A DNA stretch of 59,379 bases from Gemmatimonadaceae bacterium. GTDB lineage: Bacteria > Gemmatimonadota > Gemmatimonadetes > Gemmatimonadales > Gemmatimonadaceae. The DNA is taken from the NCBI GenBank assembly GCA_019752115.1, contig JAIEMN010000020.1, positions 202,267 to 261,645 of the forward strand, read 5' to 3'. The notes below the pieces were generated by a model, which ran no database searches, was not told where the DNA came from, and was given only the letters and a program-made list of their open reading frames with translations. Both the position numbers and the translations under genes were made by a program. Of this stretch, positions 1 to 59,379 are shown piece by piece (positions within the stretch are counted from its first letter, which is position 1; every line of letters starts with the position of its first letter).

Positions 1-644
1 ATCTTGTCGTCCACGCGACTGATGATCGGGCGCGTGCGCGGGATCTTCACGAAGCCAGCGGTATCCAGCACGCGCGTCTGCAGGTTGACGCGCACCACCG
101 CCATCGAGTCGGGGACTTCCACCTGCGGCGTGTTGCCGGCACCGGGCCCGCCCGACATGCGCATCTGCACATTGGGCATCCCGCGGTATACCAGATGGCC
201 GTTGCTGTAGTACGCGCCGAGGCCCGCCGAGAGCATCATGGCGTCCTGCGCGCGCGGCACACTCATGGTGCGCCCGAGCTTCCCCTGCGGATCGATCACC
301 AGCATGGAGAGTGACGCCGGGTCCACGAACAACGTGGAGTCGCCGCGAAAGGCGATGAGACTGCCCGGGCGCGGGCCGTAGGCATTGGCCGTGCTTGGCG
401 TCGAGTCGGCCACGACCGAGACGATCTTCATCGCGGAGTCGAGCAGCAGCACGCGCCGGCTCACGATGTCATTCACCAGCAAGCGACCGCCGGGGAGCGC
501 GCGGACGTTGGTGACCAGGCCGATGGAGTCGGTGGTGGTGGCGAGCGCGGGGCCAAGCTGGCGAATCGCCGGCCGCGACTGCGCGCCGGCCGTGGCCGCT
601 ACGCCGAGGGCGAGCGCGCCAAGGATGGATCGGGTGAACGTCAT
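1..644 (-). CDS. Exported beta-propeller-like protein, C-terminal part beyond window edge
   Basis: The reverse-strand frame is open from an ATG at 642-644 to the window edge, giving the first 214 codons. The start MTFTRSILGALALG followed by a small-residue stretch ending AGAQS looks like a Sec signal peptide with cleavage near residue 20. The mature part is a run of short hydrophobic strands with Gly/Asp turns (for example LPGGRLLVNDI, RVLLLDSAMKI and SMLVIDPQGKLG), the pattern of NHL or six-bladed propeller proteins. It lies about 100 bp downstream of the receptor gene on the same strand, so the two may be co-transcribed. No catalytic motif is visible and the family call is by pattern only. 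Confidence 0.6.
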   Translation of the reverse strand, partial: MTFTRSILGALALGVAATAGAQSRPAIRQLGPALATTTDSIGLVTNVRALPGGRLLVNDIVSRRVLLLDSAMKIVSVVADSTPSTANAYGPRPGSLIAFRGDSTLFVDPASLSMLVIDPQGKLGRTMSVPRAQDAMMLSAGLGAYYSNGHLVYRGMPNVQMRMSGGPGAGNTPQVEVPDSMAVVRVNLQTRVLDTAGFVKIPRTRPIISRVDDK

Positions 645-728
645 GGAGAGACGGGGAAGGAGAGAGAAAGACGGCTGCATGGAATATGCGCCGGTCGGGG
701 TTGGAGTTTGGGACACCGTCATCAAATA

Positions 729-756
729 AGGGTCATCGCATGAGGGTCATCGCATG
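729..756. repeat. Tandem 14-bp duplication at the receptor stop codon
   Basis: The unit AGGGTCATCGCATG occurs twice back to back (729-742 and 743-756). The stop codon of the receptor gene lies in the second plus-strand copy (TGA complement at 747-749); the other copy would repeat the last codons if read through. Confidence 0.7.
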
Positions 757-3700
757 ATCACCTGCGTCATGGCGCCCATGCCACCGGCCATCATCATGCC
801 ACCGGCACCCATGAAGCCACCGCCGCTGCCGGCGGTACCGGAGCGGATGGATTTGAGATAGCGATCGTCGAGTGCCGTGGCGATGAACGGGGGAAGCTGC
901 CGGAGCTGCGCCTTCGTGAGCAGCTTCTTCACCGCCGGCGCATACCCGCGCAGGATGTCGATGCTCGCCTCACGCGCCCGCACATACTTCACGTAGATCT
1001 CGTCGTGGCTGAAGTCGTTCGGGAGTGCGGCGTACGCCTTGGCCAGCGGCGACCAGATCGAGTCGAGCCGCACCGTGAAGCGGCGGTTCATCGTGGCGAG
1101 GCTGTCGGCCTGATCGGCGCTCAGCTTGAGCGTGTCCTGATCACGCAGGATCGTCGCCAGCGGATTCGGCACGCCGCCGGTGCCGAACTGCGCCTTGATG
1201 ATCGCCTCCTGCATCTTCACGCCCTCGGTGCGACGGCCGCGATCGAGCGACTGCGTGAGCAGCTGCCGTTCGCGCGTGGGGCCGATGTCGTAGCGGAGCT
1301 GCGCCGTAATGGTGACCGGCGTGCGGAACTGCTGGAACTGCGGGTTGGTCGCGCCGAAGCGCTGGTTCACTTCGTACTTGAAGCGCCTGGTGATCGGATC
1401 GAACCCGCGCACGTACAGCAGCGACTGATCGAGGAACGGCGTCTGCCCCCACCCCTTGAGGTTGTCCTGCCCGTTGACGAGCAGGTCGGCGGTGCCGAGC
1501 GGGTTCGAGACCGTAAAGGTGAGCGTGGCGCGCTGCGGTAAACGCAGCTTGAGCGGGTTGAACGACACGCCCAGGCTCGCCGTCTGCTGCCACGGCCCCT
1601 GACAGCTGTTGCGCGCGGCCAGTGTGCCGAGCTGGCTGGTGAGGCACGACTTGGCCACGCGCGAGCCACCGGCGAGCAGGCTCTGCATGCTGCTGGCGAG
1701 CGTCGCGTCGTTGGCACTGGCGGGACTGAAGACGAACGCGCGGTCGTTGCTGTAGCCGTCGCCGTTCACGTCGCCGGCGATGCTGGGGGTGAACGGCGTG
1801 CCCGAGCGCACCTGGCCGAACCAGCTGAGGCGTACGAAGTCGAACGCATTGTAGGTGAAGCCGTACGTGAACTGATGGCGCGAATCAAAGCTCGAGCGCG
1901 ACCAGCCGATGGCGTTCGGATCACCCACGGTGCTCGTGAAGCCGCGGAACTGTTCGCGCACGTTGCCATACGTGTAGCTCGCGTTCCAGGTGAAGTTCGA
2001 GCTGAAGGTCATGGGCGACAGGCGCACGCTGAACTGGGCGCTGCGCGACGCCAGATCGCTGCGCTGTTCGGTGACGCGCTGGAACTGGCTCGACACGCGC
2101 CCGTCGGCCGCCGCGATCCCGCCGGTGACCGGCACGATGCTCGTGGGGAGCACGAACACCGGGCGGTTGCCCTCGTTGTCGAGGGCAAAGCGCGTCGTGC
2201 CGGCAAAGTTGCGGTCCACGAAGCTCGCCTGATTGGTGTTGAGCGAGTACGTGGCGTCGAACGTGGCGTTCAGGCGGTTGCGCAGGATCGGGCCGCTCCA
2301 GCTCAGATTCGAGCGGACGCTGCGCGAGGGGATGTAGTCCTTGGCGAAGAGCGTCACGTTGGGCGCGCTGTTGCTGAACACACTGCCCGTGGTGCCGTCG
2401 GCGCAGCGTGTGGGAATGCGCGACGGATCGGTGTAGGCGTTCCAATCGGGCGTGGGCGTTGCAGCGCCCACGCAGGCGAGCTGCTGAATGGCGCTCGCGA
2501 GGCCGGTGTTGTCGATCGCCGAGCCGATGAGCGTGCTCTGCGGCGTATTCTGGAAGAGCCCGACGCCACCGCGCACCACGGCGCGCGGGCCGCGGAAGGC
2601 ACCAGCGAAGGCGCCGATCTGCGGAGCGGTGCCATACTGCCAGGAGAAACCGGCGCGCGGGCTCACAAAGACGCCGTTGGGCACCAGATCATTACGCACG
2701 CCGAACTGCTGCTCGATGGCGGTGTTGCGCACCGGCGTGTCGGTGAAGCGATTGCCGTCCACGCGCACGCCGTACTGGAACTGCAGACGATCGGTGCGGC
2801 GATACGAGTCGCCCAGCGAGATGGCGCCGATGACCTGGCTCGTGCTGCGCTCGCGCGGCGACAGCGTGCGCGTGAAGCTCACCGGAATGCCCGCCTGCAG
2901 ATCGCTCAGCGAGTTGTAGGTGAAGGTGCCGAGGCGGTTCACCGTCTGATCCTGCGCGGCACCCTCACGGCGCACTTCGGTGCCGAGCTTGAGGCGATGC
3001 TTGTTGTTGCCGCTGAACCACGAGAGCGTGTTCATCGCCTGCACGCCGGTGGTGGTCTGCGACGTGCCGAGGAACTGATTGCCGCCAAAGCTCAGCAGCT
3101 GCACGCCGTTCGTGCCATCGGCAAAGGTCGAGTTCACGCGCACCCGACCGCCCGGGAGGTCCACCAGCGGGTCGCCGTGGCTCTCGGCGCGATTGGCGCT
3201 GATGTTCGTTTCGGTGAGCACGCCCACACCGCGCAGCGTGAGATAGCTGCTGTGACGCGCCTGCACGCCGGCGTTCACGCTTGTGCGTGAGGCCGATGTG
3301 GTGGGGAGCGACGTAGTGAGCGGCACCGCCGGATTGTTCTTCTGCCAGCTGCCGTTGACGGTGAGGTTGTACGCCGTACCGCTCGTGCTCGACGGCGGCG
3401 CGAAGTCGATTGCGCCCAGCACCGAGCCCTGGTCGCCCAGTCGGCTCGACGGCACACCGCCGGCGCTCAGCGGCACCCGGTTGGCGTTCAGAATGCTCTG
3501 CAGGCGCGTCACCGAGTCCACCGCCACGCCGGTGGCCTGCAGCCCAACGGGCGAGGTGTTGAGCAGCGTCTGCAGATCGTTGCTGCGACGGCCGAGCTGA
3601 TACGACAGGGCGTAGAACGCCTTGTCGAAGACCAGCGGACCGCTCACGCTGCCGCCGAGCGAGCCATTGGTGTACTTCTGCCCCTGCGCCTGCGCCGCGC

Positions 3701-4490
3701 GATCGGTCCACTGCAGCTGCGGCGCGTCGCCCACAAAGGAGAGCGAGCGGCTCGAGAAGTTGGAGCCGCCACGCGTGCGCAGCTGGAACTGGCCGCCGCT
3801 GAATCCGCCGCGCGACACATCGTACGGGCTCGTGGCCAGTGAGCTGAAGACGCTCGCATCACGCGGCAGACCGGCGCCGCCGAAGAGCATGCCGTTGAGC
3901 GTCGTCTGGTTCTGATCGGCGCCGAGTCCGAGCACCGAGAAGCCGTTGGCGCCACCATCCTGCCCCGGCACGAGCTGCACACCGGGAAGCGTCGCCGCCA
4001 TCGCTGCCAGATCGTTCATCTGATCGGGGGGCAACGCGGGATTGTTGGTCTGAATGGCCTTTTCGGTCCCGCTGATGTCCTGGTTCGCTTCACCGCGCGA
4101 CACCTTCTGTCGCTCGGCGGTGACCTTCATGGCATCGAGGACCGCGCCGACCTTGGTGAGCTTCGCATCGGCCAGCAGGACGTCTTCGTCGGCGGCGCGC
4201 TTCACTTCAAAGCGCTTCTGCCCGTAGCCGACCGCGTTGAGGGTGACCATGTAGTCGCCATCCCCATTGGGGAAGGTGACGGTGAAGCGCCCCTGCCGGT
4301 CGGTGCGGGTGGTGCGATTCACGTTCCCCGAGATGCTCGTGATGATGACGGCAACATTCTCGAGGGGTTCGTTGTCCGTGCTGGTGATGCGGCCACGGAT
4401 GACGTCGACCTGCTGCGCACCCACCGGCGGGGCGGCGACGCCCAGGCAGGCGAGCAGGACAACGAGGAGATATCGGAAGCGACGCGACAC
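747..4490 (-). CDS. Oar-like TonB-dependent receptor with C-terminal Spy/CpxP-like extension
   Basis: 1247 residues. Residues 1-26 form a signal peptide ending PPVGAQQ. Residues about 30-115 are a carboxypeptidase-regulatory-like Ig fold (VIRGRITSTDNEPLENVAV). Residues about 150-250 resemble a plug (LPGVQLVPGQDGG, TLNGMLFGGAG). A long beta-barrel follows to about residue 1090, ending ITAQLRYDIG, a usual barrel end. Unlike typical members, about 155 further residues follow: a helical region with two LTxxQ-like motifs (LSADQADSL and LTKAQLRQLP), as in the periplasmic Spy/CpxP family, and a Gly/Met-rich tail. No TonB box is obvious. It probably takes up or senses a large substrate at the outer membrane; the substrate is unknown. 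The downstream propeller gene may be a partner. Confidence 0.8.
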   Translation of the reverse strand: MSRRFRYLLVVLLACLGVAAPPVGAQQVDVIRGRITSTDNEPLENVAVIITSISGNVNRTTRTDRQGRFTVTFPNGDGDYMVTLNAVGYGQKRFEVKRAADEDVLLADAKLTKVGAVLDAMKVTAERQKVSRGEANQDISGTEKAIQTNNPALPPDQMNDLAAMAATLPGVQLVPGQDGGANGFSVLGLGADQNQTTLNGMLFGGAGLPRDASVFSSLATSPYDVSRGGFSGGQFQLRTRGGSNFSSRSLSFVGDAPQLQWTDRAAQAQGQKYTNGSLGGSVSGPLVFDKAFYALSYQLGRRSNDLQTLLNTSPVGLQATGVAVDSVTRLQSILNANRVPLSAGGVPSSRLGDQGSVLGAIDFAPPSSTSGTAYNLTVNGSWQKNNPAVPLTTSLPTTSASRTSVNAGVQARHSSYLTLRGVGVLTETNISANRAESHGDPLVDLPGGRVRVNSTFADGTNGVQLLSFGGNQFLGTSQTTTGVQAMNTLSWFSGNNKHRLKLGTEVRREGAAQDQTVNRLGTFTYNSLSDLQAGIPVSFTRTLSPRERSTSQVIGAISLGDSYRRTDRLQFQYGVRVDGNRFTDTPVRNTAIEQQFGVRNDLVPNGVFVSPRAGFSWQYGTAPQIGAFAGAFRGPRAVVRGGVGLFQNTPQSTLIGSAIDNTGLASAIQQLACVGAATPTPDWNAYTDPSRIPTRCADGTTGSVFSNSAPNVTLFAKDYIPSRSVRSNLSWSGPILRNRLNATFDATYSLNTNQASFVDRNFAGTTRFALDNEGNRPVFVLPTSIVPVTGGIAAADGRVSSQFQRVTEQRSDLASRSAQFSVRLSPMTFSSNFTWNASYTYGNVREQFRGFTSTVGDPNAIGWSRSSFDSRHQFTYGFTYNAFDFVRLSWFGQVRSGTPFTPSIAGDVNGDGYSNDRAFVFSPASANDATLASSMQSLLAGGSRVAKSCLTSQLGTLAARNSCQGPWQQTASLGVSFNPLKLRLPQRATLTFTVSNPLGTADLLVNGQDNLKGWGQTPFLDQSLLYVRGFDPITRRFKYEVNQRFGATNPQFQQFRTPVTITAQLRYDIGPTRERQLLTQSLDRGRRTEGVKMQEAIIKAQFGTGGVPNPLATILRDQDTLKLSADQADSLATMNRRFTVRLDSIWSPLAKAYAALPNDFSHDEIYVKYVRAREASIDILRGYAPAVKKLLTKAQLRQLPPFIATALDDRYLKSIRSGTAGSGGGFMGAGGMMMAGGMGAMTQVIMR

Positions 4491-4604
4491 GTCGGGAGGG
4501 CTTGAGGGACGAGCGGGAACCTGCAGGAGGTACGCCTTGGAGGGGGCTGGCGTTTCGACACCACTGGGTTTGGGGGTGGTTTCCTTGAGATGGGGGAAAA
4601 GCGG

Positions 4605-4709
4605 AACCCCCGAGAGCTCAGTGGGCAGAATTTCAGGGGGAAGAGCTCAGGACTGCGGCAGTCCTGAGCTCTTCCCCCTGACGTTCTCCCCCCTGAGCTC
4701 TCGGGGGTT
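4605..4709. repeat. Long two-tier intergenic palindrome (CAGGGGG family)
   Basis: An inner perfect inverted repeat of 24 bp per arm (4633-4656 and 4658-4681) has only one unpaired central base. An outer 17-bp perfect pair (4605-4621 and 4693-4709) begins AACCCCCGAGAGCTCAG. It lies between the receptor start (4490) and the murB stop (4749), both on the minus strand. A weaker hairpin, CGTCTG with CAGACG, follows at about 4720. There is no T-tract, so it is not a standard intrinsic terminator. The 4491-4748 gap holds nothing else I recognise. Confidence 0.9.
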
Positions 4710-4748
4710 ACTGACCTCCGACGTCTGATGGCAGACGGCAGATTCGGC

Positions 4749-5678
4749 TCAGAACTCCCCAATCATCCCAATCTCCGTCTCCAACTCATACCCGAACTTC
4801 TCCCGCACACACTGCTGCGCATGCGCGATCAGCGCCCGCACATCCGCCGCGGTGGCGGCGCCGAGGTTCACGAGGATGTTGGCGTGGATATGCGAGATCT
4901 GGGCATCTCCCACGCGATAGCCCTTGAGGCCGCACTGGTCGATGAGGCGACCGGCGCCGATACCTTCGATCTTCTTGAAGACCGAGCCCGCGCTCGGATG
5001 CACCTGCAGCCACGGATGGCGGGAGCCGCGCCAGGAGAGATTCTCCTGCAGAATCCGATGCAGCACCGCCGGGTCCTGCTTCGTGAGCTGAAAGCGCGCG
5101 CTCAACACGATGTCGCGGCGGTGATGAAAGACCGTGTCGTCGTAACCGAACTGGATATAGTCCGCGTCAACGGTCTTCCGCTCACCCTCTTCGGTGAGGA
5201 TGTCGCAGCTGGTGAACGCTTCGGCGATGAACATCGTGCGTTCGCGTTCAGGCGCCGGCGACAGAAAGTGCAGGTTCTGCCAGAGCGCGCCGCCTACCGT
5301 GCTCGGGATGCCGATGTAATGCTCGAGCCCTGACCAGCCGGCGCGCGCGGTTTCGAGGACGAGATCCTGCACCACGGCGCCGCTTTCGCTCCACAGTTCG
5401 CCGGTGCCGCTCAGGGTGTGTGCGGCGGCGCGATTGCGAATGACGAGGCCGCGAACGCCCTTGTCGCCCACGAGGATGTTGGCGCCCAGGCCGAGCACGA
5501 ACCACGGCAGGCTCGCGGCCTTTGCGGCGCTGACGGCGGCGGCGAGATCGTCGGCGCTGGTGGCCTCGTAGAGCCAGTCGGCGGGACCCCCGATCTTGAA
5601 GGTGGTGTAGGGGGCGAGTGGCGCGTTCGCGTGGAGGCGCGTGACGTCGAGAGCGCTGAGTGACGCAGGGAGAGTCAT
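4749..5678 (-). CDS. murB: UDP-N-acetylenolpyruvoylglucosamine reductase
   Basis: 309 residues, usual for MurB. It reduces UDP-GlcNAc-enolpyruvate to UDP-MurNAc with NADPH and FAD in peptidoglycan precursor synthesis in the cytoplasm. FAD-binding motifs are clear: YTTFKIGGPA near residue 25, LGLGANILV and the IGIPSTVGGALWQN segment. The C-terminal substrate domain has the Ser-containing HPSAGSVFKK and GDAQISHIHANILVN. The start ATG lies only 4 bp after the stop of the upstream PIN-toxin gene, so murB is probably transcribed with the toxin-antitoxin pair. No other mur or fts gene is adjacent. Confidence 0.95.
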   Translation of the reverse strand: MTLPASLSALDVTRLHANAPLAPYTTFKIGGPADWLYEATSADDLAAAVSAAKAASLPWFVLGLGANILVGDKGVRGLVIRNRAAAHTLSGTGELWSESGAVVQDLVLETARAGWSGLEHYIGIPSTVGGALWQNLHFLSPAPERERTMFIAEAFTSCDILTEEGERKTVDADYIQFGYDDTVFHHRRDIVLSARFQLTKQDPAVLHRILQENLSWRGSRHPWLQVHPSAGSVFKKIEGIGAGRLIDQCGLKGYRVGDAQISHIHANILVNLGAATAADVRALIAHAQQCVREKFGYELETEIGMIGEF

Positions 5679-5682
5679 GCGA

Positions 5683-6129
5683 TCAAATGGAAGCAGGCGT
5701 CACAGGGAGTCCGGCGAGGTGTGCGACCTCGCGGACACGACGATCGAGTGAGAGCAGCTCGATGGCACCAAACTGCCGCGCGGCCTCGAGCGCCGTCGCC
5801 ACGTGCATCGCATCGAGCGTACGAATCGGCGGGCCAGCGAACGCACCGGACGCACGCTCGAGGACGTCGTCATCGAGCGAAAACACGATCCAGCTACTGG
5901 CAAGCTGACTCAGATAGTGCTGGAGTGCGAGCGACTCGACCGGCGTCAGACGACCCTGATACACCGCTCGGTGAACGGCGCGTTGACACTCCACGAGTGT
6001 CAGCGCCGAGGTGATCACGCGGGAGGCCTCGGCCACGGACTGACGAACCACGTCCGCCTGAACGGGCTCATTGAACAGCCACGCAAGGAGTGCACTCGTT
6101 TCGAGATAGGTGGTGCGTTGCAGAATCAC
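5683..6129 (-). CDS. VapC-type PIN-domain toxin
   Basis: 148 residues from a GTG at 6127-6129. I prefer this to a frame extension upstream because the extension reads backward through the antitoxin end. The PIN fold acidic residues are present: YLETSALLAWL at the N-terminus (Glu in place of the usual first Asp), TLVECQRA, RTLDAMHVATAL and SLDRRVREVA. These proteins are Mg-dependent ribonucleases that cut tRNA or rRNA and are held inactive by a cognate antitoxin. The antitoxin stop (6138) lies just upstream, with 8 bp between them. The toxin stop is 4 bp before murB. Confidence 0.85.
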   Translation of the reverse strand: MILQRTTYLETSALLAWLFNEPVQADVVRQSVAEASRVITSALTLVECQRAVHRAVYQGRLTPVESLALQHYLSQLASSWIVFSLDDDVLERASGAFAGPPIRTLDAMHVATALEAARQFGAIELLSLDRRVREVAHLAGLPVTPASI

Positions 6130-6137
6130 GAGGGGCC

Positions 6138-6431
6138 TCAGCGATCGTCGCGATCTTCGGCCAACAGCTCCGCCGCCGTGCCCGGTGGGACGTGAACCGG
6201 GCTGGGCTCGTAATCCCACTTCGGCTTCTCAGCGAGCCGTAGGATGCCCTTGGCGGCCAGCTCGGCGAGCTTCTGATCGACGGGCGAGAGCGGAGCGGCC
6301 GAGAGTCCCGGCTGCCGCAGCTCGGCGATTACCCGACCGCGATCGGTGACGAGGACGGTCTCGCCGCCCTGGACCTCACGGAGGACCTGGCTGAGATGCG
6401 TCTTGAGTTCGCGGATGCCGACGGTGCGCAT
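6138..6431 (-). CDS. Phd/YefM-family antitoxin
   Basis: 97 residues. The N-terminal MRTVGIRELKTHLSQVL and GGETVLVTDRGRVIAEL are the typical Phd/YefM DNA-binding fold. The C-terminal 45 residues (KLAELAAKGILRLAEK, then an acidic tail) would form the toxin-neutralising part. It precedes the PIN toxin in the same operon. Members usually repress their own promoter. The possible operators nearby are the palindrome at 6459-6638 and the repeats at 6651-6689. Confidence 0.88.
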   Translation of the reverse strand: MRTVGIRELKTHLSQVLREVQGGETVLVTDRGRVIAELRQPGLSAAPLSPVDQKLAELAAKGILRLAEKPKWDYEPSPVHVPPGTAAELLAEDRDDR

Positions 6432-6458
6432 GACTTCCTGCCGATGGGATGTGTTTGT

Positions 6459-6638
6459 CGGACCTCAGACCTCGGAGCCCCGATCAGGCTTCCGACCTCG
6501 GTCTCGCCGGCGGACGTCGGACCCTGGCCTCAGGATTCAGCCATCGGTCCGGAGGTCGAAATTCGGATGTCTGCACCGCGATGTCCGATGGCGAGACCGA
6601 GGTCCGAGGCGCGATCGGGCCCTGAGGTCTGAGGTCCG
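6459..6638. repeat. Long imperfect intergenic palindrome between divergent genes
   Basis: The arms pair in blocks: CGGACCTCAGACCTC (6459-6473) with its exact complement at 6624-6638, and GACCTCGGTCTCGCC (6494-6508) with 6590-6604. It occupies most of the 330-bp divergent gap between the antitoxin (minus, start 6431) and the kinase (plus, start 6762). It is therefore upstream of both genes and cannot be a 3-prime terminator. Words such as CCGACCTCGG resemble the GGACAACTATGGA family at 36745-37045. Confidence 0.85.
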
Positions 6639-6650
6639 ATCCTGGATCAA

Positions 6651-6689
6651 TGTAGTCACGTGTGACTACATCTGCCATGATGTGGTCAC
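6651..6689. promoter_or_regulatory. Inverted operator-like site with a third half-site
   Basis: TGTAGTCAC (6651-6659), a 2-bp spacer, then the exact inverse GTGACTACA (6662-6670). A third near-copy TGTGGTCAC starts at 6681, 30 bp from the first and so on the same helix face. It lies about 75-110 bp before the kinase ATG and 220 bp before the antitoxin ATG. The binding protein is unknown; the antitoxin or an unlinked regulator are both possible. Confidence 0.5.
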
Positions 6690-6761
6690 TCGGGGCATCC
6701 TGCGCATTGGCCGGGCCCGCTCGCGGGGCGTATCCTAGGGCTGAACCGCCAGCCCCCTTCT

Positions 6762-9641
6762 ATGTCGTCAGTGCAGGACCAATTGCAGCGCGCCCTGGGC
6801 TCCGCCTACCGCCTCGAGCGCGAGCTGGGTGGCGGCGGGATGAGCCATGTGTACCTGGCCGAGGAGGTCGCGCTCGGCCGGCGGGTGGTGATCAAGGTGC
6901 TCCCGCCGGATATGGCGGCGAGCGTCAGTGTCGATCGCTTCCGCCGCGAGATCCAGTTGGCCGCGCAGCTGCAGCACCCCGGCATCGTCCCGCTCCTCAC
7001 CGCGGGCGCCGACGGGGACCTGCTCTGGTACGTCATGCCCTACGTGGAGGGCGAGTCGCTCCGAACGCGCCTGGCCCGCGGGCCGCTGCCGATTGATGAA
7101 GCGGTGCGGTTGTGGCGCGATTTGCTGGAAGCGCTCGAGTACGCGCATGGCCGCGGCATCGTGCATCGCGACATCAAGCCCGAGAACATCATGCTGACCG
7201 GGCGGCGGGCGGTGACGCTGGACTTCGGCGTGGCGAAAGCCGTCACGGCGAGCACCGGTGGCGGCGGCATGACGATGACCGGCGTGGGGTTCGCCATCGG
7301 CACGCCGGCATACATGGCCCCGGAACAGGCGGCGGGCGACGGCAGCGTGGATGCGCGCGCCGATCTCTACGCGGCCGGGCTCGTGCTGTACGAGATGCTG
7401 GCGGGACGTGGGCCATTCGAGGCGCGCTCGCCCGCGGAGATGATGGCCGCGCACATTGCGACGGCGCCGACGGACATTCGCGCGCGGCGCGCGGGGGTGA
7501 GCGAGGCGCTGGCGACGACGCGCATGGCGTGTCTCGGCAAGTCGCCGAACGAGCGACCGGCCGCGGCATCGGTGGTGTTGGCCGACATCGACCGCGGTGA
7601 GGCGCGCACCAGGAGAGCCGATGGAACGAATCCCGTCAATGCGGTGCGCGCACGACGGTCGGTGCTTGCGGGCGCGCTCGCCGTAGCCGTCGTGGGTGCT
7701 GGCGCCTGGTGGTGGCGCACGCGAGCAGCGGACAACGAACGTCCGTCGGCGACGAGCACCGAGGTGCTGGCGGACTCCGCGCGGTTACAGGTCGCCATTC
7801 TGCCCGTGGTGTCTGAACCTCGCGACAGCATCATCGCACAGTCGGTGGTGCAGGCCCAGATCAACAGTCTGCAGCTCGAGCCAACGATCCTGGCGCAAAC
7901 GCCCAAACGCATTCGGGCTCTCGCCGAAGACATCGGATTGGTCGCCGCGACCCCCGATTCGCTCCGCCAGTTCTACCGCGATCTTGGCATTCACGCCTAC
8001 CTCCAGCACACACTCGTACGATCCGGAGATGGGCTGTTGCTGATCGCGGAGGGATACAGCACGCGCAACGACAGCGCCCTCTTCCGTGTCGAAGCGCCCA
8101 TGAACTCCTCCGCCGAGATCTCGAGTACTTCCGGCTCGGTGGTACGCGACGCGACGGCCGCCATTCGCCGTGCCGTTGGCAAGGTCTCGCCACCGCCGGT
8201 CAGTGGGCGGCTGCTCGGAACCAGCTCGGAGGCCGCCCCCCTGTATCTGGTTTCGCGACGCGCGTGGTCGGATGCTGAATACGCGAAGTCGGCGCGACTG
8301 CTTCGCGAGGTCCTGAAAGCCGATTCGAACTTTGCGATCGCGTGGTCCTCGTTGTTCTCCTCCAATCGAAACGGACAACTGAGCGAGCACGAGGCGAGTA
8401 TAGCCTCCGCAAACGCGTATCGACTTCGCGATCGCATTCCCAGCCGTGCACGCCGCCTCTTCGAGGAGTGCAACCATCTGCGGAATGCAGGATTGATGGA
8501 CAGCGCCCTCGCCGTCGCCAGTCGCGCCTCGAAGGAGTTTCCTGACGACGGGATGATCAAGAGTGAGCTTGGATTGGCACACACGGAGCTTCGCAACTTG
8601 CCATTGGCGACTGAGGCCCTCCGGCTCAATTTCGATCAAACGATCGCCAGTCGCATGTCGACGAACGTCGGGCCGGCCAACTACGTGGCGGCATTGCTTC
8701 GCGAGGGTCGAGTCGAGGAGGCTCGTAAGGCCCTACGCCGTACCGTCGCGGTGCTTGGCGAGAGCGACGGGCAGACACTCGTCACTCGCGAACTGTTCGC
8801 CGCCGCCGAACTCGATCCCGATTCACTACTTGCCGTGGGTTCCGCCCGCCTTCGCCGAGCCGGCGGTGATCGAGATCCGTTACCGGGATACGCCGCGCTT
8901 GCTGGTGGCTATCTGCTCGCGGGTCGACTCGACTCGGCGCTCACGGTTGAGGCGCTCCGGCGCACGGCAGCGCAGGCGGGTAATCAGCAGCTGCAGCGTA
9001 TCGTCAGTCTGGCCCCTGACGTGTATTGGCGTGCCTCGCTTCGCCCGGCGGCGACGAATGCTGCCGGTGACTTCACGGCGGCACTTCGAACGGCACGCTG
9101 GGACACGTTGCCGGCGCTCGACCGGGCGTATGGCGCGGTCATCCAGGCCTATATCGCCACCGGTGACATCGCCGCAGCGCGGCAGTCGCTGGCAGAGTGG
9201 GAGCGGACGGTACCGAAGGTGTGGGTCGCGGCGCAGCGTCCGCTGATCGACGCCGCTGCCGGCGAGATCGCGCTTGCGGCCGGCGACGGCAAGACGGCGC
9301 TCAAGGCGTTTCGCGCGGCCGATGTCGGTCGATGCATCTCGTGCGGCGAAGTACGAATCGCCCGCGCCTTCGATCGGCTGGAACAGCCCGACTCCGTGAT
9401 TGCGTGGTACGAGCGCGCCCTGTCCAAACCCACTACGCGATTGCGCGAAGCGGATTTGTTGGAGTACCCCCGCGCCTACCGCCGCCTCGGCGAACTGTAC
9501 GAAGCCAAGGGCGACACGAAGCGCGCCATCCAGCGCTACTCCGACTTCGTGGAGCTGTGGAAGAACGCGGACCCCGCGCTCCAACCGCTCGTGAAGGATG
9601 TGCGCGACCGCATCGCGCGGCTGCAGCGGAAGTCGGGGTAA
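6762..9641 (+). CDS. Membrane-anchored Ser/Thr protein kinase with TPR-like C-terminal region
   Basis: 959 residues. The N-terminal Hanks-type kinase is complete: glycine loop LGGGGMSHVY, Lys45 in VVIKV, catalytic HRDIKPEN (135-142), DFG (154-156) and GTPAYMAPEQ in the activation segment. A single membrane helix lies near residues 305-322 (LAGALAVAVVGAGAWWW), putting the kinase inside and the rest outside. The C-terminal 600 residues are helical with repeated TPR-like units (for example YRRLGELYEAKGDTKRAI near the end). These kinases phosphorylate Ser/Thr of target proteins; the target is not evident here. The gene stands alone, with the convergent nucleotidyltransferase ending 13 bp away. 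Confidence 0.9.
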   Translation: MSSVQDQLQRALGSAYRLERELGGGGMSHVYLAEEVALGRRVVIKVLPPDMAASVSVDRFRREIQLAAQLQHPGIVPLLTAGADGDLLWYVMPYVEGESLRTRLARGPLPIDEAVRLWRDLLEALEYAHGRGIVHRDIKPENIMLTGRRAVTLDFGVAKAVTASTGGGGMTMTGVGFAIGTPAYMAPEQAAGDGSVDARADLYAAGLVLYEMLAGRGPFEARSPAEMMAAHIATAPTDIRARRAGVSEALATTRMACLGKSPNERPAAASVVLADIDRGEARTRRADGTNPVNAVRARRSVLAGALAVAVVGAGAWWWRTRAADNERPSATSTEVLADSARLQVAILPVVSEPRDSIIAQSVVQAQINSLQLEPTILAQTPKRIRALAEDIGLVAATPDSLRQFYRDLGIHAYLQHTLVRSGDGLLLIAEGYSTRNDSALFRVEAPMNSSAEISSTSGSVVRDATAAIRRAVGKVSPPPVSGRLLGTSSEAAPLYLVSRRAWSDAEYAKSARLLREVLKADSNFAIAWSSLFSSNRNGQLSEHEASIASANAYRLRDRIPSRARRLFEECNHLRNAGLMDSALAVASRASKEFPDDGMIKSELGLAHTELRNLPLATEALRLNFDQTIASRMSTNVGPANYVAALLREGRVEEARKALRRTVAVLGESDGQTLVTRELFAAAELDPDSLLAVGSARLRRAGGDRDPLPGYAALAGGYLLAGRLDSALTVEALRRTAAQAGNQQLQRIVSLAPDVYWRASLRPAATNAAGDFTAALRTARWDTLPALDRAYGAVIQAYIATGDIAAARQSLAEWERTVPKVWVAAQRPLIDAAAGEIALAAGDGKTALKAFRAADVGRCISCGEVRIARAFDRLEQPDSVIAWYERALSKPTTRLREADLLEYPRAYRRLGELYEAKGDTKRAIQRYSDFVELWKNADPALQPLVKDVRDRIARLQRKSG

Positions 9642-9654
9642 GGCTGCCCCGCTT

Positions 9655-10167
9655 TCAGCCTGCCGCCCGCCGCATCGCCAGAATGGCCTCGAGCTCAACG
9701 AGCTGCTCGAGGTCCTTCTTCCGCCGCACCGCCTGTTTCGACGCAATCAGCGCCTCGAGCGTCAACGCGCGGAAGATCGTCGATCCGATCTCGACCTCCT
9801 CCGACGCCGCCAGGGCCTCGGCGTAGGCGCCGACACCCGGCACGCGGTCGAGCAGGTCGATCGCCCCCATCGTGGTGGTGAGCGTCAGGACGGGCGTCGT
9901 GCGAAAGGTGCGCGCGTCGAGCATGAACGGCAGCCCTGGTTCGACGCCGCGCAGGTAGGCCTGCCACTCGACCAAGATCGCTACCAGACGATCGATGTTG
10001 TCTGGCGCGGCGTCGTAGCAGAGGTCGATATCGTTGGTGAAGCGCGCCGAGCCGTGAATGGTGGCCGCCACGCCGCCAATGAGTACGAAGCGCACCTGAT
10101 GTGCGACGAGCGCTGCAAGTATGGCCTCAAACACGAGTGGATGGACTCTCTGCGGTGAGTGGCGCAC
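9655..10167 (-). CDS. Nucleotidyltransferase-fold protein (AbiEii/MNT-like), likely toxin
   Basis: 170 residues. The signature VLIGGVAATIHG followed by RFTNDIDLCYD is the GG-x-DxD core of minimal or AbiEii-like nucleotidyltransferases. A helical C-terminus (ALIASKQAVRRKKDLEQL) is common in these proteins. Related toxins transfer nucleotides to tRNA or to a partner protein. Its start overlaps the upstream gene by 41 bp on the same strand, so the two are translationally coupled. I infer a toxin-antitoxin-like pair from this arrangement. A non-toxin housekeeping role cannot be excluded. Confidence 0.7.
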   Translation of the reverse strand: MRHSPQRVHPLVFEAILAALVAHQVRFVLIGGVAATIHGSARFTNDIDLCYDAAPDNIDRLVAILVEWQAYLRGVEPGLPFMLDARTFRTTPVLTLTTTMGAIDLLDRVPGVGAYAEALAASEEVEIGSTIFRALTLEALIASKQAVRRKKDLEQLVELEAILAMRRAAG

Positions 10168-10681
10168 GCCGGCGCACGCGCGACGCGAACGCCTGCATCG
10201 AGTCGAGCTGACGCAATCGTTCGCCGGGTGTCCGGCGCAGATTCTCCCGGATCAACGACACGTCGAGCCCCCACGCCTGCGCGGCGGCGATGGCGTCGCG
10301 CGCGTGCGTATGTGTTCGCGGCCGCCCGCGCGGTCGGCGGGGTTCCGTATGCACGATCCCGGACGACGCGAGCATCGCTTGCCGCACGTAGAGGGCTGAC
10401 AGCAGACGATAGACATCCACCGTCACCGCGACGTCATCAGAGGGATGGACACGCAGGGAGACGGCGCCAGGCTCCCCGCGCCACGCCTGCAGGGCCTGAT
10501 TCGCCAGGGTGTAGCTGTCCACCAGCGGGATGCGACAGGCCGCCTGCAACGCCCGCGTGACCAACAGTCGCCGGGCCAGGGCCTCGGAATAGCGTGCCCC
10601 CGGATCGACCGCCGCCACGGTGTTCAGCACCCACTTGGGGGGTGCGTCCACAAGGATGGCCAGGGTCGCGAGGGACATCAT
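10127..10681 (-). CDS. Putative regulator/antitoxin partner of the nucleotidyltransferase
   Basis: 184 residues, with no family I can name firmly. The N-terminal part (LATLAILVDAPPKWVLNT) could be a helix-turn-helix. The middle contains a basic AT-hook-like RRPRGRPRTH. The C-terminus has LRRTPGERLRQLDSMQAF, a motif often seen in proteins encoded beside nucleotidyltransferases of this type. It overlaps the downstream gene by 41 bp. Two in-frame ATGs (10679-10681 and 10676-10678) are possible starts and no good ribosome-binding site is visible. The role as DNA-binding antitoxin is inferred. Confidence 0.55.
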   Translation of the reverse strand: MMSLATLAILVDAPPKWVLNTVAAVDPGARYSEALARRLLVTRALQAACRIPLVDSYTLANQALQAWRGEPGAVSLRVHPSDDVAVTVDVYRLLSALYVRQAMLASSGIVHTEPRRPRGRPRTHTHARDAIAAAQAWGLDVSLIRENLRRTPGERLRQLDSMQAFASRVRRRAPLTAESPSTRV

Positions 10682-10687
10682 AAAATG

Positions 10688-10709
10688 AGTCTAAAGACTA
10701 GACATAATA
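10688..10709 (-). promoter_or_regulatory. AT-rich promoter and operator of the nucleotidyltransferase pair
   Basis: On the minus strand a TATTAT hexamer (10704-10709) could be a -10 box. Just downstream is the inverted repeat AGTCT-AA-AGACT (10688-10699) next to a further AGAC, where it would overlap the transcription start. This AT-rich patch stands out from the surrounding GC-rich DNA. No good -35 box is seen. Autoregulation by the first gene product is inferred. Confidence 0.4.
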
Positions 10710-10800
10710 AAGTGAAGGGACCTCTCTGCTGGCGACGTCAGTAGGACGGGTGGCATCCTACGACTTCGGGCACGTCCGCCAGCTTCCCCCCGCTCTCCGC

Positions 10801-12249
10801 ATGATTGCTTCTCGCCGCCCGCGTCGCGGGCTTTCCGCGCACGCCCTCCGCCGCCTTGTGGTCACGGTCGGGCTCGCGCTCCTGGGACCGGTCGTCACGC
10901 CGTCCCCCGCCCGCGCCCAATCCCGCGCCGAGCTCCAAAAGGTCCTCAAGCGCGCCGTGCTCCCCAACGGCATGGAAGTGATCGTCGTGGAGAACCACGG
11001 CATCCCCATCGCCACGCTCGAGATCAATGTGCGCAACGGCGCGTTCACGCAGCCGCCGGAGTACGCGGGGCTCGCGCACATGTACGAGCACATGTTCTTC
11101 AAGGCGAACAAGGCGCTCCCCACGGCCGATGCGTTCACCGATCGCGCGGGCGAACTGGGCGCGGTGTTCAATGGCACCACGCAGGAAGAGCGCGTGAACT
11201 ACTTCCTCACGCTGCCGGCCGACTCGATTGCGGGCGGGCTCAAGTTCCTCGCCGACGCGCTCATCAGTCCGCTCTTTCTGCCCGACGAACTCGCCAAGGA
11301 AAAGGAAGTCGTCCTCGGCGAGTATGACCGCAACGAAGCGCAGCCGGGCTTCAACTTTCAGCAGAAGGCCACCGAACTGCTCTACCCGGGGCAGTTCAGC
11401 CGGAAGAACACGATCGGCGATCGCACGGTGCTCAAGAACGTCACGCCCGAGCAGATGCGCACGATCCAGAAGAAGTACTACGTCCCCAACAACTCGGCGC
11501 TCATCGTCACCGGCGATGTGATCCCCGATTCGGTCTTTGCGCTCGCGAATCGCGTCTTCGGCGCGTGGCCCCGCGGCGAGGATCCGTTCAAGGCCGATCC
11601 GATTCCGCCCATTCCGCCGCTCACCGGCAATCTGGCGAACATCAGCGAAGAGCCGATCAACGGCATCGCCGTGCTGCTGCAGTGGCAAGGGCCGAGCGTG
11701 GGGAAGGATCCGAACGCGACCTACGCCGCCGACGTGTTCAGTGATGTGCTCAACAATCCCACCAGCACGTTCCAGAAGAACCTGGTGGATTCGGGGCTCT
11801 GGCAGGGTGTGGTGGTGAACTACTACACGCTCAATCAGACGGGCCCGATCTCGATCTCGGGGCAGACGACGCCCGACAAGTTCCGCGCAGCGATGGCGGC
11901 GCTCGAAAAGGAGATCGCGCGCTTCACCGACCCCACATACGTCACGCCGGTCGAGCTCGAGAACACCAAGGCCCAGCGCGCGGTGTCGAGTGCGTTTGGT
12001 ATCGAAAAGGCCAGCGAAATCGCCCACACCATCGGCTTCTGGTGGAGCGTGTCGAATCTCGACTACTTCATGGGCTACACCGACCAGATGGCGCAGCAGC
12101 GCATCACGGACCTCATGCGGTACACGTCCACGTACATCGCCGGTAAGCCGCGCGTGACCAATGTGCTGCTCTCCTCGCAGGCGCGTCGCGCGCTGGGGCT
12201 GAGCGAAAAGGAACTGCTGACGCCGATCAAGGCGGGGGTGAAGCCGTGA
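10801..12249 (+). CDS. M16 family zinc peptidase, catalytic subunit
   Basis: 482 residues from the ATG at 10801. A start 51 bp upstream would spoil the signal peptide MIASRRPRRG...PARAQS. The inverted zinc motif HMYEH lies near residue 92, with a downstream acidic ligand in EKEVVLGEYDRNEAQ, so it should be active. Members cleave small peptides or processed proteins in the periplasm and often form a heterodimer with an inactive paralogue. The next gene is such a paralogue and its GTG start overlaps this stop (GTGA), indicating translational coupling. Confidence 0.92.
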   Translation: MIASRRPRRGLSAHALRRLVVTVGLALLGPVVTPSPARAQSRAELQKVLKRAVLPNGMEVIVVENHGIPIATLEINVRNGAFTQPPEYAGLAHMYEHMFFKANKALPTADAFTDRAGELGAVFNGTTQEERVNYFLTLPADSIAGGLKFLADALISPLFLPDELAKEKEVVLGEYDRNEAQPGFNFQQKATELLYPGQFSRKNTIGDRTVLKNVTPEQMRTIQKKYYVPNNSALIVTGDVIPDSVFALANRVFGAWPRGEDPFKADPIPPIPPLTGNLANISEEPINGIAVLLQWQGPSVGKDPNATYAADVFSDVLNNPTSTFQKNLVDSGLWQGVVVNYYTLNQTGPISISGQTTPDKFRAAMAALEKEIARFTDPTYVTPVELENTKAQRAVSSAFGIEKASEIAHTIGFWWSVSNLDYFMGYTDQMAQQRITDLMRYTSTYIAGKPRVTNVLLSSQARRALGLSEKELLTPIKAGVKP

Positions 12250-13664
12250 ACGCGCGTCTGACCATGCGTACCCTCATGCTGCTCGCAACCGGCGCGAGCG
12301 TGCTCTCGGCGCAGGCACCAAAGAAGCCCGCCCCGAAGCCAGCGACCAAGACGGCGGCGCCAACGGCCGCGGCCCCCAAGGCCGCCGCTCCCGCCGAGCC
12401 GATGTCGCCCGCGATCATGGGCGACGACTCGCTCACCATGAAGTTCACGGTGAGCGGTATTCCGGTCATTCTGCGGCAGGTCACGGCCAACAACGTGGTG
12501 GCCGCCAATCTCTATCTGCTGGGCGGCACGCGGCAGCTCACCGACAAGACGCAGGGCACCGAGCTGCTGCTGCTCGAGGCGAGCGAACGCGGCACCGCCA
12601 AGTATCCGCGCGATGTACTGCGGGCCAAGATGGCGCGACTCGGGAGCGCGATTGCCGTCAGTGCCGGCGTGGACTGGACCACGGTGGGGCTGCGCGCCAC
12701 GACCACCGGGCTCGACAGCACCTGGGCCATTCTCGCCGATCGTCTCATGGCGCCGCGTCTCGACCCGGCCGAAGTGGAGCTCGTGCGCGAGCAGTTCGTG
12801 CAGGCGGTGGCGCAGCGCAAGGATTCACCGGATGCGCTGCTCGACTATCTCGCCGACAGCATCGCCTACACCGGTCATCCGTACAGCCTCGAGCCAGCTG
12901 GCACGGAAGAGACGCTCAAGAAGATCAGCGTCGCCGATCTCAAGCAGTATCAGGCGACGCAGATGGTGAGCTCGCGCATGATGCTGGTGGTGGTGGGCAA
13001 CGTGTCGCGCAGCAAGGTGGAGCGCCTGGTGCGTGAAACGATCGGACGCCTGCCGAAGGGCGGCTACGCGTGGACGCTGCCGCAGGCCCCGGCTGATCTG
13101 CCCGGCGCCTATGTGATCGAGAAGCGCGAGGGGCTGCCGACGAACTACCTGCAGGGGTGGTTCCACGGTCCACAGGCCACGAGCAAGGATTACGCGGCGC
13201 TCCGCCTCGCGTGTGCCGTGCTCTCGGGGCGCCTGTTCGGTGAAGTGCGGCAGAAGCGCAACCTGACGTATTCGGTGAGCGCGCCGTTCGAGGAGCGCGC
13301 GTTCTCCGTAGGTGGCCTCTACGTGACCACCACGCAGCCCGACGAAGTGCTCTTTATCATGCGCGAGCAGATCCGCGCACTCCAGGAAGGGACGATCACC
13401 GACAAGGGACTCGAGCTGCTCGTGCAGCAGTTCATCGTGACGTACTTCCTGGACAACGAAACCAACGCCGACCAGGCGAACATGCTCGCGCGCGCCGAGT
13501 TGTATCAGGGGGATTTCCGCCGGGCGTCGCGCTTCGTGGACGAACTGCGCGCGGTCACGCCGTTCGACATCCAGAACGCGGCGCGGAAGTACATGCGGCA
13601 GGTGCGGTGGGCCTATGTGGGCGATCCGGGCAAGGTGACGCCGGCGCGGCTGTTGAGATTTTGA
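12246..13664 (+). CDS. M16 family peptidase-like partner lacking the zinc motif
   Basis: 472 residues from a GTG that overlaps the previous stop codon. An N-terminal signal peptide (LMLLATGASVLSAQ) is followed by an Ala/Pro/Lys-rich linker and the M16 fold. Where the catalytic subunit has HxxEH, this protein reads GTELLLLEASERGT, so it cannot bind zinc in the normal way. The C-terminal part retains QKRNLTYSVSAPFEER, the conserved Arg-Tyr substrate-binding motif of the R/Y type. It probably completes the closed chamber of an M16B heterodimer. Confidence 0.9.
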   Translation: MNARLTMRTLMLLATGASVLSAQAPKKPAPKPATKTAAPTAAAPKAAAPAEPMSPAIMGDDSLTMKFTVSGIPVILRQVTANNVVAANLYLLGGTRQLTDKTQGTELLLLEASERGTAKYPRDVLRAKMARLGSAIAVSAGVDWTTVGLRATTTGLDSTWAILADRLMAPRLDPAEVELVREQFVQAVAQRKDSPDALLDYLADSIAYTGHPYSLEPAGTEETLKKISVADLKQYQATQMVSSRMMLVVVGNVSRSKVERLVRETIGRLPKGGYAWTLPQAPADLPGAYVIEKREGLPTNYLQGWFHGPQATSKDYAALRLACAVLSGRLFGEVRQKRNLTYSVSAPFEERAFSVGGLYVTTTQPDEVLFIMREQIRALQEGTITDKGLELLVQQFIVTYFLDNETNADQANMLARAELYQGDFRRASRFVDELRAVTPFDIQNAARKYMRQVRWAYVGDPGKVTPARLLRF

Positions 13665-13667
13665 GAG

Positions 13668-13800
13668 GAACAGCACGCACAGAGTTCACAGAGAACACAG
13701 TGAACACAGAGGGCACAGCGAACACCAAGGACGACGACATTGCTGAACCGCGGTCCTCTGTGTTCCCTGAGGCCCTCCGTGACCTCTGTGCGAGCAGTTC
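13668..13800. repeat. Long imperfect intergenic palindrome (CACAGAGG family)
   Basis: The arms at about 13668-13712 and 13755-13800 pair imperfectly; the outer ends are GAAC and GTTC. Both are built of short words such as CACAGAG, GAACACAG and their complements. It starts 4 bp after the M16 stop and ends 10 bp before the DUF429 start, so it fills the gap between two co-directional genes. Confidence 0.8.
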
Positions 13801-13809
13801 ACGATCCTG

Positions 13810-14520
13810 ATGACGCGCATTCTCTCCGTCGATCTGGCGTACGTCCGCTATCGTGATGTCGGCGTCGCGCTCCTGAGCCACGAGGCACGCCGAGTCGACT
13901 TCCTGGACATCGACCTCGAAGGCCCGCCCGATCCTCTCCGACTGGCGGACTGGCTCATGGCGCAGCTCGCGCAGCACGACGCGCAGGGCCTCTGCATCGA
14001 TGGCCCGCTCGGCTGGAAGGCGCCCGATACCGATTCCCCGCATTGCCGCCGGAGTGAGCGCCAGCTGCGGGCTCCCGGCAAGACTGGGCTGCCGCCCGAT
14101 AGGGTGAAGCCGGCGACGTATCTGGCGTTCACCCGCTTCTCCATCGCGCTCTTCGAGCGGCTCACGCAGATCCACCAGCTGGTGCTCCCCGGGCAGGCCG
14201 AGGCGGCACCCGGGACGCGGTTCGTCACCGAAAGCTTCCCCACCGCGGCGTGGCGGGCGCTCGGGCTCACGCCACTCGTCGCCAAGGGGAAGGCGACGCC
14301 GGCCCTGGTCGCCCAGGCGGCGGCGCGCTTCACGGCGGAAACCGGTTTCACGCTCGCCCGCACGCCCACACACGACGAACTGCAGGCCGCCATCGGTGGG
14401 CTCGCCGGGCTGGCCTGGGCCCGCGGTGACACACACGCGGTGCATCTCGCCGGCGACGCGCCCTTCCGTCTCGACGGCAGCTGGCGCGAGGGCTATATCA
14501 TGAGTCCGGCCGCGCGCTGA
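13810..14520 (+). CDS. DUF429 family predicted RNase H-like protein
   Basis: 236 residues. The start MTRILSVDLAYV gives the first acidic residue of a predicted RNase H fold. CIDGPLGW and SERQLRAPGKTG match the conserved blocks of the DUF429 family, and ESFPTAAWRALG is also typical. The biochemical role of the family is unsettled. The gene follows a long palindrome and precedes the Tat oxidoreductase with a 46-bp gap. Confidence 0.8.
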   Translation: MTRILSVDLAYVRYRDVGVALLSHEARRVDFLDIDLEGPPDPLRLADWLMAQLAQHDAQGLCIDGPLGWKAPDTDSPHCRRSERQLRAPGKTGLPPDRVKPATYLAFTRFSIALFERLTQIHQLVLPGQAEAAPGTRFVTESFPTAAWRALGLTPLVAKGKATPALVAQAAARFTAETGFTLARTPTHDELQAAIGGLAGLAWARGDTHAVHLAGDAPFRLDGSWREGYIMSPAAR

Positions 14521-14566
14521 TCCGCGGTCGGGTCTCCCACCGTCCGCGACTCCCACCGCGACCCTC

Positions 14567-16081
14567 ATGTCCGATTCGTACTCCCGCCGCGATTTCGTCG
14601 GCGACTCCGCCAAGCTCGCGCTCGGCGCCATGATCGTGCCCCGCTATGTGCTCGGTGGCCGGGGCTATCAGGCGCCGAGTGACACGCTCAACATCGCCTG
14701 CGTCGGCATCGGCGGCATGGGCATGAACAACATGCAGCAGGTCCTGTCGCAGAACATCGTGGCGGTCTGCGACGTGGACTTCCCATACGTCGAGCGCTCG
14801 CTCGATGGGCGGCTCAAGCCGCGACAGGGGGAGCCGTCGCCGGAGAACGTGAAGCTGGGCGAGGCGTACAAGAAGGCGGCCAAGTACGCCGACTTCCGCG
14901 AGATGCTGGCCAAGCAGAAGGACATCGATGCGGTGATGATCGCGACGCCCGATCACATGCACGCCACCATCGCGCTCGCCGCGATGCAGCTCGGCAAGCA
15001 TGTGTACGTGCAGAAGCCGCTCGCCTACTCGGTGTACGAAACGCGATTGCTGGCCAAGGCGGCGGCGAACAATCCGAAGCTCGCCACGCAGATGGGCAAT
15101 CAGGGGCACTCGGGTGAAGGCACGCATCGCGTGCGCGAGCTCATCGCGGCCGGTGTGCTCGGCAAGATCCACGAAGTGCATGTGTGGACCGATCGCCCGG
15201 TGCGCTACTGGGCGCAGGGGATTCCGCGCCCGCGTCCGGCGAACGCGCAGGTGCCGACGCCCAATCCGCGCCCGCAGTGGAACATGGGCACGGTGGACAA
15301 CGCGGTGCGCGCGGCGATGGCCGCCAACGACACCACGCCGCCGCCGGGCTTCAACTGGGATCTCTACCTCGGCGCGGCGCCGGAGATTCCGTATCACCCG
15401 GCCTATCATCCGTTCGCGTGGCGCGGCTGGATCGACTTCGGTGTCGGCGCCATCGGCGACATGGGTGCGCATCTCATGGATGCGCCGTTCATCGCGCTCG
15501 ACCTCGATCATCCGACGAGCATCACGGCGTCGTCGAGCCCGTGGGGCGGCGGGGCGCAGAACCCGGCGACGTATCCGATGGCGACGTTCGTGCAGTACGA
15601 GTTCCCCAAGCGCGGCAAGCGCGATGCGGTGAAGCTCTACTGGTACGATGGCGGCCTCATGCCGCCGCGCCCGGACCTGCTCCCCGACGGCGAACCGATG
15701 GCCAATCCCGGCTCGGATGGCGGCGGCGGCGTCTTCATCGGCGAGAAGGGGATCATGTTCTACGAGACGTACGGCAACAAGCCGCGCATCTACCCCGAGA
15801 AGACCGCGAAGAAGGCGGAGGAAGTGCCGAAGACTCTTCCGCGCATCACGACCTCGCACGAGATGAACTGGGTGCAGGCGGCCAAGGGCGAAGCGAAGGC
15901 GAGTTCGCCGTTCTCCTACGCGGCCCCGCTCACCGAGTCGATGCTGCTCGGCATTGCCGCGCTCCGTGCCGGTCAGGCGCGTCGCGTGCGCTATGACGGC
16001 AGCAAGATGGAGTTCACCAACGCGCCCGATGCGAATCAGTACCTGACACGCGTCTACCGCAGCGGCTGGGAGCTGCGCTAA
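14567..16081 (+). CDS. Tat-exported Gfo/Idh/MocA family oxidoreductase
   Basis: 504 residues. The N-terminus SRRDFVGDSAKLALGAMIV is a twin-arginine signal, so the protein folds with its NAD(P) cofactor before export. The Rossmann motif VGIGGMGMNN is near residue 47. The family EKP motif appears as QKPLAYS near residue 150, with Gln replacing Glu. The C-terminal alpha/beta domain includes WIDFGVGAIGDMGAHLMD. Such secreted members act on sugars or inositol-like substrates; the substrate is not identifiable. A sugar mutarotase follows 5 bp later, which supports a carbohydrate role. Confidence 0.92.
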   Translation: MSDSYSRRDFVGDSAKLALGAMIVPRYVLGGRGYQAPSDTLNIACVGIGGMGMNNMQQVLSQNIVAVCDVDFPYVERSLDGRLKPRQGEPSPENVKLGEAYKKAAKYADFREMLAKQKDIDAVMIATPDHMHATIALAAMQLGKHVYVQKPLAYSVYETRLLAKAAANNPKLATQMGNQGHSGEGTHRVRELIAAGVLGKIHEVHVWTDRPVRYWAQGIPRPRPANAQVPTPNPRPQWNMGTVDNAVRAAMAANDTTPPPGFNWDLYLGAAPEIPYHPAYHPFAWRGWIDFGVGAIGDMGAHLMDAPFIALDLDHPTSITASSSPWGGGAQNPATYPMATFVQYEFPKRGKRDAVKLYWYDGGLMPPRPDLLPDGEPMANPGSDGGGGVFIGEKGIMFYETYGNKPRIYPEKTAKKAEEVPKTLPRITTSHEMNWVQAAKGEAKASSPFSYAAPLTESMLLGIAALRAGQARRVRYDGSKMEFTNAPDANQYLTRVYRSGWELR

Positions 16082-16086
16082 TCGCG

Positions 16087-16923
16087 ATGCCACCACTGTC
16101 GGCCACGGACGCCCCATCCATCACGCTCACCGCGCCCGACGGCGCGCAGGCACGCCTCTACCTGGATGGGGCGCACGTCGCCTCGTGGATTCCCGCCGGC
16201 GGAGACGAACAGCTGTTCGTCTCCGCTCGTGCATTCTATGGGCCGGGCTACGCCATCCGCGGGGGCATTCCGCTCTGCTGGCCGCAGTTCGGCAAGAGTG
16301 GGCCGCTGCAGCAGCACGGATTCGCGCGTCTGTTGCGGTGGACGGTGGTGCGTGAAGTCGCCGATGCCCACGGCGCCCGAGCGGTGCTGCGCCTTACCGA
16401 CAGCGACGCCACGCGCGCCCTCTGGCCCTTCGCGTTCACGGCGGAGCTCGCCGTATCCGTTCACGCGCGCACGCTGCGCGTGGAACTCACGGTGACCAAC
16501 ACCGATGCGCAGCCGCTCGAGTTCACGGCAGCGTTGCACCCGTACTTCCGCGTGCGCGACGCGCTGCAGGTGTCGGTTGAGGGGTTGAGTGGCTGTCGTT
16601 ACCGCGACGCATTGCAGGGCGGTGCGGAGTACACGGAAACGGCCGATGTGCTGCGCATCCCCGGACCAATCGACCGCGTGTATCTCGATACGCCCTCCGC
16701 GATCGCGCTCCATGAGCCCCATCGCACGCTGCGCATCACCAAGTCGGGCTTCCCCGAAACGGTGGTGTGGAATCCGGGCGCCGCTGGCACGAGCAGCCGC
16801 GAGGATTTTGCGCCCGGTGATGAGCAGGTCATGGTCTGTGTGGAAGCCGCCGCGGTCGATCCGCGCATCAGCGTGGTCCCCGGCGATTCGTGGACCGGGG
16901 TGCAGGAGATGACGGCCGAGTAG
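16087..16923 (+). CDS. D-hexose-6-phosphate mutarotase / aldose 1-epimerase family
   Basis: 278 residues, the usual length for YeaD-like mutarotases. Recognisable blocks are GGIPLCWPQFG, LQQHGFARLLRW (conserved His), LEFTAALHPYFRV (second conserved His) and the late acidic residue in ETVVWNPG. It interconverts anomers of sugar phosphates or free sugars. It follows the oxidoreductase with a 5-bp gap and is probably co-transcribed. No signal peptide is seen, so it should be cytoplasmic. Confidence 0.92.
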   Translation: MPPLSATDAPSITLTAPDGAQARLYLDGAHVASWIPAGGDEQLFVSARAFYGPGYAIRGGIPLCWPQFGKSGPLQQHGFARLLRWTVVREVADAHGARAVLRLTDSDATRALWPFAFTAELAVSVHARTLRVELTVTNTDAQPLEFTAALHPYFRVRDALQVSVEGLSGCRYRDALQGGAEYTETADVLRIPGPIDRVYLDTPSAIALHEPHRTLRITKSGFPETVVWNPGAAGTSSREDFAPGDEQVMVCVEAAAVDPRISVVPGDSWTGVQEMTAE

Positions 16924-16963
16924 GTACGGCGGCGGCTACGGCTGTCGCCACCGCCGTCACCCG

Positions 16964-17743
16964 TTATCGCTTGGTCAGCCCCGAGTCGGCATCTCTGGTC
17001 GTTCCTTTGACGGCCGTGTCGTCCACGACAATGGCCTCGGCCCGCTGCGCGGTGCCGGTCAGTACGACCGTGTAGGCATGCCCCGGCTGGAAGCGCATCT
17101 CCTTCTTGAGGAGCTGCTTGCCGCTGCCATCCGCCTTCACGATGAGCGTGGTGTTGAGAGGATCGACATCCTTGTAGCCCGCTTCCGACGCGAGGTTCAC
17201 GTTGTCGAAGAGCGCGTCGTCTTTGCCCTGGAAGAGTACGTCGATCTCGCCCACCCCCGTCAGGCCGTGGATCACCCGGAGCTGCGCCTTGGTGGTGTCC
17301 TTGCCGAGTTCGTCGTGCAGCACCCGCAGGCGCACGCCGCCGCCTTTCTCGGGCAGGGCGACGATCGTGTACCGAGACCCATCCATCATGATCTCGTTGT
17401 TCGACGCGATGGTAGTGTCCTTGCTGCCGCTCTGCAGTCGGAAGCGCGCGACATTCTCGGACACTTCCGTATACGGCGTCACCGTCTTGTAGTCGATGCC
17501 GGTAAAGGTCGCCTTGTCGTCGACGCTCACACTGGCGGCGCTGCCGGCGGGGAGCGCATTGATCATGCGCACCATCGACATGCCGCGGCGCTCGGCGGCG
17601 TCCGCCGTGGGGGACGCGAGCTGTCCTTCCGATGTCGTCGTCTGGACGGCCCGGTCTTCGCGACGCTCGCCCTTACAGGCGGCCGCCGCGGCGAGCGTGA
17701 GCAGCAGTGCCGGGTATCCTGCCCGGTATGCGGTGTAAGGCAT
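16964..17743 (-). CDS. DUF4397 domain lipoprotein
   Basis: 259 residues from the ATG at 17741-17743, which has a strong GGGAGG ribosome-binding site. Longer upstream frames lack one. The N-terminus MPYTAYRAGYPALLLTLAAA ends in AAAC, a lipobox. The mature protein carries MVRMINALPAGSAASVSVDD and VRLRVLHDELGKDTTKAQ followed by LRVIHGLTG, the VRVVHAxPDA-like repeats of DUF4397, a beta-rich surface domain. Function is unknown. It is downstream of hisIE with a 150-bp gap (17744-17895) in which I see no clear signal. Confidence 0.8.
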   Translation of the reverse strand: MPYTAYRAGYPALLLTLAAAAACKGERREDRAVQTTTSEGQLASPTADAAERRGMSMVRMINALPAGSAASVSVDDKATFTGIDYKTVTPYTEVSENVARFRLQSGSKDTTIASNNEIMMDGSRYTIVALPEKGGGVRLRVLHDELGKDTTKAQLRVIHGLTGVGEIDVLFQGKDDALFDNVNLASEAGYKDVDPLNTTLIVKADGSGKQLLKKEMRFQPGHAYTVVLTGTAQRAEAIVVDDTAVKGTTRDADSGLTKR

Positions 17744-17895
17744 GCGTACCTCCCATGAGAGACTGCGACGTCCGCCGATCAGACTCATGAGGAGGGCAAC
17801 GATGCCACTCAATCCCTTCCTGAGCAGTCGGCGCCTCCCACGGCCGATTGCCGGGGAGGCGTGCACCAACCACTCGTTGCAGGGGGCGTGCCGAA

Positions 17896-18507
17896 CTATC
17901 GGGCGCGGGCCGCGAGCACCGCGCGGACACCCTCGAGCGAGCCACCCACGGCGCGCAGGGCGACGAGCGCATGGTAGAGCAGATCGGCGGTCTCTTCGGT
18001 GGCACGCTCGACATCGCCGTCCACACAGGCGGTCGCGAGCTCGACCGCCTCTTCGCCCAGCTTCTTGAGGCGCAGGTTGCGATCGGCCAGCAGACGCTGC
18101 GTGTAGCTCGGTTTCTCGGCGGGTGCGGCACTCGCGCGCGACGCAATGGTGGCGTCGAGTGCGCCCAGCACGTCAGCCGCCAGCGCCTCATCGCGGAAGC
18201 ACGAGACGGTGCCCTCGTGGCAGGCCGGGCCGGCGGGCCGGACCCGCGCCAGCACGGCATCGCGGTCGCAATCCGCAGTGAGTGACACCACGTGCTGCAC
18301 GTTGCCGCTGGTGCCACCCTTGTGCCAGAGCCCGCGGCTGCGCGAGCGATAGTGCATCTCGCCGGTGCGCAGGGTCACCTCCAGCGCTTCGCGATCGGCG
18401 TGCGCCACCATGAGCACGGCCCCACTCTGCACATCCTGCGTCACCACCGTGACGAGGCCGTTGCCCTTGCTGAAATCCAACGTATCGAGATCGAGCGTCG
18501 CGCTCAT
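17896..18507 (-). CDS. hisI: Phosphoribosyl-AMP cyclohydrolase / phosphoribosyl-ATP pyrophosphatase
   Basis: 203 residues, a fused HisIE enzyme for steps two and three of histidine synthesis. The N-terminal HisI domain has MVAHADREALEVT, MHYRSRSRGLWHKG, then SGNVQHVVS and metal-binding DCDRDA plus a Cys in GPACHEG. The C-terminal HisE domain has SYTQRLLADRNLRLKKLGEE, EAVELATAC and ADLLYHALVAL. Its ATG overlaps the hisN stop (18504-18507), so translation is coupled. It is the last gene of the his cluster. Confidence 0.95.
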   Translation of the reverse strand: MSATLDLDTLDFSKGNGLVTVVTQDVQSGAVLMVAHADREALEVTLRTGEMHYRSRSRGLWHKGGTSGNVQHVVSLTADCDRDAVLARVRPAGPACHEGTVSCFRDEALAADVLGALDATIASRASAAPAEKPSYTQRLLADRNLRLKKLGEEAVELATACVDGDVERATEETADLLYHALVALRAVGGSLEGVRAVLAARAR

Positions 18508-19283
18508 GGCGTCGTCACAGAAGGTTCAAGAAGATGCGCGCGCGCGGCCGCGGCGACGCCCGCGTTGGTGGCGATGACATCACCACCGAAGGCGGTCGCG
18601 GTACCGCGCCAGTCGGTGAAGACCCCACCGGCTTCGGTAATGAGCGGATACACCGCCGCCGCATCCCACGGGTTCACGATGTCATCCACCATGATCTCCG
18701 CGCGCCCGGTGGCCACCAGCAGATATCCGTAGCAATCCCCCCAGGTGCGTGACACGCCACACTCGCGCGACAGCGCCTGCCAGCGCGGGCGCCGCGCGGC
18801 GCGCTCGGGGAACCGCTCATCGGTAATGAGGCAGGTGGACTCGGCGAGCGTGCCGATGCGGGACACCGACGCGCGCGACCCGTTCCACCAGCACCCTTCG
18901 CCGGGCGCCGCCGCCACGAGCTCGCCCACCGCCGGGTAGCAGGCCGCGCCAGCGAGCACGGTATCGCCCTCGCAGCACGCGACGAGCGTCCCCCACAGTG
19001 GCACGCCACGCACAAAGGCCTTGGTGCCATCAATGGGATCGAGAATCCACCGACGCTTCGCGTCGGCACGCTCGAGGCCGAACTCTTCACCGAAGAGCCC
19101 ATCCTGCGGAAAGCGCTGCGACAACCACGCACGCGCCTCCTGCTCAGCGGTGCGGTCGGCAATGGTCACCGGACTCCCATCGCCCTTGGTCTCCACGGCG
19201 AAATCCTTCCGGTACCACTGCATGGCGACGTTCGCAGCAAACTCGGCCACCTCGGCGGCAGCCTGCAGCAGGGAGTCACTCAT
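18504..19283 (-). CDS. hisN: Histidinol-phosphatase, inositol-monophosphatase type
   Basis: 259 residues. The metal-binding IMPase motifs are present: GEEFG, WILDPIDGTKAF and WDAAAVYPLITEAGG. Position between hisF and hisIE makes histidinol-phosphate the likely substrate rather than inositol phosphate. It is separated from the upstream hisF stop by 229 bp holding a long palindrome, the only real gap in the his cluster, while it overlaps hisIE by 4 bp. Confidence 0.92.
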   Translation of the reverse strand: MSDSLLQAAAEVAEFAANVAMQWYRKDFAVETKGDGSPVTIADRTAEQEARAWLSQRFPQDGLFGEEFGLERADAKRRWILDPIDGTKAFVRGVPLWGTLVACCEGDTVLAGAACYPAVGELVAAAPGEGCWWNGSRASVSRIGTLAESTCLITDERFPERAARRPRWQALSRECGVSRTWGDCYGYLLVATGRAEIMVDDIVNPWDAAAVYPLITEAGGVFTDWRGTATAFGGDVIATNAGVAAAARAHLLEPSVTTP

Positions 19284-19302
19284 GTTCTGATCGGTCGAGG
19301 GA

Positions 19303-19512
19303 ATGGTCGGTCATCGGACAACTATGGAGGTGGGAGTCGGGATCGGGCACAGACGTGGGGGTCGGAGTGCCGGCGACCAGGTCTTGCTGCGACACAGGCA
19401 TCGCTGTTCAACGGCGACCGTGGCGCCAGCAGGTCGTTCGGAAATTCCACTCCGACCCGGACCTCCGAGCCCGATCCCGACTCCCACCTCCATAGTCGTC
19501 CATAGTCCCTCG
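19303..19512. repeat. Long intergenic palindrome inside the his cluster (GGACAACTATGGA family)
   Basis: The outer blocks are GGACAACTATGGA (19316-19328) and TCCATAGTCGTCC (19489-19501). The inner perfect 17-bp pair is GGGAGTCGGGATCGGGC (19332-19348) with 19469-19485, and further blocks GGGGGTCGGAGTG and CACTCCGACCC pair inside. The apical loop contains CTTGCTGCG (19383-19391), also found in the 55-kb copy. It sits between hisF and hisN, both on the minus strand. Confidence 0.9.
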
Positions 19513-20283
19513 TCAGACCTCCGAATACTCGCGCACCACCAGCCCCGCCGCGCGCATCGCATCCTTGAGCGCATGCACCGTCGTCAGCCCGTCATGCAGA
19601 ATGCCGGCAACGAGTACGGCATCGGCGTTGGCCTGCTGGACCGCGTCCACCAGATGCTGCGCGGTGCCGGCGCCGCCGCTGGCGATGACGGGGACGTTCA
19701 CGGCGTTGGCCACCGCGCGGGTGATCTCGAGGTCGTAGCCCGTGCGGGCGCCGTCGCGATCGATGCTGGTGAGCAGGATCTCGCCGGCGCCGCGCGCGAC
19801 GCACTCCTGCGCCCAGGCGACCGCTTCGAGCGGCGTTTCCTCACGACCGCCCTTCACCCACACCTTGTAGACGCCGTCGGCGTTCTGCTTGGCATCGATG
19901 CTCGCGACCACGCATTGCGCACCGAAGCGATCGGCCGCTTCGGTGAGCACCTGCGGATTGGTGACCGCCGCCGAGTTGAGCGACACCTTGTCGGCGCCGG
20001 CGCGCAGGGCGCGGGCGACATCCTCGGCCGTGCGCACACCCCCGCCGATCGTCAGCGGGATGAACAGCCGCTCGGCCGTGCGACGCGCCACGTCGAGCAG
20101 CGTGGCGCGTTCTTCGGCGCTCGCCGAGATGTCGAGAAAGGTGATTTCGTCGGCGCCTTCGAGCTCGTAGCGCTCGGAGAGCGCCACCGGGTCGCCCACA
20201 TCGCGGAGCCCCACGAAGTTCACGCCTTTCACCACGCGCCCGCCCTTCACATCCAGGCAGACGATCACACGTCGCGTCAGCAT
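19513..20283 (-). CDS. hisF: Imidazole glycerol phosphate synthase, cyclase subunit
   Basis: 256 residues, a complete TIM barrel. CLDVKGGRVVKGVNF holds the first catalytic Asp and VVASIDAKQNADG the second; phosphate-binding GGGVRTAEDV and IASGGAGTAQH are intact. With HisH it converts PRFAR and glutamine-derived ammonia to IGP and AICAR. Its start is 3 bp after the hisB stop. Confidence 0.97.
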   Translation of the reverse strand: MLTRRVIVCLDVKGGRVVKGVNFVGLRDVGDPVALSERYELEGADEITFLDISASAEERATLLDVARRTAERLFIPLTIGGGVRTAEDVARALRAGADKVSLNSAAVTNPQVLTEAADRFGAQCVVASIDAKQNADGVYKVWVKGGREETPLEAVAWAQECVARGAGEILLTSIDRDGARTGYDLEITRAVANAVNVPVIASGGAGTAQHLVDAVQQANADAVLVAGILHDGLTTVHALKDAMRAAGLVVREYSEV

Positions 20284-20286
20284 GCG

Positions 20287-20835
20287 TCAGGACCGCGCGT
20301 CGGTGATGTCGAGCCGCACCGCGCCCTTGGTGCTGAACACCGCGCCCGTTTCGGTGAGCGCCTGCCGCACGCAGAAGCCAAGCCCCTTGATGGCCGCTTC
20401 CACGATGTGGTGCCGGTCGAACCCGCGCAGCACGCGCACGTGCAGCGTAGCCTTGGCGTTGTCGGCAAAGGAGCGCAGGAAGTGTTCGTACAGCTTGGAC
20501 GGAAGCTTGCCGCGATAGTACGGGCGCCCGCCGAGGTCGAGGACGACCTGCACCAGTGCATCGTCCATGGGCACCGTGCGCTCGCCGTAGCGTGCGCAGC
20601 CGGCTGGCGTGAAGGCCGCGACCGCCTGGCCAAGCGTGATGGCGACGTCTTCGATGAGATGATGCCGCAGGTCGCCGCTGGCCTGCACGTCGAGGTCCAC
20701 ACCAGCATAGCGCGCGAAGGCGACCAGCATGTGATCGAGGAACGGCTCGCCGGTGGCGACGGTGGCGACACCGGTGCCTTCGGTGATGGCGATGCGGATC
20801 TTGGTTTCCTTGGACTCGCGAACGACGACGGTCAT
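20287..20835 (-). CDS. hisB: Imidazoleglycerol-phosphate dehydratase
   Basis: 182 residues, the monofunctional form. I start at MTVVVRESKETKIR because its ATG overlaps the hisA stop by 4 bp. The manganese-binding motifs are DLRHHLIEDVAI and DRHHIVEAAIKG, and EPFLDHMLVAF is conserved. It dehydrates IGP to imidazole-acetol phosphate. The phosphatase step normally fused to it in enterobacteria is supplied by hisN. Confidence 0.97.
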   Translation of the reverse strand: MTVVVRESKETKIRIAITEGTGVATVATGEPFLDHMLVAFARYAGVDLDVQASGDLRHHLIEDVAITLGQAVAAFTPAGCARYGERTVPMDDALVQVVLDLGGRPYYRGKLPSKLYEHFLRSFADNAKATLHVRVLRGFDRHHIVEAAIKGLGFCVRQALTETGAVFSTKGAVRLDITDARS

Positions 20836-21545
20836 GCTCCGAACTCCTCGGCCAGTCGGCGCGGATCGATCGCGCCCGTGTAGAGTGCCATGCCCAGCAC
20901 CGCGCCAGCCAGGCCGCGATGATCGAGCGCCCGCATGTCTTCCAGACTTGTCACCCCCCCCGACGCGAAGACGGGCCACGCGCTCGCCTCGGCGACGTCT
21001 TCCATGAGGGGCAGGTCGGTGCCCTGCATCTGCCCTTCGCGATGCACGGCCGTGACCAGCACGCCGGCGAGCGGCAGATCGCGCAGCTCGGTCATGAAAT
21101 CCACGACGTCCAGCCGCGACGTTTCCGCCCACCCCTTCGTGACGACCAACCGCTCGCGCACATCGGCGGCGATGATGAGCCGCCCCGGGAAGTGATGCGC
21201 CATCTCGGCGCGCCAGTCTTCGTCTTCCACCGCGCGCGTGCCGACGACTACCCAGGTCGCGCCTTCTTCGAGCAGCCGCTCGATGCGGGCTTCGTCGCGC
21301 ACGCCCCCGCCGACCTGCACCGGGACCGGGCTTTCGCGCAGCAGGTCGCGAATCACTTCGCTGTTCGCGCCGCGGCCGGTGGCGGCATCGAGATCCACGA
21401 TGTGCAACCGATTGAAGCCGGCATCGACCCAATCACGCGCGACACCGCGCGGATCATCGAGCCGCACCTGTTCGCGGTCGTAATCGCCGCCCACGAGCTG
21501 CACGCAGTGGCCACCACGCAGGTCCACCGCCGGAATTGCGATCAT
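20832..21545 (-). CDS. hisA: ProFAR isomerase
   Basis: 237 residues from MIAIPAVDLRGGHCVQL. Typical barrel motifs follow: VDLDAATG, VQVGGGVRDEARI, GTRAVED and FASGGVTSLEDM. It isomerises ProFAR to PRFAR. The start overlaps the hisH stop by 4 bp (21542-21545) and its stop overlaps hisB by 4 bp. Confidence 0.96.
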   Translation of the reverse strand: MIAIPAVDLRGGHCVQLVGGDYDREQVRLDDPRGVARDWVDAGFNRLHIVDLDAATGRGANSEVIRDLLRESPVPVQVGGGVRDEARIERLLEEGATWVVVGTRAVEDEDWRAEMAHHFPGRLIIAADVRERLVVTKGWAETSRLDVVDFMTELRDLPLAGVLVTAVHREGQMQGTDLPLMEDVAEASAWPVFASGGVTSLEDMRALDHRGLAGAVLGMALYTGAIDPRRLAEEFGA

Positions 21546-22198
21546 GTGCTGCTCCTCGAGCCGTAGCGGCGCGCCCGCGCCATGTTCAGGAAGGCCTTCA
21601 CGAACGCCACACCCGGGGCGCTCGACTTTTCGGGGTGAAACTGCGTCCCCACCACGTTCGCGCGCCGCACGGCGGCCGGGAAGCGATCGCCTTCGTGTTC
21701 GCTCCACGCCGTTACGTAAGGGAGGCCGTTTGCCGTGGGGCGCCCCACGAAGCTGTTCGCGTAGTAGGCCACCGCCATCTGCGCCTCGCGCAGCAGCGGC
21801 TCCGAGACGTCGGAGAGACCGTTCCACCCGATCTGGGGGATGCGGGCGGCGGTGAGCTTCTGCACCTGACCGGGGACGATGCCGAGCCCCGCGCCCGGTC
21901 CTTCATCGCTGCCGTCGAAGAAGAGCTGCATACCGAGGCAGATGCCGAGGGCCGGCAGGCCACCCAGCAGCGCGTCGCGCATGGCCTCGCGACCACTCGC
22001 GAGACGCTCGGCGGCGGGCGCGAACGCTCCCACGCCGGGGAGGACGACGGCATCGGTGTCCACCACGGCGCGGGCGGCATCGGTATCGACCCGCACGGTG
22101 GCGCCGCCGGCTTCGAGCGCCTTTACCAGCGAATGCAGATTGCCCGCGCCGTAGTCAAAGACGGCGACGTGCAACGGCGCAGTGTCTACTTCGCTCAC
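21542..22198 (-). CDS. hisH: Imidazole glycerol phosphate synthase, glutaminase subunit
   Basis: 218 residues from a GTG at 22196-22198 that overlaps the hisC stop (GTGA). VAVFDYGAGNLHSLVKAL opens the class I glutaminase fold; the nucleophile Cys is in GICLGMQLFFDGS and the His/Glu pair in GTQFHPEKS. It supplies ammonia to HisF, which is encoded two genes downstream. Confidence 0.96.
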   Translation of the reverse strand: MSEVDTAPLHVAVFDYGAGNLHSLVKALEAGGATVRVDTDAARAVVDTDAVVLPGVGAFAPAAERLASGREAMRDALLGGLPALGICLGMQLFFDGSDEGPGAGLGIVPGQVQKLTAARIPQIGWNGLSDVSEPLLREAQMAVAYYANSFVGRPTANGLPYVTAWSEHEGDRFPAAVRRANVVGTQFHPEKSSAPGVAFVKAFLNMARARRYGSRSST

Positions 22199-23265
22199 GG
22201 ATTCACCTCCGCCGTGGCGGCATGGAAGGCCGCGAGGAACTGCTCGAGCAGCTCCCACGGGCCCACCGAGATGCGCAGCGTGTCACCCACATGCGGCAAG
22301 CCTTCGAACGGGCGCGCTGCCACCCCACGGGCGCGCAGTGCCTGCCCCACCGCGACGGCGTTGCGGACCGGCACGCACACATAGTTGGCCGCCGAGGGGA
22401 GTGGCGCGTAGCCGCGCGTGCGCAGTGCCGCCGCGAGGCGGTCGCGGTTCTCGACGGCCAGCGCGACGTGCGTGCGCACCCATGCCATGTCTTCGCGGAG
22501 CGCGGCGAGTGCGATCTGTTCAGCCATCGCGTTGAGCTTGTACGGCCCGCGCGATTTCTCCACGTCGCGCACGAGTGCCGGCGCGCCGATGCCGTAGCCC
22601 ACGCGCAGGCCAGCGAGGCCGAACGCCTTGGACATCGTGCGAATCACGAGCAGGTTGCTCGTGCGGTTGGCGAGATCCACCGCCGACACGCCCGCGAACT
22701 CCGCGTACGCTTCGTCGAGAAAGACCACGCCGCCGCGCGCGTCCATCTCCCGCACCGCGCGCTCGATCGTGTCACGGGCCACCAGCGCGCCGGTGGGATT
22801 ATTGGGCGAACAGAGATAGAGAATGCGCGGGTTCGCGGCGAGCAGCGCGTCGAGATCGGGCTGCTGATCGGCGCGTTCGGTCACGCCGACGTAGCGGAGC
22901 CCATTCATCTGCGCGAAGATGGGAATCATCGCGAAGCTCGGCTCGGGGCTCGCCACCACACTGCCCGGTTCCCCGAAGGCGCGCATGGCGCTGTCGAGGA
23001 TGTCGTCGGAGCCACAGCCGGTCACGAGCCGATCGGGCGTCGTCCCCACGAAGGTCGCGAGCGCCTCCTTGAGTTCCGCCGCATAGAGCGACGGATAGCG
23101 CGTGATGCGCGCCACCGGCATCTCCCGCCAGGTGCGTTCCGCGACCGGCGGCATCCCCCACAGGTTCGTGTTGTCGGTGAGGTCGAGCGCGACCGGGGTG
23201 CGCTTGGGGTCGTAGAGCGGCACGCCGTCGTACAGCGCGCGCGCAAAGGCCAACCGCTCGCTCAT
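22195..23265 (-). CDS. hisC: Histidinol-phosphate aminotransferase
   Basis: 356 residues from the ATG at 23263-23265, which overlaps the hisD stop. It is a fold-type I PLP enzyme: SPNNPTGALV, the FLDEAYAEF strand and the PLP lysine in RTMSKAFGLAGLRVGY. SYNONYMOUS alternatives such as an aromatic aminotransferase are possible by family, but the operon position settles the assignment. Confidence 0.95.
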   Translation of the reverse strand: MSERLAFARALYDGVPLYDPKRTPVALDLTDNTNLWGMPPVAERTWREMPVARITRYPSLYAAELKEALATFVGTTPDRLVTGCGSDDILDSAMRAFGEPGSVVASPEPSFAMIPIFAQMNGLRYVGVTERADQQPDLDALLAANPRILYLCSPNNPTGALVARDTIERAVREMDARGGVVFLDEAYAEFAGVSAVDLANRTSNLLVIRTMSKAFGLAGLRVGYGIGAPALVRDVEKSRGPYKLNAMAEQIALAALREDMAWVRTHVALAVENRDRLAAALRTRGYAPLPSAANYVCVPVRNAVAVGQALRARGVAARPFEGLPHVGDTLRISVGPWELLEQFLAAFHAATAEVNP

Positions 23266-24620
23266 CGTGCCGCCTCCCACGCCCGCGCGGCGGCCGCGTG
23301 TGCGGGCAGCCCTTCGGCGTCGGCAAAGCGCCCCACATCATCGGCGAGTGCCGCGGCGGCGGCCGGTGAGACTTCCTGCCAGGTGGTCCAGCGCACGAAG
23401 TCGAGTGTGGACAGCCCGGAGTACGAGCGGCCCGCGCCGGCGGTGGGCAGCACGTGATTGGCGCCGGTCATGTAATCGCCGTAGGCCACCGAGCTGGAGG
23501 CGCCCACGAAAATCGTGCCGGCACTGCGCAGCTGCGCGAGCGTGTCGGCGCGTTCGGCCTCGTTCACCACCAGCAGCAGATGCTCGGCGGCCCATTCATT
23601 CGCGAAGGCGATGCCTTCGGCGAGCGTGTCGAACCAGACGATGCCGCCCCGCGCGGCGAGACTCGCGCGCACGATGTCCGCGCGCGGTGCCGTCGCGAGC
23701 TGCGCGTCGAGCGCCTTCTCGATGGCGATCGCCAGCGCGCCCACCGGACCCGCGCTCTTCACGAGCACGGTGATGACCGCGGCATCGGGGTCGTGCTCGG
23801 CCTGCGCCATCATCTCGCGCGCGATCGCGGTGGCATCGGCCGACGCATCGGCCAGCACGAGCAGCTCACTCGGCCCGGCCGGCGAGTCGATGGCCACGTG
23901 CGAGACGAGCTGCAGCTTGGCTTCCGCGACCCAGGCGTTGCCGGGCCCCATGATGCGGTCCACGCGCGGCACGGTGGCCGTGCCGAGGGCCATGGCGGCG
24001 ATGGCGCCGGCGCCGCCCAGAGCGAAGACGCGATCGACGCCGGCGAGCGCGGCGGCGGCGAGCACCACTTCCGACGGCCGCCCATCGGGGCCCGGCGGGG
24101 AGCAGACGATGACCTCACCCACGTCGGCCACCCGCGCCGGAACGGCCCCCATGAGCAGCGAGCTGGGATACGCGGCGCGCCCACCGGGCGCATAAATCCC
24201 CACCCGGGCGAGCGGGTCGGGGCGGCGCCCGACCACGATCCCGGGCTCCGGCGAGCAGTGCGTGGCCTGCGGCCGGAAGGCCTCGTGTACCGCCGCGATG
24301 TTCCGGGCCGACCGCTCGAGGGAGCGCCGGAGCCCGGGATCGAGGCGGTCGAGGGCCTCGGTCCAGGCCGCGCGCGGCACTTCCAGCGAGGCGAGGGCGA
24401 CGCGATCAAAGTCGCGGGCAAAGCGGCGTAGCGCCTCGTCGCCGTTCTTCCGCACCTCTTCAATGATGGCGGTCGTTCGGATCCTAACGGTGGCGTCGGT
24501 GGTGGACGACCGGTCCACCAGCGCCCGCCGCGTGTCCGGGGTCAGATCGGCGACGGGGCCCCGGGCGCGCAACGCGAGCCGGCCGGCCACGCGCCCGTCG
24601 TTTGGAGGCGCCGCACTCAC
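23262..24620 (-). CDS. hisD: Histidinol dehydrogenase
   Basis: 452 residues from a GTG at 24618-24620 that overlaps the hisG stop. Motifs are VGIYAPGGRAAYPSS, DRIMGPGNAWVAEAK, SPAGPSELLVLAD with zinc ligands in MMAQAEHDPDA, and ASSSVAYGDYMTGANHVLPT near the C-terminus. It performs the last two NAD-dependent oxidations to histidine. The first 35 residues are less conserved, so a slightly later start is possible. Confidence 0.96.
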   Translation of the reverse strand: MSAAPPNDGRVAGRLALRARGPVADLTPDTRRALVDRSSTTDATVRIRTTAIIEEVRKNGDEALRRFARDFDRVALASLEVPRAAWTEALDRLDPGLRRSLERSARNIAAVHEAFRPQATHCSPEPGIVVGRRPDPLARVGIYAPGGRAAYPSSLLMGAVPARVADVGEVIVCSPPGPDGRPSEVVLAAAALAGVDRVFALGGAGAIAAMALGTATVPRVDRIMGPGNAWVAEAKLQLVSHVAIDSPAGPSELLVLADASADATAIAREMMAQAEHDPDAAVITVLVKSAGPVGALAIAIEKALDAQLATAPRADIVRASLAARGGIVWFDTLAEGIAFANEWAAEHLLLVVNEAERADTLAQLRSAGTIFVGASSSVAYGDYMTGANHVLPTAGAGRSYSGLSTLDFVRWTTWQEVSPAAAAALADDVGRFADAEGLPAHAAAARAWEAAR

Positions 24621-25495
24621 GGGACGAGCCTCTCGATGCGTGTCACGAGGATGCCCTCGGCGCCGATGCCCCGGAGCTGGGAGATGGTGCGATAGATGGT
24701 GGCGGCGCTGACGACGGCGTGCACCGCGACGAACGTCTCGGATTCGGCGATATCGATGACGGTCGGGCCGTTGAGCCCGGGGAGCACCCCGCGCACGGCG
24801 TCGAGCGAGGCGCGGGGGACGTTGGCCATGAGGTAGCGCTGCCCCCGGGCCCGGATCACCGAGGCGAGGGCGGTGACCAGGTCGTCGAGATCGCGGCCGC
24901 GGTCGTTGGCACCCGGGGGCGGGAAGCCCTTGGCGGTGATCAGGTGGGCGGAGGAGCGCAGCACCGTCTCGATCTCGCGCAGGCCGTTCACCCGCAGGGT
25001 CGACCCCGTGGACGTCAGGTCCACGACGACGTCGGCGATCCCCAGGTGCGGGGCGATCTCGGCGGCGCCGGACACCGGCACGACCTCGACCGGGCGGCCG
25101 GCGTCGGCAAAGAAGCGGCGCGTGATGTTCGGGAAGACGGTTGCCACCCGAACGGTCTTGCCGTTGGCCCCGATGTCCTCGACTGAGCGGATGCCGCTGT
25201 CGTCCTTGGCGGCCACCACCAGACGGCACTTCCCGAAGCCCAGATCCAGATGGGAGGTGAGCTCCCGCCCCGATTCGTTGACCAGATCCCACCCCGTCAC
25301 GCCCACATCGGCGGCGCCGTCGGCGACGAACTCCGGGATGTCCTGGGCGCGGACGAAAATGGCCTCGAACTCCCCGCCAAGCGACGCGGTGAGGGCGCGG
25401 TCGCCCGAGGAGCGGACCTCGAGGCCGGCGTCATTGAAGAGTTCGCGGGTGTCTTCGGAGAGACGGCCCTTGTTGGGCAGGGCGATGCGGAGCAT
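24617..25495 (-). CDS. hisG: ATP phosphoribosyltransferase, long form
   Basis: 292 residues from MLRIALPNKGRLSEDT. The catalytic PRPP loop is in VVVDLTSTGSTLRVNGL. A C-terminal domain of about 75 residues (YLMANVPRASLDAVRGVLPG...GILVTRIERLVP) is the ACT-like histidine-feedback domain of the long form, so no HisZ is needed. It is the first structural gene of the operon and lies 30 bp downstream of the leader terminator (25525-25556). Confidence 0.96.
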   Translation of the reverse strand: MLRIALPNKGRLSEDTRELFNDAGLEVRSSGDRALTASLGGEFEAIFVRAQDIPEFVADGAADVGVTGWDLVNESGRELTSHLDLGFGKCRLVVAAKDDSGIRSVEDIGANGKTVRVATVFPNITRRFFADAGRPVEVVPVSGAAEIAPHLGIADVVVDLTSTGSTLRVNGLREIETVLRSSAHLITAKGFPPPGANDRGRDLDDLVTALASVIRARGQRYLMANVPRASLDAVRGVLPGLNGPTVIDIAESETFVAVHAVVSAATIYRTISQLRGIGAEGILVTRIERLVP

Positions 25496-25524
25496 GGCGG
25501 TACTCGGAGCGGAAGAAAGCAGGG

Positions 25525-25556
25525 AAAACAAAAAGGCCCGTCCGGAGGGACGGGCC
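25525..25556 (-). terminator. his leader attenuator terminator
   Basis: On the minus strand GGCCCGTCC (25556 to 25548) pairs perfectly with GGACGGGCC (25543 to 25535) over a 4-nt loop, followed by TTTTTGTTTT. It is a strong intrinsic terminator placed between the leader peptide and hisG. An upstream segment GCGCCCGTCC (25584 to 25575) repeats the 5-prime arm and could pair with the 3-prime arm, giving an alternative structure that would block termination. Confidence 0.9.
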
Positions 25557-25594
25557 GCAGGTCGTTCGGGCGTGGGACGGGCGCTGGCTGCCGG

Positions 25595-25678
25595 TTACCC
25601 TGTCACGCGCGAAACGCCCCGACCCGTCGGGCCGTGGCCATGATGCGCATGATGGTGGGTGGTGTGGCGGTTCAGCAT
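25595..25678 (-). CDS. hisL: His operon leader peptide with seven histidines
   Basis: 27 codons, ATG at 25678 to TAA at 25597-25595. It encodes MLNRHTTHHHAHHGHGPTG and then RGVSRVTG. Seven of the first fifteen residues are His (positions 5, 8, 9, 10, 12, 13 and 15). It lies between a sigma70-like promoter and the intrinsic terminator preceding hisG. By the known mechanism of his attenuation, ribosome stalling at the His codons under histidine shortage would favour an antiterminator. The codons for Pro17-Gly19 contain GACGGG, which could pair with the CCCGTC segments downstream. No Shine-Dalgarno sequence is visible. Confidence 0.88.
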   Translation of the reverse strand: MLNRHTTHHHAHHGHGPTGRGVSRVTG

Positions 25679-25687
25679 GATGGCCGG

Positions 25688-25716
25688 AGGCTAGCGCCGA
25701 AAGTCGGAGGCGTCAA
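25688..25716 (-). promoter_or_regulatory. Promoter of the his operon
   Basis: On the minus strand TTGACG (25716-25711), a 17-bp spacer and TAGCCT (25693-25688). Transcription would start near 25681, only about 3 nt before the hisL ATG, so the leader peptide would be nearly leaderless. The match to sigma70 spacing is exact but the -10 box is weak. Confidence 0.6.
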
Positions 25717-25754
25717 GGCGGATTTTCCCGACAGGGCCTTGGCGCTGGAAACCC

Positions 25755-25772
25755 TTGTGAATAAGTTCACAA
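25755..25772. promoter_or_regulatory. CRP/FNR-superfamily-type operator
   Basis: TTGTGAA-TAAG-TTCACAA is a perfect 7-bp inverted repeat and contains TGTGA-N6-TCACA, the consensus half-site spacing of CRP-family regulators. It lies in the divergent gap between the his promoter (about 40 bp away) and the cupredoxin gene (about 90 bp upstream of its ATG), so it could act on either. Confidence 0.6.
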
Positions 25773-25773
25773 T

Positions 25774-25793
25774 GCTCGCAGGGCCCTGCGAGC
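25774..25793. repeat. Perfect 20-bp palindrome beside the CRP-type site
   Basis: GCTCGCAGGG and its exact complement CCCTGCGAGC abut with no spacer, directly after the CRP-type operator. A smaller perfect palindrome AGGAAATTTCCT lies at 25828-25839, within the likely promoter of the cupredoxin gene. These may be operators; no binding protein is suggested by the sequence. Confidence 0.6.
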
Positions 25794-25863
25794 GCAGGCG
25801 TTACGCGATGCGGACGCCTGACTCAGAAGGAAATTTCCTGATAGGCTCTGGAGGCCTCTCGAC

Positions 25864-26376
25864 ATGCGGTTTCTCGGCTTTGCGGTGGTGACCGGCGCGG
25901 CGATCGTGCTCGGCGCGTGCGGTGGTGGTGAGAAGGCGGCGACGGATACGGCCGCGGCGGCTGGCGCTTCGGCGGCGGCGGCTCCGGCGGCGGAAGCCCC
26001 GGCGGCGGCTCCGGCCGCGGGTGCGATGGCCCCGATCACGGGCACGACGCACGAAATCAAGATGATCGGCGACGGCACGGGCTATAAGTTCGAGCCCGCC
26101 GAACTGACGATCAAGGCCGGCGACGGCGTGAAGTTCGTCATGGTGACGGGTGGCCCGCACAACGTCGCGTTCGACCCGGCCGCCGTGCCGGCCGCCGCGA
26201 AGGCGCAGCTCTCGGCCAACATGCCGGAGCAGTCGGGCGAGCTGTCGGGCAAGATGCTCCTCAACGCCAACGAGACGTACACGATCTCGTTCGCGGGCAT
26301 CCCGGCTGGCACGTACGATTTCCACTGCACGCCGCACCTCGCCATGAACATGAAGGGCAAGATCACCGTCCAGTAA
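25864..26376 (+). CDS. Plastocyanin/azurin-like cupredoxin lipoprotein
   Basis: 170 residues, with GGAGG 9 bp before the ATG. The N-terminus ends in LGAC, a lipobox with Cys19 as the lipid anchor. An Ala/Pro-rich flexible linker covers residues about 25-57. The cupredoxin fold follows, with type 1 copper ligands His99 (GGPHNVAF), Cys155 and His158 (FHCTPH) and Met163. Such proteins carry electrons at the membrane surface. A hairpin terminator follows. No electron-transfer partner is adjacent. Confidence 0.92.
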   Translation: MRFLGFAVVTGAAIVLGACGGGEKAATDTAAAAGASAAAAPAAEAPAAAPAAGAMAPITGTTHEIKMIGDGTGYKFEPAELTIKAGDGVKFVMVTGGPHNVAFDPAAVPAAAKAQLSANMPEQSGELSGKMLLNANETYTISFAGIPAGTYDFHCTPHLAMNMKGKITVQ

Positions 26377-26399
26377 TCGGACGTGTGACCTGAAGGACC

Positions 26400-26430
26400 A
26401 CGGGGGCTGGCGCAACGCGCCGGCCCCCGT
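26400..26430 (+). terminator. Hairpin after the cupredoxin gene
   Basis: ACGGGGGCTGGCGC (26400-26413) pairs with GCGCCGGCCCCCGT (26417-26430), with a single G-U pair and a 3-nt loop. The following CTGCTTTG is only weakly T-rich. It starts 23 bp after the stop codon. Confidence 0.7.
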
Positions 26431-26442
26431 CTGCTTTGCGGG

Positions 26443-27762
26443 GTGACCGCTTCACCTGATCGTATTCGCTGGTTGACCGCGCGCACGGCCAATGCCTCGC
26501 GGCGCGCGTTGCTCATTGCCGGGATTGGCGCGCTCGTCGTCATTGGCGCGCTGCTCACCTTCGTGCTCGTGCCACGCCGCGCCGATCGACAGCTCGCGGC
26601 GGCGCTCGCCGCCCTGCCACCGCTGCGCGATACGGTGGGGCTCCGCGCCGAGCGTGATGGCGCGCAGCGCATGCTGGACAGCGCCGTGGCGCAGCTGGCG
26701 GCTGCGCGCCCGCTCGCGTCGCCGATCACGCCCACCGGTGCGGATTCCCTGCGTGACAGTACACCCAGCAGCCGCGGGACGGCGGCGCTCGAGCAGCTCG
26801 TCGCGCGCGTACGTCAGGCGCCGCTCGTGGAGAGCTATCGCGCACTGGTCGCCTCGCCCGCGCTGCGCGGCAACGCCGCGGTGCGCGCCGCGCTCGATAC
26901 GATCGAAGCCCTCAATCGCGAGCGCGAAGCCTCGGCCGCGCTTGGCGGACCCGACGCCCGCTATGCGGCACTCACCGCGCGACTTACCGCGCTGGGGCAG
27001 CGGCTGGAGCGCCTCGCTGAGAGTGAACTCGCGCGCCGGCGCGCCTTCAGCGCCGTGCCAGATTCGATGGCCCCATCAGCCACGCTCACCGATACCACCA
27101 CCACGCCGCTTCTGAGTGCGCCGCTGCCCGCCGACACGGTGCTCGAAGCGGCGGTCGCGCAGCAGCGCCTCGTGCTCGCGCGCACCGATTCGGCACTCGC
27201 TGCGGCCCGGGCGATCAACGACGACCTGCTGCGCCAGCAGGCCGCGCTGCGAGCGACCGCGCAGGCGCCGATTCCGCCGTTGGCGATGCTGCTCGCGGCG
27301 CTCGTGCTTGGCCTCGCGGTGGGCTTTGCGGTGGTGTTGGCGCGCGAGCTGCGCCGCCCCACGGTGAGCACGGCCGACGAACTGCTCGCGATCACGGGCG
27401 CTCGCGTGCTGCTTCACGACGCCGATGCCCGGCGCACCGACGGGGCGCCGGACACCTGGGTCACGCTCCACTATGCCCTCACACCGCTCGACGATGCGGC
27501 GCAGCGCATCACGGTGCTGGCCGACCGGCCGGTGCTGGTGGAGGCCGTGCGGCGTGGGCTCGCCGCCGAGGCGTCGGAGCTCACCCTGACCGGCGCGACC
27601 ACTGCGCGCAGTGTCGCGAGCGACGCCGATGTGGTGCTGGTGGCGCAGCGCGGCCGGACCGCCCTGCCCTGGCTCACTGAGGTGGTCCGCGCGCTCGCGC
27701 TCGAGTCGCGGCGCATCCGTGCGGTGGTGTTATGGACGGGCCAGCTGCCCCTCGAGCGGTAG
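26443..27762 (+). CDS. Polysaccharide co-polymerase-like membrane protein with degenerate tyrosine-kinase domain
   Basis: 439 residues from a GTG. The first membrane helix is at about 24-44 (LLIAGIGALVVIGALLTFVLV), followed by a helical, coiled-coil-prone periplasmic region. A second helix lies at about 285-305 with the Pro-rich lead-in IPPLAMLLAALVLGL. After it comes RRPTVSTADELLAITGARVL, the juxtamembrane block typical of Wzz/BY-kinase proteins, then about 110 cytoplasmic residues. These keep an alpha/beta pattern (ITVLADRPVLVEAVRRGLA, DADVVLVAQRG) but have no Walker A lysine. It therefore looks like a chain-length regulator with a dead kinase domain. No glycosyltransferase genes are nearby. 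Confidence 0.6.
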   Translation: MTASPDRIRWLTARTANASRRALLIAGIGALVVIGALLTFVLVPRRADRQLAAALAALPPLRDTVGLRAERDGAQRMLDSAVAQLAAARPLASPITPTGADSLRDSTPSSRGTAALEQLVARVRQAPLVESYRALVASPALRGNAAVRAALDTIEALNREREASAALGGPDARYAALTARLTALGQRLERLAESELARRRAFSAVPDSMAPSATLTDTTTTPLLSAPLPADTVLEAAVAQQRLVLARTDSALAAARAINDDLLRQQAALRATAQAPIPPLAMLLAALVLGLAVGFAVVLARELRRPTVSTADELLAITGARVLLHDADARRTDGAPDTWVTLHYALTPLDDAAQRITVLADRPVLVEAVRRGLAAEASELTLTGATTARSVASDADVVLVAQRGRTALPWLTEVVRALALESRRIRAVVLWTGQLPLER

Positions 27763-27783
27763 CGTCGCTAGGATCCGCGAGAT

Positions 27784-28218
27784 ATGTGGGCCGATACCCT
27801 GCTCTCCCTCGAGCGTGGCCATCTGCAGCGCCTCGCCCTCTGGGCGGTGGCGTGCGTGCTGGGCGGCACGGCGCTGCTCGCGTGGCTCGCCGTGCGTCGC
27901 GCCACGGCGCCGATGCTCAAGCATTTCGGCATCCAGACGGCGGCCTGGGGCGCGGTCAACGGCGCGATTGCCGCGTGGGCCTGGCAGGGGCTCGCGCTGC
28001 GCGACTTCGCCGGCGCCCAGCACCTGGTGAACATCCTCTGGCTCAACACCGGCCTCGATGTGGGGTATGCCGCCGTGGGGGCCACCATCGGCATCCTCGC
28101 CTGGCGCTGGGGGCCCAAACCGGGCGCCCTGGGCGCCGGCATCGCGGTGGTGGTGCAGGGGCTGGCCCTCGCCCTGCTCGATCTGCGCCTCATTCTGCTG
28201 ATCGGCCCGCTGCAGTAA
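27784..28218 (+). CDS. Small four-helix membrane protein of unknown function
   Basis: 144 residues, nearly all hydrophobic, with four predicted membrane segments: about 17-37 (LALWAVACVLGGTALLAWLA), 48-68, 88-108 and 115-138. A notable inter-helix stretch is WLNTGLDVGYAAVGATIG, with an Asp buried between helices. I cannot name a characterised family. It follows the co-polymerase-like gene by 21 bp and precedes the sulfoxide reductase gene, so it may be part of a short operon. Confidence 0.7.
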   Translation: MWADTLLSLERGHLQRLALWAVACVLGGTALLAWLAVRRATAPMLKHFGIQTAAWGAVNGAIAAWAWQGLALRDFAGAQHLVNILWLNTGLDVGYAAVGATIGILAWRWGPKPGALGAGIAVVVQGLALALLDLRLILLIGPLQ

Positions 28219-28249
28219 CGGGCCGGTCGTGCCCATCTTTCCCGGGACC

Positions 28250-28759
28250 ATGGAACCAGTCATTCCCGACCTGCGTGAGACGCCGCGCGCCGAGGCGTAT
28301 GCGCGGCTCCTCGAGATGCAACAGCTGCTGCTCGATGGCAGCACGGATGTGATCGCCGGCATGGCCACCACGAGCGCGCTGCTGCACCACGCGTTCGGCC
28401 ATCTCTGGACCGGCTTCTATCGCGTCGTCGAACCCGATGCGCTGCTGCGCGTGGGTCCGTATCAGGGCTCGCTCGGCTGCCAGGAAATCCGCTTCGGTCG
28501 CGGCGTCTGTGGCACGGCCGCCGCCGAACGCCGCACGGTGGTGGTGCCCGATGTGCACGCCTTCCCGGGGCACATCGCGTGCGACGCACGCTCGCGCAGC
28601 GAGATCGTCGTGCCGGTGTACGACGCGGCGGGCGCGCTGCTGGCGGTGCTCGATATCGATTCGCCGGTGCTCAACGCCTTCGGTGACGACGATGTCGCCG
28701 GCCTCGAAGCGCTGGTGGCCTGGTTCGCCAATGCGTCGTATGTTCAGCAGCCTGCCTGA
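28250..28759 (+). CDS. Free methionine-(R)-sulfoxide reductase (GAF fold)
   Basis: 169 residues from the ATG at 28250; a GTG 21 bp earlier is also possible. The fRMsr signature is complete: WTGFYRV, VGPYQGSLGCQEI, GRGVCGTAAAE and FPGHIACDARSRSEIVVPV. Cys77, Cys87 and Cys111 have the same spacing as the three catalytic and resolving Cys of E. coli fRMsr (84, 94, 118). It repairs free Met-R-sulfoxide in the cytoplasm using thioredoxin. Confidence 0.95.
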   Translation: MEPVIPDLRETPRAEAYARLLEMQQLLLDGSTDVIAGMATTSALLHHAFGHLWTGFYRVVEPDALLRVGPYQGSLGCQEIRFGRGVCGTAAAERRTVVVPDVHAFPGHIACDARSRSEIVVPVYDAAGALLAVLDIDSPVLNAFGDDDVAGLEALVAWFANASYVQQPA

Positions 28760-28798
28760 CTCTCGCCGTCTCCCTCGCCCCGCCGAACCGTCCAGGCC

Positions 28799-29395
28799 AT
28801 GACCGGCTACTCCGATCGGATCAACCACGCGTTCGCGTTCGCGGCCAAGCATCATGACCAGCAGGTGCGAAAAGGCACACGCCTGCCGTACCTCACGCAT
28901 CCGGCCAATGTCGCGATCATCCTGACGCGCTACGGCTGTCGGGAAGACGCGGTGGTCGCCGGCATTCTGCACGACGTCGTGGAAGACTGCGTGCGCGACG
29001 GCTGGACGCAGGAAATGCTCGAAGAGCGCATCGGCCGGAAGTTCGGCAACAGCGTGCTCGAGGCCGTGCTCGCCGTGACCAAGCGCAAGGTTGACGACGA
29101 TGGCATGGAGCTGTCGTCCGACGAGCAGAAGGACGACTACCTGCAGCGCCTCTCGCTGGCGAGCGAAGACGCGCTGTGGGTGTGCGCGGCCGACAAGGTG
29201 CACAACGCGAATTCCATTCTGTCCGACTTGCGACGCACCTCGTTCCCCGAGACGGTGTGGGGGCGCTTCAACGCCGGCCGCGACGGCACGGTGAAGTACT
29301 ACCGCCGGGTGGCGAATCGGCTGCGGGAGATTGGGTTCAACGAGTCCATTGTGGACGAGCTCGAAGCCGCGGCGGCGGGATTGGAGTCGGCGTGA
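28799..29395 (+). CDS. HD-domain phosphohydrolase, small alarmone hydrolase-like
   Basis: 198 residues. It begins with a MESH1/SpoT-type HD domain: AAKHHDQQVRKGTRLPYLTHP, AGILHDVVEDC (HD and ED pairs) and a late VCAADKVHNANSIL with the final metal-binding Asp. There is no synthetase, TGS or ACT domain, so it could be a stand-alone (p)ppGpp hydrolase. Other HD substrates are possible. It follows the sulfoxide reductase with a 39-bp gap. Confidence 0.8.
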   Translation: MTGYSDRINHAFAFAAKHHDQQVRKGTRLPYLTHPANVAIILTRYGCREDAVVAGILHDVVEDCVRDGWTQEMLEERIGRKFGNSVLEAVLAVTKRKVDDDGMELSSDEQKDDYLQRLSLASEDALWVCAADKVHNANSILSDLRRTSFPETVWGRFNAGRDGTVKYYRRVANRLREIGFNESIVDELEAAAAGLESA

Positions 29396-29445
29396 GCGGT
29401 CACGGATACTCGTTGTCATCCGTGAGAGTGGGCCGCTCGACTCGC

Positions 29446-29532
29446 ACCGTACTTTAGGAGCCAGGGGGGAGTCGTCAGGGGGAAGTCGTTCACTCCTCCC
29501 TGACTACTCCCCCCTGGCTCCTTAACTACGGT
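29446..29532. repeat. Long palindrome in a convergent gap (CAGGGGG family)
   Basis: The arms 29446-29480 and 29498-29532 are 35 bp and differ at three positions. Core words are AGGAGCCAGGGGGGAGT and GTCAGGG. The short apical loop contains GGAAGTCG. It lies between the HD gene stop (29395, plus) and the ispG stop (29574, minus). It resembles the 4605-4709 element in word content (CAGGGGGAAG). Confidence 0.9.
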
Positions 29533-29573
29533 GCGTGTGACCAGCATACCCGCGCGGTGCGCGCGTTCGCCCG

Positions 29574-30803
29574 TCAAGCGCTCTGATACGTGCGCTCGAC
29601 GTACTCGTTGAGAATGCCCAGGAACTCCTGCACGATCGCATCACCCTTGAGCGTCGTGAGCAGCTTGCCGTCCACGTAGACCGGCGCCTTGGGTTCTTCG
29701 AACGTGCCCGGCAGCGAAATGCCGATGTTCGCGTGCTTGCTCTCACCCGGGCCGTTCACGACGCAGCCCATCACGGCGACCTTCATGTCGACCACGCCGG
29801 GGCGGGATTCGCGCCACACCGGCATCTGCTCGCGCAGGTAGCCCTGAATGTCTTCCGCCATGTGCTGGAAGAAGGTGCTCGTGGTGCGGCCGCAGCCGGG
29901 GCAGGCGGTGACCTGCGGGGCGAAGGAGCGGAGGCCGAGCGACTGCAGGATCTGCTGGGCGACGAACACTTCTTCGCGGCGGTCGCCGTTGGGCTTGGGG
30001 GTAAGAGACACGCGAATGGTGTCGCCGATCCCTTCGCTCAGGAGAATGGCGAGCGCGGCGCTCGAGGCGATCACGCCCTTGTTGCCCATCCCCGCTTCGG
30101 TGAGCCCGAGGTGCAGCGGGTAATCGCAGCGTGCGGCGAGGCGGCGGTAGCACTCCACGAGATCGGGGACGACGGAGATCTTGGCGCTCACGATGATCTT
30201 GTCGTGCGCGAGCCCCACTTCTTCGGCGAGGGCGGCCGAGCGGAGCGCGCTTTCGAGCATCGCATCCATGTAGACGTCCTTCGCGTCGCGCGGCGTGGCC
30301 GAGCTGGCGTTGGCGTCCATCATGCTCGTGAGCAGGTCCTGGTCGAGCGAGCCCCAGTTCACGCCGATACGGACCGGCTTGCCATGATCGATGGCGGCCT
30401 GGACGATCGTGGTGAAGTTCGTGTCGCGATGCTTGGTGCCGACGTTCCCCGGGTTGATGCGGTACTTGTCGAGCGTGGCGGCCGTCTTCGGATACTTCGT
30501 GAGCAGCAGGTGCCCGTTGTAGTGGAAGTCGCCGATGAGCGGGACGTCGAGCCCCATGTCGTCCAGGCGCTGCCGGATCTCGGGGACGGCCTGCGCGGCT
30601 TCGTCGTTGTTGACCGTGATGCGGACCTTCTGGGACCCCGCTTCGAACAGCTCGGCCACCTGCGTGGCGGTCGCGGCCGCATCGGCGGTGTCGGTGTTCG
30701 TCATGGACTGTACGACCACCGGGGCCGACGAGCCGACGGGGACGCCGCGGACGTTGACGGTGACGGTGGGGCGACGACGACCAAATCCAGAAGCAGACGA
30801 CAC
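29574..30803 (-). CDS. ispG: (E)-4-hydroxy-3-methylbut-2-enyl-diphosphate synthase
   Basis: 409 residues, the short bacterial form. It converts MEcPP to HMBPP with a 4Fe-4S cluster in the MEP isoprenoid pathway. Cluster ligands are Cys301 and Cys304 (ACPGCGRT) and Cys347 (GCVVNGPGE), with a conserved Glu close by. The N-terminal TIM barrel shows [19 protein letters not shown] and [10 protein letters not shown]. No other MEP gene is adjacent. Its 3-prime end faces the HD gene across a long palindrome. Confidence 0.97.
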
Positions 30804-30882
30804 GGTGAAACCCGGGATGAGAGGTGGCAGTAGACTGGGGGAAAGCTAGCGAGCGCCGGGTGCGCTCCCCAAGTTGACGCCC

Positions 30883-31332
30883 ATGGACGAACCCGCGAAC
30901 CCCACCCCAGAGATCCCGGCCGACGCCCCCCCGGCGCCGGCGGCCCCCCGGAAAGGCTTTTTCCGGCGGCATTGGCTCCTGACCACCCTGCTGGTGGTCG
31001 TGGGGCTCCCCGTGGGCGGCCTCGCCGCCTGGACGGCGGTGACCCTCAACTGGAGCTATTCCAGCGGCAAGCGGGCCGGCTACGTCCAGAAGATTTCCCG
31101 GAAGGGGTACCTCTGTAAGACGTGGGAAGGGACGCTGTATACCGACATCGCGAAAGGGTTCCGGTCCGACAGCTTCTCCTTCTCGGTGCGCAACGATTCC
31201 ATCGCCCGCAAGATCGAGGAACTCAGCGGCAAGCGAGTTGCGGTGGACTATCAGCAGCACATCGGGGTACCAACGTCGTGCTTCGGTGACACGGAGTATT
31301 TCGTCACCGGTGTGCAGGTGATCCCGGAGTAA
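30883..31332 (+). CDS. Single-pass membrane protein of unknown function
   Basis: 149 residues from the ATG at 30883. The N-terminal 28 residues are Pro/Ala-rich and end in RKGFFRRHW. One membrane helix follows at about 33-55 (LLTTLLVVVGLPVGGLAAW). The exported part has YSSGKRAGYVQKISRKGYLC and KTWEGTLYT, a conserved block in a family often mislabelled as 6-phosphogluconate dehydrogenase; I see no dehydrogenase fold. Two Cys (in GYLCK and TSCFG) could form a disulfide. Confidence 0.75.
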   Translation: MDEPANPTPEIPADAPPAPAAPRKGFFRRHWLLTTLLVVVGLPVGGLAAWTAVTLNWSYSSGKRAGYVQKISRKGYLCKTWEGTLYTDIAKGFRSDSFSFSVRNDSIARKIEELSGKRVAVDYQQHIGVPTSCFGDTEYFVTGVQVIPE

Positions 31333-31369
31333 CCGGGACGCCTTTCGTCCCAATTTTTTGGAGGTATCG

Positions 31370-31930
31370 ATGACTCGTGCCCTGCGTCTGATCGGCGTGG
31401 TCGCTGCGCTTGCCGTTCCCGCCCTCGCGTCGGCCCAGGCGGCCGCCGACAAGACCGTCTCCTTTGGCGTGAGTGGCGGCCTGTCCGTCCCGATGGGCGA
31501 CCTCGGTGATGGCGCCAACAGCGGCTTCACCGTGGCCGGCCACGCGTTCTACAAGCCCGCCGGCATCAGCGCCGTCCGATTCCGTGGCGATGTGGCGTAC
31601 GACAAATGGGGGGTGAAGGACGCCGGCGGCGACGCCGATCTGCGCAGCCTCAGCTTCGTGGCCAATGCGCTCTATGACTTCCCGTCGCAGTCGAACGTGC
31701 GTCCGTATCTGATCGGCGGGCTTGGTGCCTACAACAGCAAGGCCATTATCAACCTCGGACAGGTTACGGCGTCGACCAACAGCAGCACCGACCTCGGCCT
31801 GCAGGTGGGCGGTGGTCTCACCTTCAAGCTTTCGGGCTTCGATACGTTCGCCGAGGCCAAGTTCGTCAACGTGTTCACGAGCGGCTCGAGCACGACCTGG
31901 CTGCCGATCACCTTCGGCGTGCGGTTCTAG
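31370..31930 (+). CDS. Small outer-membrane beta-barrel protein
   Basis: 186 residues from the ATG at 31370, preceded by GGAGG. The signal peptide ends ALASAQA. The mature part alternates hydrophobic and polar residues over eight or so strands (VSFGVSGGLSVPMGDLGD, RPYLIGGLGAYNS, LGLQVGGGLTFKL) and ends in the barrel signature FGVRF with a terminal Phe. A hairpin terminator follows. The function, structural or pore-forming, is not predictable. Confidence 0.85.
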   Translation: MTRALRLIGVVAALAVPALASAQAAADKTVSFGVSGGLSVPMGDLGDGANSGFTVAGHAFYKPAGISAVRFRGDVAYDKWGVKDAGGDADLRSLSFVANALYDFPSQSNVRPYLIGGLGAYNSKAIINLGQVTASTNSSTDLGLQVGGGLTFKLSGFDTFAEAKFVNVFTSGSSTTWLPITFGVRF

Positions 31931-31954
31931 ACCGACCAGCGCCAGCAATCGAAA

Positions 31955-31983
31955 CGGGGGGCACGCGATCCGCGTGTCCCCCG
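31955..31983 (+). terminator. Intrinsic terminator after the outer-membrane barrel gene
   Basis: A 13-bp stem (CGGGGGGCACGCG with CGCGTGTCCCCCG, one G-U pair) and a 3-nt loop, followed by CTTGGTTTTCG. It begins 24 bp after the stop codon. Confidence 0.75.
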
Positions 31984-32023
31984 CTTGGTTTTCGGGGGGC
32001 GAGGTGATCAGCTTTCCCCCGCC

Positions 32024-33322
32024 ATGGCTGCTCCCATTCTCATCATCGGCGCCGGGGTCTCCGGACTCGTGTGCGCCATCGAACTGCATCGCGCGGGTCG
32101 CGAGGTGCTCGTGGTAGACGCCGCGCCGGACGTCGGTGGCCGCGTGCGTACCACCGTGCGCGACGGGCTCGTGCTCGATCACGGCTTTCAGGTGCTCTTC
32201 ACCGCGTATCCCACGCTGCGCGGCTACCTGAACTACGACGCCCTGCAGCTCCGCCGCTTTCAGCCCGCGGCGCGCATTGTGTCCGGCGGTCAGGTCTCGC
32301 TCATTGGCGACGCGCTCAAGGATCCGAGCCTGCTGGTGAACACCGTGCTCGCCAAGGCGATTGGCGTGAGCGACAAGCTGCGCCTGCTCACGCTGCGGCG
32401 CTTCGCCCAGGGGCTGAGCTTTGACGACTGCTTCTCGGCGACGTACGCGAACACGAGCACGCGCGACTTCCTGCGCGCGCGTGGCTTCAGCGAGCAGGTC
32501 ATCACCGACTTCTTTGCCCCCTTCTACGGCGGCATTCTGCTCGATCGCGGGCTCACCACCACCGCGTCGGTGCTGCTCTTCACCTTCAAGATGCTCGCCG
32601 ATGGCGACACCGTGGTGCCCGCGGCCGGCATGGGCGCCATCACGCGGCAGCTCGCGACGCTGTTGCCCGCCGGCGCGGTGCGCACCGGCGTGCGGGTGCA
32701 GCAGCTGCGCGTCTCGACCGAGGGCAGTGCGGCGCGGGTGACCGGCGCGGTGCTCGCCGACGGCACCACGCTCGAGGCGGCGCATGTGGTGCTCGCCATC
32801 GATGCGCCTACGGCCAAGCAGCTCGCCGCCACCGTCGGCCTCTCGCTGCCGGAGCCCGAGGGCGCGCTCGGCTGCACCACCGTGTACTACACTGCCCGGC
32901 AGTCCCCCATTCCCGGGAAGGCGCTCTGGCTCAATGCCGATGCGGGGGCGGTGATCAGTCACGCGGTCACGCTCACCGACGTGGCGCCGGAGTACGCAAC
33001 CGGAGGGCGCGCGCTGATTGCCGCGACGGCGGTGGGCGCGCCGGCGGCGCTGAGCGACGAGGCGTTCGACTCTGCCGCACAGCAGGAGCTGTGCGCCATG
33101 GGGGGCGTGCGTGCCGAAGCGGCCGGGCTCGAGCGCGTGGGGCTCTGGCGTGTGCCGTATGCGCAATTCGCGCAGCCGCCCGGCTGGCGGGAACAACGAC
33201 CGGCCGTGGCGTGTGGTATGGCAGGGTTGTGGCGCGCCAGCGAGGTGCTCCACTCCAGTTCCCTCGAAGGTGCCGCGCGCGGTGGGCTCACCGCGGCGCA
33301 GGCGCTCCTCTATACCGCCTGA
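32024..33322 (+). CDS. FAD-dependent amine oxidase/desaturase-like enzyme
   Basis: 432 residues from the ATG at 32024, which removes a poorly supported upstream extension. The N-terminal dinucleotide motif is ILIIGAGVSGLVCAIEL, followed by VVDAAPDVGGRVRT, the GG motif of amine oxidases and phytoene desaturases. The C-terminal FAD-binding block is RPAVACGMAGLWRASEVLHS. The substrate is unknown; carotenoid or amine compounds are possible. The next gene starts 22 bp later on the same strand. Confidence 0.85.
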   Translation: MAAPILIIGAGVSGLVCAIELHRAGREVLVVDAAPDVGGRVRTTVRDGLVLDHGFQVLFTAYPTLRGYLNYDALQLRRFQPAARIVSGGQVSLIGDALKDPSLLVNTVLAKAIGVSDKLRLLTLRRFAQGLSFDDCFSATYANTSTRDFLRARGFSEQVITDFFAPFYGGILLDRGLTTTASVLLFTFKMLADGDTVVPAAGMGAITRQLATLLPAGAVRTGVRVQQLRVSTEGSAARVTGAVLADGTTLEAAHVVLAIDAPTAKQLAATVGLSLPEPEGALGCTTVYYTARQSPIPGKALWLNADAGAVISHAVTLTDVAPEYATGGRALIAATAVGAPAALSDEAFDSAAQQELCAMGGVRAEAAGLERVGLWRVPYAQFAQPPGWREQRPAVACGMAGLWRASEVLHSSSLEGAARGGLTAAQALLYTA

Positions 33323-33344
33323 CCCTCGAACGCTTTTTCTGCTG

Positions 33345-33935
33345 ATGCGCTCTCTTCTGAATCGCCTGGCCGTTGGTGGCGCTCTCGCCGCGCTGGTGCC
33401 GCTCACGCTGTCCGCGCAGTCGTTGCGCGAGCAGACGGCGCGCCGTTCCACGCCGGTGGCCCCCGCCGGTGTCAGCCAGATCGTGTCGATCAACCCGGTG
33501 ATGCCGATTCTGGGCTTCTTTCAGGGCGAGTACGAGGCGCGGATGCAGGACAACCTCGCCTTCGCGGCGTCGGCGTCGTACACCGAGTTCGACAACGTGC
33601 GCTACACGAATCTCGACGCCAAGCTGCGGCTCTATCCCGAGGAACGTGGCCTGCAGGGGTTGGGGCTCGCGGCGGGGATCGGCACCGGCAGCGCGCGGCG
33701 CGAAGCGGCGTACTGCGCCGAGCGCATTGCGCGCGATGAGCGCTGCCGCCTCACCGAACACGCACCCACCTTTTCGGTGGAAGGCCACTATCAGTGGCTG
33801 TTAGGCACGAAGCGCTCCACGGCCATCACGATGGGTGGCGGCGTGAAGCGCTATTTCGTGAGCGATGCCAACGACTACGGCATCCAGCGGATCCTGCCCA
33901 CGGTGCGGGTCACCGTGGGCTATGCCTTCCGATAA
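33345..33935 (+). CDS. Outer-membrane beta-barrel protein
   Basis: 196 residues from the ATG at 33345; longer frames read back into the oxidase gene. The signal peptide MRSLLNRLAVGGALAALVPL ends in LSAQS. The mature part has strand patterns such as LAFAASASYTEFDNV, LDAKLRLYPE and RVTVGYAFR, ending in a barrel-type aromatic pattern. Two Cys flanking an acidic and basic loop (YCAER and ERCRL) may form a disulfide. It converges on the next barrel gene with a 6-bp gap. Confidence 0.8.
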   Translation: MRSLLNRLAVGGALAALVPLTLSAQSLREQTARRSTPVAPAGVSQIVSINPVMPILGFFQGEYEARMQDNLAFAASASYTEFDNVRYTNLDAKLRLYPEERGLQGLGLAAGIGTGSARREAAYCAERIARDERCRLTEHAPTFSVEGHYQWLLGTKRSTAITMGGGVKRYFVSDANDYGIQRILPTVRVTVGYAFR

Positions 33936-33941
33936 CGCGCC

Positions 33942-34478
33942 TTACTTGAGCTTGAACGACACGCCGGCGTTGAGCACCGCGTCGCCGGCGCCGATGTCGG
34001 CGTAGACGGCCATCTTCGGCTGGAAGAAGTAGCGGCCGCCCGCGCGCGCAGACAGATAGAGCGCGCTGTTCGAGCAATAGTCGAAGGAACCCTGCGGCGA
34101 ATTGTACGAGCAGTTGATGATCTGGTAGCCCAGACCCAGCCCAATGAATGCGTCGAGCTTCTTGTTCGGGAGCTTGAAATGGTAGTTCGCCGTGCCCACG
34201 ATCGGCAGCACCTTCACCGACCACGAAATCGACGGCACCCGATCGTTGTACGAGTAGTAGTTCGCGCCGACCATGATGCCGAGCGTGCCGCCGCCGAAGT
34301 CCGGCAGATCCTTGATGATCTTTTCGTAGCGCGCGCCCGGCGCGAGCGCGCCGCCCGTATTGCCCAGGCCGACCACGGCGCTGAAATCCGAATAGCCCTT
34401 GGCGAGCTGCGCCTGCGCCGTGGATGCTCCCACGAACAGGAGCGTGGCCGACGCGGCGAGCGCGAACAGTTTGCGCAT
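33942..34478 (-). CDS. Outer-membrane beta-barrel protein
   Basis: 178 residues. The signal peptide MRKLFALAASATLLFVGAS ends in AQAQ. Strand-like segments (SDFSAVVGLGN, GTLGIMVGANYYSY, AFIGLGLGYQI and LNAGVSFKLK at the end) suggest an eight-stranded barrel. Two Cys lie in the loop INCSYNSPQGSFDYCSN. It is on the opposite strand from the preceding barrel gene and appears monocistronic. Function unknown. Confidence 0.82.
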   Translation of the reverse strand: MRKLFALAASATLLFVGASTAQAQLAKGYSDFSAVVGLGNTGGALAPGARYEKIIKDLPDFGGGTLGIMVGANYYSYNDRVPSISWSVKVLPIVGTANYHFKLPNKKLDAFIGLGLGYQIINCSYNSPQGSFDYCSNSALYLSARAGGRYFFQPKMAVYADIGAGDAVLNAGVSFKLK

Positions 34479-34616
34479 GATCCGTTCCTCGTGAAGATGG
34501 AGGGGGTGTGAGGTGACGCTGATTTAACACGCCGTCGCCAACCCCGACAGTCTCACGTCATGGCAATGCGCACGCGCGGGTCAGATTACCGGCTCGTTGC
34601 GTATCGCATGGCGGCG

Positions 34617-35285
34617 TTACGCGATCGCGAGCAGCGCAGCGACCTCATCCAGATGATGCACGATGGCATGCGCCCCGGCGGCGCGCAGCATGTCCGGCGA
34701 AGCAAGCTCAGCGTATCCGATCACGCGCATCCCGGCGGCGGCGGCACCCTGCACGCCCAGCACACTGTCTTCGACGACGACGGTGCATGCCGGATCGAGG
34801 TGCAGCGCGCGGGCTGCATGCAGAAACACATCCGGCGCCGGCTTGGGGCGGCCCACCTCGAGACTGGAGAAGCGGCGCCCTTCGAAGCGCGGGGCCAGTC
34901 CCGTGGTGCCGAGGGTGGTGCTCATCTTGGCCTGCTCACCGTTCGATGCCACCGCGTAGGGGATGCCCGCCGCGTCGAGCGTATCGAGCAGCGCGACGAT
35001 GCCCGGCACTGCTACGACTTCGTTGGCGAGCGCGATGGCGGTAAGCCGATGAAAGTCGGGGAGCAGCGTGTCGGGGGGCGTACGCCCCAGGCGTTCGGCG
35101 ACGATCTCCAGACAGCGCGCCATCGAGTTGCCCATGTACGTCGCGAGCGACTGCTCGGTGGTCGTGGGCAAGCCGATGTTGGTCAGCAGACCGGCCCAGA
35201 CGCGATTGGTGATGCGCTCACTGTCCACCAGGACGCCATCGCAATCGAAGATGACGCCCTGCAGCCCTTCGACGAGTGCCGGCAT
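34617..35285 (-). CDS. HAD superfamily phosphatase, beta-phosphoglucomutase-like
   Basis: 222 residues. Motif I is VIFDCDGVLVDS (DxD nucleophile), motif II is in AVASNGEQAK, motif III is the Lys of GRPKPAPD and motif IV is VVVEDSVLGVQGA. The all-helical cap after motif I is of the beta-PGM or sugar-phosphatase type. The substrate is uncertain. Its ATG overlaps the argH stop (TAATG), so it is probably translated from the argH transcript, though an arginine role is not evident. Confidence 0.9.
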   Translation of the reverse strand: MPALVEGLQGVIFDCDGVLVDSERITNRVWAGLLTNIGLPTTTEQSLATYMGNSMARCLEIVAERLGRTPPDTLLPDFHRLTAIALANEVVAVPGIVALLDTLDAAGIPYAVASNGEQAKMSTTLGTTGLAPRFEGRRFSSLEVGRPKPAPDVFLHAARALHLDPACTVVVEDSVLGVQGAAAAGMRVIGYAELASPDMLRAAGAHAIVHHLDEVAALLAIA

Positions 35286-36724
35286 TACGCGTGGGGCGTG
35301 TCGCGCAGATCGGGCGCGTTGCCCAGCGCCGGCGGCGCACTGCCCAGGCTCGCGCGCGCCTGCTCGATCTGCGCGCGGACCGCCTCCGGCCCGGTGCCAC
35401 CGGCGATGTTGCGCGCCGCGAGGCTCGCCTCGGCGCCCAGCGCATCGCGCGCATCGCTGCCAAAGAGCGCATGCGCCTTGGTGAACGCGTCGGCGGGCAG
35501 CTCCGTCATCTCGATGTTCGCTTCTTCGGCCTGCCGCACGAGCGAGCCCACCGCGCCGTGCGCTTCGCGGAAGGTGGCACCCTTCTTCACGAGATAGTCG
35601 GCCAGATCGGTCGCCATCATGGCGCTCGACACCGCCGCGCGCATCCTGGCCCGATCGAAGCGCAGCTCACTCACCGCGCCGGCCATCGCCGGCAGCACGA
35701 GGTTGAGCAGATCGACCGCATTGAAGAGCGCACGCTTGTCGTCCTGCAGATCCTTGCTGTAGCCGCTCGGCAGCCCCTTGATGGTGCCGAGGATCGACAC
35801 GAGATCACCAAGGACGCGCGCGCCGCTGCCGCGCGCGAGTTCGAAGACATCGGGATTGCGCTTCTGCGGCATCATGCTGCTGCCGGTGGAGAAGCCGTCG
35901 CCGAACTTCACGAAGCCGAACTCGCCCGAGCCGTAGATGATGAGATCTTCGGCGATGCGCGAGCAGTGCACGGCGATCATGGTGCACACGAAGACCGCTT
36001 CGGCCACGAAGTCGCGGTCACCAGTGGCGTCGATGGAGTTGGGCGAGATCGCATGGAAGCCCAGCTCTTCCTTGAGCAGCACGCGCGAGACGGGGAACGC
36101 CGAGCCGGCAATGGCGCCCGACCCCAGCGGCAACGTGGCCGCCCCGCGCGCCGCGTTGGTGAGCCGCGTGCGATCGCGATCGAGCGGCCAGAAGTGCGCG
36201 AGCAACCAGTGCGCGCCACTCACGGGCTGGGCGCGCTGCAGATGCGTGTACGCCGGGAGAATGGCATCGGCGATCGACTCGGCCTGCGTGAGCAGCGCGC
36301 GCTGCAGTTCGCGAATGGCGCCATCGAGCTTGCGGAGCGCGTCCATCGTCCAGAGCCGCGTGCCGGTCGCCACCTGATCGTTGCGCGAGCGTCCGGTGTG
36401 CAGCTTGCTCGCGACGGTCCCCGCCTCCTCATGGAGCAGGCGGTCGATCATGGTATGAATGTCCTCGTCCGTCGCCACCGGCTGCGCCCCGTCGGCGATG
36501 CGCTGCGCGACCCGCTCGAGCCCCTGCCGCAGCGCGTCGCTCTCCTCGCGCGTCAGGACTCCCGCCTCGCCCAACGCGAGCGCCCACGCCTGCGAGAGCC
36601 GCACGTCATGCGGCCAGAGGCGGAAGTCGGTGCCGATGCTGCGATTGATGGCGTCGAGGAGCGGATGGGGACCGCTGGCGAAGCGGCCGCCCCAGAGCTT
36701 GTGCGTGTTGGGATCGTTGGACAT
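35285..36724 (-). CDS. argH: Argininosuccinate lyase
   Basis: 479 residues from the ATG at 36722-36724. It splits argininosuccinate to arginine and fumarate. Family blocks are KLWGGRFASGPHP, the HTGRSRNDQVATGTRLW segment, AYTHLQRAQPVSGAHW and the signature GSSMMPQKRNPDVFEL with the catalytic Ser. It is followed by the HAD gene and preceded by a 300-bp palindrome that separates it from argR on the same strand. Confidence 0.97.
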   Translation of the reverse strand: MSNDPNTHKLWGGRFASGPHPLLDAINRSIGTDFRLWPHDVRLSQAWALALGEAGVLTREESDALRQGLERVAQRIADGAQPVATDEDIHTMIDRLLHEEAGTVASKLHTGRSRNDQVATGTRLWTMDALRKLDGAIRELQRALLTQAESIADAILPAYTHLQRAQPVSGAHWLLAHFWPLDRDRTRLTNAARGAATLPLGSGAIAGSAFPVSRVLLKEELGFHAISPNSIDATGDRDFVAEAVFVCTMIAVHCSRIAEDLIIYGSGEFGFVKFGDGFSTGSSMMPQKRNPDVFELARGSGARVLGDLVSILGTIKGLPSGYSKDLQDDKRALFNAVDLLNLVLPAMAGAVSELRFDRARMRAAVSSAMMATDLADYLVKKGATFREAHGAVGSLVRQAEEANIEMTELPADAFTKAHALFGSDARDALGAEASLAARNIAGGTGPEAVRAQIEQARASLGSAPPALGNAPDLRDTPHA

Positions 36725-36744
36725 GGGAGGGGAATCTATTGGGT

Positions 36745-37050
36745 TCCGACTTCCGACCTCGGAATCGGAGGTCGGTTGTCGGACAACTATGGACGGTCGG
36801 AGTCGGGATTCTTGTCGGACAATCGGGGTCGGCTTGCCGGGGGCTGGAGCCTGCTGCGCTCCGGGGGGCGGAGTGCCCTGGCTCGGCGCTTTGCGCCTTG
36901 CTCGGGCGGTCGGAGGTCTGGACAGGCGGAGCGCAGCACGCGCTCGCCCCGGGCAAGCCGACCCCCACCTCCGAGCCCGATCCCGATTCCCACTGTCCAT
37001 AGTTGTCCGACAACCGACCTCCGATGCCGACGTCGGACGTTGGAAGTGGG
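36745..37050. repeat. Very long intergenic palindrome between argR and argH (GGACAACTATGGA family)
   Basis: The outer 13-mer GGACAACTATGGA (36781-36793) pairs exactly with TCCATAGTTGTCC (36996-37008), extended outward by GTCGGTTGTC and GACAACCGAC. The inner GGGGTCGGCTTGCC (36825-36838) pairs with 36952-36965. The whole structure spans about 300 bp with arms of about 130 bp and several internal mismatched stretches. It fills the 327-bp gap between argR and argH. Confidence 0.9.
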
Positions 37051-37051
37051 C

Positions 37052-37513
37052 TCAACGCTCGATATACGCCTTCAGCTTCCGCACCACCCGCTCTCTCCCA
37101 TCCGTCGACCGGCAGATAATGAGCACCGTGTCATCGCCCGCGATCGTGCCCGCCACATCGGGCCACTCGAGCTGATCGAGCACTTCGGCGACCGGTTGGG
37201 CCCCGCTTTTCATCGTGCGGGCCACCACGAGCACCTGCACGCCCTCCACGCCGACGAGGAGTTCGGGGAGCATGCGCTCAAGCCTCGCGAGCGCGACATC
37301 GCTGGTGCCGTTCTCGGGGAAGGCGTAGCGCGCGCCGCCGTGGCCGTCGGGGATGCGGGCGACGCGCAGTTCGCGGAGGTCGCGGGAGAGGGTGCTCTGC
37401 GTGACGTCCCAGCCGCGTCGGTGGAGCTGCTGGCGCAGCGCCTCCTGGCTCGCCACGGCGTGCGTCGAGATGACGTCGCGGATGGCGTGGTGGCGTTCCT
37501 GTTTGTCGGACAC
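37052..37513 (-). CDS. argR: Arginine repressor
   Basis: 153 residues from a GTG at 37511-37513, with GGAG 7 bp upstream. I reject the longer frame because it would read back through the operator region. The winged-helix domain has HHAIRDVISTHAVASQEAL and the recognition segment VTQSTLSRDLREL. The C-terminal arginine-binding hexamerisation domain has VAGTIAGDDTVLII. It should repress arginine synthesis genes with arginine as co-repressor. It is divergent from argC across a 98-bp gap containing ARG-box-like repeats. Confidence 0.95.
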   Translation of the reverse strand: MSDKQERHHAIRDVISTHAVASQEALRQQLHRRGWDVTQSTLSRDLRELRVARIPDGHGGARYAFPENGTSDVALARLERMLPELLVGVEGVQVLVVARTMKSGAQPVAEVLDQLEWPDVAGTIAGDDTVLIICRSTDGRERVVRKLKAYIER

Positions 37514-37555
37514 AAAAAAGCTCCGGAAGAAAACGGTATCACGGCGCTGAGCCAA

Positions 37556-37597
37556 TTGACACCGCAGGTATGCAAAATTATGCATTAATAGTGCATA
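37556..37597 (+). promoter_or_regulatory. argC promoter with overlapping ARG-box-like repeats
   Basis: A perfect TTGACA (37556-37561) is followed after 17 bp by a weak TATGCA (37579-37584). The AT-rich repeats TATGCA (37569-37574), TATGCAT (37579-37585) and GTGCATA (37591-37597) form overlapping palindromes of about 18 bp that cover the spacer and -10 region. This fits an ArgR operator for argCBD and argR itself; it is the most AT-rich site in this area. Confidence 0.65.
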
Positions 37598-37611
37598 CTC
37601 TCCCGTATCCG

Positions 37612-38658
37612 ATGCAACCGTCTTCCGCTTCATCGAACGTGCCCGAATCCGCCCCATCGCCCCGCTATCGCGTGGGGGTGCTGGGCGCGTCCGGCTATTC
37701 CGGCCGCGAGCTGTGCACCCTGATCGCGGGGCATCCGCAGCTCGAGCTGGCCTTCGCCACCGCCAACACCCAGCGCGGTGGTACGCTGCGGGTGCGGGCG
37801 GCGGGCGTCATGCATGACATCCCGCTGATTGCCCCCGAAGCCGCCGATCTCGCGGGGGTCGATCTGGTCTTCGCGGCGCTGCCGCATGGGGCGAGCGCGG
37901 AGTGGGTCGCCAAGGTCATCGCGGCCGGCTCGCGGGTGGTGGACCTCTCGAGCGATCTGCGCCCCGGGCACGGCGGCGTGTCGCATGCTCTGCCTGAGGG
38001 TGTGCCGGCCGACGCTCCCTATGGAATGCCGGAGCTCTTCCGCGAGCAGGTGGTGGGCGCGCGCGTGGTGGCCAACCCGGGGTGCTATGCCACGAGCATC
38101 CTCGTGGCCCTCGCGCCGCTCGCCAAGGCGGGGCTCATCGCGCCGGGCGCCACGGTGAACATCGCGGCGAGCAGCGGCGTGAGTGGCGCCGGCGCGAGCC
38201 CCAAGCTCGAGCTGCTCTTCGCCGAGATCACCGAAGACTTCCGTGCGTACGGCGTGGGGAACGCGCATCGCCATCTGTTCGAGATGCGCGATACGCTGGC
38301 CAAGCTGGGCGCCGACTGCGATCTGCTCTTCACGCCGCATCTGCTGCCGGTGGATCGTGGCATCCTGAGCACGATCACGGTGCCGCTCACGCGCCCGCTC
38401 GCCGATGCGCTCGAGCCCTATCGCGCGGCGTATGCCGATGAGCCCTTCGTGGAGCTCACCACCGCGCTGCCGGCGCTGGCCGACGTGCAGCATCGCAATG
38501 TGGTGCGCATCGGGGCGGTGCTCCCCACCGGCATGCGGCAGCCCACGCTGCTGGTGTTCAGCGCGATAGACAATCTGGTGAAGGGCGCCGCCGGGCAGGC
38601 GGTGCAGAACGCCAACCTGATGCTTGGTCTCCCCGAGACCGCGGGACTCCAGCAGTGA
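37612..38658 (+). CDS. argC: N-acetyl-gamma-glutamyl-phosphate reductase
   Basis: 348 residues from the ATG at 37612, downstream of the predicted promoter; an earlier ATG at 37570 lies within the operator. NADP motif GVLGASGYSGREL; catalytic Cys158 in VANPGCYATS; SDLRPGH and PYGMPELFRE are conserved. It reduces N-acetylglutamyl phosphate to the semialdehyde. It leads the argCBD operon; argB starts 10 bp after its stop. Confidence 0.96.
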   Translation: MQPSSASSNVPESAPSPRYRVGVLGASGYSGRELCTLIAGHPQLELAFATANTQRGGTLRVRAAGVMHDIPLIAPEAADLAGVDLVFAALPHGASAEWVAKVIAAGSRVVDLSSDLRPGHGGVSHALPEGVPADAPYGMPELFREQVVGARVVANPGCYATSILVALAPLAKAGLIAPGATVNIAASSGVSGAGASPKLELLFAEITEDFRAYGVGNAHRHLFEMRDTLAKLGADCDLLFTPHLLPVDRGILSTITVPLTRPLADALEPYRAAYADEPFVELTTALPALADVQHRNVVRIGAVLPTGMRQPTLLVFSAIDNLVKGAAGQAVQNANLMLGLPETAGLQQ

Positions 38659-38668
38659 TGGTCACGCC

Positions 38669-39454
38669 ATGATCGCGTTGAGCTCGGCCCCCAAGATCGT
38701 CGTCAAGCTCGGCGGGCGTACGCAGAACGATCCGGCGCTCCCCGCCGCGCTCGCGCAGCTGTGGAAGGCTACGGCGCAGCGCGCGGTGGTCGTGCATGGC
38801 GGTGGCGATCAGATCAGCGCGCTGCAGCGGCTGCGCGGCGAAGAGCCGGTGTTCATTGGCGGCCGCCGCGTCACCACCGATACGGCGCTCGAGCTGGTGC
38901 GCATGGTGCTGAGCGGGCTCGCCAACAAGCAGCTCGTGTCGGCGCTGGTGGCGCAGGGTGCGCCGGCGGTGGGGATCAGCGGCGAGGACGCCGGTCTGCT
39001 GCGCGCGACGCCGATTGATCAGGCCACCTTTGGCTGGTCGGGCACTCCACAGGCGGTCGATCCGCGGGTGGCGCAGGCGTTGCTGGCGGCGGGGTTCTAT
39101 CCGGTGATCTCGCCGGTGGCCGCGCGCGAAGATGCCACGCTGAGCGGTGCGTACAACGTGAACGGTGACGACGCCGCGGCGGCGATTGCTGCGGCGCTCG
39201 GCGCCGACGAACTGTTTCTGATGGCCGATGTGCCCGGTGTGCTCGATGCGGAGAAGGCGCTCATTCCGCAGCTCACGCTCGACGAGGCCCGGGAGATGGT
39301 GGCCAGTGGAGTGGCTGGTGGCGGCATGGCCGCCAAGTTGGACGCCTGCGCCACGGCGCTGGCGGGTGGGGTGTCTCGCGTGCGGATCGGAGATCTCGCC
39401 GCACTCACGGTCCCCGAGGCGGGGACTCATTTGATCGCTTCTCGTTCCAGGTAG
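38669..39454 (+). CDS. argB: Acetylglutamate kinase
   Basis: 261 residues from MIALSSAPKIVVKLGG. Blocks are VVVHGGGDQISAL, GRRVTTDTALELVRMVL, YNVNGDDAAAAIAAALGADEL and the late GVAGGGMAAKLDAC with the catalytic Lys. It phosphorylates N-acetylglutamate. The short N-terminus lacks the helix needed for hexameric, arginine-inhibited forms, so it may be feedback-insensitive (inference). It lies between argC and argD. Confidence 0.95.
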   Translation: MIALSSAPKIVVKLGGRTQNDPALPAALAQLWKATAQRAVVVHGGGDQISALQRLRGEEPVFIGGRRVTTDTALELVRMVLSGLANKQLVSALVAQGAPAVGISGEDAGLLRATPIDQATFGWSGTPQAVDPRVAQALLAAGFYPVISPVAAREDATLSGAYNVNGDDAAAAIAAALGADELFLMADVPGVLDAEKALIPQLTLDEAREMVASGVAGGGMAAKLDACATALAGGVSRVRIGDLAALTVPEAGTHLIASRSR

Positions 39455-39459
39455 CTGCC

Positions 39460-40701
39460 ATGTCCACGACGATGACTTCGCCCGCTTCCACGACCGCGTT
39501 CACGCCCACGGCTCCGGCCGCCGCGACGACGCCGGCCACGCTGCCCGCCATTCTGGGCACGTACAAGCGACAGGCGCCGCTCTTCGTGCGAGGCGAGGGC
39601 GTCTATATGTACGACGAATCGGGGAAGGCGTATCTCGACTTCGTCGCCGGCATCGCCGTCTCGAGCCTGGGGCACGCCGACGCGGGGGTGATGAACGCCC
39701 TGCAGGAAGCGATGGCCACGGGGCTCATCCACACCTCGAACCTGTATCGCACGGCGCCGGGCGAGGCGCTGGCGCAGTGGCTGGTGAGCCACTCGTTCGC
39801 GTCGAGCGTGTTCTTCGCCAACTCGGGCGCCGAGGCCAACGAAGGCGCCTTCAAGTTCGCCCGCCGCTGGGCGCGCAGCACAGGGCACGAGTCGAAGCAC
39901 GAGATCATCGCCGTGCGTGGCTCGTTCCACGGCCGCATGCCAGGCACGCTCGCGGCCACCGACCGCCCGAGCTATCGCCTGCCGTTCCGCCCGCTCATGG
40001 GCGGTGTGCGCATCGTGGAACGGGACCTGACCGAACTGCGCGCGGTGCTCGACCCGGAGACGGCGGCGGCGGTGATCGTCGAGCCGATCCAGGGCGAAGG
40101 CGGCGTGCGTGTCCTGGATCCGGAATTCCTGCGCGGCCTGCGCAAGCTCACGCAGGAGCGGAACGTGCTCCTCATTCTCGACGAGATCCAGTGCGGGCTC
40201 GGCCGCACGGGCTCGTTCTTCGCCTACGAGCAGCTGGGCTTCGAACCGGATCTGCTCACGATCGCCAAGCCGCTCGCGAACGGCCTGCCGATGGGCGCGA
40301 TCCTGGTGAACGACGCCGTGGCGCGTGTGATGCAGCCGGGCGATCACGGGACGACGTTCGGCGGCGGCCCGCTGCTCGCGCACGTGGCGCACCACGTGGT
40401 GCAGCGCCTGAGCGAGCCGGCGCTGCTGCAGCACGTCCGCGAGACGGGCGCGTGGTTCGGCGCGCAGCTCGAGGCGATCGCGGCGCGCACCGGCGCGGTG
40501 CGTCAGGTGCGCGGCACGGGGCTCATGTGGGGCATGGACGTCCACGAGCCGGCGGCGGCGATCATCGGCCGCGCCTTCGAGCGCGGGCTGCTGATGGTGA
40601 GCGCGGGTGAGCACACGCTCCGCTTCCTGCCGCCGCTCGTCATCACGAAGGACGAACTCGCGAAGGGGCTCGAGATTCTCGAGGCGGCGCTCAAGGCGTA
40701 A
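39460..40701 (+). CDS. argD: Acetylornithine aminotransferase
   Basis: 413 residues, 5 bp after argB. It is a class III PLP aminotransferase: [66 protein letters not shown] and the PLP lysine in [14 protein letters not shown]. The first 25 residues are Thr/Ala-rich and may be disordered. It converts N-acetylglutamate semialdehyde to N-acetylornithine. argJ, argF and argG are not in this window. Confidence 0.95.
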
Positions 40702-40732
40702 GCACGCGCTTCCGCCGGCTCGCGGTCACATG

Positions 40733-40747
40733 CGCGAACGGTTCGCG
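40733..40747. promoter_or_regulatory. Inverted repeat upstream of the phosphatase gene
   Basis: CGCGAAC-G-GTTCGCG is a perfect 7-bp inverted repeat about 30 bp after argD. A related GGCGAATCGTTCGCG and a perfect TTGACA (40769-40774) follow, without a clear -10 box. It may be an operator for the phosphatase gene at 41036. Confidence 0.4.
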
Positions 40748-40903
40748 AATCCGGCGAATCGTTCGCGCTTGACATTTGCGCTTGCAGTTTGCGTGCGCCG
40801 TTCCAATATTCCTCCATCCTTCACGTGCCTCCGTGAACGGTGCGGTGCATCCACGCGGTTCATATCGCGTGTGGCCCGCGAAGCGCACCAGCCCGCGTGG
40901 CTC

Positions 40904-41011
40904 GATCACCGGCGGTGTTGGCCCTGTCCTGGTACATCGATCCGGCGATGTACTCGAGGCCGGACAGGGCCGCCGGTGGTGCTGGCGCCTCGCGCCGCCC
41001 ACTCGGTGATC
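40904..41011 (+). other. Structured leader upstream of the phosphatase gene
   Basis: Nested complementary segments are GATCACC (40904-40910) with GGTGATC (41005-41011), GGCCCTGTCC (40920-40929, first base counted) with GGACAGGGCC (40962-40971), and an apical GTACATCG (40932-40939) with CGATGTAC (40946-40953). ACCGGC (40908-40913) can alternatively pair with GCCGGT (40972-40977). The fold ends 25 bp before the ATG. The rest of the 40702-41035 gap holds only the inverted repeat noted separately. I cannot match it to a known riboswitch. Confidence 0.55.
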
Positions 41012-41035
41012 CCAGAGGGCAGTTAAGTTTCGCCC

Positions 41036-42664
41036 ATGCGTTCCCACGACTTTTCTCGTCGCGCGAGTCTCTCCGCGGCGCTCGTCGCGGCCATGGCCGC
41101 GCCCGCAGTCGCGCCTGTTGAGGCGCAGGTCGCTTCGGCCTCGACGCCGACGCTCGTTGTGCAGATCACCGTGGACCAGCTGCGCCCGGATTATCTGGAC
41201 CGCTACAAGGACCAGTTCACCGGCGGGTTCGCGCGGCTGCTCAAGAACGGCGCGTTCTTCACCAACGCCTACCACGACCACGCCACGACCGAGACGGCGC
41301 CGGGGCATGCGACGCTGTGGAGCGGGCGCTATCCGGCGCACACGGGCGTCGTGCTCAACGAGATCGGCGTCGCCGACCCGCAGGCGCCGCTGCTCTTTGG
41401 GCGTGGCGGTGGGGCGAGCCCGTACCGCTTCCGCGGGTCGGCGCTCTTTGACTGGATCCGCACGCGCGACCAGTTCAGCAAGGCGCTGAGCGTGAGCCGC
41501 AAGGACCGCGGCGCCATTCTGCCGCTCGGGCGCGCCAAGCAGAATGTCTACTGGTACTCGCTCGAGGGGCGCTTCACCACGAGCCGCTACTACGGCGACA
41601 CCGTCCCGACCTGGGTCCAGCAGTTCAACGCCAGGATGAGCGCTCAGCGCTTCCTCGGTGCCAAGTGGGAGCTGCTGCTGCCGGCGTCGCAGTACAGCGA
41701 GAAGGACTCGGTGGCCATCGAAAGCCAGGGGAAGGATTTCGTCTTCCCGCACGTCGTCCCCACCGATGCCCGCACGGGCTACAACGACCTCACCGAGTAC
41801 CCGTTCATGGACGAGTACACGGTGGACTTTGCCCTGGCCGGCGTGAACGCGCTCGAGCTCGGGAAGGGGCCGAGCACCGATGTACTAGCCGTATCGCTGT
41901 CTACCACAGATGCCGTGGGGCACCGCTACGGCCCCGATTCGCGCGAGATCCACGACCAGGTGCTGCGCGTGGACCGGCAGCTGGGGCGGCTGATCGACTC
42001 GCTCTACAAGATGCGCGACTCGACCAAGATCATCTTTGCGCTGGGCGCCGATCATGGCGTGACGCCGTTCCCCGAGCTCGCGTTCCCGGGGGTCGATCCC
42101 GATCGCGGGCGCGTGAACCCCACGCCGGTGATCGACGCGGCGCGCAGTGCGCTGGCCGCGCGCGGGGTGGAGGGCGACGCGCTGCTCCTGCAGAGCGGCA
42201 TCGTGTCGCTCGATCGTCGCCGCCTGGCCGCCAAGGGGGTGAACTTCGACTCGACCGTGACAGCCGTGCGAAACGCGCTCCTCAAGCTGCCGGGGATGCT
42301 GCGCGTGGACCGCGTGACGACGCTCGCCGCCGACGCCAAGGCCGGCAACAAGTTCGCCCGCCGGTGGCTACACTCGGTACCGACCGATATGGGCGCGGTG
42401 CTCACCGTGACCTTCAAGGAAGGGTACTACTGGTACACGACGCGCTATGCCACGCACGGCTCGCCGCATGACCTCGACGCCCACATTCCGATGCTGTTCA
42501 TGGGCCCGATGTTCAAGGCCGGCCGCTACGCGCAGCCGGTGCGCAGCGTGGATATCGCGCCGACCCTCGCCGAGGCGATCGGGGTGGAGCCTATCGAAGC
42601 GATCGACGGCCGGATCCTCACCGAACTGTTCCGGAAGGAGCCGCCCAAGCCGGCCAAGCGTTAA
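41036..42664 (+). CDS. Alkaline phosphatase family protein (PafA/NPP type), exported
   Basis: 542 residues with a signal peptide (SLSAALVAAMAAPAVAPVEA). Metal and catalytic sites of the nucleotide pyrophosphatase/phosphodiesterase fold are visible: Asp47 in QITVDQLRPD, the nucleophile Thr in TTETAPGHATLWSG (residue 85 or 87), STTDAVGHRYGP (Asp and His), ALGADHGVTPFPE and the late HGSPHDLDAHIPM. It probably releases phosphate from monoesters or diesters in the periplasm. The substrate class cannot be fixed from sequence alone. Confidence 0.92.
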   Translation: MRSHDFSRRASLSAALVAAMAAPAVAPVEAQVASASTPTLVVQITVDQLRPDYLDRYKDQFTGGFARLLKNGAFFTNAYHDHATTETAPGHATLWSGRYPAHTGVVLNEIGVADPQAPLLFGRGGGASPYRFRGSALFDWIRTRDQFSKALSVSRKDRGAILPLGRAKQNVYWYSLEGRFTTSRYYGDTVPTWVQQFNARMSAQRFLGAKWELLLPASQYSEKDSVAIESQGKDFVFPHVVPTDARTGYNDLTEYPFMDEYTVDFALAGVNALELGKGPSTDVLAVSLSTTDAVGHRYGPDSREIHDQVLRVDRQLGRLIDSLYKMRDSTKIIFALGADHGVTPFPELAFPGVDPDRGRVNPTPVIDAARSALAARGVEGDALLLQSGIVSLDRRRLAAKGVNFDSTVTAVRNALLKLPGMLRVDRVTTLAADAKAGNKFARRWLHSVPTDMGAVLTVTFKEGYYWYTTRYATHGSPHDLDAHIPMLFMGPMFKAGRYAQPVRSVDIAPTLAEAIGVEPIEAIDGRILTELFRKEPPKPAKR

Positions 42665-42670
42665 CCCCGC

Positions 42671-43264
42671 ATGACCAGCCTTTCCCGCGCCTTCGACGAA
42701 CTGCGCTTCGGCCCCGGCCGTACGCTCAACCTGCGCGCCCTGCAGCCCACCGCGCTGCAGGCGACGCAGCTCGCCGAGCAGTGGCTTCGCGAGCAGCAGG
42801 TGCTTGGCGCCGAGGAGGCGTTGGTCATCACCGGGCGCGGCAACAACTCGCTCGACGGCTACTCCCCGGTGCGCGAGTCGATCGTGCGGCTCCTCCCCTC
42901 GCTCCGGCGCCGCAACGTGATCGAAGGGTACGAGGAGCACACGCCGGGGTCGTTCATCGTGCGCTTCGCGCCGGTGAAGGCGCTCTTCGAGACCCCCAAG
43001 CGCCGGCGCGAGAAGCCCGCCCAGGTCGTACCGCGCCCACCGTCACTCAGCGGCCTCGACGAGGAGACGGTGCGACAGCTGCGCGACCTGGCGTATCTCT
43101 CACTCGCGGCATTGGGGTTGATGAGCCCGACGCGTGCTCAGCTTGAGGACGAGATGCTGCGGCACTTCGCGGTCCTCTCCGCCGCGCTCCCGGACAACGG
43201 GGATCGCGAGGCGCTGCTGCAGCAGGCGATGCTCCGTGCCGCTGAGGAATACGAGCGGGGCTGA
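42671..43264 (+). CDS. Smr/MutS2 C-terminal-like domain protein
   Basis: 197 residues. The first 105 residues match the Smr fold: LNLRALQPTALQATQLAEQW (usual LDLHG block, degenerate), ALVITGRGNNSLDGYSPVRE (the TGxG block) and PGSFIVRFAPVK as the last strand. Smr domains bind or nick nucleic acids. The LDLHG His is missing, so nuclease activity is doubtful. The C-terminal helical 90 residues are unassigned. The gene starts 6 bp after the phosphatase stop. Confidence 0.7.
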   Translation: MTSLSRAFDELRFGPGRTLNLRALQPTALQATQLAEQWLREQQVLGAEEALVITGRGNNSLDGYSPVRESIVRLLPSLRRRNVIEGYEEHTPGSFIVRFAPVKALFETPKRRREKPAQVVPRPPSLSGLDEETVRQLRDLAYLSLAALGLMSPTRAQLEDEMLRHFAVLSAALPDNGDREALLQQAMLRAAEEYERG

Positions 43265-43270
43265 GATGTG

Positions 43271-43388
43271 AGAGGTGAGGTCTCGCACAGAGGCACAGAG
43301 GGCCACAGCGGTGCACGGAGAACAACTTTTCAAAAATGTTGTCTCTGTGTATCTCTGTGGCCCTCTGTGCCTCTGTGCGAGACCTCTG
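43271..43388. repeat. Long palindrome filling a convergent gap (CACAGAGG family)
   Basis: Perfect 31-bp arms at 43278-43308 and 43355-43385 are built of CACAGAGG and CACAGAGGG words. An inner hairpin is formed by GAGAACAAC and GTTGTCTC around a T/A-rich loop. It spans nearly the whole 130-bp gap between the Smr gene stop (43264, plus) and the lipoprotein stop (43395, minus). Confidence 0.92.
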
Positions 43389-43394
43389 CGCCCT

Positions 43395-44255
43395 CTATTG
43401 CCGCACGACCATGTTGTCGAAGAGGCCGTACCCTTCGAGCGCCAGATATGTCGGCGGGGCGATCGCGGCGTTGTAGGTGCCGATGACCACGTTGTTGATC
43501 GTCAGTGTCACCGTCTGCGCCACCGGGTCGATGCGGAGCTTCATCGGGTTGAAGCCGGCGTAGCCTTCATTCCCCTCGGCGAGGATCGGGCCGGTCATGC
43601 CGTTGAGGCGCAGCTGGTAGTGCATCGGGCCCGGGTTATTGATCGAGTTGTCGATCTTGAGCCAGAGTGTGCCGCTGTTCGCGAGCGCCTTGCTGGTAAC
43701 GCGGGTGTTGGTGAAGCCCATGGCGATGTACGCGCCGGCGACCGGGCGGGGATAGCCGTCGATGCTGAACTCGTAGGCCGTCCTGGGGGCCACGAAGGGG
43801 AGCAGCGCCGAGGGGAAGACGGTCATGCCATTGAACTCGCCACTAAAGAGGCAGCCGTTGAACGGCGCGACGTCGATGGGCGAGGGCATCTGGTTGTCGT
43901 TGAGCGAGCAGGCCGCCCACTTCCACGACTCCGCCAGGTCGCCGTCGATCCAGGCGACGTTCTTGTTGTTCGGCCACTCGGCCCAGAAGCCCGCGATGGA
44001 GTTGTCGAGCGCCACGTACTTGAGCGTGCCCTTGCCGCCCGTGGGGCGCCACTGCTGATCGGCGCCGAACGATTCACGGTAGATGACGCCCGGGGCGGGC
44101 GCGGTGGTGGGCATGTTGCTCGGCGCCGGCGGCGGCTCGATGAACTTGCCCTGGCGGGCGTCGACGGGGGCGGTGAGCGGCGACGAGCCGTCGGCGCAGG
44201 CGGTCAGCGTGGCGGCGGCCGCGGCGAGCACAACGAACGTGAAGGAGCGGAGCAT
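43395..44255 (-). CDS. Lipoprotein with concanavalin-like/jelly-roll fold
   Basis: 286 residues from the ATG at 44253-44255. The N-terminus MLRSFTFVVLAAAAATLTAC carries a lipobox with Cys20. A Pro/Ala-rich linker follows, then a beta-rich region with GKGTLKYVALDNSIAGFWAE, AYEFSIDGYPRPVAGAYIAM and VTLTINNVVIGTY, a pattern of LamG/concanavalin-like sandwiches. Asn- and Asp-rich loops may bind sugar or calcium. No catalytic residues are evident and the function is unknown. Confidence 0.7.
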   Translation of the reverse strand: MLRSFTFVVLAAAAATLTACADGSSPLTAPVDARQGKFIEPPPAPSNMPTTAPAPGVIYRESFGADQQWRPTGGKGTLKYVALDNSIAGFWAEWPNNKNVAWIDGDLAESWKWAACSLNDNQMPSPIDVAPFNGCLFSGEFNGMTVFPSALLPFVAPRTAYEFSIDGYPRPVAGAYIAMGFTNTRVTSKALANSGTLWLKIDNSINNPGPMHYQLRLNGMTGPILAEGNEGYAGFNPMKLRIDPVAQTVTLTINNVVIGTYNAAIAPPTYLALEGYGLFDNMVVRQ

Positions 44256-44431
44256 GGTCGGAAGGGCGAGTGGGGGCCAAGGCGCACGACGAGACGCGTC
44301 GTGCGGATGCTCAGCCATATGGCAACGGCGGTGCCATGTCCTTACGACGGCCGGAATGACGTAAGTCCTTTGCCCGCAACACATCGCGGAAATCTTGCGT
44401 AACCCTCCGGGTGAATTGATTCGCGCCGTGC

Positions 44432-44448
44432 TGCAACGAAACGTTGCA
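44432..44448. promoter_or_regulatory. Inverted operator-like site upstream of the M28 peptidase
   Basis: TGCAACG-AAA-CGTTGCA is a perfect 7-bp inverted repeat, similar in style to LacI-family operators. It lies 68 bp upstream of the peptidase ATG and about 180 bp upstream of the divergent lipoprotein. No other signal is evident in 44256-44515. Confidence 0.5.
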
Positions 44449-44515
44449 ATGCACGCCCCTTGCCGAGCCCGTCGCGGGGGGGCAGCGTGTGCACATCCCA
44501 TCGATCCGGAGATCC

Positions 44516-46636
44516 ATGATCCCCCGCCTGTCCGGGGCCGCTGCACGCGGCCTCTCGCTTGGCGCCGCCCTGGCGCTTCCGTCCGTGGCCGCGGCGCAGG
44601 CCCTTCCCGGCTACACCCCCGCCAACGCGGCGGCGCAGCGCACGGCTGAACAGCAGGCCATCGCCGGCCCGGTGCCGGCGCGCGCGAATGAGCGCTCGAA
44701 GGAGCTCTCCAAGGAGCCGCATGTGGCCGGCACGCGGGCGCAGAAGGCGACCGCCGACTACGTCATCGCCCAGATGAAGGCGATGGGGCTCGAGACGGAG
44801 TACCGCATCTATGATGTGTGGCTGCCGCACGCCACGAGCGTGAAGATCACCAAGATCGGCGCGCGCCCGGTCGCGCTCGACTTGAGTGAGCCGCCCATCG
44901 CGAGCGATCCGGCGACGCAGTTCCCGCAGTATCCCACGGTGAACGGCTCGAGCGGCGCCGGCGTGGGCGAGGGGGAGCTGGTGTTCGTCAACTTCGGGCT
45001 CATCGAAGACTACGCCGTGCTCGACTCCATGGGCGTGAGCGTGAAGGGGAAGGTCGTGCTCGCGCGCTACGGCCGGAGCTTCCGCGGTATCAAGGCGCGC
45101 GAAGCGGAGAAGCGGGGGGCCGTGGGGCTCCTCATCTATACCGATCCACTCGACGACGGCTTCGTGCAGGGCGATGTGTACCCCGACGGCCCGATGCGCC
45201 CGCTCAAGGGATTGCAGCGTGGGTCGGTGTTCAACGGCGCCGGCGACCCGCTCACCCCGGGCTACGCGAGCAAGCCCGGCGCGCCGCGGCTCAAGCCGGA
45301 AGACACGAGCCTGCCCAAGATTCCGGTGGTGCCGATCAGCGCGTACAACGCGCAGCTGCTCCTCGCCGAAGTGAAGGGCACCGACATTCTGCGCGGCTGG
45401 CAGGGCGGGATGGCGCTCCGCTATCACGTCGGCCCGGGGCCGGTGAAGGTGCGCGTGGAAGTCAAGACCGACGCGGCGACCGCCGGCACCAAGCCCATCA
45501 TCAACACGCTCGGCTACCTGCGCGGCAGTGAGTACCCCGATCAGTACGTGTACATCGGCGGCCACCGCGATTCGTGGGGCCCCGGCGCGGCCGACAACAT
45601 CAGCGGCACGGTGAGCATCATGGAAGCGGCCAATGCGCTCGCCGATCTCGCCAAGAAGGGCATTCGCCCCAAGCGCACGATCGTCTTCGCGACGTGGGAC
45701 GCCGAAGAGTGGGGGCTGGTGGGCAGCTCGGAGTATGTCGAAGACGATTCGCTCCGCCTCAAGAAGGGTGCGGTGGCGTATCTCAATCAGGACGTGTCGG
45801 CGCAGGGCTCGCAGTTCGGTGGCGGCGGAAGCCCGAGCATGCGCGCGGTGCTGCGTGACATCACCAAGCAGGTGACCGACCCGAAGACCAAGGGCACCGT
45901 GTACGCGGCGTGGCGCGCGGCGACCGGCACCAAGGCTGATACGCTCGAGCCCCCGATGGGCGATCCGGGTGGCGGCAGCGACTTCGCCGGCTTCTTCAAT
46001 CACTTCAGCATTCCGATCGCCGAGTGGGGCTTTGGTGGCCCGGCCGGCACGTATCACTCGGCGTACGACACACACGCGTGGATGGAGAAGTTCGGCGACC
46101 CGGGCTTTGAGTATCACGCCACGAGCGGCCGCATTGGTGCGGCGGTGGCGCTGCGCCTCGCGAACGCCGACATCCTGCCGTACGACTACGTGGAGTTCGC
46201 GCGCACGATGAAGAAGTACGTCGCGCCGGTGGAGCGCGGCATGGCGCAGAAGACGTGGAACACCGATCCGGTCGAGAATCTGAAGGCGGCGATCGCCAAG
46301 CTCGAAAGCTCGGCGGCCGCCTTCGCGACGGCGCGCGATGCGGCGCTCGCCGGCACGGTGACCAAGGCGCAGAAGGATGCCACCAACGCGGCGCTGCTCA
46401 CGGTGGAGCGCTCGTTCGCGCGCGACACCGGGCTCAAGAGCCGGCCCTGGTATCGCTCGATGATCTACGCCTCGGACGTGGACAACGGCTACAGCACGAT
46501 GGTCTTCCCGGGCGTGGGCGAAGCGATTCGCTATGGCACCGAAGCCGACGTGAACGCCGAACTCACGGATCTTGTGGCGCGCTTCAACGCGGCGGCCGCC
46601 GCCGTCGACAAGGCCCGCGCGGCGCTTGGCCGCTAG
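44516..46636 (+). CDS. M28 family metallopeptidase, glutamate carboxypeptidase II-like
   Basis: 706 residues from the ATG at 44516, with GGAG 7 bp upstream. The signal peptide ends LPSVAAAQA. The PA insert (residues about 140-300) includes GKVVLARYGRSFRGIKAREA. The zinc peptidase core has YIGGHRDSWGPGAADNISGT (His and Asp ligands), TWDAEEWGLVGSSEY (Glu pair), LNQDVS (Asp) and TYHSAYDTHAW (His). The C-terminal helical dimerisation domain is present. It resembles GCPII/PSMA and should cleave C-terminal residues from peptides outside the cytoplasm. Confidence 0.95.
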   Translation: MIPRLSGAAARGLSLGAALALPSVAAAQALPGYTPANAAAQRTAEQQAIAGPVPARANERSKELSKEPHVAGTRAQKATADYVIAQMKAMGLETEYRIYDVWLPHATSVKITKIGARPVALDLSEPPIASDPATQFPQYPTVNGSSGAGVGEGELVFVNFGLIEDYAVLDSMGVSVKGKVVLARYGRSFRGIKAREAEKRGAVGLLIYTDPLDDGFVQGDVYPDGPMRPLKGLQRGSVFNGAGDPLTPGYASKPGAPRLKPEDTSLPKIPVVPISAYNAQLLLAEVKGTDILRGWQGGMALRYHVGPGPVKVRVEVKTDAATAGTKPIINTLGYLRGSEYPDQYVYIGGHRDSWGPGAADNISGTVSIMEAANALADLAKKGIRPKRTIVFATWDAEEWGLVGSSEYVEDDSLRLKKGAVAYLNQDVSAQGSQFGGGGSPSMRAVLRDITKQVTDPKTKGTVYAAWRAATGTKADTLEPPMGDPGGGSDFAGFFNHFSIPIAEWGFGGPAGTYHSAYDTHAWMEKFGDPGFEYHATSGRIGAAVALRLANADILPYDYVEFARTMKKYVAPVERGMAQKTWNTDPVENLKAAIAKLESSAAAFATARDAALAGTVTKAQKDATNAALLTVERSFARDTGLKSRPWYRSMIYASDVDNGYSTMVFPGVGEAIRYGTEADVNAELTDLVARFNAAAAAVDKARAALGR

Positions 46637-46651
46637 TCAATCACCTCCACA

Positions 46652-46746
46652 CCTCCGCTCCCCCGCCTCTCCGCAAGTCAGGCACAACGGCATCGGCCGG
46701 ATCGCTGTGCCCGCCATGCGGAGCGGCGGCGGAGCGGGGCAGCGGA
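46652..46746. repeat. Imperfect intergenic palindrome after the peptidase gene
   Basis: The left arm (about 46652-46690, CTCCGCTCCCCCGCCTCTC then GGCACAACG) pairs with the right arm (about 46702-46746, CGCTGTGCCC then GCGGAGCGGGGCAGCGGAG) with mismatches and small bulges. It lies between the M28 stop and the rhodanese gene, both on plus. Confidence 0.7.
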
Positions 46747-46771
46747 GAACTGCTGGTCCAATTGGAGAGAT

Positions 46772-47095
46772 ATGAGCGTACAACACCTGACCCCGAAAGA
46801 AGTCGCCACGCGCCTCGAGGAGCCGAATCCTCCGGTGATTCTCGACGTGCGCGAAGTGTGGGAGTACGAGATCGCGCATCTCACCCCCAGTGAACTCATT
46901 CCGTTGTCGACGCTCCCGGGGGCGGTGCATCGGTTGGATCCGCAGCAGGAGTACGCGGTACTCTGTCATCATGGGATGCGGTCGGAGATGGCGGCCAACT
47001 GGCTTGCGCAGCATGGGTTCACGCGCCTCATCAACATCGATGGGGGGATCGACGCGTGGAGTGATGAGGTCGATCCCTCGGTGCCGCGCTACTAG
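46772..47095 (+). CDS. Single-domain rhodanese-like protein
   Basis: 107 residues, with GGAGAG upstream of the ATG. The fold is complete: VILDVREVWEYEIAH, the active-site loop VLCHHGMRSEMAANWL with Cys65, and NIDGGIDAWSDEVDP at the end. The loop CHHGMRS resembles GlpE/PspE-type sulfurtransferases that move sulfur from thiosulfate or a persulfide to cyanide or a protein acceptor. The partner is unknown. It is 6 bp upstream of the hydrolase gene. Confidence 0.93.
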   Translation: MSVQHLTPKEVATRLEEPNPPVILDVREVWEYEIAHLTPSELIPLSTLPGAVHRLDPQQEYAVLCHHGMRSEMAANWLAQHGFTRLINIDGGIDAWSDEVDPSVPRY

Positions 47096-47101
47096 GTCGC
47101 C

Positions 47102-48001
47102 ATGCTGAGCGCCGGGCAGTTCATCGCCGCGGGGATTGCGGCGTCGGTGGCGCTCTTCTGGCTGGCGGCGCGCCGCCGCGCGCGGATACGGGCGATGGAT
47201 GCGGCCGATGCGCAGCGCCGGCCGCGGAATGCCGAGGGGCTGGTGATCGGGGCGGAACCGATCATGCTCACGGGCACGACCGGGCGCGCGGTGCTCCTGC
47301 TGCACGGCTTCAATGATTCGCCGCAGAGTATGGCCTACCTCGCGACGCGGTTGCATGCGGCGGGGTACACGGTGCATGCCCCGCGGTTACCGGGACATGG
47401 CTGTTCGCTCCCCGCGATGGCACGGGAGCAGCGCGCGCCGGCGTGGCGCCGAGCGGTGGCCGACGCGCATGCGGCGCTGGCCGCGTCGCATGCCCAGGTC
47501 TTTGTGTGCGGGCAGAGCATGGGCGGCGCGCTGTCGGTGCTCGAAACGGTGGAGCGCCCGCCCACGGCGCTCGCGCTCCTCGCGCCCTACCTTGGCATGC
47601 CGGTGGCGCTGCGCGCCAAGCTGGCGGTGGCGATGCTCTTCGAGCCGTTCATGGCCTATCTGCGCAGCACCGGTGGCGAACGCTCCATTCACGACGATGC
47701 GGCGCGCGCCAAGGCGCTCGGGCCTGGCCTCGTCACCGCCACCACCCTCGCGGCACTACAGCATGTGGCGCTGAGCGCCGAAGCGGCGCTCCCTCGCGTA
47801 CAGGTGCCGACGCTCTATCTGCAGTCGCGCCTCGACAATCGTGTCCCGGCCGCGGCCGCCGAGCGGCACTTCATCGCGCTCGGTGCGCCGACCAAGGAGA
47901 TCCGCTGGTTCACCGGGAGCGGGCACATCCTCTCGGTGGATTTTGAGAAGAACGCGGTGGCGGACGCCGTGCTCGACTTCTTTGGTCGGTTCGGCGGATA
48001 G
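47102..48001 (+). CDS. Membrane-anchored alpha/beta hydrolase
   Basis: 299 residues. An N-terminal membrane helix (about 6-22, QFIAAGIAASVALFWLA) is followed by basic residues. The hydrolase core has LLLHGFNDSPQSM (oxyanion HGF), nucleophile Ser139 in VCGQSMGGAL, the acid in LQSRLDNRVPA and His in FTGSGHILSVD. It resembles carboxylesterase or monoacylglycerol-lipase-type enzymes. The physiological ester is unknown. Confidence 0.9.
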   Translation: MLSAGQFIAAGIAASVALFWLAARRRARIRAMDAADAQRRPRNAEGLVIGAEPIMLTGTTGRAVLLLHGFNDSPQSMAYLATRLHAAGYTVHAPRLPGHGCSLPAMAREQRAPAWRRAVADAHAALAASHAQVFVCGQSMGGALSVLETVERPPTALALLAPYLGMPVALRAKLAVAMLFEPFMAYLRSTGGERSIHDDAARAKALGPGLVTATTLAALQHVALSAEAALPRVQVPTLYLQSRLDNRVPAAAAERHFIALGAPTKEIRWFTGSGHILSVDFEKNAVADAVLDFFGRFGG

Positions 48002-48131
48002 GTCGGGTCTCGCCAAACCGCACGGACGGGTGCGAAACGCGGCTGCCAAAGGCCGGGGAACGGACTAGGTTTGAAGGGTTGCCCGCGAACGTCCCGGGCA
48101 GCTGAAGCCTGAGAACCGTTTGGAGTTGCAC

Positions 48132-48917
48132 ATGCCCGAGTTTGGAAGCTGGGGAGCCGACTGGTGGAAGCCGGTGGTGTTCGTCATGATCGCTGGCCAC
48201 CTCACCAACATTTGCGTCACGCTGTTCCTGCATCGCGGGCAGACGCATCGTGGCGTGGTCTTTTCGCGCCTGGTCGAAGTGCCGATGCGCGTGTGGCTGT
48301 GGCTGACGACCGCCATTCGCACCAAGGAATGGGTGGCGTGCCACCGGAAGCATCACGCGTTCGCCGATCGGGAGGGCGATCCGCATAGCCCGGTGGTCGA
48401 CGGGCTCCGCAACATCCTGCTCAAGGGCGCCTTCTACTATCGGAAGGCCGTGCGGCAGCCGGGTGTGCTCGAGAAGTACGGCAAGGGCACGCCCGATGAC
48501 TTCCTCGAGCGGCATCTGCTCGACAAGCGCTCGAGCGTGGGCATCGTGCTGATGCTCGCCATCGACATCTATCTGTTCGGCTGGTTCACCGGCCCGGTGG
48601 TGTGGGCGGTGCAGATGATCTGGATCCCGTTCTGGGCCGCCGGCGTCATCAACGGCATCGGCCACGCACTCGGCTACCGCAACCACGATGTGAAGGACGA
48701 GAGCCGCAACATCTCGCCCTTCGGGATCATCATTGCCGGCGAAGAGCTGCACAACAACCACCACGCCGACCCGCACAGCGCCAAGTTCGCGCACCGCTGG
48801 TTCGAGTTCGACATCGGCTGGATGTACATCAAGCTGCTCTCGCTCTTCGGCCTCGCCGAAGTGAAGTACGCCCGCGTGGGCGAACACGTCCGCATCGCCG
48901 AGACCATCGATGGCTGA
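48132..48917 (+). CDS. Membrane fatty acid desaturase
   Basis: 261 residues from the ATG at 48132, with GGAG 6 bp upstream. Three histidine boxes are present: HRGQTH (34-39), HRKHH (71-75) and HNNHH (near 215), which hold the di-iron centre of acyl-CoA or acyl-lipid delta-9-type desaturases. Hydrophobic segments flank them. The last codons overlap the start of the YggX-like gene by 8 bp. The position of double-bond insertion cannot be told. Confidence 0.93.
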   Translation: MPEFGSWGADWWKPVVFVMIAGHLTNICVTLFLHRGQTHRGVVFSRLVEVPMRVWLWLTTAIRTKEWVACHRKHHAFADREGDPHSPVVDGLRNILLKGAFYYRKAVRQPGVLEKYGKGTPDDFLERHLLDKRSSVGIVLMLAIDIYLFGWFTGPVVWAVQMIWIPFWAAGVINGIGHALGYRNHDVKDESRNISPFGIIIAGEELHNNHHADPHSAKFAHRWFEFDIGWMYIKLLSLFGLAEVKYARVGEHVRIAETIDG

Positions 48918-49188
48918 TATCGCCTGCACCCGCTGCGGCCAGACGCGCGAAGGCTTTGAACGTCCGCCGTTCCCCGGCGCGATCGGCACGCGCATCGTGG
49001 GCGAGATCTGCAAGGTCTGCTGGGGCGACTGGCTCAAGCAGCAGACGATGCTGATCAATCACTACGGCCTGAACGTGATGGACCCGCAGGCGCGGCAGTT
49101 CCTCACGCGGAACATGGAAGCGTTCCTGTTCAAGGCGCCGGGCGGGGAGAATGTGGACACGACGAAGCAGGGGACGATCAACTGGTAA
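48910..49188 (+). CDS. YggX-like Fe(2+)-trafficking / oxidative damage protection protein
   Basis: 92 residues. IGTRIVGEICKVCWGDWLKQ and QTMLINHYGLNVMDPQARQF match the conserved core of YggX. The N-terminus adds a Cys pair (ACTRCGQ), and a third and fourth Cys are in ICKVCW; this could make a metal site absent from the enterobacterial protein, which has one N-terminal Cys. It overlaps the desaturase gene by 8 bp, so iron supply to the di-iron enzyme is a reasonable inference. Confidence 0.85.
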   Translation: MADIACTRCGQTREGFERPPFPGAIGTRIVGEICKVCWGDWLKQQTMLINHYGLNVMDPQARQFLTRNMEAFLFKAPGGENVDTTKQGTINW

Positions 49189-49198
49189 GCCGGCTTTG

Positions 49199-49311
49199 AA
49201 CTGATCGGTTTGGGGTTTGGGGTTGCTGGTTTGGGGTTGTCGGGTTGAACAACCCCGAACCCTACCCGTGGACCCCAAACCTTAAGACCCCGCACCCCAA
49301 ACTGATCGGTT
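49199..49311. repeat. Intergenic palindrome with identical 12-bp ends (TTTGGGG family)
   Basis: The element begins AACTGATCGGTTTGGGG (49199-49215) and ends CCCCAAACTGATCGGTT (49295-49311), so the near-palindromic AACTGATCGGTT is present at both ends in the same orientation. Arms of GGTTTGGGG-type words pair imperfectly, with an inner hairpin around GGGTTGAACAACCC. It starts 11 bp after the YggX stop and abuts the next terminator. Confidence 0.85.
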
Positions 49312-49350
49312 AAAAAAACGCCGCGCCGAGTTCACAGACTCGGCGCGGCG
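49312..49350 (-). terminator. Intrinsic terminator of the small zinc-ribbon gene
   Basis: On the minus strand a perfect 12-bp stem CGCCGCGCCGAG (49350-49339 with 49330-49319) and an 8-nt loop are followed by seven T residues (complement of 49312-49318). It lies about 55 bp after the stop of the minus-strand zinc-ribbon gene. Confidence 0.9.
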
Positions 49351-49404
49351 TCCTACTTCGGGGTGGTGGTCCTGCTCTCGCTGGGGAGTCGAGATCGTGC
49401 GTGT

Positions 49405-49614
49405 TCAGTTCACGCCGGCGATGTAGCGGGCCAGTCGCCCGCACTCGGCGCACTTGAGTGTGACGTGCGAATGCGGTGGCGGCGGATGCACCACCGGATC
49501 ACGCTGAATCGTGCCTGAGCAGGATGGGCAGCTCAGTGGAAGTCCCGTGCGGTCGCTGGCGATCAGGTGCAGCGCCTGGGCGGGATTGTACGTGTTCGGG
49601 CGTGGCTTACGCAT
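49405..49614 (-). CDS. Small zinc-ribbon-like protein
   Basis: 69 residues from the ATG at 49612-49614, with GGAGG 7 bp upstream. Two Cys pairs, LSCPSCSG and LKCAECGRLA, are about 27 residues apart and could bind one zinc. The segment between them is Pro/His-rich (HPPPPHSH). No family is recognised. It has its own strong terminator, so it appears to be an independent transcript. Confidence 0.7.
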   Translation of the reverse strand: MRKPRPNTYNPAQALHLIASDRTGLPLSCPSCSGTIQRDPVVHPPPPHSHVTLKCAECGRLARYIAGVN

Positions 49615-49650
49615 CCAACAGCCTCCGTTGCGTAATGACTGTCGCACCAC

Positions 49651-49866
49651 TGGGGAAGGGGCGACGCGCGAAAGCTATATACGCCTGATTTGGTCTTAAA
49701 GCGCTCCGCGTACTATTGCGGAGGCGCTGTAACCATCAACTGCTCATTTAGACGGATTTTCGCTAGGACTCACCGGTCTCGAAATGCTCGGACTGAGTAC
49801 CTGTACCCCAGTTCATTGGACCGCTCGGTACTAATTTGGGATTAGCCGGTTATGCCACAGGCTGGC
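49651..49866. other. Non-coding stretch of lower GC with hairpins
   Basis: About 215 bp between the zinc-ribbon gene and the YhaM-like gene, clearly less GC-rich than its surroundings. It contains AGCGCTCCGC and GCGGAGGCGCT (49697-49729), which form a hairpin with one bulge, TATATA (49675-49680, either strand) and several short self-complementary runs (GTACCTGTAC). It would hold the zinc-ribbon promoter on the minus strand. A small RNA is possible but unproven. Confidence 0.4.
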
Positions 49867-50868
49867 TCAGTCCCACGGCGCCGGGCGGCGCCAGATCCGG
49901 CGCGAGAGCCGCCAGGAGCGCTTGGCCGACATCTCGTTGGTCTCGCCGGGCGGGAACAGCTCCGCATCGCGGTATTCGTCGATGAAATCGGTGGCCTTCG
50001 CGCTCGCTTCGTCGGCCCAGTGCACGATCTCCGCTTCGGTCGTCATCGGCTGCACCGGGCTCCCGAACTCCAGCGCACCGTGATGCGACAGAATGAAGTG
50101 CAGCAGCTCATCGCGCTGCGCGTCGGTGAAGGGCACGCGGCTGTCGCGCAGGCGGCGATCGAACATCAGCGCGCCAAGCGTGACGTGGCCGAGGAGCATG
50201 CCGGTGGTGGTGTGCGAGAAGCCCTCGGGGTTCACGGCGTACGCCTCGACCTTGCCGATGTCGTGCAGCATGGCGCCGGCGATGACCAGATCCTGATCGG
50301 CTTTGCGCACGGTGCGCGCGATGTAGCGCGCGATGTCGGTCACTTCGAAGACATGCAGCAGCAGCCCACCGAGCTGCGCGTGATGCCCGTTCACCGCGCC
50401 CGGCGTGCGCTCGAACTGCACACGAAAGGCGTCGTCGGCAAAGAAGAGATCCACGGCGGCGCGCACGCGCGCTGACTTGATGCTGCCGCGCAGTTTGTCG
50501 AGCGCGTCCCAGACCTGTTCGGTGGGCGCATCGATGCGCGGCAGAAACGCGGTCGGATCGAACTGCTCAGGGAGCAGCACGCGGAGGGGCGCCTTGAGGT
50601 CGAGCTGCCGGCGGCGCGCGCCGGCGTCGCCGAACATCGCGACTTCGCCGATGACGGCCACGACCTTGCCCTTCTCCGCGCCTTGGGCCCACTCGAGCCG
50701 CTCCGACCAGATCGGCGCGGTCTCGATCACGCCCGTGCTGTTGGCGAGCGTCAACACGACAAAGGGATTGCCGGTCCGAGTGACCTTTTCGGCGCGGTCG
50801 CGGACGAGGAACTCCTGTTCGACGCGGGTGCCCACGGGCGCCTGCGCGAGGCTGATCGGGTGAGACAT
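49867..50868 (-). CDS. YhaM-like 3-prime-5-prime exoribonuclease
   Basis: 333 residues, the domain order of YhaM/CBF1: an N-terminal OB fold (EQEFLVRDRAEKVTRTGNPF, VIGEVAMFG) and a C-terminal HD domain (LGGLLLHVFEVTDIA, IAGAMLHDIGKVEAY, FILSHHGALEFG). YhaM enzymes degrade RNA and single-stranded DNA with manganese. No neighbouring gene suggests a dedicated substrate. The C-terminal 20 residues are basic (RSWRLSRRIWRR). Confidence 0.9.
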   Translation of the reverse strand: MSHPISLAQAPVGTRVEQEFLVRDRAEKVTRTGNPFVVLTLANSTGVIETAPIWSERLEWAQGAEKGKVVAVIGEVAMFGDAGARRRQLDLKAPLRVLLPEQFDPTAFLPRIDAPTEQVWDALDKLRGSIKSARVRAAVDLFFADDAFRVQFERTPGAVNGHHAQLGGLLLHVFEVTDIARYIARTVRKADQDLVIAGAMLHDIGKVEAYAVNPEGFSHTTTGMLLGHVTLGALMFDRRLRDSRVPFTDAQRDELLHFILSHHGALEFGSPVQPMTTEAEIVHWADEASAKATDFIDEYRDAELFPPGETNEMSAKRSWRLSRRIWRRPAPWD

Positions 50869-50994
50869 GGCTGAAAGATGGCGGGCGGCGTCACCGCGCC
50901 GTTAGCGGCGGGCGTCCAGCCGGGGCCCGCCGGGGGGGTCGGCCCTTGCGCCCGCCCCTCGACCGGGAGAGCGTTAATCAACTCTCTCAGCGCT

Positions 50995-51516
50995 ATGGCT
51001 ACTTCGACTCGTCCCATCCCCGACACCAAGGCCGTTCGGCCCGGTGGACACGCGCCCGACGTCAATGACGCCGAGCTGGCTGCCCTGCGGCTGTTCATCA
51101 TCATGTCGCGCGCCCATACGGCGGTCACCGCGCACGCCGCGGCGGATATCGCCAAGCATGGGCTGACGCTCGCCGAGTTCGGGATTCTGGAGGCGCTGTA
51201 CCATCGGGGGCCGATGCTGCTGGGCGAAGTGCAGAAGCGCATTCTCGTCTCGAGCGGCGGCATCACCTTCCTCGTGGACCGGCTCACGGCCAAGGGGCTC
51301 GTGGAGCGCCAGACCTGCGAGAGCGACCGCCGGGCGCGCTATGCCGCCCTCACGGAGAAGGGCACGACACTGGTGCGGGAGATCTTCCCCAGCCACGCCG
51401 CGGTGCTCACCCGGGCCCTGTCGGGGCTGTCGGTGGACGAACAGAAGGCGGTGACGGCCATGATCAAGACCATGGGGCTCGCCGCCGCCTCGATGCCGCT
51501 CCCCGACCAGGGCTGA
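50995..51516 (+). CDS. MarR family transcriptional regulator
   Basis: 173 residues from the ATG at 50995. After a disordered N-terminus of about 25 residues comes the MarR winged helix: GLTLAEFGILEALYHRGPML, EVQKRILVSSGGITFLVDRL and the wing ERQTCESDRRARYAALTEKG. Helices at both ends form the dimer. A GAGAG/CTCTC repeat lies just upstream of its ATG (50966-50988). The downstream YceI gene is often found beside MarR genes and may be its target. Confidence 0.92.
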   Translation: MATSTRPIPDTKAVRPGGHAPDVNDAELAALRLFIIMSRAHTAVTAHAAADIAKHGLTLAEFGILEALYHRGPMLLGEVQKRILVSSGGITFLVDRLTAKGLVERQTCESDRRARYAALTEKGTTLVREIFPSHAAVLTRALSGLSVDEQKAVTAMIKTMGLAAASMPLPDQG

Positions 51517-51531
51517 GCGGGGCCTTTCCCG

Positions 51532-51559
51532 AAAAAGCGCTCTTGACGGGCGCTTTTTT
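51532..51559 (+). terminator. Intrinsic terminator of the marR-type gene
   Basis: AAAAAGCGC (51532-51540) pairs perfectly with GCGCTTTTT (51550-51558) over a 9-nt loop, ending in six T residues. It starts 15 bp after the stop codon. Confidence 0.9.
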
Positions 51560-51571
51560 GTTGGGTATAAT
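51543..51571 (+). promoter_or_regulatory. Sigma70 promoter of the YceI gene, embedded in the terminator
   Basis: TTGACG (51543-51548), a 17-bp spacer and a perfect TATAAT (51566-51571). The -35 box lies in the terminator loop and the spacer is its 3-prime arm and T-run. Downstream, GAGAT-N5-ATCTC (51583-51597) could be an operator near the transcript start. Confidence 0.85.
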
Positions 51572-51620
51572 ACTCACAGCTGAGATAAACGATCTCCAAC
51601 AACTCCTAAGTGAGGTTCCT

Positions 51621-52145
51621 ATGCTGTGGCACTTCGACCCCGCGCACTCCCAGATCCAGTTCTCCGTGAAGCACATGGGCATCTCCACCGTGCGCGGCAC
51701 GTTCCAGGCCTTCACCGGCGAGATCGATGAGCAGGACGGCCAGGTGAAGACGGTCTCGGTGGACATCGATGTCGCGAGCCTCAGCACGGCCAACGAGCAG
51801 CGCGACGGCCACCTCAAGAGCCCGGACTTCTTCGACGTGGCGACCTACCCCACCGCGAGGTTCGTGCTCACGCAGTTCACGCGCGCGGGCGACGACGTCA
51901 CCGCCACCGGCGACCTGACGATCCGCGGCGTGACCAAGCCGGTCACCTTGAAGGGCGAAATCGGCGGCCCGGCCAAGGATCCGTGGGGGAACGAGAAGGT
52001 CTCGGCGGTGCTCGAGACCAAGATCAGCCGCAAGGAGTTCGGCCTCACCTGGAACGTGGCGCTCGAAGCGGGCGGCGTGCTGGTGAGCGATGAGGTGAAG
52101 CTGCATATCGACGTGCAGGCGGCGGTGGCCGTCGCGGCAGCGTAA
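51621..52145 (+). CDS. YceI-like lipocalin-fold protein
   Basis: 174 residues from the ATG at 51621, with GAGG upstream. WHFDPAHSQIQFSVKHMGIS and GTFQAFTGEI open the YceI fold; KSPDFFDVATYPTARFVLTQ and DLTIRGVTKPVTL are its conserved core. YceI proteins bind long isoprenoid or lipid molecules in a beta-barrel. Unlike many, it has no signal peptide, so it is probably cytoplasmic. A strong promoter precedes it and a 56-bp perfect palindrome follows 15 bp after the stop. Confidence 0.93.
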   Translation: MLWHFDPAHSQIQFSVKHMGISTVRGTFQAFTGEIDEQDGQVKTVSVDIDVASLSTANEQRDGHLKSPDFFDVATYPTARFVLTQFTRAGDDVTATGDLTIRGVTKPVTLKGEIGGPAKDPWGNEKVSAVLETKISRKEFGLTWNVALEAGGVLVSDEVKLHIDVQAAVAVAAA

Positions 52146-52230
52146 AACCCGTCAACCCCGAACCCTATAACACCAAACCCCAAACTGATCAGTTTGGGGT
52201 TTGGTGTTATAGGGTTTGGAGTTCTTGGGT
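52144..52230. repeat. Zero-loop perfect palindrome in a convergent gap (TTTGGGG family)
   Basis: A perfect 56-bp palindrome (28-bp arms, 52161-52216) is centred on TGATCA with no loop. The half-arm reads AACCCTATAACACC then AAACCCCAAACTGA. Outer words AAAACCC and GGGTTTT extend the pairing. It fills the 87-bp gap between the YceI stop (plus) and the propeller lipoprotein stop (minus). Confidence 0.95.
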
Positions 52231-52232
52231 TT

Positions 52233-53315
52233 TTACTTCTTCCAGTCCGCAACGAAGAGGTTCGTTTCCGTCGCGATCTTGTCATGCCGATTGCTCGCCC
52301 AGAGCAGCTTCTTGCCATCGGGGCTGAACATCGGGAAGCCGTCGAAGACGGGGCTCGTCGTGATCTGCTCGAGGCCGGTGCCGTCGAGGTTCACGACGTA
52401 GAGATCGAAGTTGCCGCTGCGCGGATTCTTGTGATTGCTCGAGAAGATGATCTGCTTGCCGTCGGGGGTCCATGACGGGCCGAAGTTCGCACCACCGAGC
52501 TTGGTGATCTGGCGTTGGTTGCTGCCGTCGGCGTTCATGACGAACAGCTCCATGCGGTTCGGGCGGATCATGCGCTTCTTGAGCAGATCCTTGTACGCCT
52601 GCAGGTCCTTGTCGTTGTCGTAGTGCCAGGCGCGGTAGACGATCTGCTTGTCATCGGGGCTCCACCACGGGCCGCCGTCGTAGCCGGGCGTCGTGGTGAG
52701 GCGCTTCATGTCGGTACCGTCGACATTCATCGTGTAGATGTCGAGGTCACCGTCCTTGAGGCTCGTGAACACGATCTTCTTGCCATCGTGGCTGAGCACG
52801 CCCTCGGCGGTGTACACGCCGAAGTTCGTGAGGCGCTTCATGTCCTTGCCATCGATGCCGACGGTGTAGATGTCGTACGGATCGATGCCCCACACGTAGC
52901 CGTTGCTCGGATCGGGCTTGGGCGGGCAGGCCGTATCGGCGGCGTGCGTGGCGCCAAAGAAAAGGCGCTTGGTGCCCGGCAGGAACCAGCCGCAGGTCGT
53001 CTTGCCGCCGCGCGAGACCTTGGTGAGGCCGCTGCCATCGGCGTTCATCACGTACTGCTGATCGCAGGTGCGGCCGTCCCGCGTGCTCTGGAAGGTGATC
53101 ATCTTGCCGTCGGCGCTCCAATACGCTTCGGCGTTCTCGCCGCCGTTGGTGAGCTGCACGAGGTTGGACAGATGACGCTCGCCCGAATCGGGGGCGACGG
53201 CGATGCGGGTGGTGCCGTTGAGGGCCGGAGCGGCGGTGGCCGCCGGGCGGCTGGAGCTCGAGCACGCGGCGACCGTCGCGACCAGCGCGGCGCCGAGGAT
53301 CAGGGGACGGGTCAT
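52233..53315 (-). CDS. PD40/TolB-like beta-propeller lipoprotein
   Basis: 360 residues. The N-terminus ends in ATVAAC, a lipobox with Cys18. Six PD40-type repeats follow, each with the xxWSPDGKxI pattern: YWSADGKMITFQST, LSHDGKKIVFTSLKDGD, WSPDDKQIVYRAW, WTPDGKQIIFSSN and FSPDGKKLLWASN. DIYTMNVDGTDMKRLT is the typical strand pair between them. Such proteins resemble the C-terminal half of TolB but here lack its N-domain. The role is unknown. Confidence 0.88.
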   Translation of the reverse strand: MTRPLILGAALVATVAACSSSSRPAATAAPALNGTTRIAVAPDSGERHLSNLVQLTNGGENAEAYWSADGKMITFQSTRDGRTCDQQYVMNADGSGLTKVSRGGKTTCGWFLPGTKRLFFGATHAADTACPPKPDPSNGYVWGIDPYDIYTVGIDGKDMKRLTNFGVYTAEGVLSHDGKKIVFTSLKDGDLDIYTMNVDGTDMKRLTTTPGYDGGPWWSPDDKQIVYRAWHYDNDKDLQAYKDLLKKRMIRPNRMELFVMNADGSNQRQITKLGGANFGPSWTPDGKQIIFSSNHKNPRSGNFDLYVVNLDGTGLEQITTSPVFDGFPMFSPDGKKLLWASNRHDKIATETNLFVADWKK

Positions 53316-53404
53316 ATCAGAGCAGGAGGGGCGGAAATACGGATGGGGAGAACCGTATCGCGGGATGGAGGGGCCGCCAATCAGGGATTTTACCTAGAGA
53401 CCAA

Positions 53405-53497
53405 ACCCGAAACCCCATCCCGAAACCCAAACCCCAAACTGATCGGTTCGCAGACCTGATCAGTTTGGGGTTTGGGTTTCGGGATGGGGTTTCGGGT
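53405..53497. repeat. Perfect 40-bp-arm intergenic palindrome (TTTGGGG family)
   Basis: The arms 53405-53444 and 53458-53497 are perfectly complementary over 40 bp with a 13-nt loop. The arm is made of ACCCGAAACCCCATCCCG and AAACCCAAACCCC, then AAACTGATC. It contains AACTGATCGGTT (53437-53448), the core shared with the 49.2-kb copy. It lies between ctpA and the propeller gene, both on the minus strand, 4 bp after the ctpA stop. Confidence 0.95.
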
Positions 53498-53500
53498 AGG

Positions 53501-55108
53501 CTAATTCCCGCTCTTCTTCACCGGCGCCTTGGCCACCGGCATCGCCGTGCCGGCCACCGTGAACAGATCCTTCTGGGTCGTGCTCTTCTTCATGAGCTCG
53601 AGCGCCTTGCGGAGCTGGTTGTCGTCCTTGAGGCTGCGGCGGCGAACCAACGTGTCACCGAAGGCCACCTTGGCGACGCGCTCTTCGACGTAGCGGTCCA
53701 CGTCCGTCGCGCCGGCGTCCCAGACGGTCTTGTCGATCTTCACGGTGTCGGCGACGAGCTTCTGCCACACCTGATCGCGCCAGGCGGTGTTGTACGTGAA
53801 GGTCGGCGTCACCTTCCCCTTCTGCGCTTCGGCCACGGCCGACACCGCGTTCAGGTACTTCTGAATGTTCGGCGCGAGCTGGCGGCGGAGCTGCTGCTCG
53901 GGGGTGGTGAGCGTATCGGGCGGCACGATCACGTCCGGCGTGATGGCGCCACCGCCGTAGAGCGTGCGGCCGGCCGCGCTCTTGAACGTCGGGCGCGCCT
54001 TGCGGACGGAGTCGGTCTCCATCGAATCGGGCAGGACCTCGAGGAACTGGCCATCAGCCGTGAACTTGCGCTCCTTCTGAATGGAGCGGCCGCTCGGCGT
54101 GTACCACTTGCCGGTCGTGATCTTGAGGGCGTAGCCGCCATCGAGATTGTAGACGCTCTGCACGAGTCCCTTGCCGAAGCTGGTCGTGCCGAGGACGAGC
54201 GCGCGGTCGTAGTCCTGCAGCGCGCCGGTCACGATCTCCGACGCCGACGCCGAGCCACCATCGACCATGACGATGAGCGGGATGTCGGGCATGAGCGGAT
54301 CGACCTGCGCGACGTACTTCTCGAACTCGCCGCGGCCGCGCACCGAGAGCAGTTCCTTCCCCTTGGGGAGGAAGAGATTGGACATCGAGAACGCTTCCTC
54401 GAGAATGCCGCCGGGGTTGCCGCGGAGGTCGAGGATGATGCCCTTGGCGCCCTGCTTCACGAGCGCCTTGGTGTTGTTGACGATGTCTTCGGTGGTCTGC
54501 TCGGAGAAGCGCGTGAGCGGGATGTACCCGGTCTTCTCGTCGAGCATCATGGCGTACGGCACGGCCGGGACGTGAATCTCGGCGCGCTTGAAGTTCATCT
54601 TGATGGGCTGGTTCACGCCAAGGCGCAGGAACGTCACCGTGACCGGCGTCCCGATGGGGCCGAGGAGGTGGTTCTGCACTTCCTGCGTGTTGAAGCCGCG
54701 CGCGTTGACGGTGTCGATGATCGCGATGCGATCGCCTTCCTGCACGCCGCCGCCTTCCGCCGGTGAGTTGGGGAAGACCTTGTCGACGATGACGTAGTCG
54801 CCCGACTTCACGATCTGCATGCCGATGCCGGCATAGCGCCCGTTCGTATTGCGCGAGAACTCGGCGAGCTGCTTGGGGGTGAAAAGCTCGGTGTAGGGAT
54901 CGTTGAGCTCCTTCACGAGGCCGCGGGCGGCCTTCTCGTAGAGCATCTGCGCGTCGAGGGTATCCACGTACCGCAGGGCGACGAACGTCAGCACCTGGTC
55001 GAGGAGTTGGGCGCCCCCGCGGGTCTGGCGCTGCTGCAGGGCAAAGCCCGAGGCGACCAGCGGTACGGTGACGAGGGCGGCCAGGGCGGCCATGCGCTTA
55101 CGGGTCAT
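53501..55108 (-). CDS. C-terminal processing peptidase, S41 family
   Basis: 535 residues with an N-terminal membrane or signal segment (MAALAALVTVPLVASGFAL). A PDZ domain spans about 95-175 (YAGIGMQIVKSGDYVIVDKV, VQEGDRIAIID). The protease core has the catalytic Ser in VMVDGGSASASEIVTGAL and Lys in LGTTSFGKGLVQSV. The C-terminal 170 residues are helical. CtpA-type proteases trim or degrade periplasmic proteins, often with an adaptor; none is obvious here. Confidence 0.94.
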   Translation of the reverse strand: MTRKRMAALAALVTVPLVASGFALQQRQTRGGAQLLDQVLTFVALRYVDTLDAQMLYEKAARGLVKELNDPYTELFTPKQLAEFSRNTNGRYAGIGMQIVKSGDYVIVDKVFPNSPAEGGGVQEGDRIAIIDTVNARGFNTQEVQNHLLGPIGTPVTVTFLRLGVNQPIKMNFKRAEIHVPAVPYAMMLDEKTGYIPLTRFSEQTTEDIVNNTKALVKQGAKGIILDLRGNPGGILEEAFSMSNLFLPKGKELLSVRGRGEFEKYVAQVDPLMPDIPLIVMVDGGSASASEIVTGALQDYDRALVLGTTSFGKGLVQSVYNLDGGYALKITTGKWYTPSGRSIQKERKFTADGQFLEVLPDSMETDSVRKARPTFKSAAGRTLYGGGAITPDVIVPPDTLTTPEQQLRRQLAPNIQKYLNAVSAVAEAQKGKVTPTFTYNTAWRDQVWQKLVADTVKIDKTVWDAGATDVDRYVEERVAKVAFGDTLVRRRSLKDDNQLRKALELMKKSTTQKDLFTVAGTAMPVAKAPVKKSGN

Positions 55109-55239
55109 GCGGGTCTCGGTTTGGAGGACCTTGGAAGGTACAGGCTACTTCTAACGTACGCTGAGGATGGACCGCTGTTCCTTGTCGGGGCGGCGGGGGC
55201 CTCGGGCTCTGCGACTGGGATCTGTTCGGATCGGTCGAT

Positions 55240-55450
55240 CAGAAGTCGGACTCGGGACAACTATGGACGATGGGAGTCGGGATCGGGCTCGGAGGTGGGG
55301 GTCGGAGTGGTAGGGATGGGGCTTGCTGCGTGAAGGGCATTTTAAAGCCAGTGTCGAAGCAGAAAGACGCCACCAGTACTCCGACCCCGACTTCCGAGCC
55401 CGATCCCGACTCCCACTGTCCATAGTTGTCCGTAGACCGACGTCCGAGAG
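55240..55450. repeat. Long intergenic palindrome (GGACAACTATGGA family)
   Basis: GGACAACTATGGA (55255-55267) pairs exactly with TCCATAGTTGTCC (55419-55431). The inner GGGAGTCGGGATCGGGCTCGG block (from 55272) pairs with 55381-55414. The 60-nt apical region contains CTTGCTGCG (55322-55330), as in the 19-kb copy. It lies in the 363-bp gap (55109-55471) between the RepA-like gene and ctpA, both minus; the rest of the gap shows nothing I recognise. Confidence 0.92.
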
Positions 55451-55471
55451 AGCGCCGGACGCCGCCTCCCA

Positions 55472-56329
55472 TCAGCCCTCTTCCCGCGGCCTCGATCCCA
55501 GCACGTAGTCCACCGCCCACTGCCGCTCGTACTGCCGGATTCCGATGTCCCGCACCAGTCCCGCCGAGAGCAGCATTTCGTGCGCCGGCTGGAGGACGCG
55601 CTGGAGGTGCGAGGGGTAGCGCTGGGTCAGGGGGAGCTGCTCGGCGAGGCGCTCGAGGGGGATGCGCCAGCTGAGGCGGCCGTCGGCGCGGGCGACCTCG
55701 AGGATGCGGTAGAGGCGCCGGGCGACGGGGCTCGAGAGGGCGTGGTAGCGGCTGGCGGAGAGGGTCACGACGTGCCGGGCGGCGAGGTTCGCGCGCAGGG
55801 TGGCACTGAGGGTGACCCGGGCGTCGCCGGGCTCGCCGGCGGCGAGGTTGCCGAAGAGGTGGAGCTGTTCGCGGTCGGCGACGCGGCGGCGCTGGACGCT
55901 GACGGTGCTGAGGACCGTGAAGCTCAGGTCCTCGTGGCCGCTGGCGGCGCTCCAGTAGGCCCCGATGCTTTCGAGCGTGGTGCGCTCGAGGCGGGTGAGG
56001 GCGGCGCGGAGCTGCTCGTAGGTGCGGCCGTCGGCGCGGCGCCCCATGGAGCGGAGGAAGGCGTGGAGCGTGAAGGTGATCGCCCCATCGGCGGGGGAGC
56101 CGGCCTCATGGTAGCGATGCAGCAGCTCCACGTAGACGTCCTGATCGAACGTCCCGGGGAGGCGATCGCCCGGCGCGGGGATCACCCGCCAGCGCCCGCC
56201 GTTGTCGGTCGTGAACGACACGGGGGCGTCATCGGCGGAGTCGCTCAAGCGGAAGAGCGGCAGCTCTTCGATCGAGCGGTCGAGTACGACACCACGGACA
56301 GAGGGCCGACGACGGGCAGCGAGGGTCAT
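55472..56329 (-). CDS. Plasmid RepA-type replication initiator-like protein
   Basis: 285 residues. It has the layout of the replication initiator protein A family: an N-terminal FDQDVYVELLHRYHEAG with TFTLHAFLRSMGRRADGRTY, then EQLRAALTRLERTTLESIGA, and a C-terminal winged-helix part (LSSPVARRLYRILEVARADG, LAEQLPLTQRYPSHLQRVLQ). Such proteins bind iterons at plasmid origins. I see no iterons, parA or parB here, so on this chromosome it may be a transcription factor or relic. It starts 61 bp after the S51 peptidase gene. Confidence 0.65.
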   Translation of the reverse strand: MTLAARRRPSVRGVVLDRSIEELPLFRLSDSADDAPVSFTTDNGGRWRVIPAPGDRLPGTFDQDVYVELLHRYHEAGSPADGAITFTLHAFLRSMGRRADGRTYEQLRAALTRLERTTLESIGAYWSAASGHEDLSFTVLSTVSVQRRRVADREQLHLFGNLAAGEPGDARVTLSATLRANLAARHVVTLSASRYHALSSPVARRLYRILEVARADGRLSWRIPLERLAEQLPLTQRYPSHLQRVLQPAHEMLLSAGLVRDIGIRQYERQWAVDYVLGSRPREEG

Positions 56330-56390
56330 CGGGGGAGGAAGTTGGTCACGCGCCTCGCATACAGCAACTGGCTGCGAACAACTGGCCGGC

Positions 56391-57188
56391 TCAGATCATC
56401 TCGGGCTTGAGCTCGTGCTCCACCACTTTGCCGTTCTCGAGCGTCACGTGATAGACGCGCGCTTCGGCGCGGGTGCCCACGATGCGCTTGGGCTGCTCGT
56501 CTTCGAAGTAGATGCCGGCGTCGTTGTCGCAGGCAAAGCCGGGCTTCATTTCGCCCGAGCCGATGAGCTTGTGGTAGAGCGGGCGGCGGCCGGCTTCGGC
56601 GTCGTAGTGCGGGCAGTGGCTCCCCTTCAGGAAGCCCATGCACTTCACCACGCTCAGCGCCTTGGGGCGCGAGTCGGTGGTGCCTTCCTCGAACCAGCAG
56701 AGGGAGCCGGCGCTGGCGCCACCCAGGACGATGCCCTTCTCCCAGGCCTGGCGGAGGAGCACGTCCACGCCCTGCGCCTTCCAGATGGCCTGCTGATTGA
56801 GCGTGTTGCCGCCGCTCACGACGATGGCATCGGCCGAGAAGATGACTTCATCGAAGCCCTGCGTTTGCGACAGGCTTTCGATGAACATGGGCTGCACGAA
56901 CGGCTCGACGTTGAGCGGCGCGCAGCTCTGGTAGAAGCCGAGGATCGCGTCGGGGCTGTCGGCGCTGGCCGTGGGGAGGAAGAGCACGCGCGGCCGCGCC
57001 TTGCCGGTGAGCTGCGCCATATAGGCGATGAACTTCGTGCGGAACCCGCCGCCGGCGATGAGGATCTTCTTGGTGGCGCGGGGGGCAGTCGAATCGGTCA
57101 TGACGGGTTCGGCGCTGAGCAGGGAGGGCGTGGCCAGGGCCGCGGCGGTCAGGGTCGCGGTGCTGGAGACGAAATCGCGGCGGTGCAT
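56391..57188 (-). CDS. S51 family peptidase (cyanophycinase / dipeptidase E-like), exported
   Basis: 265 residues from the ATG at 57186-57188. The N-terminus MHRRDFVSSTATLTAAALA looks like a twin-arginine signal. The core has KKILIAGGGF, VLFLPTASADSPD, AIVVSGGNTL and the nucleophile elbow VLGGASAGSLCWF with Ser159; a His lies in KGSHCPHYD. S51 peptidases cleave Asp-containing dipeptides or cyanophycin. No cyanophycin synthetase gene is nearby, so the dipeptidase role is more likely. Confidence 0.88.
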   Translation of the reverse strand: MHRRDFVSSTATLTAAALATPSLLSAEPVMTDSTAPRATKKILIAGGGFRTKFIAYMAQLTGKARPRVLFLPTASADSPDAILGFYQSCAPLNVEPFVQPMFIESLSQTQGFDEVIFSADAIVVSGGNTLNQQAIWKAQGVDVLLRQAWEKGIVLGGASAGSLCWFEEGTTDSRPKALSVVKCMGFLKGSHCPHYDAEAGRRPLYHKLIGSGEMKPGFACDNDAGIYFEDEQPKRIVGTRAEARVYHVTLENGKVVEHELKPEMI

Positions 57189-57213
57189 GGCAGCAGGGGT
57201 TGGGGGCGACAGC

Positions 57214-58014
57214 CTACGCCTGATTCTCGCCCGGCTCGTCGCTGCCGTCCAGATCATCGTCGTCCGGATAGCCGAGGGCGGCGGTTTCGCTGAAGCGACG
57301 GCCGAGTCGGATCTGCCACGCCGCATCGCGCTGTAGCGCCGCGGGAATGGGCGGCGCGCTCACGCCGGCATCGGCGCAGACGTCGGCCAGCAGCTCCTTG
57401 CCGTCCACGAACACGAGCGTATCGGCGTGCAGCCCCGAGAAGACGCGCACGCCATCGGTCTCGATGATGTACGCCAGCAGATACTCGCTCGGGCCCAGGT
57501 CATGCGTGAGATCGGGCTCGTGCACAAAGAGCGTGGTGTCGCTCAACCGATCGGTGAGCGTCGCGCCCACCCCGGCTTCCACGGTCTCCACTTCCCACAA
57601 GCCAAGCGGTGCGCGCAGCGCGGCCTGCGCCAATGCACGCGACTCGACATCCGCGCGCTTGCCCGCGGCATCATCCAGCCACGCTTCCGCGATGGGCTGC
57701 TTGAGCGCACTCGGTTCGTAGTTGAAGAGCGACCACGCGGTGAAGAGATCGGCCACGCCTTCGTCGACGTCTTCGTCTTCCTTCACGCCCCACGCATCGA
57801 GCGCGGCATCGACCCAATCGGCTGTGAGCTTTTTCTCGGCCCAGTCGAGCAGCTCCTGCCCGACACGCTTCTGGCGCTGCAAGACGACGTCGCCCTTGAG
57901 CCATTCCTTGCGCGCGTCGGCCGGCAACGCCGCGGCCTCAGGCGGCACGGCAGCGCCGTGACACTTCTTGAACTTCTTACCGGAGCCGCAGGGGCAGGGC
58001 GCGTTTCGATCCAT
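57214..58014 (-). CDS. SEC-C motif protein of unknown function
   Basis: 266 residues. A zinc-binding SEC-C motif is at the very N-terminus (APCPCGSGKKFKKCHG, residues 6-20), whereas in SecA and many other proteins it is C-terminal. The remainder is helical then alpha/beta (LFNYEPSALKQPIAEAWLDD, LLAYIIETDGVRVFSGLHAD) and ends in an acidic tail (YPDDDDLDGSDE). No enzymatic motif is visible. It lies 25 bp upstream of the S51 gene on the same strand. Confidence 0.8.
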   Translation of the reverse strand: MDRNAPCPCGSGKKFKKCHGAAVPPEAAALPADARKEWLKGDVVLQRQKRVGQELLDWAEKKLTADWVDAALDAWGVKEDEDVDEGVADLFTAWSLFNYEPSALKQPIAEAWLDDAAGKRADVESRALAQAALRAPLGLWEVETVEAGVGATLTDRLSDTTLFVHEPDLTHDLGPSEYLLAYIIETDGVRVFSGLHADTLVFVDGKELLADVCADAGVSAPPIPAALQRDAAWQIRLGRRFSETAALGYPDDDDLDGSDEPGENQA

Positions 58015-58034
58015 GCGGCCAATCTAGCGCGTGC

Positions 58035-58230
58035 TGCTGGCTCGGTGGATTGTGGGGATTGGATGGGGATTCGGTCGGATCTTGGGATAACTGAAACAGC
58101 ATGGGGGATTGAGGGGATCTTGAGGATCTCGGGGATACAACACGAAAAAATGTTGTATCCCTCAATCCCCGAGATCCCCATGATCCCCCATGCTGTTTCA
58201 GTTATCCCCCAATCCCCCCAATCCCCCCAA
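58035..58230. repeat. Long intergenic palindrome (GGGGATT words)
   Basis: The 26-bp arms 58084-58109 and 58183-58208 are perfectly complementary and contain GATAACTGAAACAGCATG. The outer parts consist of GGATTGGGGATT-type and CCCCCCAATCC-type words. The apex is GATACAACA with TGTTGTATC around CGAAAAAA (58134-58160). It lies between the threonine dehydratase stop (58263) and the SEC-C gene start (58014), both on minus. Confidence 0.9.
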
Positions 58231-58262
58231 TCCGCGCCATCCATCGCGCGAGAACGCCGGTA

Positions 58263-59243
58263 TCAGTTTGCGAGCTGCGCCGAGAACGTGGCGTGATCGA
58301 TGTTGCCGCCGCAGACCACGAGCCCGACGCGCTGGCCGAGGAGTCGTTCACGGAGCGGATAGAGCAGTGCCGCAAGGGCCGCCGCCCCCGCGGGCTCCAC
58401 GACGAGTTTGGCGGCGCGGAAGGTGAGGCGCATGGCGTCGCGGATCTGATCGTCGTTCACGAGCACCACCTCATCGGCGAACGCCTTGTTCATCGCGTAC
58501 GAGTAGGGCTCGCAGCGCGGAGCGCCGAGTGAATCGGCGATGGTGCGAACGGCGTCGATGCTTTGGGGGCTGCCGAGTTCGAAGCTGCGCTTCATGGTGT
58601 CGGCGCCTTCGGGTTCGATCACGAACACCGTGGTGCTCGGTGAGAGGCGCTTCACCGCGCAGCTCACGCCGGCGGTGAGGCCACCGCCACCGGCCGCGAC
58701 GAGTACGGCGTCGAGTTCGGCGCCGTGTGCGCGCACCTGATCGATGAACTCGAGGCCGAGCGTGGCGGTGCCGAGGGCGGTGAGCGGACCCTCGTACGGA
58801 TGCACGAAGGTGCGCCCTTCGGTGGCTTCGATTTCGTGGACGCGATCGAAGGCCTGGTGGACGGTGTCGACGAGTTCCACCGTGGCACCGAGTTCGCGGC
58901 AGACGGCGATGCGATACGCGCTGGCGGTGCGGGGCATCACGACTTTGGCGGTCGTGCCAAGCGTGCGCGCAGCGTAGGCGAGCGAGATGGCGTGATTGCC
59001 CGCCGACACCGCCGTGACACCGCGCGCGAGCGTGTCGGCGCTGAGCGAACGCATCACCGTGAGCGCGCCGCGGGGCTTGAAGGAGCCGGTGCGCTGGAAG
59101 AGCTCTTCCTTGAGCCAGATCTGCGTAGCGCCCAGTCGCTCGGCGACGGCGTGATCGACCAGCTGCCGCACGGGGGTCGTGACGATCAGGTCGCCGAGCG
59201 CGGCGCGATTGGCGCGGATCTCAGCTTCGGTGGGGTAGGTCAT
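58263..59243 (-). CDS. PLP-dependent threonine/serine dehydratase or serine racemase
   Basis: 326 residues, a fold-type II PLP enzyme without a regulatory domain. The Schiff-base Lys56 is in RTGSFKPRGA; the Asn loop is VSAGNHAISLAY; the phosphate-binding loop is AAGGGGLTAGV and the late pyridine-contact segment is VVCGGNIDH. This fits catabolic threonine dehydratase or serine racemase. The two cannot be separated from sequence. No Shine-Dalgarno is obvious before the ATG. Confidence 0.92.
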   Translation of the reverse strand: MTYPTEAEIRANRAALGDLIVTTPVRQLVDHAVAERLGATQIWLKEELFQRTGSFKPRGALTVMRSLSADTLARGVTAVSAGNHAISLAYAARTLGTTAKVVMPRTASAYRIAVCRELGATVELVDTVHQAFDRVHEIEATEGRTFVHPYEGPLTALGTATLGLEFIDQVRAHGAELDAVLVAAGGGGLTAGVSCAVKRLSPSTTVFVIEPEGADTMKRSFELGSPQSIDAVRTIADSLGAPRCEPYSYAMNKAFADEVVLVNDDQIRDAMRLTFRAAKLVVEPAGAAALAALLYPLRERLLGQRVGLVVCGGNIDHATFSAQLAN

Positions 59244-59379
59244 GTTTTGAGTTTAACTGATTACATCCAAGTTGAAATGAGAAAGGCCTTCCCCCGGCTG
59301 GTCGCGGCGTAGCACATCTGAGGTGCTCGCCAAAGAGTGACCACTTACGCGGGCCGTGAGGCCCAAGGACCGGGGGTCG
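59244..59379. other. Upstream region of the dehydratase at the window end
   Basis: The first 40 bp are AT-rich and on the minus strand contain TAATCAGTTAAACT close to the dehydratase ATG, which may be its promoter. I see no gene, RNA or long repeat in the remaining bases. Confidence 0.4.

Follow-up and report, generated by a model that had tools for sequence, protein, structure and literature searches.

A putative ribosome-mediated attenuator with a histidine-rich leader frame ahead of the his operon in Gemmatimonadota

What is known of leader-peptide attenuation of amino acid operons comes mainly from Proteobacteria, along with some Actinobacteria and a few Firmicutes (PMC2965389, PMC9413887). 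The enterobacterial his attenuator (hisL, RF00514) consists of a short frame with His codons and, between this frame and hisG, an antiterminator and an intrinsic terminator that exclude each other (PMC9413887). Outside Proteobacteria, attenuators with a His-rich leader peptide, a terminator and an antiterminator were proposed by comparative genomics in Firmicutes, namely in the B. cereus group, Peptostreptococcaceae and Erysipelotrichales and in the hisS/hisZ leaders of bacilli (PMC9413887, PMC2965389). The leader described here, from Gemmatimonadota, resembles both. In contrast to hisL, however, its antiterminator strand lies inside the ORF right past the His codons, where it copies the terminator 3' arm, and its start codon is near the predicted 5' end of the transcript. 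Whereas the Firmicutes systems belong to small groups of related species, the Gemmatimonadota leader has its own sequence and is nearly universal in large parts of the phylum. An initial annotation had guessed the organism to be a Gemmatimonadota, as it is, and had placed it far from the lineages where this layout is usually described; the remoteness stands but not uniqueness, given the published Firmicutes attenuators (PMC9413887, PMC2965389) and the same type in Myxococcaceae.

The window, by which we mean the whole stretch of 59,379 nucleotides analysed, comes from a genome of 5.17 Mb in 83 contigs, and the relatives of its HisG (79-88% identity) are mostly Gemmatimonas or Gemmatimonadaceae. 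The host is a soil or water bacterium. On the minus strand, positions 25525-25716 hold in order a promoter, 9 nt, a 27-codon frame, a 38-nt gap, a hairpin and a T tract; hisG starts 39 nt past the terminator stem, and a complete his operon (hisGDCHABFN-IE), all in the same direction, lies downstream of the leader. The features are as follows.

25711..25716, minus strand: -35 hexamer TTGACG, read from the sequence, conserved in relatives
25688..25693, minus strand: -10 hexamer TAGCCT, 17 nt spacer from the -35
25595..25678, minus strand: his leader ORF, 27 aa, MLNRHTTHHHAHHGHGPTGRGVSRVTG, predicted near-leaderless
25634..25666, minus strand: run with 7 His codons, CAC and CAT mixed
25629..25633, minus strand: segment 1, GGCCC, directly 3' of the last His codon; complementary to GGGTC in segment 2, for a protector hairpin 1:2
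25615..25628, minus strand: segment 2, GACGGGTCGGGGCG, within the ORF; mimics the terminator 3' arm; predicted antiterminator strand
25575..25584, minus strand: GCGCCCGTCC, duplicate; present, not conserved, not regarded as functional
25548..25561, minus strand: segment 3, CCTGC plus terminator 5' arm GGCCCGTCC (arm alone 25548-25556)
25535..25543, minus strand: segment 4, terminator 3' arm GGACGGGCC
25525..25534, minus strand: T tract TTTTTGTTTT
24617..25495, minus strand: hisG, ATP phosphoribosyltransferase, long form (TIGR00070, TIGR03455)
23262..24600, minus strand: hisD, start approximate (TIGR00069)
22195..23280, minus strand: hisC (best match TIGR01141, slightly under its cut-off)
21542..22168, minus strand: hisH, start approximate (TIGR01855)
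20832..21546, minus strand: hisA, start approximate (TIGR00007, at its cut-off)
20287..20831, minus strand: hisB, IGPD domain, start approximate (PF00475)
19513..20283, minus strand: hisF (PF00977)
18504..19283, minus strand: hisN (TIGR02067)
17896..18507, minus strand: hisIE (NF002747)

The leader codons are ATG CTG AAC CGC CAC ACC ACC CAC CAT CAT GCG CAT CAT GGC CAC GGC CCG ACG GGT CGG GGC GTT TCG CGC GTG ACA GGG TAA, and the terminator (25535-25556, minus strand) reads GGCCCGTCC-CTCC-GGACGGGCC, a perfect 9-bp stem with 8 GC pairs, then TTTTTGTTTT. The seven-His frame (19 plus eight residues), the perfect GC-rich hairpin with its T tract and the promoter ahead had been pointed out in the initial annotation and all proved to be present, the promoter with a -10 box too weak for a strict sigma-70 scan yet conserved in relatives. 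The locus has the features of the attenuator class: a His-rich ORF (7 of 27 codons), a terminator, a promoter upstream and a predicted alternative helix that would exclude the terminator. The best explanation, to which we assign a probability of about 0.92, is that it controls the his operon by ribosome-mediated transcription attenuation.

Sequence comparison shows the leader, the terminator, the 1:2, 2:3 and 3:4 complementarities with their conservation, and the place of the promoter. From the established attenuation biology of hisL and trpL, we infer ribosome stalling, transcription-translation coupling and the direction of regulation; the exact transcription start is predicted from the promoter. 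Transcription would begin at, or a few nucleotides before, the AUG of the short His-rich frame. A shortage of charged tRNA-His would stall the ribosome at the His codons and leave the downstream ORF segment (GACGGGUCGGGG) free; this segment 2 would pair with the newly made terminator 5' arm, plus the CCUC/CCGC just ahead of the arm, and the antiterminator would exclude the terminator, so that hisG onward is transcribed. If histidine is ample, the ribosome would traverse the GPTGRG codons and occupy or strip segment 2, in which case the terminator hairpin would form and transcription would end ahead of hisG. When there is no translation, a small hairpin between segment 1 (GGCCC) and segment 2 (GGGUC) would tend to sequester segment 2. 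By this sequence-based model, leader and terminator would very probably turn the his genes on only at histidine shortage.

As the initial annotation had proposed, we compared relatives: hisG loci were gathered at every rank from the genus of the window up to its phylum, and the sequence ahead of each was scanned for short ORFs. A His-rich leader (at least 4 His within 12 residues) turned up in 127 of 149 Gemmatimonadota loci. The controls gave 2/149 for the opposite strand, 0/148 when the first 350 nt of hisG were scanned, and 2.1% for dinucleotide-shuffled sequences. Loci scored as negative include true leaders with fewer His residues (L029, MLAARTHHHRPRPTG..., and L086, ...YHHRATLTG...), a leader interrupted by undetermined bases (L171) and a locus at the edge of a contig (L021). 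Among HisG similar to that of the window, the leader is present in 84/88 loci of family f1, 8/8 of f5, 25/26 of f7 and 3/3 of f2; it was not found in f8 and f11, of which few members were sampled, nor in part of f2. Leaders also occur ahead of a distant HisG type (~32% identity) in f2 and f7, and in Myxococcaceae/Archangiaceae and Eisenbacteria records. The leader finder is not indiscriminate, since no Trp-rich leader (at least 3 Trp) was found at 15 trpE loci of the genus and no Leu-rich leader at its 2 leuA loci (L284-L300 for both genes); attenuation seems not to be used at trpE and leuA in this genus, judging from these upstream regions.

Of 203 leader loci, 202 have a terminator in the interval from the leader stop codon to hisG. 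This bears on the reading that the leader acts on translation or via Rho, by sequestering the ribosome-binding site or by Rho-dependent polarity, and not through an intrinsic terminator. Attenuators that sequester the ribosome-binding site are mentioned in PMC9413887, but here the GC-rich stem and T tract are kept in all of these loci but one and stand 13-124 nt upstream of hisG (median 42), usually clear of its start codon, so we regard that reading as improbable.

The segment after the His codons (GACGGGTCGGGG in the window) nearly repeats the terminator 3' arm GGACGGGCC, with the consensus GGCCC-GACGGG-(T/C)CGGGG in an alignment of 80 leaders, and can therefore pair with the 5' arm and a few preceding bases; it is also complementary to the GGCCC right after the last His codon. 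In pair counts, which relatedness inflates, the terminator stem (3:4) is 97.5% paired, with 20 cells changed on both sides vs 3.9 when shuffled and both-side changes at 5 pairs; the antiterminator (2:3) is 83.3% paired vs 81.0 when shuffled (0/500 as high) and 34-52% when slid; and the protector hairpin (1:2), likewise conserved and a candidate for the hairpin at which attenuators pause RNA polymerase to keep it in step with the ribosome, has 84.2% of cells paired vs 79.2 (0/500 as high). The core CGGG:CCCG is nearly invariant, so the flanks and the divergent lineages supply much of the evidence for pairing. In swap tests, only partly corrected for shared ancestry, the duplex of each leader segment with its own terminator arm beat all 5000 permutations over 98 non-redundant loci, and 0/5000 also within the 72 loci with the canonical arm (GGCCCGTCC) and the 26 without it. 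At one locus (L215) leader, 5' arm and 3' arm have changed in concert to GACAGG / CCTGTC / GACAGG, and by eye GGCCGGTGATCG in the leader stands opposite CGATCgatgCCGGCC in f4, as does GGGGCGGGTTGATGGTG opposite CACCATCAACGCCGGCCCC in L256. This conserved, co-varying complementarity between leader and terminator across the phylum supports a ribosome-mediated attenuator, the layout named in the initial annotation. For alternative pairing, that annotation had offered two strands, of which the GACGGG of the leader (25623-25628) is part of segment 2, which can pair with the terminator 5' arm. The other, the duplicate of the 5' arm (GCGCCCGTCC), exists but was rejected: in the gap from leader stop to terminator, 2/155 unique relatives and 1/27 within the genus have a CCCGT[CT], only the window and one distant relative carrying one. 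Since this duplicate is private to the window genome, the terminator 5' arm would itself pair with leader segment 2 to form the antiterminator.

The codons of the leader also speak to a reading in which the His-rich peptide has a function of its own, such as metal binding, and the terminator does no more than end its transcript. Motifs of the HHHxHHxH type could bind metals, and this one is well conserved in the genus. More widely, however, His number and sequence drift while the leader always stays ahead of hisG, and the peptide past the His run differs between families, yet its complementarity to the terminator is kept. In the His runs, CAC and CAT stand at 243 to 207, so that His identity is kept while the third position varies freely. 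In segment 2, by contrast, 29/29 loci with residues T-G-x encode the Thr as ACG; the first part thus appears selected as codons and the second as RNA. We consider a peptide product very improbable.

The leader sequence differs from that of enterobacterial hisL, and membership in RF00514 was rejected, with no match at the hisG leader of the window and 0 of 30 genus genomes above the gathering cut-off. Pfam gave no family at E<=10 for the 27-aa peptide, short queries being hard for HMMs. That another sensor controls hisG, with the leader secondary, is hardly credible: T-box, riboswitch and HisR systems do control his genes in Firmicutes and Actinobacteria (PMC9413887), but no T-box or riboswitch was found at E<=10 at the leader, no Rfam family reached threshold in the window, and no HisR-type palindrome was found within one mismatch in the 3.4-kb hisG locus.

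For the attenuator, predicted folding was followed by ribosome position in RNA truncated after the terminator 5' arm, with the 3' arm still unmade. In the window, predicted pairing of the 5' arm with the leader is 0.85-0.89 while any of the first six His codons occupies the A site, 0.54 for the seventh and 0.00 for the Pro/Thr codons that come next; the 2:3 pairing climbs again to ~0.65 when the Arg/Gly codons are in the A site, and from the Ser codon through the stop it is 0.00-0.02. Over 75 relatives, mean arm-leader pairing is 0.73 at the first His, ~0.4-0.5 at the last His and ~0.06 nine codons later. With the ribosome stalled at the last His, swapped arms did as well as the loci's own (0.48 vs 0.44) because the core is nearly invariant; it is the duplex swap over the longer helix that discriminates. 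Without a ribosome the antiterminator is predicted at 0.41, suggesting that protection by 1:2 is only partial. Equilibrium folding of the full leader including the 3' arm was tried as a test of the switch and rejected: the terminator is favoured at every ribosome position, at 0.88-1.00 even with the ribosome on the His codons, which is uninformative for a kinetic switch. The switch must hence be kinetic, with the antiterminator formed before the 3' arm emerges, and attenuators are usually held to switch in this way.

The promoter is conserved as well. A TTGAC-16/18-TANNNT match precedes 49 of 75 non-redundant leaders, against 0.64% of shuffles. In 46 of the 49, a gap of 5-11 nt separates the -10 box from the leader start codon, and SD-like 4-mers are present at 6 of the 75. 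Transcription usually starts ~7 nt past the -10 box, and the 5' UTR of the leader would then be 0-4 nt, with the start in the window at about 25681, ~3 nt ahead of the ATG. This conserved spacing suggests that the leader frame is probably leaderless. The arrangement TTGAC-N17/19-TANNNT-N5/9-ATG occurs at 17 places in the genome (L267-L283) vs 3 for the reversed pattern, which makes leaderless genes plausible in this genome. The 17 sites are mostly before the ATG of long, gene-like frames, by eye ArsR-, HrcA- and TetR-like regulators among others, and are likely leaderless genes. Canestrari et al. (2020; cited in PMC13236596) reportedly found leaderless polycysteine ORF attenuators in mycobacteria. 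There, a short leaderless ORF with many codons for the amino acid that it senses reportedly precedes the matching operon, as would be the case here; those attenuators differ in sensing cysteine, in another phylum, while the leaderless start of the histidine system here is deduced from promoter position.

Leaders of the same kind occur in Corallococcus, Myxococcus, Pyxidicoccus and Archangium (L115-L165), whose HisG mostly groups among Gemmatimonadota; in a HisG tree without an outgroup, most Myxococcota sequences form one group there. A transfer of operon and leader between the two phyla is possible, and the tree would fit it, without proof. Two further records, one titled Candidatus Kuenenia stuttgartiensis (L098) and one Comamonas sp. 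(L134), are probably mislabelled or contaminated, since their HisG and leaders fall among those of Gemmatimonas and Myxococcus. Before the distant HisG type, His leaders are followed by different terminator sequences (L237, L238, L240, L243, L248, L250, L253-L256, L259-L266), as if the leader had stayed during replacement of HisG or had arisen anew. Upstream of hisG in f4 g80 (L239, L241, L242, L244-L247, L249), leader peptides like MTNTHPFFGHYYFHRVRGGR mix His, Phe and Tyr codons, and these may sense aromatic amino acids besides histidine.

Our search of the open-access literature found no report of a his attenuator for Gemmatimonadota or Myxococcus, an absence that is not proof, with the main proteobacterial survey outside its scope. 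The mechanism class is known; for this lineage and architecture, the literature searched yielded no earlier description. With more modest confidence than for the attenuator itself, we lean towards a phylum-wide class of his attenuators in which the leader ORF is leaderless, so that sensing would need 70S initiation at the 5' end, in which segments 1 and 2 lie inside the coding frame, and which persists with the his operon despite the swap of HisG to the distant type and has also reached Myxococcaceae. Conservation of the attenuator throughout the phylum suggests that transcription and translation are coupled closely enough there for regulation, and coupling becomes testable in the little-studied Gemmatimonadota. 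A leaderless sensor ORF, if true, would tie attenuation to a different route of initiation. For annotation, the finding gives a simple rule, to look ahead of hisG for a short frame rich in His that has been left unannotated; the element is also a candidate for a new Rfam family.

Follow-up and report, generated by a model that had tools for sequence, protein, structure and literature searches.

Dispersed palindromes at gene 3' ends in Gemmatimonas: a REP/BIME-like family without RAYT, with many probable bidirectional terminators

Results

Three palindromes situated within 4.3 kb of a Gemmatimonas genome belong to a repeat family with tens of copies, almost limited to this genus, whose members occur in two arrangements and adjoin stop codons, and whose places in related genomes hold other occupants. 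By sequence comparison, we consider it probable on balance that this is a dispersed, RAYT-less family of the REP/BIME kind, and that many of its copies act as bidirectional terminators.

Genomes and window

The window is the whole analysed stretch of 59,379 nt, positions 202,267–261,645 on the forward strand of contig JAIEMN010000020.1 (assembly GCA_019752115.1, Gemmatimonadaceae bacterium), and its genome is denoted G000. Three other high-copy genomes of the genus are the sister species G001 and G022 and the closed genome G028. For gene calling, we used a simple finder whose training sequence was the window. Family copies were mostly collected via an exact match to the core, and hence the constancy of the core is partly built in by ascertainment.

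Table 1. Positions of the family copies and of adjacent features.
Feature	Position	Strand	Remarks
Window	G000:C20:202267-261645		G000 is this Gemmatimonas genome (5.17 Mb, 83 contigs)
Fe(2+)-trafficking protein gene (PF04362)	48910-49188	+	
Tail-to-tail copy, 113 bp	49199-49311	none	Core half-sites AACTGATCGGTT at 49199-49210 and 49300-49311; arms G-rich at ~49205-49245, inward on the left, and C-rich at ~49264-49299, inward on the right
Ordinary intrinsic terminator	49311-49351	-	Stem 49318-49331/49338-49351, T7 on the - strand; adjoins the tail-to-tail copy
YceI-like protein gene (PF04264)	51621-52145	+	TAA stop at the palindrome edge
Head-to-head copy, B type	52144-52233	none	Core AACTGATCAGTT at 52183-52194, at the tip
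PD40 beta-propeller (TolB-like) protein gene	52233-53315	-	TAA stop at the palindrome edge
Head-to-head copy, duplicated core	53405-53497	none	AACTGATCGGTT at 53437-53448, ACCTGATCAGTT at 53454-53465
S41 (CtpA/B-type) peptidase gene	53501-55108	-	End adjoins the 53405-53497 copy

Palindromes of the window

All three palindromes were located where a sequence-only reading of the window had placed them (Table 1). The tail-to-tail copy begins 11 nt past the stop of the upstream Fe-trafficking gene. The second copy has 45-nt arms that are 89% complementary and meet without a spacer, and it occupies the entire 87-bp convergent gap between the YceI and PD40 genes; its central 56 bp are perfect, in line with its earlier description as a 56-bp palindrome without a loop. 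The third copy, again with 45-nt arms (96% complementary), is 3–4 nt away from the S41 peptidase gene's stop codon. The inverted-repeat scores of the three copies are 13, 30, and 40, respectively, versus shuffle means of about 7 and shuffle maxima of 12, 10, and 13; thus, the second and third palindromes are far beyond chance. The signal of the first copy is weaker; nonetheless, its two cores and words match the family. Comparison with relatives revealed no C-terminal truncation in the three genes abutting these copies, the PD40 protein being full-length at its C-terminus relative to 28 relatives.

Copy number and taxonomic range

The core AACTGATCAGTT has 48 matches in the 5.17-Mb genome and none in the reversed control, which supports the proposal that the palindromes form one family that arose by copying and not by chance. 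In the genome search suggested at that time, all 46 distinct copies inspected were flanked by G-rich words on one or both sides, and no scatter of cores without such words was seen. Same-genus genomes contain between 0 and 45 cores (e.g., 37 in G001, 45 in G022, and 35 in G028), and each genome outside the genus contains 0–1. An exact scan of 84,980 genomes yielded mainly records from the Gemmatimonas group and a few single matches elsewhere, the latter being, by our own estimate, at about the chance level for 18 fixed bases. Far from being peculiar to this stretch, the core marks a palindrome family that is almost limited to the genus Gemmatimonas. On the PD40 protein tree, high-copy genomes are found in three places (G001 with G022; G028; G000), a distribution that suggests lineage-specific expansions. 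Nothing relevant to Gemmatimonas palindromes was found in the literature searched.

Repeat unit and its two arrangements

The repeat unit consists of a core half-site and a 40-nt arm of approximately five degenerate GRGTTNN heptads. The core has the form AAC(Y)GATC(R)GTT, and the unit opens with six core bases, TCAGTT. Arms of G000 are of the A type (TCAGTT-CAGGGTT-TCGGGTT-TTTGGTC-GTGGGTT-GTGGGT) or of the B type (TCAGTT-TGGGGTT-TGGGGTT-TTAGGGTT-TGGGGTT-CTTGGGTT). TTTGGGG, by which the family had initially been labeled, is confined to B-type arms; the label fits these and not the commoner A type, CAGGGTTTCGGGTTTTTGGTCGTGGGTTGTGGGT. The core is common to G028 and G001, where the heptads differ from those of G000 (TCAGTTcCGGGTtnTGgGTTcGgGTtttGRGT in G028 and TCAGTTtCGaGTTYTGgGTTCagGTTYCGaGT in G001).

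G000 contains 37 head-to-head copies with the core at the tip (21 of A type, 12 of B type, and 4 mixed or shifted) and about nine tail-to-tail copies with the core at both ends, besides a few half or degenerate copies. The window features both forms, tail-to-tail at 49199 and head-to-head at 52144 and 53405. The sequence-only reading had explained this inside-out arrangement by a special event at the core within 4.3 kb; since both arrangements recur genome-wide, the window holds simply the standard pair of forms, and the explanation is not upheld. Nor is the 56-bp palindrome extreme, since in another copy (L044) the perfect stretch spans 88 bp. The accompanying remark that such palindromes are normally unstable in bacteria is weakened by the coexistence of perfect palindromes of 56–88 bp with an SbcD-like protein. 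The latter occurs across the whole genus, in most cases with a score under the curated cut-off, and loss of SbcCD thus finds no support as the explanation for the long palindromes.

In G000, the two arms of a copy resemble each other more than those of shuffled mates (identity 0.873 vs. 0.823, z 5.3, for the A type; 0.821 vs. 0.674, z 4.6, for the B type), the agreement residing mainly in the inner stem. No such excess over random arms was found in G028 or G001. Among 19 orthologous copies in G001 and G022, one-sided changes altering the pairing were observed 82 times and compensated ones 4 times; together with the missing own-mate excess, this argues that pairing is not strongly maintained in G028, G001, and G022. 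Arm mismatches show no clear strand bias toward G-U pairs.

Placement at gene 3' ends

No family copy was called inside a gene of the G000 genome. Of the 45 stop codons that flank head-to-head copies, 31 are situated 39–46 nt from the center, at the arm edge, and the distances to gene starts are scattered between 34 and 573 nt. The flanking stops comprise 29 TAA, 11 TAG, and 5 TGA codons (n = 45), versus 213 TGA, 74 TAG, and 70 TAA genome-wide (n = 357). TAA is thus in excess (p ~2e-9); the AACCC end of the element often completes a TAA. In some tail-to-tail copies (L072, L075, L079) the stop is the TGA within AACTGATC, and some palindromes take in both stop codons (L059, L124).

Convergent gaps harbor 13 of 36 head-to-head copies, compared with 5.5 expected from the number of gaps (p 0.002) and 7.2 from their length (p 0.02), and divergent gaps harbor 4, compared with 8.3–9.4 expected. 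All 13 convergent gaps are 62–114 bp long and are nearly all element. Placement adjoining the stops could mirror only where insertion is tolerated.

Terminator signature and proposed function

The terminator pattern was defined as a hairpin with at least five T in seven positions (5T/7), with a looser version of 4T/6. In A-type arms, positions 19–23 form a T-tract after a 16–18-bp stem, and in many head-to-head copies this holds for both strands. In G000, 20 of the 74 element strands carry the 5T/7 pattern (34 of 74 at 4T/6); at other ends its frequency is 6/56 for convergent, 6/123 for tandem, and 1/100 for divergent ones. In G028 it is rare, with 2 of 23 copies, and in G001 none of 18 copies has it. 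The B-type copies of the window have no strong T-tract, and the consensus scan for terminators called none of the three window copies. From these patterns we infer a terminator role in G000; the case is best for A-type copies, and the role does not extend to the family as a whole.

Each unit represents a half-palindrome; a pair fused at the core yields the head-to-head form, and a pair fused at the far ends the tail-to-tail form. Whichever side a transcript comes from, a head-to-head copy would fold into a long hairpin at the 3' end of the mRNA. In the A type, the inner stem of 16–18 bp followed by the T-tract on both strands would constitute a bidirectional intrinsic terminator, and every copy may provide a 3'-end barrier against nucleases. 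Tail-to-tail copies have an A-tract instead of a T-tract after the stem, and hence they should not terminate transcription.

Corresponding gaps in related genomes

Comparison of the same gaps in relatives, which the sequence-only reading had called for, detected no family copy between the YceI and PD40 genes in 28 same-genus genomes. Most of these contain an ordinary bidirectional terminator hairpin there, in some cases flanked by long inverted arms of G-rich or CACAGAG words; the 87-bp gap of G000 is palindrome only, which would mean that the palindrome took over the place of the usual terminator. Each of the 17 relatives has a terminator in the gap after the Fe-trafficking gene, in most cases AACGCCCC..GGGGCGTT (also written AAACGCCCCG..CGGGGCGTTT). 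G000 retains such a terminator, and the tail-to-tail copy is located between it and the stop. Thus, a head-to-head copy is found in the place of a terminator and a tail-to-tail copy beside one, with one case of each.

At least 23 of the 45 sites in G022 have an orthologous occupied place in G001. Four unshared sites were looked at; at one, the element itself is present and its core is mutated, and in the other three the sister carries a palindrome whose core differs (AGCTCAGAGCTGACCG..CGGTCAGCTCTGAGCT) and whose arms are similar, made of GAGTT words. The slots endure while the occupant changes. These three slots, along with the likeness of own-mate arms in G000, make some recombination between palindromes likely. 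A broader reading, which we put forward tentatively and would not yet favor, is that several unrelated palindrome families of short degenerate words displace ancestral terminators and each other at Gemmatimonas 3' ends, also by core swapping among related species, with termination retained as their role.

Other inverted repeats at gene ends

In 459 kb of G000, long inverted repeats (score of at least 28) are present in 29% of convergent vs. 0% of divergent gaps, and they represent several unrelated word families. Gene-end inverted repeats of CACAGAG words are located at window positions 13668–13800 and 43277–43386 and at L121, L126, and L130; their ends are like GAACAGCTCGCACAGAG, resembling the GAACTGATC ends of the family studied here. 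Another gene-end family, GGACAACTATGGA..GGGAGTCGGGATCGGG, is found at 19316–19501 and 55232–55454, 11–30 nt from the flanking stop. The palindromes at 58065–58227 and at L130:3189–3467 have identical ends, GGGATAAC(T/G)GAAACAGCA, and different inner words (GGGGAT and CACGGAT, respectively), i.e., the interior is swapped and the ends are common. Gene-end families of CAGGGGGGAG / GAGCTCAGG words were observed at 4605–4709 and 29440–29538 as well as at L122, L130, and L131. Inverted repeats with GGCTTGCTGCGCTCCG-like words are situated at 36825–36965 and L128:3672–3962, the former, unlike the others, in a divergent gap.

In several relatives (L106 in G012, L111 in G004, L090 in G005, and L096 in G028), an ordinary terminator hairpin is central to long inverted arms of repeated words, which extend towards both genes. 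Upstream of the PD40 gene in G001 (L113), an assembly gap (a run of N) coincides exactly with the tip of a CACAGAG-type palindrome; hence, draft genomes may understate the number of palindromes of this kind.

Discussion

Comparison with known systems

REP/BIME sequences are likewise found where genes end, occur as head-to-head and tail-to-tail pairs, and can provide flanking genes with their stop codons (PMC3733652, PMC2817692). The Gemmatimonas family is similar in being composed of extragenic dispersed palindromes with tens of copies, in both pair forms, mostly downstream of genes, and in likewise supplying stop codons to flanking genes. It differs in having no GTAG/CGTC tag, no RAYT in high-copy genomes, and no spacer at the core, and its copies are 80–90 bp of heptads, as compared with 20–40 bp for REPs. 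CGTC REPs, too, have no transposase of their own (PMC3733652), and REPs whose distance to a stop is at most 15 nt can influence translation (PMC12306157). Stable stem-loops favor convergent gaps in all bacteria examined (PMC1590033). With the A-tract/T-tract bidirectional terminators described in the same study, the family shares a stem flanked by A/T-tracts, location in convergent gaps, and a distance of up to about 50 bp from stops; in contrast to them, it is repeated, has a fixed core and outer arms, and carries a T-tract in only part of the copies, mainly in this species. The family may be filed as one that works like a REP or a bidirectional terminator and is not a member of the GTAG/CGTC REP superfamilies.

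Origin of the family

A RAYT-driven REP was rejected for the present genomes, as PF01797 (RAYT, Y1 transposase) is missing from all four high-copy genomes (it is present in 8 of 30 genomes of the genus); neither form has a GTAG/CGTC tag in its consensus. A DNA uptake sequence, expected in many single copies also inside genes, does not agree with the strictly extragenic calls. Rfam gave only sub-threshold matches to miRNA hairpins, none at the gathering score, so that a known RNA family was dismissed. An autonomous parent between neighboring copies was not found either, ten nearby genes being ordinary or family-less (creatininase, SRP54, YchF, and others).

A doubtful but serious alternative is that the copies are MITE-like non-autonomous elements with ends GAACTGATCRGTT, mobilized by a hypothetical transposase and inserted harmlessly after stops, their terminator activity being incidental. 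Like MITEs, they are short and non-coding, with terminal-repeat-like ends in the tail-to-tail form (GAACTGATCRGTT at both ends, the TGA stop in L072 and its like being within the repeat); the expansions in G001 with G022, G028, and G000 would fit this origin, as would the occurrence of both geometries at stops, only one of which can form a U-tract terminator. However, the head-to-head form predominates, none of the ten checked genes near copies is a transposase, and no target duplication was seen by eye in the flanks. The 23 or more sites common to the sisters imply that recent movement is rare, the C-termini are intact where three copies abut genes, and the exact placement at stop edges is tighter than tolerance alone predicts. 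We regard it as unlikely that the copies are sites at which a DNA-binding protein (a nucleoid or terminus protein) recognizes the core, AAC(Y)GATC(R)GTT, the arms being secondary. The sharing of the core by species with differing arms would favor this, but that constancy is partly a product of the exact-core search, the slot of a sister species can carry another core, and the position beside stops is set by the arms and not by the core alone. Most improbable is that local template switching makes a palindrome at each gene end, bounded by selection on coding sequences. It would account for the mutual likeness of own-copy arms in G000 and for both stop codons lying inside some palindromes, but a core and heptad arms common to about 50 unrelated loci call for dispersal, and G028 and G001 have no arm-mate excess; equal stops on both sides, seen in 8 of 13 convergent gaps and considered as a trace of palindrome templating, are roughly as frequent as the excess of TAA by itself would make them. 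As the only source of the palindromes, template switching is thus disfavored; copies already in place could still be subject to it.

Implications

The reading we prefer, a dispersed REP/BIME-like family with probable terminators among its copies, would add a REP-like family with neither tag nor known transposase, none having been described for Gemmatimonadota in the literature searched. One clear case is provided of a conserved terminator position occupied by a repeat. The sister pair G001/G022 and G028, whose genome is closed, make both the replacement of terminators by repeats and the swapping of palindrome cores testable. If palindrome families indeed displace terminators and each other in enduring slots, much of the termination in a genome would rest on repeated elements that turn over.
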